Positions 1-33,994 of a DNA stretch of 33,994 bases are shown one piece after another. The position numbers were made by a program, and so were the translations under genes. Source of the DNA: a virus; the IMG/VR virus record IMGVR_UViG_3300030333_006202, positions 1 to 33,994 of that record; one strand, 5' to 3'. The notes beneath the pieces were generated by a model. The model was not told the DNA's origin. It saw nothing but the letters and a program-made list of their open reading frames with translations, and searched no databases. Each line of letters starts with the position of its first letter. Position 1 is the first letter of the stretch.

Positions 1-1
1 A

Positions 2-672
2 CAAGGTTCTCCTGGAAACAATGGTAATGATGGTAGTGATGGAGCTCAAGGACATCAAGGATTCCAAGGACATCAAGGTACTGCTGGAACTAATGGTAAT
101 GATGGTAATGATGGTAATAATGGAGTCCAAGGACATCAAGGATTCCAAGGACACCAAGGAAGACAAGGTTCTCCTGGAAACAATGGTAATGACGGTAGTG
201 ATGGAGCTCAAGGACATCAAGGATTCCAAGGATTCCAAGGACACCAAGGTACTGCTGGAACTAATGGTAATGATGGTAATAATGGTAATGATGGTAATAA
301 TGGTAATGATGGTAATATAGGACATCAAGGACACCAAGGATTTCAGGGACATCAAGGAAGACAAGGTTCTCCTGGAAACAATGGTAATGATGGTAGTGAT
401 GGAGCTCAAGGACATCAAGGACATCAAGGGCACCAAGGTGTTGATGGAAATGATGGTAATGCTGGACATCAAGGACACCAAGGATTTCAGGGACATCAAG
501 GAAGACAAGGTTCTCCTGGAAACAATGGTAATGATGGTAATGCTGGAACCCAAGGACATCAAGGATTCCAAGGATTCCAAGGTAATAATGGAAACAATGG
601 TAATAATGGAAACAATAGCAATGTACCAGGACCACAAGGTGTCCAAGGTGCTCCTGGTACAGCAGGTTCCAC
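2..672 (+). repeat. Collagen-type Gly-X-Y coding repeats
   Basis: This is 9-bp periodic DNA dominated by ggacatcaa, ggattccaa and ggtaatgat triplets. It contains larger near-identical blocks running from a GAQ triplet through GRQ-GSP to GND-GSD. The same blocks occur in the fibre genes at 2999 and 9217, so this DNA can recombine with those genes or change in length. Confidence 0.9.
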
Positions 673-1282
673 AGGAATTCCAAGTGGTGTTATTCTTTTA
701 TGGAGTGGTGCATCAAATGCTATTCCTACTGGATGGATTCTTTGTGATGGTTCAGATGGTACTCCAGATTTAAGAAACAAATTTATAGTTGGTGCAAGTG
801 GTGGTACTGGAGATACTACATATCCAGGTGTTAGTGTTGGTGCACAAGGTGGTTATACTGATGCAGTAACTGTTGCTCACACTCATGGTACGAGTCACAC
901 TCATGGTATGAGTCATACTCATGGTATGAGTCATATTCACGGTGATGGTAACTATAGTGCTCAAAGTAATGGAGCTCACCAACATAGGCAAAATGGCTAT
1001 GCATCATATTATGATGCAGAATATGGTAGTCTTTCTGGATGGGCTATGAGTACCAGTTACCAAGTTGGTAATAATCAAAATGTTGGTGATAACATTGGTA
1101 ATCACACACACGGTGTAACTGGTAATTCTGGTAATTCTAGTAACAGTAATACTGGTGGTGCTAGTAACGGTAATACTGGTAATGCTAGTAACAGTAATAC
1201 TGGTGCTGCTTCTAATGCTACAGATGCAACGAATAAAAATTTACCACCATACTATGCTCTTTGCTATATTATGAAAACATGA
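2..1282 (+). CDS. Collagen-like tail fibre with collar-type tip (5' end outside window)
   Basis: The reading frame is open from the window edge, so the N-terminus is missing. The first about 220 visible residues are Gly-X-Y triplets (GHQ, GFQ, GNN, GND, GAQ), with four GSP triplets and one GAP. Then comes a globular tip: IPSGVILLW, IPTGWILCDGSDGTPDLRNK, a run of His-x-His motifs, and an end at LPPYYALCYIMK. The GW-LCDG / DLRxKF / LPPYY pattern is typical of the phage tail collar family (short tail fibre and fibre-tip domains). A trimeric receptor-binding fibre is the likely role, with the collagen part forming a triple-helical shaft and the tip binding metal through HxH motifs as in T4 gp37 and gp12. 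The gene is followed within 28 nt by a small gene and two oxygenase genes. The class call is firm; the receptor is unknown. Confidence 0.85.
   Translation, partial: QGSPGNNGNDGSDGAQGHQGFQGHQGTAGTNGNDGNDGNNGVQGHQGFQGHQGRQGSPGNNGNDGSDGAQGHQGFQGFQGHQGTAGTNGNDGNNGNDGNNGNDGNIGHQGHQGFQGHQGRQGSPGNNGNDGSDGAQGHQGHQGHQGVDGNDGNAGHQGHQGFQGHQGRQGSPGNNGNDGNAGTQGHQGFQGFQGNNGNNGNNGNNSNVPGPQGVQGAPGTAGSTGIPSGVILLWSGASNAIPTGWILCDGSDGTPDLRNKFIVGASGGTGDTTYPGVSVGAQGGYTDAVTVAHTHGTSHTHGMSHTHGMSHIHGDGNYSAQSNGAHQHRQNGYASYYDAEYGSLSGWAMSTSYQVGNNQNVGDNIGNHTHGVTGNSGNSSNSNTGGASNGNTGNASNSNTGAASNATDATNKNLPPYYALCYIMKT
878..943 (+). repeat. 18-bp repeats encoding H-T-H-G-x-S
   Basis: Four tandem copies of an 18-nt unit encode H(T/I)HG plus a two-residue spacer. 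Inside a fibre-tip domain, repeated HxH motifs are the type that coordinate iron or zinc on the axis of trimeric phage fibres. Further HQH and HTH motifs follow in the same protein. Confidence 0.8.
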
Positions 1283-1310
1283 TATAATATAATCATTAAT
1301 ATAAAATATT

Positions 1311-1739
1311 ATGGAAAAACAGTGGTATCATACTTATCATAAAGCAGAGAATTATCAACTTGGTGGTAATTGGTGTATCACTGAAGATTTAAAAAAAGTA
1401 CATTATCTTTTTATAGAAGATATTCTCCATTTGTTGACGGAAGAAAGAATAAAATCTGTTCCATTAAAATCTATTGGATGGAAAAATAAACATAACTTTC
1501 CAGCACCTTGGTCAGGAAAACGATATGATGAAGCTGATGTAAAATATCCAGGCATTATTACAACTGGACATAATCCTTATGATAATGAGTATAGAATGAT
1601 TGATGGAAGACGTAGAATACATAAATTATTATCTAATGGAGTTACAAATAGTAATTTTTATGTTATTGAGTGGGATGAATTAAAACCTTTCTTTTTAGGA
1701 AGTAATGATTATTCGGTTATTGAGAGATTAAATGTTTAA
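1311..1739 (+). CDS. Small protein, possibly ParB/sulfiredoxin-like fold
   Basis: This 142-aa protein starts 28 nt after the fibre gene and overlaps the next gene by 8 nt, so it is probably co-translated with two oxygenases. I do not firmly recognise it. The segment YPGIITTGHNPYDNEYRMIDG followed by RRRIHKLLSNG and FYVIEWDEL resembles the ParB N-terminal fold, where a G-x-RR motif after a short beta strand forms the nucleotide pocket. Phages encode several ParB-like proteins with nuclease or CTPase/kinase-like roles, but nothing here fixes a reaction. There is no signal peptide or membrane segment. A short, purely phage-specific protein is the alternative. Confidence 0.6.
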   Translation: MEKQWYHTYHKAENYQLGGNWCITEDLKKVHYLFIEDILHLLTEERIKSVPLKSIGWKNKHNFPAPWSGKRYDEADVKYPGIITTGHNPYDNEYRMIDGRRRIHKLLSNGVTNSNFYVIEWDELKPFFLGSNDYSVIERLNV

Positions 1740-2376
1740 TTCTAATATATCATTTAGTACTTTTATTAGAGTATATGATAATGTTCTTACAGAAGAATTT
1801 TGTAGAGATGTATGTCGAAAGATGGATAGTGAGGATAGAAAAAAACTAGGAGTATTTGGCCCATATCTAAAATCTGATCCTAATTTTAAAAGTTCTCTTG
1901 ATTTAAAAATTAGTCGGTTCCCAGAATGGAAAGAAGAGGATGGGATATTTTTTATGAGTATAAGTGAATTTTTAAAAAAATATCAAGAGGATATACAAAC
2001 TGATACTAGTGGTAAATTTTCTTTTTCTTATGGAGATGATACATATGCAGACACTGGGTATTTGGCAAAGGTTTATAAACCTGGCGGACATTATGATTGG
2101 CATCAAGATTATGTAATTGATCCTTATTATGGTGTACGAGAATTAACATTTATATGGTATTTGAATGATGATTTTGATGAAGGTGAGACAGAATTTTTTA
2201 ATGGTGAAAAGATTACACCTAAAACTGGAAGATTATTAGTATTTCCTTCTAATTGGATGTATGTGCATAGGGGATGTAGGGTTAAAAAAAATAATAAGTA
2301 TATTGTTACAGGATGGTATCATCATCAAAGTGCAAGAACTAAAGATATGCTTGATATGATAAATAACAAAGAATGA
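1732..2376 (+). CDS. 2OG-Fe(II) oxygenase, prolyl-4-hydroxylase type
   Basis: This 214-aa protein carries the full active-site signature of 2-oxoglutarate/iron dioxygenases: GGHYDWHQD gives iron ligands H124 and D126, HRG gives the distal ligand H179, and K189 in NKYIVTGW sits ten residues later where the 2OG carboxylate is bound. The core strands RELTFIWYLN and GRLLVFPSNW match the P4H/PHD-like double-stranded beta helix. Enzymes of this family hydroxylate a peptide side chain using O2 and 2OG, releasing succinate and CO2. The gene overlaps the preceding one by 8 nt and is followed 12 nt later by a sibling gene. It lies directly between two collagen-like fibre genes, which makes fibre proline (or Asn/His) a plausible substrate; that substrate is inference. 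Confidence 0.88.
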   Translation: MFNSNISFSTFIRVYDNVLTEEFCRDVCRKMDSEDRKKLGVFGPYLKSDPNFKSSLDLKISRFPEWKEEDGIFFMSISEFLKKYQEDIQTDTSGKFSFSYGDDTYADTGYLAKVYKPGGHYDWHQDYVIDPYYGVRELTFIWYLNDDFDEGETEFFNGEKITPKTGRLLVFPSNWMYVHRGCRVKKNNKYIVTGWYHHQSARTKDMLDMINNKE

Positions 2377-2388
2377 ATTATTAATAGT

Positions 2389-2976
2389 ATGCAACTTGAT
2401 GATTTAATTTATACGATGCGAAATCAATTAGATAAAGATTTTTGCGACCATTGTATTGAAAAATTTGAAAAAGATGATTCAACACATAAAGGACAAGGTA
2501 TTGTTGGTAAAGGTATTGATTTAAAAATAAAACAATCTATTGATCTTAGTGTTACTCGACATCCTGATTGGAAAGAAGAGGATGATATATTTTTTAAGTC
2601 TTTATCTAAGAATCTAGATGAGTATATCCAATGGGCTCCTGAACCATATGGATTTTATTCTCAAGATTATCCAAGTGAGGATACTGGATATCAAATACAA
2701 AAAACTGTACCTGGTGGTTTTTATACTTGGCATCAGGATCAATTAGGAACCAGATTTCTTACTTTTATTTGGTATTTAAATGATGTGCATGAAGATGGTT
2801 ATACTGAATTTAAAACGGGATTAAAAATTCAACCAGAAGCAGGGAAAATTGTGATATTTCCTTCATCATGGCCTTGGATACATAGAGGATATCCACCTAA
2901 ATCAGAAAATAAGTATATATGTACAGGATGGTTAAGAAAAATACCAGAAAAAGCGGATGGTTTGCTTAAGGAATAA
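2389..2976 (+). CDS. 2OG-Fe(II) oxygenase, prolyl-4-hydroxylase type (sibling of the 1732 gene)
   Basis: This 195-aa protein is a paralogue of its upstream neighbour: SVTRHPDWKEEDDIFF, GGFYTWHQD, RFLTFIWYLND, IVIFPSSWPWIHRG and NKYICTGW line up one to one. The iron ligands are H115, D117 and H165, with K175 for 2OG; the distal His to Lys spacing is ten residues in both copies. The closest difference is the lid region before the HxD motif, so the two may modify different sites or substrates. Its stop codon lies inside a late promoter box that drives the next collagen-like fibre. Two adjacent intact copies suggest a local duplication that has been kept functional. Confidence 0.88.
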   Translation: MQLDDLIYTMRNQLDKDFCDHCIEKFEKDDSTHKGQGIVGKGIDLKIKQSIDLSVTRHPDWKEEDDIFFKSLSKNLDEYIQWAPEPYGFYSQDYPSEDTGYQIQKTVPGGFYTWHQDQLGTRFLTFIWYLNDVHEDGYTEFKTGLKIQPEAGKIVIFPSSWPWIHRGYPPKSENKYICTGWLRKIPEKADGLLKE

Positions 2977-2979
2977 ATA
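2973..2979 (+). promoter_or_regulatory. T4-type late promoter box for the 893-aa fibre
   Basis: ATAAATA matches the T4 late -10 consensus (TATAAATA). It overlaps the stop codon of the oxygenase gene and ends 19 nt before the fibre ATG. The leader after it is AT-rich and lacks a Shine-Dalgarno sequence. Confidence 0.65.
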
Positions 2980-2998
2980 ACTAAAAAATTAATATATA

Positions 2999-5680
2999 AT
3001 GGCGGTTCTTAACTTCCCAAAAAATCCTAATGTAAATGATGTTCATTATGAGAATGGATCATCATGGCGTTGGGATGGTGATAGGTGGAGAAGACTTCCT
3101 GATCCAGGAGCACAAGGTGTACAAGGTCCTACGGGAGGTGCTCAAGGATACCAAGGACATCAAGGACATCAAGGCATTCAGGGACATCAATCTAATGTTG
3201 CTGGTGCTCAAGGAATTCAAGGTGCTCAAGGACACCAAGGAATTCAGGGACATCAAGGTACTACAGGTTTTCAAGGGCATCAAGGAGTTCAAGGTTCTCA
3301 AGGACATCAGGGACACCAAGGACATCAGGGACATCAGGGACACCAAGGACATCAAGGTACTGACGGAAATGCTGGTAATGCTGGAGCCCAAGGATCTCAA
3401 GGACATCAAGGACATCAAGGATTCCAAGGACACCAAGGTATACAAGGATACCAAGGACATCAAGGTAGACAGGGTGCTGATGGGAACTTTGGTGGAGCAA
3501 CTTTTGAATATAGATTTAATACTGATACTGAAGATTCAGATCCACCTACGGGTTATCTGAAATTTAATAATGGAACAGTATCATCAGCAACAGTTTTATA
3601 CATTGATGATAAAGACGATGGTGATACAAATACAGATATACAACCATACTTAAGAACTATAGATGATTCTACCTCTACTATTAAGGGACACTTTAGAATA
3701 TCTAACAAATTAAATGCAGATGATTTTGCATTGTTTACTATATCTTCTGTAGATGAAGCAACTGGATACTTTAAAGTAACTTGTGCCCATGTTTCTGGTA
3801 GTGCAAGTTCATTTAGTGCTAATGAAGATGTAATTATAACTTTTGCCAGAACTGGTGATAAAGGAGATGTTGGTAACACAGGTGCTCAAGGTGCTCAAGG
3901 GCATCAAGGACACCAAGGATTCCAAGGACATCAGGGACACCAAGGGCATCAAGGACATCAGGGGCACCAAGGTACTTCTGGTAATATTGGTAATGCTGGA
4001 CATCAGGGACACCAAGGATTCCAAGGATTCCAAGGACATCAGGGACACCAAGGACATCAAGGGCATCAAGGACATCAAGGGCATCAAGGACACCAAGGGC
4101 ATCAAGGACATCAAGGTACTGCTGGAACCAATGGTAATGATGGTAATGATGGAGCTCAAGGATACCAAGGATTCCAAGGACACCAAGGAAAACAAGGTTC
4201 TCCTGGAAATAATGGTAATGATGGTAGTGATGGAGCTCAAGGACACCAAGGATTCCAAGGACACCAAGGAAGACAAGGTTCTCCTGGAAACAGTGGTAAT
4301 AATGGTAATGACGGTAATGATGGAGCTCAAGGGCATCAAGGATTCCAAGGACACCAAGGAAGACAAGGTTCTCCTGGAAACAATGGTAATGATGGTAATA
4401 TAGGAGCCCAAGGATCTCAAGGACATCAAGGACACCAAGGAAGACAAGGCTCTCCTGGAAACAATGGTAATGATGGTAGTGATGGTAGTGATGGAGCTCA
4501 AGGACACCAAGGATTCCAAGGACATCAAGGAAGACAAGGTTCTCCTGGAAACAATGGTAATGACGGTAGTGATGGAGCTCAAGGACATCAGGGACATCAA
4601 GGACACCAAGGAAGACAAGGCTCTCCTGGAAACAATGGTAATGATGGTAATGATGGTAGTGATGGAGCTCAAGGACACCAAGGATTCCAAGGACATCAAG
4701 GGCACCAAGGAAGACAAGGTTCTCCTGGAAACAATGGTAATGATGGTAATGATGGAGCTCAAGGGCATCAAGGATTCCAAGGACACCAAGGTACTGATGG
4801 AAATGATGGAAATGATGGTAATGCTGGAGCCCAAGGATCTCAAGGACATCAAGGACATCAAGGATTCCAAGGACATCAGGGACACCAAGGGACTGATGGA
4901 AATGCTGGTAATGCTGGAGCCCAAGGATCCCAAGGATATCAAGGTAATAATGGAAATAATGGTAATAATGGTAATAATGGTAATGATGGAAACAATGGTA
5001 ATATTGGACATCAAGGTGTCCCTGGCGGTAATGCCTCACTTAATATTGGAACATCTCCACCAGGTAGTCCTAATGTAGGAACTTTATGGTGGGATAGTGA
5101 TGATGGTGATTTACATACTTGGTATACTGATCCTGATAATTCGTCTTCTCAATGGGTATCGGTTTCTCAAGGACCAGCAGGTTCACAAGGAATTCAAGGT
5201 GCAGTAGGAAATGCAGGAGCTCAAGGTGCTACAGGTGCAGCTGGTGTTCCGTCTGGATCTAAAATGGTATTTGTCCAACAAAATGCACCTACTGGATGGA
5301 CAAAATTTACAACACATAATGATGTTGCACTTAGAGTTATAAGTGGTGATACTGGTGGTACATATGTTAGTGGTGATGGTGCTTTCAGTGCAATATTTGC
5401 ATCTAATAGAGCTACTGACAACCATGCATTGACAGCAGCAGAGATACCATCTCACCGTCACTGGGTATCAGGTGCTGCGAGGGATGATGGTAACGGTACT
5501 GGTGCTGGTGCTAATAACCAAGATTATGGTTTATGGGCTGATGCTGCAAGTTACTCAGCTAATGATCCAAATAAATCTTGGGGTAGAAATACAGCAAATA
5601 CTGGTGGTGGTAATGGACACAATCATAAGATAGACTTGCAAGTTCATTACGTTGATGTTATAATAGCAACAAAAGATTAA
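2999..5680 (+). CDS. 893-aa collagen-like tail fibre/adhesin
   Basis: The domain order is: an N-terminal anchor (residues 1-35; FPKNPNVNDVHYENG then W-W-G-x-x-W) shared with three other fibres here; collagen (37-164); a beta-domain of about 126 residues (165-290) that recurs in the 9217 gene; a long collagen tract (286-678) with seven GSP-containing units; a short SPNVGTLWWDSDDGDLHTWY module; and a collar-like tip with APTGWTKF, HRH and HNH motifs ending in VHYVDVIIATKD. The collagen is unusual in using His and Phe in X and Gln, Asn and Asp in Y. It is probably a trimeric distal fibre. The ATG is set by alignment to the paralogous N-termini. It has its own late promoter; a four-cysteine protein and an assembly chaperone follow within 4 nt. 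Confidence 0.87.
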   Translation: MAVLNFPKNPNVNDVHYENGSSWRWDGDRWRRLPDPGAQGVQGPTGGAQGYQGHQGHQGIQGHQSNVAGAQGIQGAQGHQGIQGHQGTTGFQGHQGVQGSQGHQGHQGHQGHQGHQGHQGTDGNAGNAGAQGSQGHQGHQGFQGHQGIQGYQGHQGRQGADGNFGGATFEYRFNTDTEDSDPPTGYLKFNNGTVSSATVLYIDDKDDGDTNTDIQPYLRTIDDSTSTIKGHFRISNKLNADDFALFTISSVDEATGYFKVTCAHVSGSASSFSANEDVIITFARTGDKGDVGNTGAQGAQGHQGHQGFQGHQGHQGHQGHQGHQGTSGNIGNAGHQGHQGFQGFQGHQGHQGHQGHQGHQGHQGHQGHQGHQGTAGTNGNDGNDGAQGYQGFQGHQGKQGSPGNNGNDGSDGAQGHQGFQGHQGRQGSPGNSGNNGNDGNDGAQGHQGFQGHQGRQGSPGNNGNDGNIGAQGSQGHQGHQGRQGSPGNNGNDGSDGSDGAQGHQGFQGHQGRQGSPGNNGNDGSDGAQGHQGHQGHQGRQGSPGNNGNDGNDGSDGAQGHQGFQGHQGHQGRQGSPGNNGNDGNDGAQGHQGFQGHQGTDGNDGNDGNAGAQGSQGHQGHQGFQGHQGHQGTDGNAGNAGAQGSQGYQGNNGNNGNNGNNGNDGNNGNIGHQGVPGGNASLNIGTSPPGSPNVGTLWWDSDDGDLHTWYTDPDNSSSQWVSVSQGPAGSQGIQGAVGNAGAQGATGAAGVPSGSKMVFVQQNAPTGWTKFTTHNDVALRVISGDTGGTYVSGDGAFSAIFASNRATDNHALTAAEIPSHRHWVSGAARDDGNGTGAGANNQDYGLWADAASYSANDPNKSWGRNTANTGGGNGHNHKIDLQVHYVDVIIATKD
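3107..3490 (+). repeat. Collagen-type repeat tract
   Basis: This is a Gly-X-Y coding tract of GHQ, GIQ, GVQ and GSQ triplets between the N-terminal anchor and the beta-domain. It carries one non-helical break around SNVAG. The DNA is 9-bp periodic. Confidence 0.88.
3491..3868 (+). repeat. Duplicated beta-domain, copy 1
   Basis: This encodes GGATFEY through ARTGDKGD. It is strongly similar to positions 9715-10098 in the 1453-aa fibre; IDDSTSTIKGHFRISNKL and DDFALFTISS are identical in both. The domain sits between collagen tracts in both proteins, so it behaves as a module inserted in the shaft. Confidence 0.85.
3854..5032 (+). repeat. Long collagen-type repeat tract
   Basis: About 390 residues are almost uninterrupted Gly-X-Y. 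The first third is nearly pure GHQ, the middle holds seven GSP units, and the end is Asn/Asp rich (GNNGNNGNN). Confidence 0.9.
4151..4753 (+). repeat. Seven tandem 81/90-bp units, one Gly-Ser-Pro each
   Basis: The units are 27, 30, 27, 30, 27, 30 and 30 residues long, each running GAQ ... G(R/K)Q-GSP-GN(N/S)-...-GND. Proline falls once per unit, always in the Y position and directly after GRQ or GKQ. The near-identical DNA suggests recent expansion or gene conversion. Confidence 0.88.
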
Positions 5681-5684
5681 ATAT

Positions 5685-6035
5685 ATGAAACTTGAACGGG
5701 AACATTGGTGTCCTCTAATTGGTGAAGAATGTATGAAACTTAAATGTGAATGGTTTACTCAGGTTAGAGGAAAAAATCCCAATACTGGTGAAGAAGTTGA
5801 TGAGTGGGGATGTGCAGTTACTTGGTTGCCTATGTTATTAATTGAAAATTCACAGATGCAAAGACAGACTGGTGCTGCTGTAGAATCAGCAAGAAATGAA
5901 AGTGTTAGAGATAATGAAGCAAATAGAAAACTAATTAAACAAGTTACTACTGCTATATTACAAAGCCCAGTAGCACCTATTCAGATAGAATCAATAGATA
6001 AATCAATAAATAAATTGAAAGGAGGTAAAAAATGA
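5685..6035 (+). CDS. Four-cysteine hypothetical protein
   Basis: This 116-aa protein starts 4 nt after the fibre stop and overlaps the next ATG by 4 nt (ATGA). Cysteines 9, 16, 21 and 43 (WCPLIGEEC, LKCEWF, WGCAV) form a compact CPxIGxxC...C...C pattern in the first 45 residues that could bind zinc or an iron-sulfur cluster. The rest looks helical (residues 55-90, rich in Asn, Glu, Arg). I cannot name a function. Its place between a fibre gene and a tail chaperone gene suggests a role in fibre assembly or modification, but that is context only. There is no membrane segment. Confidence 0.7.
   Translation: MKLEREHWCPLIGEECMKLKCEWFTQVRGKNPNTGEEVDEWGCAVTWLPMLLIENSQMQRQTGAAVESARNESVRDNEANRKLIKQVTTAILQSPVAPIQIESIDKSINKLKGGKK
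6018..6026 (+). promoter_or_regulatory. Near-perfect Shine-Dalgarno of the chaperone gene
   Basis: AAAGGAGGT lies 5 nt before the ATG at 6032, inside the preceding gene. It contrasts with the fibre genes nearby, several of which have no recognisable ribosome binding site, and it predicts strong initiation for the small chaperone. Confidence 0.8.
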
Positions 6036-6265
6036 GTTATGCAAATGATCCTGCTTATGCTGGATATTCATCATCTGATTGGGATAAGGATTTAAGACTA
6101 CGAAGAAATGAGAAACTTATTCATTCTGATTGGACTAGATTAGATGATAATGGATTGTCTGATTCTAAAAAAGCTGAATGGGCAACTTATCGACAGGCAT
6201 TAAGAGATCTACCTGCTAATACTAGTGATTCTAAAAATCCTACTTGGCCAACTAAACCTACATAA
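6032..6265 (+). CDS. Phage tail assembly chaperone-like protein
   Basis: This 77-aa protein contains RLRRNEKLIHSDWTRLDD, then AEWATYRQALRDLP and a TWPTKP end. This RNxxLxxSDWT...W..YRQ.LRDLP...WP layout is that of small phage tail-fibre assembly chaperones (Phage_tail_APC type). Such proteins help fold or trimerise fibre tips and are usually encoded just after the fibre, as here. The length is normal for the family. The gene overlaps its upstream neighbour by 4 nt and has a near-perfect Shine-Dalgarno, so it should be made in quantity. Its likely clients are the 893-aa fibre upstream or the 250-aa fibre downstream. Confidence 0.82.
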   Translation: MSYANDPAYAGYSSSDWDKDLRLRRNEKLIHSDWTRLDDNGLSDSKKAEWATYRQALRDLPANTSDSKNPTWPTKPT

Positions 6266-6271
6266 TAAATA
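6265..6271 (+). promoter_or_regulatory. T4-type late promoter box
   Basis: ATAAATA overlaps the last base of the chaperone stop codon and lies 22 nt before the ATG at 6294. Unlike its relatives, this leader contains a purine-rich AAAGGTGA that may act as a Shine-Dalgarno. Confidence 0.65.
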
Positions 6272-6293
6272 AAATTAAAGGTGATAACGAATA

Positions 6294-7046
6294 ATGGCAG
6301 CTTTTACTTTTCCTGATGATCCAAATCAAGATGATACTCACACTGAGAATGGTGTTCAGTGGAAGTATAATGGTACTGTTTGGAAAAGAGTAGCATCTTC
6401 AGGGCCTGCAGGTGCTCAAGGTGCTCCTGGTGCTCAAGGTGCTCCTGGTGCTCAGGGTTCTCCTGGTGCAGCAGGTGCTCAAGGTTCTCCTGGTGCTCAA
6501 GGTGCTCCTGGAGCAGTAGCAGGAAATAGTAGAATTACTGTTTATACATCAGGAAATGGCACTTTTACCACTCAATCTTGGTGTAAAACTATGATAGCCG
6601 TCTTTGTTGGTGGTGGAGGAGGTGGAGGTTCCGCTAGTTACTTTAGTGATGATGACGATCCAAGTACAACTGGATATGGTGGTGCTGGTGGTACTGGTGG
6701 AGTTAAGTTTTATAGAACTAATCCCAATGGAGCTCACAATTATTCATATAGCGTTGGTGGAGCTGGTGGACAATCTCAGAATGGTGGAGATACTACCTTT
6801 GCTGGAAGTACAGCAGGTGGTGGCGGTGGTGGTGCAAGTGTAGGTGCTAGTGGAAATGGTTCTGGTGGTTCTGGTGGTTCTGGTGATATGCCAGGAAAGT
6901 CAGGTGGAACTGGAGGAAATAATAGACAGTCATTTACTCCTTTCTTTGGTAAGTATGGTGCTAATGGTATTGGTAGAATTGGAAATGGAGCAGGCCCAAC
7001 AAATGGTGAAGGTGGTGCTATTTGGATTCTAGAACTTGGAACTTAA
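6294..7046 (+). CDS. Short collagen/glycine-rich tail fibre
   Basis: This is a 250-aa protein with the shared anchor (FPDDPNQDDTHTENG...WKYNGTVWKR, residues 1-33). A small collagen stalk of GAQ, GAP and GSP triplets follows (about 37-79), then a C-terminal domain very rich in glycine (from about 103; VGGGGGGGS, GGAGGTGG, GGGGGGAS, GGSGGSG). The glycine-rich architecture resembles the T4-like gp38 adhesins, whose loops between polyglycine strands bind receptors; direct homology is not established. Unlike the larger fibres, the Y position here is Gln or Pro and there is no GHQ. It has its own late promoter and is followed by an oxygenase candidate and a carbamoyltransferase. A minor fibre or tip adhesin is likely. 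Confidence 0.8.
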   Translation: MAAFTFPDDPNQDDTHTENGVQWKYNGTVWKRVASSGPAGAQGAPGAQGAPGAQGSPGAAGAQGSPGAQGAPGAVAGNSRITVYTSGNGTFTTQSWCKTMIAVFVGGGGGGGSASYFSDDDDPSTTGYGGAGGTGGVKFYRTNPNGAHNYSYSVGGAGGQSQNGGDTTFAGSTAGGGGGGASVGASGNGSGGSGGSGDMPGKSGGTGGNNRQSFTPFFGKYGANGIGRIGNGAGPTNGEGGAIWILELGT

Positions 7047-7055
7047 ATTTTTATT

Positions 7056-7742
7056 GTGAGATATATTAAAAATCCACTCAATGAGGTGGAGGTTGAACAA
7101 ATTATTAAATATCTTGTACCATGTTGTGAACATTTTAAATCATTTGCTATGTGGGATAATGATAATAAGAAAAATATTGTAGAAGTACCTGATTGGGAAG
7201 AAAAAATAAATGAAGATGCTTTCTTAGAACTTTATAATAAAAAAGAACCACAAGACGGCAATAATAGTAAGAATTTATTTAAAAATGATTTAGATGAGGT
7301 GGGATTGAAACATTGGATTGATGGAGTTATAAAAGTATTATCAAAAAAGTATCAACCAATTACAATAAGGGGTACTTTTTATTATCCACCTACGGGATAC
7401 ATGGGGTGGCATACTAATGCCAATGCTCCAGGTGAAAGATTTTATATTACTTGGGCTAGTGAGGATAAGAAATCATTCTTTAGATACTATGATAATGAAA
7501 AGAATGAAATAATCACTGACTATGATGATAAGGGACTCACTATAAGACAATTTACAATACCAAAATCAGCACCTCATTTCTGGCATTGTGTTGGTAGTGA
7601 GTGTGATAGGTTTAGTTTTGGGTTTATGGTTGGAAGTGATGTAACATTAGATTTTGATATGTATCAAAAAATACTTGATGGACTTGGAGATAAGGATATA
7701 ACTGAATATATTAATAAGTTAGTACATGAAAAACATAGTTAG
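7056..7742 (+). CDS. Cupin-fold 2OG-Fe(II)-like oxygenase candidate
   Basis: This 228-aa protein starts at GTG, 9 nt after the fibre stop. GTFYYPPTGYMGWHTNAN, RFYITWA, FTIPKSAPHFWH and CDRFSFGF look like the strands of a double-stranded beta helix oxygenase. H119 in WHTN and H174 or H177 in HFWH are candidate iron ligands, with R185 as a possible 2OG anchor. The usual HxD is HxN here (N121), so catalysis is less certain than for the two earlier oxygenases. It overlaps the carbamoyltransferase by 17 nt, which suggests the two products act together. Cyanophage genes of this sort are often left as hypothetical; substrate unknown. Confidence 0.62.
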   Translation: MRYIKNPLNEVEVEQIIKYLVPCCEHFKSFAMWDNDNKKNIVEVPDWEEKINEDAFLELYNKKEPQDGNNSKNLFKNDLDEVGLKHWIDGVIKVLSKKYQPITIRGTFYYPPTGYMGWHTNANAPGERFYITWASEDKKSFFRYYDNEKNEIITDYDDKGLTIRQFTIPKSAPHFWHCVGSECDRFSFGFMVGSDVTLDFDMYQKILDGLGDKDITEYINKLVHEKHS

Positions 7743-9201
7743 TATATTTGGTGGACATGATGCTAATATTACATTCTTTAATGGACAATATCATATCATT
7801 GAGATTGAAAGACTTGTAAAGGAAAGATATGCCAATCTGTATAGTGATGATTCAGTTAACATTGATGATATACTTAAGGAGTGCCAAAATATTGCTACTA
7901 AATTCTGGGGTATAGAGAATGATTATGAATGTGTTTTAATCAATAGTCAGTGGAAGAAACCTAGATCATTAATTGAAAATGTTTTTAAATCTGATAAGTA
8001 TCTAACACTAACTAATCATCATTATACACACGCTTACTCTGCTTTTTATCAGTCGCCATATAAAGAAGCATTGATTTTGTCTTATGATGGTGGTGGAGAA
8101 AAAGAATATTTTAATTTTTATTCAGGGAATTGTAATGGTATTACTTTATTGAATAAAATTCCTATCAACATGGGACAAGGATATTGGAGAAGTGCATCTT
8201 TAATTAAACAGATTACAGAGAGAAGTAAAGATAGAAGATCTTATCCTGGTAAATTGATGGGACTTGCTGGATATGGAACTATAAAGAAAAAAATGTTACC
8301 TCATCTTCGTCAGTTCTTTGAAACAAGAGATGGAAAGATATTGAGTATGATAGAAGGTTGTAATTATTATCAAGGAACTGGTGGTGAGAATTTTGCAGCA
8401 ACAATACAAAAAACTCTTGAGGATATATTATTTGAAGAATTAGATAAGTATTATTCTAATATACCATTGGTAGTTACTGGTGGATGTGCATTGAATGTTA
8501 TTATTAATGAGAAGATTAAAGATAGGTATAAGAGAGAAGTATATGTTCCACCAAATCCGCATGATGGTGGGTTATCATTAGGACATATGTTCTGTTATCA
8601 GAAACCAGAGAAAAGAGTTGATGTTACTTATAATGGATTACCATTACTTGATAGAGATAAGTTAAAGGATTATAATACTAAGAAGGTTACTAAAAAAGAT
8701 ATTGCTAGATTACTTAAGGATGGTAAAATAATAGGATTAATATATGGTGATTCTGAGGTTGGTCCTCGTGCATTAGGTAATCGTTCAATTGTATGTGATC
8801 CTAGTATTCCTGAGATGAAAGACATATTAAACTCTAAAGTCAAATATAGAGAATCTTATAGACCCTTTGCACCTTTCTGTAAAAAGGAAGATGCACATAA
8901 GTACTTTGAGTCTAGAGACTTTGAAAATATGGAGTATATGAGTTTTGCTGTTAAGGTTAAAGTAGATACTCTTCCATCCATTACTCATGTAGATGGTACT
9001 GCAAGACTACAAACGGTTACAGAAGAATCCCATTCACATTTCTATGAATTACTTACTGAGTTTGGTAAGATTTCTGATACAAATGTGTTATTGAATACTT
9101 CATTTAATACTAGAGGTAAACCAATATTATCTAGAATATCTGATGCTGTTAAAATATTGGATTACGTTATAGTGGATGATTATATTATGATAAATAGCTA
9201 A
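7726..9201 (+). CDS. Carbamoyltransferase, NodU/TobZ/NovN family
   Basis: This 491-aa protein has the two-part family layout. The N-terminal ASKHA-like half starts SIFGGHDANITFF and carries the metal-binding HHYTH (H98, H99, H102) and DGGGE (121-125). The C-terminal half contains GDSEVGPRALGNRS and YRESYRPFAPF (about residues 340-380), which form the carbamoyl-adenylate site of the YrdC-like fold. Family members transfer carbamoyl from carbamoyl phosphate, through carbamoyl-AMP, to a hydroxyl, typically on a sugar or antibiotic. It is somewhat shorter than many bacterial homologues (about 550-600 aa). Similar genes occur in marine cyanophages. Its placement between two fibre genes and its coupling to an oxygenase suggest a fibre, glycan or host-surface substrate; this is inference. 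Confidence 0.88.
   Translation: MKNIVSIFGGHDANITFFNGQYHIIEIERLVKERYANLYSDDSVNIDDILKECQNIATKFWGIENDYECVLINSQWKKPRSLIENVFKSDKYLTLTNHHYTHAYSAFYQSPYKEALILSYDGGGEKEYFNFYSGNCNGITLLNKIPINMGQGYWRSASLIKQITERSKDRRSYPGKLMGLAGYGTIKKKMLPHLRQFFETRDGKILSMIEGCNYYQGTGGENFAATIQKTLEDILFEELDKYYSNIPLVVTGGCALNVIINEKIKDRYKREVYVPPNPHDGGLSLGHMFCYQKPEKRVDVTYNGLPLLDRDKLKDYNTKKVTKKDIARLLKDGKIIGLIYGDSEVGPRALGNRSIVCDPSIPEMKDILNSKVKYRESYRPFAPFCKKEDAHKYFESRDFENMEYMSFAVKVKVDTLPSITHVDGTARLQTVTEESHSHFYELLTEFGKISDTNVLLNTSFNTRGKPILSRISDAVKILDYVIVDDYIMINS
9190..9196 (+). promoter_or_regulatory. T4-type late promoter box inside the carbamoyltransferase 3' end
   Basis: ATAAATA lies in the last codons of the upstream gene and ends 20 nt before the GTG at 9217. 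The sequence after it (gctaaaaattatattgttta) closely resembles the leaders before 2999 and 13926. Confidence 0.6.
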
Positions 9202-9216
9202 AAATTATATTGTTTA

Positions 9217-12200
9217 GTGGCAGCGTTTAATTTTCCAGATAGTCCTAATACTAATGACACTCATACTGAAAACAGTATTACGTGGAAGTGGGATGGTTTT
9301 GTCTGGAGAAGATTAAGTGGTGTTGGTGCACCAACAGGGCCACAAGGTGCTCAAGGTATTCAAGGGCATCAAGGATTCCAAGGGCATCAAGGACATCAGG
9401 GACATCAGGGACACCAAGGGCATCAAGGACATCAAGGTGTTGATGGAAATGCTGGTAATGTTGGAGCTCAAGGATCTCAAGGACATCAAGGACATCAAGG
9501 ATTCCAAGGACACCAAGGTATTCAAGGACATCAAGGAAGACAAGGTTCTCCTGGAAACAATGGTAATGATGGTACTGATGGAGCTCAAGGGCATCAAGGG
9601 CATCAAGGATTCCAAGGGCATCAGGGGCATCAAGGACATCAAGGTGTTGATGGAAATGCTGGAAATGCTGGAGTCCAAGGACCTCAAGGACGACAGGGTG
9701 CTGATGGAAACTTTGGTGGAGCAACATTTGAATATCAATTTACTGATGCAACAGTTGGGAATAATACCAATATTACTCCAGGTAAATTAGCATTTAATAA
9801 TTCAAATATACCTGATGCAACTCAATTGTTTATTGATGATCTTGATGGTGGGGATACTAATACTGATATACAAACATTTTTAACAACGATTGATGACTCT
9901 ACCTCTACAATTAAAGGTCATTTTAGAATATCTAATAAACTAGATGCTGATGATTTTGCATTATTCACTATTTCTTCAACAACTAGTGCAAATAGTTTTT
10001 GGACAGTAACTTGTGCACATCTTTCTGGTAGTGCAAGTTCATTTAGTAATAACGAAGATGTAATAATAACTTTTGCTAGAACTGGTGATAAAGGAGATAT
10101 AGGTGTTCAAGGGCATCAAGGATTCCAAGGACACCAAGGAAAACAAGGTTCTCCTGGAAATCTAGGTGCTCAAGGACATCAAGGACATCAAGGATTCCAA
10201 GGACATCAAGGATTCCAAGGACACCAAGGACATCAGGGACATCAGGGACACCAAGGATTCCAAGGACACCAAGGAAAACAAGGTTCTCCTGGAAACAATG
10301 GTAATGATGGTAGTGATGGAGCTCAAGGACATCAGGGACATCAAGGATTCCAAGGTATTCAGGGACATCAGGGACATCAGGGACACCAAGGATTCCAAGG
10401 TATAGGACATCAAGGTACTGCTGGTACACTTGCTACTAACTATACAAATAGTCTTTCAAATTCAGTTCAAAGAACCATTCAATCGAAGTTTGATGATTTC
10501 GTAAATATATTAGATTTTGGTGTAGAGGAGGGAAGTTCAAAGAGTAATACAGTTAGAACTAATAATACTACTAGATTTGAAAATGCTCTCGCTCATGAAA
10601 AAAGAATTTATATACCAGCAGGAACATATGAATTTAATGATGAAATTGATATTGCAAATAAAACTGTTACTCTGTTTGGAGATGGTGAGCGTTTAAGTAT
10701 TTTAAGTTGGGAAACTGCAACTGGTGCTAATGGAATTCATTGGTCTACAAATAATCCAGAAAGAACTCTTACAGTAAGAGATCTTAAATTAAGAACATCT
10801 GCAGATAAATCTGGAAGTCCAATTTATGCACAAGATACCTCAACTAATGGTGGAACAATTAATCCAAATGTAGTTATTGAGAATGTTGTTGCAGAATATA
10901 ATGGAAACACAAGTAGGTGGCAAAAAGGATTTCATCTTGAAGATTGTCGTAATGGTTATTGTAATAGAGCAATTTTTAGAGGTAATCCTGCATCAACAAA
11001 ACAGTCTGATTATGGATTTTTGATGGATGGAAATCAAATAGGTTGTATTGATGTTGTTTTATCTCAATGTCAGGTTTCAGATTTGCGTGGAGATCCTGGT
11101 GCTGCATTTTTGATTAGAGGAACATGTGAAGGTATTCATATTCAGAGTTGTATGGCGATTAATACTGATAGAGGTGTACAGAGTGATAATCATCAGAATT
11201 CAGGTGGAACTGAAACTGGAGAACCATTTGTTACTGTAAGCGATTGTCATTTTAATGTTCATGAAAAGGGTATATTATTCCAACGTGTTTTCCAATCGTT
11301 CATATCTAATAATCACATTCAGGCTTGTGATATTACAACTATTGGATCTCTTGTAAATTGGATGGGAATTGAATTTGCTTCTGCAACTGGTGGTGCTATT
11401 AAATGTCAGAATATTCAGATACATCAAAACTTATTTCATGCAGGTTTTAGTGGAAGGAACGCATTAACAGATAGGGGTGCATTTATTAATTTTGCTGAGA
11501 ATGTATGTCTTGATAACAATCAATTTAAGGAATGTGATGACCCTGTTATTGAAATAACAAATACAGTTAGTAATTCCCAAGTTTTAAATAATAGATTTGA
11601 TAATTGTGATACTCCTCATATCACAAATAATGGTACAAATGTTATAACAGCAACTCCTGCTGGAGCACAAGGTAATATTGGACATCAAGGTACTGCTGGT
11701 ACTGATGGAAATGCTGGTAATGATGGAGCTCAAGGACACCAAGGATTCCAAGGACATCAAGGTAGACAAGGTTCTCCTGGAAACAATGGAAACAATGGTA
11801 ATGATGGAGCTCAAGGACATCAAGGATTCCAAGGATTCCAAGGTAATAATGGAAACAATAGCAATGTAGCAGGACCACAAGGTGTCCAAGGTTCTCCTGG
11901 TTCAGCAACATCAGGAATAACTAAAATTGCTATAATAGAGCGTAGAGAAGGTAGTAGTGTTAGTGATTTACCTGCTGTTGCTACAGATACATGGTTCACA
12001 AGAGAATTAACTCATAAGAATGATCCTCAGAATTTTGTTACTTTCCCAGAACCTTCTGATACTTCCAGTGATAAGACTCAGTGGTCATTACCTGCAGGTA
12101 CTTATAGGATAAAATGGAGTGCTCCTATGGTTAGGTGTGATAGACACCAATCAAAATTAGTTTATTCAGTTAATTCTAATTTTGGTAGTTCTACTGACGT

Positions 12201-13578
12201 TTTCGGATCTTCTGAGCTTATTGAAAATAGTGATAATACTGTAGGAACAAGATCTTTTGGTGAAACTATAGTAACTCTTACCCAAAAAACATGGTTTAAA
12301 ATTCAGCATATAGTTGGTGGACCTTCTACTGGTTCAATGCACAACTTTAGGGGTGCTACTACTGCTGATACTTTCTTAAGTGGTGGTGCTACAGATCCAC
12401 CAACTTGGTCAGTTTTTACACAAGTATCCATACAAGACTTAGCAACAGCAGTTGCTTCAACTTCAACAGGAACAACTAAGATTGCAACAGTCAAAGATCA
12501 AAGGGCCATTACGGGAAATTCCACGAATGATAATGGAGGGGCTGCTAGTGCAGGTGCTAATAACAGACTTTTAAACACAGTACATGATCCACATAATATT
12601 GGTATTTCTCTTCATAGTCCAACTAGTCAGTTTGGAGGTCAGTTCTCATCAATAATTTCAGTTCCTGCAGGTACTTATAGTATTAGATGGTTCTCTCCTG
12701 TTTGGAATGTTCATTTACATAATACTACAATATATTATTCTCAAAGTTCTAGCACAAATGCAAGTGGGCGACTTAACAGTAGTGTATCTTCAGTACAGGG
12801 TTCTTCTGATTTTGCTGCAACAGAGCAAACTGTTGACGGTGCTGTCGTCAATAATACATCTTCAACTTCATTTGGAAATATTGCTTCTGTAACCTTTTCT
12901 GCTACCACTTATGTTCAATTAGTGCATTGGTGCCAACAAGCACAAGCAACATATGGACTTGGTTCTGCTAACTATTCTTCAAATGCTGGTGATTCAGTTT
13001 TTGCACAAATAATAATAGAAGACTTAGCAACTAGAGTTGCTCCAGGTGCAACAGGTGCTCAAGGTGTACAGGGTGCTACTGGTTCTGCTGGTACTGGTAA
13101 AGTTATAAATGTATGGACTTCTCGTAGGACAACTGCTATTTCTACTCAAAACACTAGTTGGCAAAATATTGGTAATTTGGATGTAACTGTTACTCCTGCC
13201 TCTTCTAATAGTAAGTTTCTTATTATGGCTAATGCTAATGCTTCACATACTAACAACAATGGACATGATGGTTTGGTAAGATTAGCAAAAACTGTAGGCG
13301 GTACTACCACTGGATTGGGAAATGGTACTGGTGGTACTGGTACTGTTACTGATGCTAATCAAGGTTTCTTACAGGTTGCTGGACAGAATAGTTATTATGA
13401 AATGAGTCATGGTGCTACAACTTATCTTGATGCTCCTGGTAATACTAATCAAATTATATATAGAATACAATATAGAAATTGTAATCCTAGTAACACAACG
13501 TATATAAATCAAAGAGCTGTAGCTCCAGCAGGTTTCCGATCTGCTTCTAGTATAACAGTTATGGAGTTATCATCATGA
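9217..13578 (+). CDS. 1453-aa composite tail fibre: collagen, beta-domain, pectate-lyase-like helix
   Basis: The GTG start is supported because AAFNFPDSPNTNDTHTEN then aligns with the N-termini of three other fibres. The order is: anchor (1-35); collagen (41-166); duplicated beta-domain (167-294); collagen (290-405); a right-handed beta helix of the pectate lyase superfamily (about 410-814, with ILDFGVEEG, RIYIPAGTYEF and TLFGDG); collagen (816-899). Two related C-terminal domains follow, each opening TKIA and containing LPAGTY or VPAGTY (about 901-1085, 1086-1275). A last beta domain of about 170 residues ends the protein. The helix may bind or depolymerise surface polysaccharide; no catalytic residues could be assigned. 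It contains five GSP triplets. The next gene overlaps by 4 nt. Confidence 0.86.
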   Translation: MAAFNFPDSPNTNDTHTENSITWKWDGFVWRRLSGVGAPTGPQGAQGIQGHQGFQGHQGHQGHQGHQGHQGHQGVDGNAGNVGAQGSQGHQGHQGFQGHQGIQGHQGRQGSPGNNGNDGTDGAQGHQGHQGFQGHQGHQGHQGVDGNAGNAGVQGPQGRQGADGNFGGATFEYQFTDATVGNNTNITPGKLAFNNSNIPDATQLFIDDLDGGDTNTDIQTFLTTIDDSTSTIKGHFRISNKLDADDFALFTISSTTSANSFWTVTCAHLSGSASSFSNNEDVIITFARTGDKGDIGVQGHQGFQGHQGKQGSPGNLGAQGHQGHQGFQGHQGFQGHQGHQGHQGHQGFQGHQGKQGSPGNNGNDGSDGAQGHQGHQGFQGIQGHQGHQGHQGFQGIGHQGTAGTLATNYTNSLSNSVQRTIQSKFDDFVNILDFGVEEGSSKSNTVRTNNTTRFENALAHEKRIYIPAGTYEFNDEIDIANKTVTLFGDGERLSILSWETATGANGIHWSTNNPERTLTVRDLKLRTSADKSGSPIYAQDTSTNGGTINPNVVIENVVAEYNGNTSRWQKGFHLEDCRNGYCNRAIFRGNPASTKQSDYGFLMDGNQIGCIDVVLSQCQVSDLRGDPGAAFLIRGTCEGIHIQSCMAINTDRGVQSDNHQNSGGTETGEPFVTVSDCHFNVHEKGILFQRVFQSFISNNHIQACDITTIGSLVNWMGIEFASATGGAIKCQNIQIHQNLFHAGFSGRNALTDRGAFINFAENVCLDNNQFKECDDPVIEITNTVSNSQVLNNRFDNCDTPHITNNGTNVITATPAGAQGNIGHQGTAGTDGNAGNDGAQGHQGFQGHQGRQGSPGNNGNNGNDGAQGHQGFQGFQGNNGNNSNVAGPQGVQGSPGSATSGITKIAIIERREGSSVSDLPAVATDTWFTRELTHKNDPQNFVTFPEPSDTSSDKTQWSLPAGTYRIKWSAPMVRCDRHQSKLVYSVNSNFGSSTDVFGSSELIENSDNTVGTRSFGETIVTLTQKTWFKIQHIVGGPSTGSMHNFRGATTADTFLSGGATDPPTWSVFTQVSIQDLATAVASTSTGTTKIATVKDQRAITGNSTNDNGGAASAGANNRLLNTVHDPHNIGISLHSPTSQFGGQFSSIISVPAGTYSIRWFSPVWNVHLHNTTIYYSQSSSTNASGRLNSSVSSVQGSSDFAATEQTVDGAVVNNTSSTSFGNIASVTFSATTYVQLVHWCQQAQATYGLGSANYSSNAGDSVFAQIIIEDLATRVAPGATGAQGVQGATGSAGTGKVINVWTSRRTTAISTQNTSWQNIGNLDVTVTPASSNSKFLIMANANASHTNNNGHDGLVRLAKTVGGTTTGLGNGTGGTGTVTDANQGFLQVAGQNSYYEMSHGATTYLDAPGNTNQIIYRIQYRNCNPSNTTYINQRAVAPAGFRSASSITVMELSS
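9337..9714 (+). repeat. Collagen-type repeat tract
   Basis: Gly-X-Y coding DNA, mostly GHQ and GFQ, includes one GRQ-GSP unit nearly identical at DNA level to those in the 2999 gene. Confidence 0.88.
9715..10098 (+). repeat. Duplicated beta-domain, copy 2
   Basis: About 128 residues from GGATFEY to GDKGD, with the same core and the same last 15 residues as copy 1 at 3491-3868. The two copies differ mainly in two loops. Confidence 0.85.
10084..10431 (+). repeat. Collagen-type repeat tract
   Basis: Gly-X-Y coding DNA with two GKQ-GSP triplet pairs, GHQ/GFQ runs and a break at GIGHQG just before the pectate-lyase-like domain. Confidence 0.88.
11662..11913 (+). repeat. Collagen-type repeat tract
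   Basis: Gly-X-Y coding DNA after the beta helix. Its last part (GFQGFQGNNGNN then SNV and GPQGVQG) matches the end of the shaft in the first, partial fibre gene. Confidence 0.88.
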
Positions 13579-13892
13579 GTTTAGATCACGAGGCAATTTA
13601 TAAAGCATATCCAAATGTTGTCACTATTGATGATGATACGGGTGCTTATGATGAAGCAGGAAGTATAGTAAATCTTGATTTATCAAATATTGCTGCAGCA
13701 AGAGTAGAATTAGATAAACTTAATTATAAAAGGGATAGAGTACTTGGTATTGGTACTACTGCTGGATATCCTGATTGGAGGGAGCAAATGGACATGTTGT
13801 ACCATGATATTAAGAATGGTACTTTAAATACTTCTGGTAAGTGGTATGTTGGAATAACTAGTGTAAAAACAAATATACCAAAACCATCTTAA
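13575..13892 (+). CDS. Small tail-fibre accessory protein, chaperone-like
   Basis: This 105-aa protein overlaps the 1453-aa fibre by 4 nt (ATGA), so it is very likely translated with it. The C-terminal part, YPDWREQMDMLYHDIKNG, matches the YPxxxEQLDxLYHD element seen in many small phage proteins next to fibres, including XkdW-like and assembly chaperone families. The N-terminal part resembles a short dimerising segment (AARVELDKLNYKRDR). A chaperone or cap for the preceding fibre is likely. The exact family is not certain. Confidence 0.68.
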   Translation: MSLDHEAIYKAYPNVVTIDDDTGAYDEAGSIVNLDLSNIAAARVELDKLNYKRDRVLGIGTTAGYPDWREQMDMLYHDIKNGTLNTSGKWYVGITSVKTNIPKPS

Positions 13893-13899
13893 AAGATGA

Positions 13900-13906
13900 A
13901 TAAATA
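13900..13906 (+). promoter_or_regulatory. T4-type late promoter box
   Basis: ATAAATA lies 19 nt before the ATG at 13926, followed by gctaaaaaaatattgtata. This is almost the same leader as before 9217 and 2999, again without a Shine-Dalgarno. Confidence 0.68.
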
Positions 13907-13925
13907 GCTAAAAAAATATTGTATA

Positions 13926-16562
13926 ATGGCAATAAATTTTCCTAATAGTCCATCAGTTAATGACATTCACAGCGAGGGTGGTGTTAGATGGAAGTGGAAT
14001 GGAAGTTCCTGGACTAGAGCAAGTGGTGCAGCAGTAACTGATACTCTTACAACAGTAAACGATAATTCAACAACAACTTTATATCCAGTAATGACTTCTG
14101 GAACAGGAGCTCAGACTCCAAAGGTAGCAACAACTGCGACTAAAAATATATCTTTTGATGCTTCTGATGGAAATTTAACAGTAGGTGGTAATGTTTCTAT
14201 TGGTGGAACATTAACTTATGAAGATGTAAAGAACGTAGATTCAGTAGGTATTGTAACAGCAAGAGATGGTGTTCAAATAACTGGTGATAACAAGTATCTA
14301 AAGATAGGTGCTGGTAATGATATATCAATAGTGCATACGGGTTCTGAATCTTTTATTTCAAACTTAACAGGCCATCTAACACGTAGAAGTGATGTTCATA
14401 AGTGGGAAAATTATGCTGGTAGTTCAGAATATGTTCGCATCGACTCAAGTGGAAGATTATTAGTAGGAACAACAAGTAATTCTATTTCAGGTTCTCAAAT
14501 AGCAGAATTTGATGGAATGACTTATTTCACTAATAATTCTTCTAGTACGGGAACAGTTTATATTAGAAATCAATATTCAAATACAGGATTAGCACAACAT
14601 ATTATATTTACGGATGGTAGTGGAAATAGAGCAGGATTTGGTTTAAATAATAGTGATCAACTTGAAATTCATGGTCATCAAGGAATATTATTCAAATCTG
14701 GTGGAACTGTTGGTGGTGGTAGTGAAAAATTTCGCATCACATCAACAGGACAACTTCTTCTTGGTATTAATAATGCAGTTTCATCTGATGTAAACTTCCA
14801 ATTACATAGTGCAACTTCTGGTACTGGTCCTATTTTCAATATGACTAATGATAGTGGGGATTGTAGAATATTCTTTGGTCAAGATTCTTCTGGTTCAAGT
14901 GCAAATGCTCAAGGACAAATAAGATATAATGTAGGAAGTAATTATCTATCAGCATATACATCAGGTTCAGAAAGATTTCGCATCGACTCATCTGGCCATG
15001 TAATGATTGGAACAACCACTGAAGGTTATTCTGGAGGAGATAATCTAACAATCAGTACATCTGGTGATACAGGGATGACAATTCGTTCTGGGACAACAAG
15101 TCAAGGAACGATTGCATTTTCAGACGCTACTAGTGGTGCTGCCGAATATAGAGGTTATGTTCAGTACTTACATAATGGTGATGCTCTTCTGTTTGGAACT
15201 TCATCAACAGAAAGACTTCGCATCGACTCAAGTGGTAACGTGATGATCGGTAGAACTTCTGCCTCGAAAACATTTAGTCTTAGAGAAACATCTACATCAA
15301 CTGGTGTTCATATAGTTCAAACAATAGGTGGAGCAAATCATGTCTCTGCCTATGCTGTTGGATTAGGTTTTGATCCAGAGGGATATGCAGCAAGAACTAA
15401 AATAGCTATTGTTGCTGAAGGAACAGGTGCTGGTTATTCAAGAGGTAAATTACATTTCTTATTAGATTCTACTAATGATAGTGGTGAAGCAACAATATCT
15501 GAATCACGAATGACTATCCATGATAGTGGAGATGTTGGGATAAATGTAGTAAGTAATGGAAGAAGTCCACTACATATACATCAACCAGCTTCTGCTAGTA
15601 CATATTTACATATGACTAACGCTAGTACAGGAAGTACTAATAATGATGGTTTTAGTATATACGTTGCAACTGATGGACAGACATTTTATCGAGCAAGAGA
15701 AAGTGCAGGAACACATAGATTTTATACAAACGGTTCAGAAAGACTTCGCATCACATCTGATGGTGATTTTGGAACCAATGGTGTAACTCCCACAGCACAA
15801 GCAGGAAAGGTTTTCCATCTCCATGCTGGATCCACACAACAGCGATTCCATATGACAAACAACACTACTGGAAGTAGTGCGACTGATGGTTTTGAGATTA
15901 TTGTTGAAGAGAGTGCAAATGTAAGGATAAGAAACTTTGAAGCTGGTGCTTTGATGTTTGATACTGGTGGTTCAAATAATGAGTGTATGCGTATCAACTC
16001 AAGTGGCAAGTTATTAGTAGGTCGTACAAGTGATATCACTATAACTGGTGATGGAAGTTCCCATGTTTTTGAACAGAATACCGATAATGGTTATGCACTT
16101 GCTACTCATTCTGATGAAACCAATAAAAGAGGAATAGGAATTTATTACACTAGTAGTAGTGGTGCTTCGGATGCTATTCGTTTTGCGATTCAAAGTACAG
16201 CAAAATTTATTGTTTTAGCAAGTGGTAATTGCCAAAATGCTAACAACAGTTATGGTTCAATATCAGATGCATCACTTAAAGAAAATATTGTTGATGCTGG
16301 ATCACAATGGAATGATATTAAAGATATTAAAATAAGAAACTTTAATTTTAAAGAATCTAGTGGTCAAGAAACTCATAAACAAATAGGTGTAGTTGCACAA
16401 GAGTTAGAAACAGTTTGTCCAAAACTTGTATCTACTGGTCAAGATGGGTTGAAAAATGTCTCATCTTCTGTTCTTTATATGAAGGCAGTGAAAGCATTAC
16501 AAGAAGCAATGACTAGGATTGAATCTCTTGAAGCAGAAGTTGCTGCACTTAAATCTGCCTAA
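13926..16562 (+). CDS. 878-aa tail fibre/spike with peptidase S74 chaperone domain
   Basis: Residues 1-34 are the shared anchor (INFPNSPSVNDIHSEGG...WKWNGSSWTR). The body is beta-rich, with at least six copies of a repeat of the form ERLRIDSSGxVMIGTT, as in many phage and marine-virus spikes. The C-terminus, from about residue 778 (SISDASLKENI, with IGVVAQELE and a final coiled coil ALQEAMTRIESLEAEVAALKSA), is an intramolecular chaperone of the endosialidase/peptidase S74 type. It drives trimerisation and then cuts itself off before the catalytic serine, here S780. The K of LKENI is kept. The protein has its own late promoter. Host-surface recognition is the likely role. Confidence 0.86.
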   Translation: MAINFPNSPSVNDIHSEGGVRWKWNGSSWTRASGAAVTDTLTTVNDNSTTTLYPVMTSGTGAQTPKVATTATKNISFDASDGNLTVGGNVSIGGTLTYEDVKNVDSVGIVTARDGVQITGDNKYLKIGAGNDISIVHTGSESFISNLTGHLTRRSDVHKWENYAGSSEYVRIDSSGRLLVGTTSNSISGSQIAEFDGMTYFTNNSSSTGTVYIRNQYSNTGLAQHIIFTDGSGNRAGFGLNNSDQLEIHGHQGILFKSGGTVGGGSEKFRITSTGQLLLGINNAVSSDVNFQLHSATSGTGPIFNMTNDSGDCRIFFGQDSSGSSANAQGQIRYNVGSNYLSAYTSGSERFRIDSSGHVMIGTTTEGYSGGDNLTISTSGDTGMTIRSGTTSQGTIAFSDATSGAAEYRGYVQYLHNGDALLFGTSSTERLRIDSSGNVMIGRTSASKTFSLRETSTSTGVHIVQTIGGANHVSAYAVGLGFDPEGYAARTKIAIVAEGTGAGYSRGKLHFLLDSTNDSGEATISESRMTIHDSGDVGINVVSNGRSPLHIHQPASASTYLHMTNASTGSTNNDGFSIYVATDGQTFYRARESAGTHRFYTNGSERLRITSDGDFGTNGVTPTAQAGKVFHLHAGSTQQRFHMTNNTTGSSATDGFEIIVEESANVRIRNFEAGALMFDTGGSNNECMRINSSGKLLVGRTSDITITGDGSSHVFEQNTDNGYALATHSDETNKRGIGIYYTSSSGASDAIRFAIQSTAKFIVLASGNCQNANNSYGSISDASLKENIVDAGSQWNDIKDIKIRNFNFKESSGQETHKQIGVVAQELETVCPKLVSTGQDGLKNVSSSVLYMKAVKALQEAMTRIESLEAEVAALKSA

Positions 16563-16568
16563 TAAATA
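16562..16568 (+). promoter_or_regulatory. T4-type late promoter box
   Basis: ATAAATA overlaps the fibre stop codon. A small palindrome (CTAAAC-CT-GTTTAG, 16575-16588) and a strong Shine-Dalgarno (GGAGGA, 16592-16597) follow before the ATG at 16606. Confidence 0.6.
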
Positions 16569-16605
16569 ATACGCCTAAACCTGTTTAGTTCGGAGGACTT
16601 CCCTA

Positions 16606-16893
16606 ATGGCGATTACAAAAACAATAGTTGACGATAAAATTGAAATCGTTACAGAATTTAAACATCTACAAATTAGACAAGCGACTATAATTAAAGAAGA
16701 TGGAACGGAATTAAGTCGTTCATTCCATCGTAGAATGGTACAATGTGGATATATAGATGAATCTGATAATTTTGTAATGACAGACATTTCATCAGAGACT
16801 GACGAAATAAAAGTACTTGCTGGTGTTGTTTGGACTCAATCAGTCAAGGATGCATGGAAAGCAAAGTTGATTGCCGATAAACAACTTAGTTGA
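16606..16893 (+). CDS. Hypothetical 95-aa phage protein
   Basis: This 95-aa protein has a clear Shine-Dalgarno (GGAGGA, 8 nt spacing), unlike the fibre genes around it. It contains two beta-rich halves, with IEIVTEFKHLQIRQATIIKE followed by ELSRSFHRRMVQCG and a helical end AWKAKLIADKQ. I do not recognise the family; it has no fibre anchor or collagen and no membrane segment. Its stop codon lies inside the -35 box of the next promoter. Similar short proteins occur between structural genes in cyanophages, where they remain unassigned. Confidence 0.65.
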   Translation: MAITKTIVDDKIEIVTEFKHLQIRQATIIKEDGTELSRSFHRRMVQCGYIDESDNFVMTDISSETDEIKVLAGVVWTQSVKDAWKAKLIADKQLS

Positions 16894-16918
16894 CAAAACC
16901 CATAGTGTCATATATAAT
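16890..16918 (+). promoter_or_regulatory. Consensus sigma-70 (early) promoter
   Basis: TTGACA (16890-16895) and TATAAT (16913-16918) are both perfect matches to consensus, with a 17-bp spacer. The -35 box overlaps the stop codon of the 95-aa gene. The next ATG (16940) lies 21 nt after the -10 box, with AGGG about 7 nt before it. The host RNA polymerase should read this promoter without phage late factors. Confidence 0.85.
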
Positions 16919-16939
16919 GCTGGTGTTCAAGGGACTGCT

Positions 16940-17122
16940 ATGTCTGATGAGTTTTTGACGAAGTGTGTAATAGATACGTTGAGACGTACTGTTTACATCT
17001 ATTCCAGTGAAGGTGACAAAAAAACTATCGAGTGTGATACAGTTGATGAGTTTATGAATGTTTTGGCATTTGTTCGTGCAACAGCAGACGAGGACATTAT
17101 TTCATATGCGGAGCCAGCATGA
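16940..17122 (+). CDS. Small (60 aa) early-type protein, function unknown
   Basis: The frame is open further upstream to a TTG at 16871, but that start would put the -35 and -10 boxes inside the gene. The ATG at 16940, with AGGG before it, is the better start: MSDEFLTKCVIDTLRR... The protein is compact and acidic, with strand-rich RTVYIYSSEG and KKTIECDTVDEF segments and a helical end. I do not recognise it. It is followed by another tiny gene with a 4-nt overlap. A short protein behind a consensus host promoter is typical of early phage genes that act on the host, but its target is not visible here. Confidence 0.75.
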   Translation: MSDEFLTKCVIDTLRRTVYIYSSEGDKKTIECDTVDEFMNVLAFVRATADEDIISYAEPA

Positions 17123-17250
17123 GTGAAGATGAATTGAGAAGATTAGAAAATCTTCATGATGATTATCGTCGTCAGGTTAAAGAAGATAAAGAATCTGATG
17201 AAGAAGAATGGATTCGTCTTCAAAGAACTGGAGGTGGGGCAGAGACTTAA
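17119..17250 (+). CDS. Very small (43 aa) charged protein
   Basis: This gene starts at an ATGA overlap with the 60-aa gene and ends inside a hairpin. The product is highly charged and probably helical: MSEDELRRLENLHDDYRR, then KEDKESDEEEWIRL and a GGG-containing tail. It shares the sigma-70 promoter of its neighbour. The 4-nt overlap, the codon use and the position directly before a late promoter support a real gene. Function unknown; a small acidic binding protein is possible. Confidence 0.65.
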   Translation: MSEDELRRLENLHDDYRRQVKEDKESDEEEWIRLQRTGGGAET

Positions 17251-17258
17251 TCTCTGCC
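17238..17258 (+). terminator. Hairpin at the end of the small early operon
   Basis: GGCAGAGA and TCTCTGCC form a perfect 8-bp stem with a CTTAA loop that holds the stop codon. There is no T-run, so it may be a weak terminator or a protective 3' structure for the short early transcript. Confidence 0.5.
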
Positions 17259-17261
17259 TAA

Positions 17262-17268
17262 CTAAATA
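17262..17268 (+). promoter_or_regulatory. T4-type late promoter box (CTAAATA)
   Basis: CTAAATA lies 32 nt before the ATG at 17301 and directly after the hairpin. It is the variant also seen before 23584. Confidence 0.55.
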
Positions 17269-17300
17269 GAACATAGAAATATCTTGTCAAAAATAAAGCG

Positions 17301-20300
17301 ATGCCTCTTAATAAGCTAGAGAATTTTATAAAGAATACCGAGGGTCGTATTCTTTATGTTAACCCAAGTGATCTTGATTCGACTGATGCTATCGAGAATC
17401 AAGGTAATTCACTGACGAGACCTTTTAAGACGATTCAGAGAGCATTGTTGGAAGCAGCAAGATTCTCATGGGTTAAAGGGAATGATAATGACATAATAGA
17501 GAAGACAACTATACTCTTATATCCTGGAGAACATATTGTTGATAACCGTCCAGGATTTGGTATTAGAACTAATGGTACTCAAGCAAGAGCAATATCACCG
17601 TCAGGTGGAGATACTTTAGCATCTACTGAATTAACTCTTACTTCATCATCTAATTTTGATTTAACACAAGAAGATAATATACTTTATAAATTTAATAGTA
17701 TTTACGGTGGTGTTGTTGTACCTAGAGGTACTTCACTTGTTGGACTAGATTTAAGAAAGACAAAAGTACGTCCTAAGTATGTACCTAACCCAACTAATAC
17801 TGCATTAAAATCATCTGCTATCTTTAGAATTACTGGTGGTTGTTATTTCTGGCAGTTTACTACATTTGATGGTGATGAAAATAGTTTAGTCTATACTGAT
17901 GATAAGGATTTTACTTCTGCCAACCAAGCAACTCCAAAATTTTCACATCATAAACTTACTATTTTTGAATATGCTGATGGTATTACTACACCTGCAGGTT
18001 ATACATTAACTGATTTAGAGCAGTATTATAGTAAATTATCTAATGCATTTAATCCTGCATCTGGTAGAGATATTGATCAAAAGTATCCATTAGTTCCTGG
18101 TGGATTTGCACCACAACGTCCAGAATATGAAATTGTTGGTGCATTTGGAACTGATCCAATTGGTATTTCTAATATTATATCTGGAAATGGTGCAACTCCT
18201 GGAAGTGTTGTTACAGTTACAACTTCTATTCCTCATGGATTAAATGCTGGTACTCCTATTAAGATTAGAGGAGTTGATGTTGCTGATTATAATATTTCTA
18301 CAATCGTTACTGATATTGATGTAACTGATGATAAAGTATTTACTTATTCATTACCATTTGTAAGAGCAAATTTACCAGCATCACCTGGTTCTTCTGGTGC
18401 AACAGTTACTATTGAGACTGATACTGTATCTGGTTCTTCCCCATATATCTTTAACTGCTCTTTACGTTCTGTATGGGGTATGAATGGTATGCACGCTGAT
18501 GGTGCTAAGGCAACTGGTTTCCGTTCAGTTGTTGCTGCACAGTTCACTGGTGTATCACTACAGAAAGATGATAGAGCATTTGTTAAGTATAATAAAACTA
18601 GTCGTACTTATAATGAGATTACAACTACTTTAGTAACTGGAGCAGATCTTGTAAGAGGTGCATCATCAACTAATGAAGATACTGTTTATCATTTAGATAG
18701 TGATGCCATTTATAAATCTGATTGGGAAACTATTCATATTAAGGCAACCAATGATGCTGTTATGCAGTTGGTTTCTATCTTTGCTATTGGTTATACCCGT
18801 CACTTTGATGTTAGAACGGGTTCTGACTACAGTTTAACTAACTCTAACTCCAACTTTGGACAGTTATCATTAGTATCTACTGGATTTAAGAAAGCAGCAT
18901 TTACTAAGGATGATAAGGCATATATTACATCTATTATTACTCCAAAGGCAATTACATCATCAGAAGAGAATGTTGATTGGCAACAACTAGATGTAACTAA
19001 AACTAAATCTGTTGGTAATTCACGTCGTCTCTACATTCATGGATTTGATAATGAAGACATTAAACCACCTGTAATCCTTCAAGGTTATAGATTAGGTGCT
19101 AAAGTTAATGAGTCTTTGTATCTTGAAAATGCAGCAGGAAATATAATTAGTAGTCCCATTTATATGAATGATGATTACAGTTCTTTTAAGAAATATACTG
19201 TAACTACAATATCAAATAATGTATTAAATATTGGAACTAATCATCTTGCAGATGGTGAAAAGGTTATTATTGTTGCTGATGATGGAGATCTACCAGAAAA
19301 TATTGAAGCACATAAGGTATATTATGTGACAGGAAGAACTTCAGTTACGATTAAATTAGCATCATCATTAACTAATTCTAGTACTAATACAGCAATTACT
19401 TTATCTGATTATACTGGTAGTTCATTACAAATTATTAGTAGGGTTTCTGATAAATCTGCTGGAGATATAGGACATCCAGTTCAGTGGGATGGTTCTCATT
19501 GGTACGTTTACACTGAGAATAATAGTGACATATACAATGAAATTAATTCAAATCAAACTGGTGCAACAACAAAGATTTCATATATTAAAAGAATTGAAGA
19601 TAGCAGAAGTCTTGATGAAAAACTTTATAAACTAAGAGTTGTTATTCCTCAAGAATTTAGTAACTCTAAGAATCCAGAAGAAGGATTCATTATTCAAGAA
19701 TCAAGTACAACTGGACTTCGTAGTGATACAGATGCTGCTAAGTCCACTCTTACTGGTGCGGATTATGATTGGAATAGGAATCCAAGATTCATTGGTACAT
19801 GTACTTCAGCATCTAATACTGTTACAGTTATTGCTGAACAACCACATGGATTAAATGCTTGGGATCAAATTATTGTTAAGAATGTAACTAGTGACACTAA
19901 CCCTACTGGTGTAGGAAATTCTGGATATAATGGTACGTTCCAAGTAAATGGACTTATAGATGATAAGACATTTACTTATTCTACTACTGATGTTGATGGT
20001 AATTTACATGATGTTGGAACATCTGATAGTAGTACAACTTCTAGAACAACCGATTTACCTAGATTTGAAAGAAATGATTGTCAAGGCAATTTCTATATCT
20101 ATAGAAATGAAGTAATTACACCATATATTAAAGATACTCAGGATGGTGTATATCATTTATATGTTCTTAATGCAGACAACAATGTTGGAGTAGCATTTAC
20201 TCATGTTGGATATAGTCAGAATGTAACAGATTTGTATCCACAACAAGATAAGGATAATCCTAATGATAATCCTAATGCAAGTAAAACTTATGCAAATCGT

Positions 20301-22868
20301 TCTCCATTAGGTTCAGTTGTAACTGATGATCTAAGAAATAGTATTACTAGAGAGACAGTTGATAAGTTCCTTAAGAATTTCCATATTGTCAATACTATTA
20401 GTAATGTATCAACGTCAGGAGGTACTGCTACATTAACATTTGATAGGGAACATAATCTTAGTGGTATTGTTACTGCAAGTATCAATAATGCTGGTAGTAG
20501 TGGTACACCAGGAACATATCAGAATGTTAAACTTTATAATGATGGTACAACGACATGGGATGGTGCATTAGCTAAAGTTATTGTTAATAATAGTGGTGCA
20601 GTTTCTAATGTTGAAATTACTTCTGGTGGTTCTGGATATGCTAATGGTGAGACATTAGATTTTGATACTTCATCTCCAAATGCACCAATAGGATTAAATG
20701 GTGCTGATATTACAATTAATACTGCTGGACTTTCTGCTGTTACCAACCATACTGTTCAAATTACTGGTATTGGAACAACTGCTAGTGGATATTATAGAAT
20801 TACTTCAGTTCCATCTAAGACTCAAGTTGCTATAGCAGTTACTGCTGCTGATAGTGTTGCTGCAGGGCAGTACATGCTCAATGTTGGATTATCTCTATCT
20901 GTAACTACATCTTTGAGTGCAGGTGTTAGAACATTTACTTCAACTACCCCACATGGATTAAAAGTTGGAAGTGGATTTAAATTTGTAGATGCTAGTGATA
21001 ACAATAAAGGAGAATTTATTGTTAAGAGTGTAACTAGTACTACCGTATTTACTGCTGAAGATGCACTTAACTCAACTAGTTCTATTAGTGGTAGAGTTCA
21101 TCGGTTTGCTTTATCTGCTAATGATAAAACATCTGATAGTAGTGGAGAAAACTTAGGATCAAGAGCATTTACTCTTTATGGTAATGAAGAAGCGAAATTG
21201 CAGGATGCACTCAACAATACTGCTAATAACAATAAAGTTGCTTTTGATGCCCATACTGCTACTACAGTACTAAGATTTGAATTAGGTTCTTATATTCAGA
21301 TTGATGAAGAGATTATGAGAATTGTTTCATCAGCACTTGATGGTTCAGGTTCAGATGAGTTAAAAGTAATTCGTGGTGCTTTAGGTACTTCTGTTGTTGC
21401 ACACGTTGCTGGTTCGTTAATTAGAAAGATTAAACCAAGAGCAATAGAATTTAGAAGACCTTCTATTATTCGTGCATCAGGACATACATTTGAATATATT
21501 GGTTATGGTCCAGGTAACTACTCAACTGGTATTCCACAGGTTCAGGTTAAGACACTATCTGAGGATGAGGATTATTTAGCACAGGCACAAGAAAGAGATT
21601 GTGGTACTGTTGTTTACACTGGTATGAACAGTAAGGGTGACTTTATTATTGGTAATAAGAAGATTAATTCTTCTACTGGACAAGAGAAGACATTTGATAT
21701 TCCAGTACCAACTGTAACTGGACAAGATCCTGCTAGACTATCTGTTGTATTTGATGAAGTTATTGTTAAAGAGAGACTACTGGTTGAAGGTGGTAACTCT
21801 GGTACAATTCTATCTGAGTTTGATGGTCCCGTTAACTTTAGTAAGAATATCAAGATAGGTGGTAATCTTACTGTTGTCGGAACAGTTAAACAAGGTGGCA
21901 GTATGGAAATTACTGAAACTACAGATTCTTTTGATAAGGATAGTGGATGTTTAGTTCTTGAAGGTGGACTTGGTATAGAGAAGAGTGTTAATATTGGTTA
22001 TGGTTTACAAGTTGGAACTGCTGCAACTGTTGGTGGTGCATTTAAAGCAAATAATACTGTTACAATAACTGGACAGTTAAATGCTAATGGTGGTATTGTA
22101 TGTGATACTAATAAGTTTACTGTCGCAGACACGAGTGGTAATACATCTATTGCTGGTACTTTAGGTGTAACTGGTACTACTACTTTAACTGGTGAAGTAA
22201 CAGTTAATACTGGTATTATTCCTGATGCTGATGAAGGTGCTTATCTTGGTTCTTCTTCAAAACCATTCTCTGATGCACATATTGGTGAAATTAGAATTGC
22301 TGATGGTTCGAATGATAATGAAATTGATACTGCTTCTGGTGGTTTAACACTTGATTCTGCTACTGGTACAACAACCATTGACGATAATTTAGTTGTCAGT
22401 GGAGGATTAGATGTAAATGGTACAGGAACCCATACCCTTGCTGGACCTCTTGAAGTTAGTGGTTCAATAAAAGCAATTAATTCTGATATTATTGCTTATG
22501 CCTCTTCTGATGAAAGATTAAAAGAGAATGTTAAACCTATCGAGAATCCAATTGCTAAACTTCTTAATTTAAGTGGTAACACTTATACATGGAAAGAAGG
22601 ATGTGCTTTTAGTGGTGATGATACTGGTGTTATTGCACAAGAGGTTGAAGCACTTGGATTACCTGGTGTAGTTGAAACTAGAGCAGATGGATTTAAGGCA
22701 GTTAGGTATGAAAGACTTGTTCCACTTCTTATAGAAGCAGTTAAGGATCTAAACGCTAAGGTAGATACTTTAGAAGCAATGGCACATCCGAAACCAACTG
22801 GGAAAACTCAAAAGAGGAATGAGGATAGATTAGATGCTCTTGAAAAAAAGGTTGATGATTTGAGTTAA
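17301..22868 (+). CDS. 1855-aa fibre-like virion protein with S74 chaperone
   Basis: This is the largest gene. The N-terminus, MPLNKLENFIKNTEGRILYV then RPFKTIQRALLEAARF and LLYPGEH, is a pattern I recognise from large conserved virion proteins of T4-like marine phages. It resembles the start of a pectate-lyase-like helix. The body repeats a beta-module with PHGL at about residues 311, 848 and 1216. After about 1500 there are VSGGLDVNGT-type spike repeats. The C-terminus is a peptidase S74 chaperone: SSDERLKENV with catalytic S1736, then GVIAQEVEALGLP and a coiled coil. The mature fibre should therefore be about 1735 residues. It does not share the FP-P-H-E anchor of the four other fibres, so it probably attaches elsewhere. 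A 2OG oxygenase gene follows after 3 nt. Confidence 0.83.
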   Translation: MPLNKLENFIKNTEGRILYVNPSDLDSTDAIENQGNSLTRPFKTIQRALLEAARFSWVKGNDNDIIEKTTILLYPGEHIVDNRPGFGIRTNGTQARAISPSGGDTLASTELTLTSSSNFDLTQEDNILYKFNSIYGGVVVPRGTSLVGLDLRKTKVRPKYVPNPTNTALKSSAIFRITGGCYFWQFTTFDGDENSLVYTDDKDFTSANQATPKFSHHKLTIFEYADGITTPAGYTLTDLEQYYSKLSNAFNPASGRDIDQKYPLVPGGFAPQRPEYEIVGAFGTDPIGISNIISGNGATPGSVVTVTTSIPHGLNAGTPIKIRGVDVADYNISTIVTDIDVTDDKVFTYSLPFVRANLPASPGSSGATVTIETDTVSGSSPYIFNCSLRSVWGMNGMHADGAKATGFRSVVAAQFTGVSLQKDDRAFVKYNKTSRTYNEITTTLVTGADLVRGASSTNEDTVYHLDSDAIYKSDWETIHIKATNDAVMQLVSIFAIGYTRHFDVRTGSDYSLTNSNSNFGQLSLVSTGFKKAAFTKDDKAYITSIITPKAITSSEENVDWQQLDVTKTKSVGNSRRLYIHGFDNEDIKPPVILQGYRLGAKVNESLYLENAAGNIISSPIYMNDDYSSFKKYTVTTISNNVLNIGTNHLADGEKVIIVADDGDLPENIEAHKVYYVTGRTSVTIKLASSLTNSSTNTAITLSDYTGSSLQIISRVSDKSAGDIGHPVQWDGSHWYVYTENNSDIYNEINSNQTGATTKISYIKRIEDSRSLDEKLYKLRVVIPQEFSNSKNPEEGFIIQESSTTGLRSDTDAAKSTLTGADYDWNRNPRFIGTCTSASNTVTVIAEQPHGLNAWDQIIVKNVTSDTNPTGVGNSGYNGTFQVNGLIDDKTFTYSTTDVDGNLHDVGTSDSSTTSRTTDLPRFERNDCQGNFYIYRNEVITPYIKDTQDGVYHLYVLNADNNVGVAFTHVGYSQNVTDLYPQQDKDNPNDNPNASKTYANRSPLGSVVTDDLRNSITRETVDKFLKNFHIVNTISNVSTSGGTATLTFDREHNLSGIVTASINNAGSSGTPGTYQNVKLYNDGTTTWDGALAKVIVNNSGAVSNVEITSGGSGYANGETLDFDTSSPNAPIGLNGADITINTAGLSAVTNHTVQITGIGTTASGYYRITSVPSKTQVAIAVTAADSVAAGQYMLNVGLSLSVTTSLSAGVRTFTSTTPHGLKVGSGFKFVDASDNNKGEFIVKSVTSTTVFTAEDALNSTSSISGRVHRFALSANDKTSDSSGENLGSRAFTLYGNEEAKLQDALNNTANNNKVAFDAHTATTVLRFELGSYIQIDEEIMRIVSSALDGSGSDELKVIRGALGTSVVAHVAGSLIRKIKPRAIEFRRPSIIRASGHTFEYIGYGPGNYSTGIPQVQVKTLSEDEDYLAQAQERDCGTVVYTGMNSKGDFIIGNKKINSSTGQEKTFDIPVPTVTGQDPARLSVVFDEVIVKERLLVEGGNSGTILSEFDGPVNFSKNIKIGGNLTVVGTVKQGGSMEITETTDSFDKDSGCLVLEGGLGIEKSVNIGYGLQVGTAATVGGAFKANNTVTITGQLNANGGIVCDTNKFTVADTSGNTSIAGTLGVTGTTTLTGEVTVNTGIIPDADEGAYLGSSSKPFSDAHIGEIRIADGSNDNEIDTASGGLTLDSATGTTTIDDNLVVSGGLDVNGTGTHTLAGPLEVSGSIKAINSDIIAYASSDERLKENVKPIENPIAKLLNLSGNTYTWKEGCAFSGDDTGVIAQEVEALGLPGVVETRADGFKAVRYERLVPLLIEAVKDLNAKVDTLEAMAHPKPTGKTQKRNEDRLDALEKKVDDLS

Positions 22869-22871
22869 TTT

Positions 22872-23564
22872 ATGCAAATTTTTAATATTTTCCCCACCAC
22901 AATATATGTTGGGGAAGTGACTGAACATGAAAAACATAAAGAAGAGTTCTACAAGGTGTATCCTAAGTATGACTATGAGGAGACTTGTATTGACAATACT
23001 GTTAGTGAGAATATAGGTAATCCCTTTATTCATTTAGAGGATACACTGGATCCTCTATTTCAACAGATTGCTGCTCATGCTAGGAAATATACTTGTGAAG
23101 TTTTAGGGTATAGGGATATATTTAACTATGTAATTACTAAGACTTGGTTATCAAGGTCTAGAAGAGCTACTGATGAAATAAGGTGGCATATACATTCCAC
23201 CAGTCATATATCATTTGTATATTATGTCAACATACCACCTAACTCTCATGTATTAGAGTTTGATAATACATGTACTAAGAATGATTTATTTAAGACTATG
23301 AATGTTGAGGATGAGGATGATAAACCTAACAGAACAATGGTAGAAAATTATAATCCACTTAATGCTGAGACATTTTACATATCACCACTTGAAGGAAGTG
23401 TTGCAATGTTTCCTAGTAGTTTGTCACATAATACAAAGTTTAAAGGTGATAAGTTTGAAGGAGAGAGACTTGGTATTGTTGGAGATATAACTTTAATGCT
23501 TAAGGAAGATCAATTACATTACTCTATGGGATACATTGATAATAAATACTGGAAGAAATACTAA
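22872..23564 (+). CDS. 2OG-Fe(II) oxygenase, FPTxI-type
   Basis: This 230-aa protein belongs to a different 2OG-Fe(II) branch from the genes at 1732 and 2389. The start IFNIFPTTIYVGEV, the ITKTWLSR strand, the RWHIHSTSHISFVYYVN core, the PLEGSVAMFPSSLSHNT strand and ERLGIVGDI match the family often labelled 2OG-FeII_Oxy_5. Candidate ligands are H106 and/or H108 and H186; R199 would bind 2OG. Such proteins are common in cyanophages, where the substrate is unknown. The gene starts 3 nt after the 1855-aa fibre stop and ends inside the next late promoter, so it is cotranscribed with that fibre. Confidence 0.83.
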   Translation: MQIFNIFPTTIYVGEVTEHEKHKEEFYKVYPKYDYEETCIDNTVSENIGNPFIHLEDTLDPLFQQIAAHARKYTCEVLGYRDIFNYVITKTWLSRSRRATDEIRWHIHSTSHISFVYYVNIPPNSHVLEFDNTCTKNDLFKTMNVEDEDDKPNRTMVENYNPLNAETFYISPLEGSVAMFPSSLSHNTKFKGDKFEGERLGIVGDITLMLKEDQLHYSMGYIDNKYWKKY

Positions 23565-23567
23565 ATA
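23561..23567 (+). promoter_or_regulatory. T4-type late promoter box (CTAAATA)
   Basis: CTAAATA overlaps the oxygenase stop codon, 16 nt before the ATG at 23584. The leader has a weak purine stretch (agaaagag). Confidence 0.6.
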
Positions 23568-23583
23568 ACTAGAAAGAGTAATA

Positions 23584-24621
23584 ATGGCAATTAAAGGATC
23601 TGGTACTTCATTATCATTTAGTGAAATTAGAACTGAGTTTGGTCCTAATGTAGGTTCTACTGGGGTTAGTTTAGGTAGATATAGGAATTCTGATTCGAAT
23701 TTTAGTAATAAGAATGTAGGTTCTCTTACTGATTTGCCTTTAGATACTGGTATACCTAAAACTGGACAAATTAAGGTAAGTGATTTTTATAGTAAGAAAT
23801 TAAATATTATTGTTGATTTTTATTCTGGGGATACAACAACTCGTGTAAGTGCTAGTGATAGATATGGTGTTTCTGGTGGAACTAAAGTAGTTGGTGGATA
23901 TACTAGTAGACCTTCTAGTCCTGCTGGAAAAAGAGTCATTGTTAATGTTAATAAGAAAATTGGTTCTGAGACAGGAGGTAATGATAGATGTGCATTAAGA
24001 ACTGGTGGTTGGCCCTTAGATAGTTCTTTAGAAATTGAAATTGGTACAAACGGAAAGATATATGGTGCTGGTGGTGATGGTGGTACTGGTGGTAGTGGTG
24101 GTAATGGTAACGGTAGTAATGGGGAAGCAGGTAGTAGTGCATTAGGTGTTGAAACTTCTAGATTAACTAAAATTAACAACTTAGGTCGCATCCAAGCAGG
24201 ATATGGTGGCGGAGGTGGCGGAGGCGGTAAGAGTGAAAGACGTAAAAGTGGTAAGAAAAGTAGTAGACGACATTCTTCCACTGGTGGTGGAGGCGGTGCA
24301 GGTGCTGGTTATCCTAATGGAAATGGTGGATCTCCTGGATCTGGACAACAAAATGAGGGTACAACAGGTTCAGCAGGTGGAGATGGTACTGATAACACAT
24401 CTGGAGCTAGAGGTGCTGGTGGTGTTGATGCTGGTTATGGTGGTAAAGGTGGTGTAGTAAACAATAGTTCAACAAAAGGAGAAGATGGACAATCCACTGG
24501 TGGTTCAGGAGGAACTGCTGGAAATAATGGATATGCTATAATGACTTCACAAGGTTCTCTTCCAACCATAACAGGTAATGCAGTGATAGGGAGAACGATA
24601 ACCAATTCAAATCCACAATAA
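23584..24621 (+). CDS. Glycine-rich tail fibre/adhesin
   Basis: The first about 80 residues (GSGTSLSFSEIRTEFG...SLGRYR...GIPKTGQIKVSDFYSKK) form a widespread phage fibre N-terminal module. A beta-domain follows, then from about residue 158 a glycine-rich domain with NGKIYGAGGDGG, GGGGGGGG and GGGGGAGAGY runs. These runs resemble the polyglycine strands of gp38-type adhesins. A strongly basic insert lies at about 215-232 (KSERRKSGKKSSRRHSS), flanked by glycine runs. Such loops are the receptor-contacting parts in known adhesins of this architecture. It has its own late promoter; two small genes follow without a gap. Confidence 0.78.
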   Translation: MAIKGSGTSLSFSEIRTEFGPNVGSTGVSLGRYRNSDSNFSNKNVGSLTDLPLDTGIPKTGQIKVSDFYSKKLNIIVDFYSGDTTTRVSASDRYGVSGGTKVVGGYTSRPSSPAGKRVIVNVNKKIGSETGGNDRCALRTGGWPLDSSLEIEIGTNGKIYGAGGDGGTGGSGGNGNGSNGEAGSSALGVETSRLTKINNLGRIQAGYGGGGGGGGKSERRKSGKKSSRRHSSTGGGGGAGAGYPNGNGGSPGSGQQNEGTTGSAGGDGTDNTSGARGAGGVDAGYGGKGGVVNNSSTKGEDGQSTGGSGGTAGNNGYAIMTSQGSLPTITGNAVIGRTITNSNPQ

Positions 24622-24963
24622 ATGCTACCAAATATATTATTCAAAGTAATTTCAAACAACCCGACACGTAAACAGATGACGGTGAAGTTTTGTCGTGAAA
24701 ATGCACCCGAATCTATCGAGAATTATGAGACTTATAATATATCTTATAGCAATCTAGATTTTAGTAGTTCTAATGCTTTAATTGAAAGTATTCGTTCTGT
24801 TGGTAGTGGTATTGCACAACAACAATTTCTTGATGAACCTATACTTGAAGAGAATAAATCTAATAATAATGATATTGATTCTATTGACATAGAAGATTAT
24901 GTTGGTAAATTAGTATCAGTTTCCTTTAATGCTACTGAAGAAATGAATGAGGTTGAATTATGA
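24622..24963 (+). CDS. Hypothetical 113-aa protein after the adhesin
   Basis: The ATG directly follows the adhesin stop, and the gene overlaps the next by 4 nt. The first about 60 residues mix strands and polar helices (RKQMTVKFCRENAPESIENYE). The middle is helical (ALIESIRSVGSGIAQQQFL). The last third is acidic and low in complexity (EENKSNNNDIDSIDIEDY), ending in SVSFNATEEM. I do not recognise the family. As the immediate partner of a glycine-rich adhesin it could be its assembly factor, in the way gp38 or Tfa proteins follow fibres, but nothing in the sequence proves this. Confidence 0.6.
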   Translation: MLPNILFKVISNNPTRKQMTVKFCRENAPESIENYETYNISYSNLDFSSSNALIESIRSVGSGIAQQQFLDEPILEENKSNNNDIDSIDIEDYVGKLVSVSFNATEEMNEVEL

Positions 24964-25463
24964 CTACATGTAGAAGATTTCATAGAGAGTGTCCTGAATT
25001 TAGTATTTGTGTTAATATTGGAAAAAAGGATTATGTTTTAGCAGAACATCCATCTGATACTAATACAATATTTTATTATGTTATTAAGGGTAGTGGTAAA
25101 CTTGGTAAGATGTTTTCTGAAGATTCTGTAACACTTAAAGAAACAGATTTTTTTGATGTAAGGGATACATTATATGATTATAGGACATTTCATGGACTTG
25201 AAGATTTCCATGTAGTTGGTTTTAATACTAATGAAAAGAGTCAAAGATGGGATGGTAGATTAGTAACAGAAAATGAATTAGATATAAGGAGTATGTATGA
25301 TACTCCAAAAATGAGTAATAAAAGAAACTTTCTTGTGTGTTTTGATGGTAAACCTGTGGTAAATGGTAAAATATTAAAAAGGTATGATTATTCTGAAATA
25401 TATCCTACCAAGACATATAATATTGAACATAGTGGAATATTGGGTTTATTTACTAAACTATGA
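24960..25463 (+). CDS. Cupin-like hypothetical protein
   Basis: This 167-aa protein overlaps the previous gene by 4 nt. FYYVIKGSGKLGKMF, LKETDFFDVRD and LEDFHVVGFN read like successive strands of a single cupin barrel, with the usual turn glycines. Candidate metal ligands are sparse: H199-type HxH pairs are absent, and only isolated His residues occur. The fold assignment is therefore tentative. The C-terminal 60 residues contain FLVCFDGKPVVNGK and a TYNIEHSG end. Enzyme, sensor or structural protein cannot be told apart. It shares the late unit of the glycine-rich adhesin. Confidence 0.55.
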   Translation: MTTCRRFHRECPEFSICVNIGKKDYVLAEHPSDTNTIFYYVIKGSGKLGKMFSEDSVTLKETDFFDVRDTLYDYRTFHGLEDFHVVGFNTNEKSQRWDGRLVTENELDIRSMYDTPKMSNKRNFLVCFDGKPVVNGKILKRYDYSEIYPTKTYNIEHSGILGLFTKL

Positions 25464-25470
25464 AGTTGTG

Positions 25471-25477
25471 ATAAATA
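25471..25477 (+). promoter_or_regulatory. T4-type late promoter box
   Basis: ATAAATA lies 8 nt after the preceding stop and 29 nt before the ATG at 25507. It should drive the 1006-aa fibre gene and the downstream subtilase gene. Confidence 0.65.
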
Positions 25478-25506
25478 GGTAAAAGAACTATTTTAGATGC
25501 TATAGA

Positions 25507-28500
25507 ATGGCGAATATTAGAAAGACATTCAACTTCCGCAATGGTGTTCAAGTTGATGAAGACAATTTTATAGTTGATCCCCTGGGCAAGGTGGGAATCG
25601 GTACCACCGTACCTGATGAATTTTTGGATGTTAGAGGTGATGTAAAGGTTGTAGGGATAATAACTTCACAAAGTATTGAAACTAGGAATGTAAATGTTGC
25701 TGGTGTAACTACATTTAGTGGTAATACTCATGTGGGTAGTGGTATTACAATGTATCCGTCTTCGGGTATTATTAGTGCTACAAGATTTTATGGAAATGCA
25801 AGTAGTTTAAGTAATCTTCCTACATCACAATGGATTAATGTTGCTGGTGCAGGACTTACAAGTATATACAATCAAGGATTCGTTGGTGTTTGTACAAATA
25901 ATCCAAAGTTTACATTCCAAGTAGGTGGTAATGATACTTTAGGTTCATTTGCTAATGGAGTTGGTATTAATTCTAGTGGTGGTATTGTAGCAACAGGAGT
26001 TGTTACAGCAACTAAATTTGTTGGAGATGTTGTAGGTGCAGTAAGTGGTGGTATAACAGGAGATATAAGTGGTAATGTTACTGCAACTTCTGTAGGAAGT
26101 ACATCATTAACTGTTACTGGTGTTTCTACATTTGCTGGTGGTGTTAATTTTGATAACGCAAGTGATGCTGGTAAAGATGTTGAGTGGCAACCCACGAATG
26201 ATAGATTATCCTTTATGGATGATGTTAAAGCAACATTTGGTAATGGTGCAGATTTAGGCATATATCATATTGGTGTAGGTAATACTTCTTACATTGATAA
26301 TTCTGGTAGTGGTAAACTTTTCATAAGAAATGGTACAAGTAATGATATTCATATTGAAGCACAGAATGATAAGTCTAGTATTATTTGCAGGAATGATGGG
26401 AAGGTAAAAATATATTATGATGGAGTTGAGAAGGTTGCTACAGGTGTGGAAGGTATTACAGTAGTAGGTGTTGCCTCTGCAGCACAATTTACTGGTGATG
26501 TTCATGCTGGTATAGTAACTGCAACAACTAGGTTAGAAGTCGCCAAACAGGGTATTGGTACTGCATCACCACAGAGTCAATTGCATGTATTCACTCATTC
26601 TGGTATATCATCTATTCAAGTAGAGAGTGGTTCTTCTGAAGCAATTATTAGTTTAGGTAAATTTGCAAATCAAAAACAAACTTCTGCTGAAATAGTATTT
26701 GGTAAGATTAGTGGTGGATTAAATTACAGTAACTCTGCATCACTTGATATTATCAATTATGATAATGGTAATGTTAATAATATTATTGATCTAGGTTCTG
26801 CTGCTGGAACTAATGCTGTTAGAGGAAATTGGAATTGGATGTCTGGTGCAGACATTAATAATCCTAGAATGACATTAACCCATGAAGGTAATTTGGGTAT
26901 AGGTAAAACTAATCCAGCAAGAGCACTTGATGTGGTTGGTATTTCAACATTTGCTAATGACTTATTTGTTGGTGCTAATAGTTGGGTTAAAGGTAATCTT
27001 AATGTTATTGGAAATTTAGTTGTTACTGGTACAACTGATATTGATATTGCTGGATTAAATGTAAATGCAACTACAGGACATTCTAAGGTTAAGAATTTAG
27101 ATGTAACTAATAATTTAAATGTTACTGGAATTACAACATTTAATGATAATGTTGGAATTGCTGGTACCGTAGGTAGTGGTAATTGGTTCCATGTCAATCC
27201 TGATGGGCATGTTGCTATTGGAACTGCAACTTTTGCGAATGCACCTACTGTTGGTTTAGATGCAAGACACACTCAATTCATTGCTCAAGGTATAGGGATA
27301 GGTCGTTCGGAATTAACAGCATCAGTTGACTTCTCTATGGCAGGTAGGGCACATGATGATGTTATTGTACCTGCTGCTCTAGCAGGTAGAATGTATATGT
27401 ACCCACCAAAGGTTAATGGTGACGAAAGAGATAATGACTTAATAGGTCTTACTGGTGGTGCAATAGTATATAATACTGATAATAATTCTCTTCAAGTATA
27501 TAATGGTAGTTCATGGACTAATCAGGCAGCAGGTGGAGTAACTACATTAAATGGATTATCTGATGTAACCATTAGTGGTAGTCCATCAACAGGACAATTC
27601 TTGAAATATACTGGTTCTGGATGGGAAAATGCTACTGGTACTATTGGTACTCTTAATGATCTTTCTAATGTTACACTCTCATCACCACAGACTAACCAAG
27701 TATTAAAATATAATGGTTCTGCATGGGTAAATGCTGCAAGTCCTGGTGGACTTGCTGATGTTGTTAGTGATACAAGTCCACAACTTGGTGGTAATTTAGA
27801 TACTAATACCAAGAATATTACATTTGGTGATAGTAGTGGTGCAACTGTTAATAGACTTACCTTTGGTACTGTTCCAGATATGTCTATATTTCATGATACA
27901 TCAAACTCTATTATTAGAGAAAGTGGAACTGGAGGACTTTATCTTCAAAGTGAAAATAATGTCTTCATTAGTAAAGAATCAGGAAATTCCAATGATGTAA
28001 TTGCTGATTTTAATGCTCAAGGTGCTGTAAGTCTTTACTATAATACTGCATCAGCAGGAAGTTCTTCTAAGAAATTTGAAACTACTTCTACTGGTGTTTC
28101 AATAAGTGGAAATATTACTGCAACTGGTAATGGTGTATTAAAATCTAGATCTACCGTAACAGGAACTGCAACTAACCTTGCTTCAGGTTCTGCAGTAGAT
28201 GTAGATATTACGGGAGCATTTAAATCATATGCTTTATTGAAAGTTGCTATTAATCGTCCAGCATGGGTAGTTCTATATACAAATGATACAACTAGAACTG
28301 CTGACGATAGTAGAAACTCAAGCACAGATCCTACACCAGGTTCAGGTGTAATTGCTGAAGTAATCACAACTGCTTCTGGTGCAAGTACATTTGTTATGAC
28401 ACCAGGTGTTATTGGATGGAATGATGATGGAACTCCAGCAACAACAATTTATGCAAAGGTTCAAAACTTAGATAGTGTTTCTAGAACTATCACAGTAACA

Positions 28501-28527
28501 TTAACATTATTACCATTAGAGGTATAG
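25507..28527 (+). CDS. 1006-aa beta-repeat fibre/virion protein
   Basis: The N-terminus MANIRKTFNFRNGVQVDEDNF is followed by spike repeats of the form VGIGTTxPxxxLDV (DPLGKVGIGTTVPDEFLDV, HEGNLGIGKTNPARALDVVG, PDGHVAIGTATF) and many short Gly/Thr-rich strands. Two near-identical LNGLSDVTISGSP and LNDLSNVTLSSP modules occur near residues 680-740. The last about 125 residues form a separate beta domain (VDVDITGAFKSYALLKVAINRPAW ... TLLPLEV). There is no S74 domain, unlike the two other large spike-type proteins. It is probably a structural fibre or baseplate-attached spike. It has its own late promoter; the subtilase-like gene follows after 7 nt. Confidence 0.78.
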   Translation: MANIRKTFNFRNGVQVDEDNFIVDPLGKVGIGTTVPDEFLDVRGDVKVVGIITSQSIETRNVNVAGVTTFSGNTHVGSGITMYPSSGIISATRFYGNASSLSNLPTSQWINVAGAGLTSIYNQGFVGVCTNNPKFTFQVGGNDTLGSFANGVGINSSGGIVATGVVTATKFVGDVVGAVSGGITGDISGNVTATSVGSTSLTVTGVSTFAGGVNFDNASDAGKDVEWQPTNDRLSFMDDVKATFGNGADLGIYHIGVGNTSYIDNSGSGKLFIRNGTSNDIHIEAQNDKSSIICRNDGKVKIYYDGVEKVATGVEGITVVGVASAAQFTGDVHAGIVTATTRLEVAKQGIGTASPQSQLHVFTHSGISSIQVESGSSEAIISLGKFANQKQTSAEIVFGKISGGLNYSNSASLDIINYDNGNVNNIIDLGSAAGTNAVRGNWNWMSGADINNPRMTLTHEGNLGIGKTNPARALDVVGISTFANDLFVGANSWVKGNLNVIGNLVVTGTTDIDIAGLNVNATTGHSKVKNLDVTNNLNVTGITTFNDNVGIAGTVGSGNWFHVNPDGHVAIGTATFANAPTVGLDARHTQFIAQGIGIGRSELTASVDFSMAGRAHDDVIVPAALAGRMYMYPPKVNGDERDNDLIGLTGGAIVYNTDNNSLQVYNGSSWTNQAAGGVTTLNGLSDVTISGSPSTGQFLKYTGSGWENATGTIGTLNDLSNVTLSSPQTNQVLKYNGSAWVNAASPGGLADVVSDTSPQLGGNLDTNTKNITFGDSSGATVNRLTFGTVPDMSIFHDTSNSIIRESGTGGLYLQSENNVFISKESGNSNDVIADFNAQGAVSLYYNTASAGSSSKKFETTSTGVSISGNITATGNGVLKSRSTVTGTATNLASGSAVDVDITGAFKSYALLKVAINRPAWVVLYTNDTTRTADDSRNSSTDPTPGSGVIAEVITTASGASTFVMTPGVIGWNDDGTPATTIYAKVQNLDSVSRTITVTLTLLPLEV

Positions 28528-28534
28528 ACGTAAC

Positions 28535-31500
28535 ATGGCAAAAATTGCAGTAGATGTTTTATTAGTCGATGGGACTAATGAAGAGACTTTTATTAGTAGT
28601 TTTGATGATATTCCTGAAGTTGAATTAAAGAATAGACTGCCAAATAGTCCAACTCTTCTTGTATTAAAAGTAGAAGAATCTTATATCTCTACTCTTGAAA
28701 GTGATTCGAGAGTTGTTTCTGTTGAGATTGTATTACCTTCCTTTTTACCAATAGCACCAATACATGATTCTGAACAATATGCAGAACGGAATAAAATAAT
28801 TGCAAAAGAAATAGAATTATTACCTAAAGAACCAGAGGGTTCTGATGTTAAGAAAGAGTATAATGTTACATGTAGTAATAAATCTGATTGGGATTTTATT
28901 CGTGAGGAATTAGAAAAAGATGGTTCAATAGAAGATAATATTCCAACACCTAATTGTCAGTGTTTTAATGAATGTCTTCAAAGTGATGTAAGAGGATCAT
29001 TTTTATTAACTGATAATGAAGCAGATGAACTTAGAAAAAATCCTAAAGTAATAAATGTTCATATTGAAACAAGAGCATATCCTGGTACTTATCCTCGTTT
29101 TGGTTCTGATTTCACTGAAGCGAAGGAATATAGATATGCGTCTACTGTAAAACATCAAAGAGATTGGGATAGTAGTGGTATAACACCATCAACACCAAAT
29201 AAAAGTCTTGAAAATAGGTGTAGTTCTCAATTAAAGAGGCATATGCAGAAGGCAGATCCTTGGCAAGTTGTTTCTAATGATGGACAAGTATTTGATGATA
29301 GAATACAACAGCATGGTACTGGAAAGGATGTTGATATAATTGTTTGTGATGAGAATGTTTGGTTTGGTCATATTGAATTTCAAAATGATTACGATACAAA
29401 TAATAATAGTGAAAGTATGACTGCACCATCAAATTATACTGGTGGTAATGTATTAAAAAGTGGTCATGCTACTTCTGCTACAAATGGAACATGTGATATT
29501 TTAGATTTAGTCTTAGATGCTCCATATTATATTGATCCTGCTTGGTTTGAAGCAGATGCTAGTAATAGATTAGTAGTTCGTTGGGATGGTACAACTGTTC
29601 CTAGTGAATCAGCAGCAAAGGCATGGTGGTCTAATGGTAGTAGTAGATCTAGTCAATTTCTTAATTCAGGTACAGTTTCTTCAAGTACATTAAGTTCTTA
29701 TACAAGATTAAAATGTAACGGAAGTAATGTATCAAGAAATACTTCGAGTGGAACACATGGAACACCTTGTATGTCACAGGCATATGGGAGACAATATGGA
29801 TGGGCATATAATGCTAATAAATGGTTTCTTAGTACAATAAGTAGTAATTCTCCATCTTTTGAAGCATGTTTTGATATGCAAAAGATATTTCATCAAACAA
29901 AACCAAATAGACCATCTGATAATACTAAAAATCCAACAGTTAGTTCAAATAGTTGGGGATTGAGAATAGCACCACTTAGTTCTGGATGGTATTATTTTAG
30001 ACCTTCTGCTATTGATGGATCAGTTACAGGTGTTCAGTATATTACTAGACCTGCATTTTTGGATAATTTTACTGGTGATGGTACTAATGATAGAGGAGGA
30101 GAGTATGAGAGTACAGGAGCAACAATGATAGCAGGTAAGGAAATGGTTGATGCTGGTGTTATTTTTGTTTGTTCAGCAGGTAATAATTGCCAAAAAAATG
30201 TTCATAGTAATCATCCCGATTATAATAATTATTTTGCTTCATCTTCTTCTACATCATATGAGAATTCTAAACGTTGGACTGGTTATAGTGATGATCTAAA
30301 TGGTGCTAAAGAATATGGTTCTACCAGTCGTAGATCATTTCCAGGACAGATAGGTATTGATAGAACTACTACACCATATACGTACAAAACTCTCTATATT
30401 GGTTGTATTGATGATGTGTTTGATGGTAATGGGAAAGAACGGAATGTATATTACACTAATAAAGGTGAAGGGATAGATGGATGGACACAGGGTGATGCTA
30501 CATTAGGAGCAGCATCTTATTTAACTCCTGGTTTTTTGGATGCTCCTGTTTATAATCGTTATGATAAAACTTTTACAATAGCACATGGAAATGATGACAA
30601 TGATTCTGCTCAGAGAGATACGAGTGATACATCTAATACTACATCTTTAATTTCAAAAGATCAATTTTTTAATGGTACAAGTTCTGCTTGTCCTATTGCT
30701 GCTGGTATAATAGCAACTGTATTGGAGACTAATAGAAATTGGACATTTGAAGATGTAAGAGATTGGATGAAGGATGATTGTGGACAAGCAGATACTAATA
30801 ATTTTTATATGGGAAATGAAGCAACAACTGCTCACGATAGTTATTGGGAAGATCTAAATTCTGCTCAAGGTTATGCACCAACTATATTATGGGATGCTGT
30901 ACCATCAGCAGGTGGAGGAGGAGGTGGAGGAGGAAATCCTCGTGCTATCCCTGATTACTATTCATTAACAAATAAGACTTTAAAGACTTCTTCTATCACA
31001 GGAGATGGAACTAATTATATTTCACTACAACATTACTTGGATAGTGATATTATAAGGGGTGAAGCAAATAAAACCATTGGAGGACATAATTCAGCAGATG
31101 ATTATCAAAACTTCTCTGGTGTCACATATAAGAGTAGATGGACTGGAAAGTATGTAGATATTGTGACTATGGAGGCAACTACTGTTGCGTCATTTGCTGG
31201 TTATCAAGATACACATCCAGATTTTGATAATCCAGATAATACAGGAAATACAAGATGTGTACCTATGAATTGGTCAGGTTGTGAAGGTGCAAGTAACAAT
31301 CAAGTTAGTAATAATAGTATGTTCTCTGCACATGGAATAGGAGTTCTTAGTGCTGCTGGTGGAATATATGGTGGATTAGCAAAGAGAGCATCTTTAAGAG
31401 CATGTTATTGTGGTGATGGTGATGATCAAGTAGAATGTTTTGATGCTATTAAAGCATGGCATAATGCTAAAGGAAACAATTCAGAAACAGGAGTTAAAAA

Positions 31501-32560
31501 TCCAACTATAGTTATTGCAGAGTATCAATGGTTGGCAGATAATTATTATGCAATTAAAGTTGAAGATGTTAATAGTGTTACAGATCCTACAGGTGGAACA
31601 ACAAGTAAACCTGGTGGTGGATGGGGTTCTGATTTAACTCCATTTACATCAAAAAATATCTATCCATATAGAGTTAAAGATCCAGATGATAATTCATGGC
31701 ATTGGATGGTAACATTACCATATCAAACTCAACATACTTCTTTAAAGACTGCAATGGATCAAGCGTGGGATGCTGGAATTATTCTTATAAATGCTGCTGG
31801 TAACAATGGTGGTGTTTATGTTAAAGAAAATGATGCAAGATGGAATGGAACATATATTGATATTACTTCTGGAACTACAAAATATGATATTCGTTATTCA
31901 GAATCTGAAGGTTCTACTGTAACAAAAGGAACGACAAGTACAACTAGATGGTATCCACTTAGAGCATATGGACCACATGGACATGTAAAAAGTATAGACG
32001 TTGCTGCTGGACAGAATAGTGAAACACATCCAATTTTAGATGGATATAGTAATAGAGGTCCAGGTATTGATATAACTGGATTGGGTGCAGAAACATATAC
32101 ATCTTATCCAACTACCACAGATAGCAATGGACATAAGTGGGGATTTTTCTCAGGAACCAGTTGTGCTGCTCCTACAGTTGTAGGTAAGGCAGCATGTATA
32201 TTAGAAAAATATTATACTTATCATGGTTCATTCCCTACTCCTGATCAATTAAAACAAATGCTTCTTGCTCAGTCAAAGGATGTCTTAGCATCTGTTGATT
32301 CTACTACATGGAATAATGTTCCAACTGCATCTGATAATGATATTGAAATTTCAGAAAGTATGAGTTCGTCTTCTGTATTGAAAATCAAGACAGGTATATC
32401 TGCAAATGGTAGTTTTAGGATGGCAGAATTGGCAGGAACACCCAATAAGAGAGCATATTGGAACGCAAAGGGGTATAAGAGAAGAAGTACAAAGGGTAGA
32501 AGACCATTTAGTGGAAAAGTATATCCTAGACGTAACAATAGGATTGAAAAACGTAGTTAA
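28535..32560 (+). CDS. Double-headed subtilisin-like (S8) protein with two pro-domain-like modules
   Basis: This 1341-aa protein holds two subtilase domains. Domain 1 has D272 (VDIIVCDEN), H408 (GTHGTPCMSQ), oxyanion N550 (SAGNN) and S716 (NGTSSACP). Domain 2 has E880 where Asp is expected (VDIVTMEAT), H933 (SAHGIG), N1090 (AAGNN) and S1209 (SGTSCAAP). Eight glycines (793-800) separate them. Upstream are two modules (about 1-70 and 107-185), each ending in a VVSVE- or VINVH-type strand like I9 propeptide inhibitors. The extreme C-terminus (from about 1305) is strongly basic. There is no signal peptide. S8 enzymes hydrolyse proteins; here the target could be fibre precursors, host surface proteins or itself. 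It is cotranscribed with the 1006-aa fibre. Confidence 0.85.
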   Translation: MAKIAVDVLLVDGTNEETFISSFDDIPEVELKNRLPNSPTLLVLKVEESYISTLESDSRVVSVEIVLPSFLPIAPIHDSEQYAERNKIIAKEIELLPKEPEGSDVKKEYNVTCSNKSDWDFIREELEKDGSIEDNIPTPNCQCFNECLQSDVRGSFLLTDNEADELRKNPKVINVHIETRAYPGTYPRFGSDFTEAKEYRYASTVKHQRDWDSSGITPSTPNKSLENRCSSQLKRHMQKADPWQVVSNDGQVFDDRIQQHGTGKDVDIIVCDENVWFGHIEFQNDYDTNNNSESMTAPSNYTGGNVLKSGHATSATNGTCDILDLVLDAPYYIDPAWFEADASNRLVVRWDGTTVPSESAAKAWWSNGSSRSSQFLNSGTVSSSTLSSYTRLKCNGSNVSRNTSSGTHGTPCMSQAYGRQYGWAYNANKWFLSTISSNSPSFEACFDMQKIFHQTKPNRPSDNTKNPTVSSNSWGLRIAPLSSGWYYFRPSAIDGSVTGVQYITRPAFLDNFTGDGTNDRGGEYESTGATMIAGKEMVDAGVIFVCSAGNNCQKNVHSNHPDYNNYFASSSSTSYENSKRWTGYSDDLNGAKEYGSTSRRSFPGQIGIDRTTTPYTYKTLYIGCIDDVFDGNGKERNVYYTNKGEGIDGWTQGDATLGAASYLTPGFLDAPVYNRYDKTFTIAHGNDDNDSAQRDTSDTSNTTSLISKDQFFNGTSSACPIAAGIIATVLETNRNWTFEDVRDWMKDDCGQADTNNFYMGNEATTAHDSYWEDLNSAQGYAPTILWDAVPSAGGGGGGGGNPRAIPDYYSLTNKTLKTSSITGDGTNYISLQHYLDSDIIRGEANKTIGGHNSADDYQNFSGVTYKSRWTGKYVDIVTMEATTVASFAGYQDTHPDFDNPDNTGNTRCVPMNWSGCEGASNNQVSNNSMFSAHGIGVLSAAGGIYGGLAKRASLRACYCGDGDDQVECFDAIKAWHNAKGNNSETGVKNPTIVIAEYQWLADNYYAIKVEDVNSVTDPTGGTTSKPGGGWGSDLTPFTSKNIYPYRVKDPDDNSWHWMVTLPYQTQHTSLKTAMDQAWDAGIILINAAGNNGGVYVKENDARWNGTYIDITSGTTKYDIRYSESEGSTVTKGTTSTTRWYPLRAYGPHGHVKSIDVAAGQNSETHPILDGYSNRGPGIDITGLGAETYTSYPTTTDSNGHKWGFFSGTSCAAPTVVGKAACILEKYYTYHGSFPTPDQLKQMLLAQSKDVLASVDSTTWNNVPTASDNDIEISESMSSSSVLKIKTGISANGSFRMAELAGTPNKRAYWNAKGYKRRSTKGRRPFSGKVYPRRNNRIEKRS

Positions 32561-32624
32561 AATCTTAAATCTTATAACTACCTTTGTAGGGGTTTAAGGG
32601 ACGCACTATAATTCTTTAAGGGAA

Positions 32625-32640
32625 CCAGTCCCAAAACTGG
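32625..32640 (+). other. Small hairpin before the terminator
   Basis: CCAGT-CCCAAA-ACTGG forms a 5-bp stem with a 6-nt loop. It stands 3 nt before the terminator hairpin, so the two may fold as a tandem pair at the end of the late transcript. Confidence 0.5.
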
Positions 32641-32643
32641 CAC

Positions 32644-32667
32644 AACCACCGTCACAGGTGGTTTTTT
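32644..32667 (+). terminator. Rho-independent terminator at the end of the fibre cluster
   Basis: AACCACC-GTCACA-GGTGGTT followed by a T-run gives a 7-bp stem, 6-nt loop and U-tract. It ends transcription from the subtilase gene before the helicase unit. The region 32561-32624 before it holds a further TATAAT (32607-32612) but no gene. Confidence 0.82.
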
Positions 32668-32678
32668 AATGCTATAAT
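32651..32678 (+). promoter_or_regulatory. Possible sigma-70 promoter of the helicase unit
   Basis: TATAAT at 32673-32678 is a perfect -10. GTCACA in the terminator loop (32651-32656) could be a weak -35 with a 16-bp spacer. The ATG at 32702 follows 23 nt later. If real, the promoter is built into the terminator. Confidence 0.5.
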
Positions 32679-32701
32679 ATATCCATATTAAACAATATGA
32701 C

Positions 32702-33907
32702 ATGCAGTTACGCCCACATCAGGTAGAAGCGATTACAGCATTAAGTGAGAATAATAAAGGACAAGTTATCATTCCCACAGGAGGTGGTAAGACATTTGTT
32801 GCTATTAGTGATGCTGTTAAGAGACTTAAGAATGTTGAAGTTAATACAGACGAACAAGTACCTACCACACTTGTAGTAGTTGCTCCACGCATCCTGTTAG
32901 CAGAGCAGTTGAGTTCTGAGTTTATGGAAGTGCTTGAGAGGGAGGTTGGTAAGGTTTCTATGATACATGTTCATAGTGGCAAGTTCAAAGATATATTCAG
33001 CACCACTCAACCGTCTTGCATAAGTGCATTTACACAGGTATCACTAGAGAGGCAGATTATCTTCACAACATACAACTCACTTCATAAGATTGTTGAGTCT
33101 GGTATTGATGTGGATACAATCTACTATGATGAAGCACATAACTCAGTTCAGAAGAACTTTGTGGAGGCAGTAGAGTATTTTTCGTTACACGCAAGGCGAT
33201 GCTATTTCTTTACTGCTACACCAAAGCACAGTCTAACACCTTTCAAGATAGGTATGAACGACTCTGATATATTTGGTGAGGTAATCTATAATGTACCAGC
33301 ACCTAAGTTGGTTGAGGAGGGATACATCCTACCACCTAAAGTGAAAGTATATAAGACTGACATCAGAGAGAAGGATGAATTGACATATAATGTTGACAAG
33401 GAACAAATCATTGATAACATTGATGATCACAATACTAAGAAGATACTTGTATGTGCTAAGTCAACTAAACAAATTGTTAGATTGATTTCTCATACTGATT
33501 TTGTTGATGAGTTAGCATACAGAGGATATGAATACATGTATATTACTGCTAAGACTGGTGCAGTAATCAATGGTGAGCAAGTCAGTAGAGAGGAGTTTTT
33601 CAATGTGCTGAGTGCCTATGGACAGGATGATGAGAAGAAGTTTGTAGTCTTGCATCATAGTATATTGGCAGAAGGTATCAATGTAAAGGGGTTAGAAGCA
33701 GTCTTGTTTCTACGCTCTATGAATTACATTGGAATCAGTCAAACAATAGGCAGGGTAATCCGTAAGGGTTGCAAAGAGAAGACTTATGGGTTAATATCAG
33801 TACCAGTATATTCTAAGGTTGGCATCTCAACTGCCAAAAAAGTACAGGCAGTTGTGGATACAGTCTTTAACAAAGGAGAACCAGCAATTACGGTGGTAAG
33901 AAAATGA
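32702..33907 (+). CDS. DEAH-box SF2 helicase
   Basis: This 401-aa protein has the superfamily 2 motifs in order: Q-like LRPHQVEA at the N-terminus, Walker A PTGGGKT (about 25-31), Ia VAPRILLAEQL, II DEAH (143-146), III FTAT (about 171-174), IV-V ILVCAKSTKQ and ILAEGINVKG, and VI SQTIGRVIRKG (about 346-356). It resembles the type III restriction/UvsW-like helicases of T4-type cyanophages, which unwind DNA or remodel forks during replication and repair. The length is that of a stand-alone phage helicase. It lies after a terminator and has more mixed codon use than the fibre genes, so it belongs to a different expression unit. The next gene overlaps by 4 nt. Confidence 0.88.
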   Translation: MQLRPHQVEAITALSENNKGQVIIPTGGGKTFVAISDAVKRLKNVEVNTDEQVPTTLVVVAPRILLAEQLSSEFMEVLEREVGKVSMIHVHSGKFKDIFSTTQPSCISAFTQVSLERQIIFTTYNSLHKIVESGIDVDTIYYDEAHNSVQKNFVEAVEYFSLHARRCYFFTATPKHSLTPFKIGMNDSDIFGEVIYNVPAPKLVEEGYILPPKVKVYKTDIREKDELTYNVDKEQIIDNIDDHNTKKILVCAKSTKQIVRLISHTDFVDELAYRGYEYMYITAKTGAVINGEQVSREEFFNVLSAYGQDDEKKFVVLHHSILAEGINVKGLEAVLFLRSMNYIGISQTIGRVIRKGCKEKTYGLISVPVYSKVGISTAKKVQAVVDTVFNKGEPAITVVRK

Positions 33908-33994
33908 GTAGAGAAATCCCTACAAAAGAATACATGGTAGATGGATGGGACAGAGGACCAACTGGTTGCCATCCATATAAGAGAGGTTCCCGAC
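33904..33994 (+). CDS. Start of an unidentified gene (3' end outside window)
   Basis: The ATG overlaps the helicase stop (ATGA). Thirty codons are visible, beginning MSREIPTKEYMVDGWDRGPT, then a Cys and a basic stretch. The overlap argues for a real gene in the helicase operon. Too little is present to assign a family. Confidence 0.55.
   Translation, partial: MSREIPTKEYMVDGWDRGPTGCHPYKRGSR

Follow-up and report, generated by a model that had tools for sequence, protein, structure and literature searches.

A single uninterrupted open reading frame of 1341 codons occupies positions 28535-32560 (plus strand) of the virus record IMGVR_UViG_3300030333_006202, which was analysed over its full 33,994 bases and is referred to here as the window. 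The helicase of the window is 58-64% identical to those of marine cyanophages and its long tail fibre 47-53%, matches that place the virus among the T4-like cyanophages, Kyanoviridae and kin. Judged from these sequence matches, the source is a marine cyanobacterial virus that carries this protease gene among its tail-fibre genes, and the fibre gene found directly upstream bears out the tail-cluster setting that an earlier note had read from the DNA letters. The 1341-residue product matches Pfam Peptidase_S8 in two stretches (E 7e-26), and we refer to the corresponding catalytic domains as core 1 and core 2 and to the pro-domains assigned to them as proB and proA, respectively. The features discussed below are as follows.

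28123-28524, plus strand: domain X, which forms the C-terminal end of the fibre gene at 25507-28527, upstream of the protease, and is a typical neighbour of core-2 genes.
28535-32560, plus strand: the whole nested two-core subtilase gene, an open frame with Pfam S8 in two stretches.
28535-28798, plus strand: proA (residues 1-88), aligning at 43% to S-CAM1 residues 6-86 and to positions 8-80 of phrog_15006; directly before core 2 in relatives, with its fold seen in the L017 model.
28832-29110, plus strand: proB (residues 100-192, domain about 96-190), the start of the guest protease, supported by positions 3-77 of phrog_9158, by its fold and by a weak Pfam I9 match.
29111-30904, plus strand: core 1 of the guest (residues 193-790; D272/H408/N550/S716), aligning at 38.7% to S-SSM7, with Z 29.9 to aqualysin I and a triad invariant over 91 rows.
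30911-30934, plus strand: octaglycine linker (residues 793-800), read from the sequence, where core-1 relatives have their own C-terminal beta-tag.
30938-32404, plus strand: core 2, the body of the host protease (from residue 802; E880/H933/N1090/S1209), aligning at 47% to S-CAM1, with E/H/N/S invariant, and belonging to phrog_15006.
32501-32530, plus strand: C-terminal tag RPFSGKVYPR (RPxxGxxYPR), defined by pattern counts in core-2 versus core-1 homologues.

Two side observations concern the same region. Three 2OG-Fe(II) oxygenase-like genes lie among the tail-fibre genes (1732-2373, 2389-2973 and 22872-23561), and the helicase gene (32702-33904) has a GC3 of 0.35 versus 0.11-0.14 in the adjoining fibre and protease genes.

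Nested architecture of the gene

The 751-residue protein of S-CAM1 aligns to residues 2-85 and 802-1341 of the window protein, and the 738-residue protein of S-SSM7 aligns to residues 96-788. Assignment to PHROG families splits the gene likewise: proA and core 2 fall in phrog_15006 (the S-CAM1 type), where core 2 covers positions 308-741 of 751, and proB and core 1 fall in phrog_9158 (the S-SSM7 type), where window residues 104-773 cover positions 3-540 of 696. On the strength of these alignments, we conclude that the gene is a nested fusion, in which a complete proB-core1 protease of the S-SSM7 type stands between the pro-domain and the core of a proA-core2 protease of the S-CAM1 type.

For comparison we assembled 57 core-2 loci and 80 core-1 loci from IMG/VR. 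Wherever proA can be detected in a complete core-2 gene other than that of the window, the order is plain proA-core2 with no insert, while in two divergent core-2 genes (L028 and L064) the proA position is occupied by sequence that a single-sequence search does not recognize as proA; in core-1 genes, proB lies near the gene start. ProA was never seen without core 2 among the examined loci, no locus besides the window held both families within the fetched flanks of the core-1 and core-2 loci, and no second nested copy turned up in IMG/VR or the phage records, which may lack near-identical entries, whether the query was the full-length protein, either family profile or residues 1-122. Core 1 is up to 52-54% identical to its IMG/VR relatives, core 2 has two weak local matches only in bacterial and archaeal genomes, and composition gives no sign of the guest being a recent foreign arrival. 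The octaglycine linker described in the earlier note is indeed an eight-glycine run at residues 793-800, and since a few core-1 relatives (L082, L114 and L120) naturally carry a poly-Gly run before their C-terminal tag, it may derive from the guest protease.

Elsewhere in the comparison set, a 2140-residue virion protein of S-TIM54 (L011:5013-11432) contains an alpha/beta-hydrolase-like stretch between its pro-domain and its S8 core, followed by Ig-like repeats, so that here too a subtilase pro-domain is separated from its core by a domain that resembles an enzyme. Two to three separate core-1 protease genes per locus, some of them adjoining, are present in L114, L120, L123, L128, L082, L090, L098 and L106.

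Structure models were obtained for window residues 1-800 (mean pLDDT 83) and for L017, a natural proA-core2 protein (mean pLDDT 68.5). Core 1 adopts the subtilisin fold, superposing on aqualysin I (4dzt) at 2.3 Å over 270 residues, and the core-2 fold is seen via L017, which superposes on a solved subtilisin with Z 26.8 and 3.0 Å over 258 residues. ProB shows the beta-alpha-beta-beta-alpha-beta order of an I9-type fold, mostly at good confidence; proA shows this order only in the L017 model and has low confidence in the window's own model. Pfam I9 (PF05922) stays short of its cut-off for proB (E 0.11) and gives no match for proA, so that the earlier description of two leading I9-like modules holds as far as two pro-domains and the modelled proB fold are concerned, but is backed weakly by Pfam for proB and not at all for proA. 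Two-domain matches of the L017 model to solved pro-subtilisins gave rmsd values of about 22-25 Å, and no model placed proA docked on core 2.

Family relations and active sites of the two cores

In a maximum-likelihood tree, core 1 of the window falls within the core-1 family and core 2 within the core-2 family, with 100/100 support on the core-2 side. The active-site residues previously named are all found in place, D272, H408, N550 and S716 in core 1 and E880, H933, N1090 and S1209 in core 2, and together with the two Pfam stretches and the modelled folds they confirm the presence of two S8 cores. Core 1 carries the Asp/His/Ser triad and oxyanion Asn of Peptidase S8 by sequence position and by invariance (D, H and N each in 91/91 rows, S in 90/90). 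Core 2, which matches Pfam S8 on its own (E 7e-12), has no classical catalytic Asp, and we do not claim D-H-S membership for it. Across the 34-row core-2 alignment, window included, Glu stands at this site in 32/32 rows with letters there, alongside His in 34/34, the oxyanion Asn in 33/33 and Ser in 32/32. ProA rows scattered when aligned to the window, and were left out of that alignment. In profile alignments to subtilisin BPN', D272 and E880 fall at Asp32, in a stretch where both alignments are weak, and Asn155 and Ser221 are matched in both cores, in agreement with the earlier assignment of Glu880 to the catalytic Asp site.

Because Glu, His, Asn and Ser are fixed across the core-2 family, Glu880 is not a product of decay in the window copy. 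Glu at the catalytic Asp site is, as far as the alignments reach, a feature of the family as a whole, in which the remaining machinery is kept and activity is presumably retained. A narrow literature check on subtilisin D32E, on Ser-His-Glu and on tandem or two-domain subtilases found no relevant description. Subtilisin, proteinase K and aqualysin (MEROPS S8A) have the fold and His/Asn/Ser in common with the window protein, and with core 1 the Asp as well, but differ from it in the Glu of core 2 and in the nested two-protease architecture. The large insertions of core 1, once suggested to be binding modules, contain stretches conserved throughout the family, such as RWDGTTVP, and therefore are not modules special to the window protein.

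Cupredoxin-like stretches (YTLxGTDxNGSVxG...HPFxI...YYYxCxxHxxMxGTI) occur in several related proteases (L001:7986-10238, L003:5935-8391 and L005:7995-10394), where their Pfam matches fall below cut-off, and are absent from the window protease. Their insertion site varies, lying in the Glu-His gap in S-CAM1 and in the His-Ser gap in AG-345-F15 and L005.

Neighbouring domains, C-terminal tag and probable virion association

The fibre gene that ends just before the protease start terminates in domain X (phrog_9627/15343), for which a Pfam search gave no match above cut-off. Of the other core-2 genes, 43/45 have X upstream, as against none of the 91 core-1 genes; a different domain, Y, lies upstream of 73 of these 91, and a gene starting with domain Z is found downstream of 70/97 core-1 genes. 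Counted as 70% clusters, core 2 is split 5X/1Y versus 0X/26Y for core 1 (Fisher p 3e-5), a pairing rule that rests on few independent core-2 clusters and has one clear exception, a proA-core2 gene that follows a Y-type fibre gene (L023:5450-8026). Among isolates, X accompanies the proteases of S-CAM1 and of the Asp-bearing S-CREM1, S-H38 and Sf-FR1, and Y those of S-SSM7, P-SSM2, S-SCSM1, S-T4, Sf-FS3 and S-SCSM2R.

The closest known systems each resemble one part of the window gene. S-CAM1 AOV58349 (PHROG 15006, annotated as a putative proximal tail fiber protein) shares proA, the Glu-bearing core 2, RPxxGxxYPR and an X-bearing gene directly upstream, but has no inserted protease, and its Glu and His are separated by a cupredoxin-like insert. 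S-SSM7 YP_004324284 (T4-GC 292, PHROG 9158) shares proB and core 1 over residues 96-788, but is encoded on its own, ends in a C-terminal beta-tag of its own and is flanked by Y upstream and by Z downstream. The S-CREM1 peptidase and the subtilisin-like proteases of S-H38 and Sf-FR1 are relatives with a single core, each preceded by an X-bearing 'tail pin' gene; S-CREM1 and Sf-FR1 have a tag of the window's type and S-H38 has a near-variant, and, unlike core 2 of the window, all three have the catalytic Asp.

The RPxxGxxYPR tag is present by pattern in 41/46 core-2 homologues, with 4 more near-variants, versus 0/93 core-1 homologues. The C-terminal tags of core-1 relatives are of other kinds and often beta-rich, and core 1 of the window has no tag of its own, with the Gly8 linker in its place. 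The basic tail noticed earlier as a possible anchor is therefore real, but is the conserved motif of the core-2 family rather than a generic charge patch. A small non-protease protein from the same gene region of another locus (L003:3463-3825) also ends in a core-2-type RRPxSGxxYPR tag.

In AG-345-L05, a phage syntenic with the window, the matching fibre N-terminus (47% over 218 residues) is followed by Y, then by a core-1-like protease, and then by Z and the helicase. At this site the window carries X and the nested gene ahead of the helicase; neither Y nor Z was found in the window. The retention of X and of RPxxGxxYPR, with Y and Z absent, identifies the core-2 gene as the host and indicates that the guest arrived without its usual neighbours. 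By gene content, then, the locus is a core-2 locus, and core 1 a guest separated from Y, from Z and from its own C-terminal beta-tag.

Evidence bearing on virion association comes from the record of S-SCSM1, in which the protease gp144 and its upstream Y-bearing partner gp145 are both marked as virion proteins. gp144 is an S8 protein with lectin-like domains and a distant relative, at 24% to the proB-core1 region of the window protein. By our count the mark is on about 47 genes, NMNAT and a D-Ala-D-Ala carboxypeptidase among them; PMC9602691 gives 45 virion proteins by mass spectrometry and names these two enzymes, from which we infer that the mark denotes mass-spectrometry detection.

Proposed function and alternative explanations

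The best joint explanation, to which we assign a probability of roughly 0.6, combines the nested fusion with two active, virion-borne cores docked via core 2. The product is most likely a virion-mounted two-headed protease, with core 1 riding on the docking site of core 2. Each pro-domain would fold and block its own core, which would require proA to act on core 2 over an intervening stretch of about 700 residues that includes the folded core 1. Both cores, with Asp-His-Ser in core 1 and Glu-His-Ser in core 2, would be active and would be carried on the virion. Docking would involve domain X on the fibre together with core 2 and its tag, and the fusion would thereby mount two cutting specificities at a single docking site, for use on host surface proteins at adsorption or in tail-fibre trimming.

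An alternative that we regard as unlikely, yet the strongest of those considered, is that the protease serves virion assembly by trimming the tail fibres or the partner domain X/Y, and does not act on the host surface. The close association between a protease type and the fibre C-terminal domain next to it could be that of enzyme and substrate; the virion marks on the related S-SCSM1 protease and its partner fit retention in the particle, but assembly proteases can be retained too. It is less probable again, perhaps one chance in several, that core 2 is a pseudoprotease serving for attachment only and that core 1 is the sole enzyme. Replacement of the catalytic Asp by Glu throughout the family could mean low or no activity, but His, the oxyanion Asn and the nucleophile Ser are invariant in all relatives with letters there, and the family stands alone in other phages with its own pro-domain.

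We consider it very improbable that the proteases of two co-occurring phages were joined during metagenome assembly. The nested copy has been seen once, and its second junction falls within a Gly-rich GGA/GGT run, but a chimera needs two joins, both in frame and at domain borders; moreover, the first junction lacks repeats, GC and GC3 do not change from one side to the other, and the guest is flanked on either side by core-2-type sequence, with X as the expected neighbour. Finally, an in-place tandem duplication with the second copy drifting to reduced activity, as the earlier note proposed for a pro-pro-core-core order, can practically be set aside: one gene does hold two pro-domains and two S8 cores, with Glu at the Asp site of core 2, but the cores lie in separate clades with relatives that carry each half alone, their best pairwise match is 30% over only 79 residues, proA and proB have no BLAST match, and drift is contradicted by a Glu that is family-wide with His/Asn/Ser kept. 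As the cores belong to separate well-supported families, each with its own pro-domain, the two proteases are nested, and tandem duplication does not account for their order.

The fullest form of the preferred explanation, a nested fusion with two active cores on the virion, is one we hold tentatively, at somewhat less than even odds: a natural protease within a protease, in which proA would act across the intruder, the host core would work as Glu-His-Ser, and the pair would dock by a swappable module of X and RPxxGxxYPR. The protein would thus be a test case for how far from its core a pro-domain can act, and it points to a subtilase family in which a fixed Glu replaces the catalytic Asp. The pairing of each cyanophage protease type with a specific C-terminal domain of the adjoining fibre gene suggests, in turn, that the tail-borne enzymes of phages follow a docking code.
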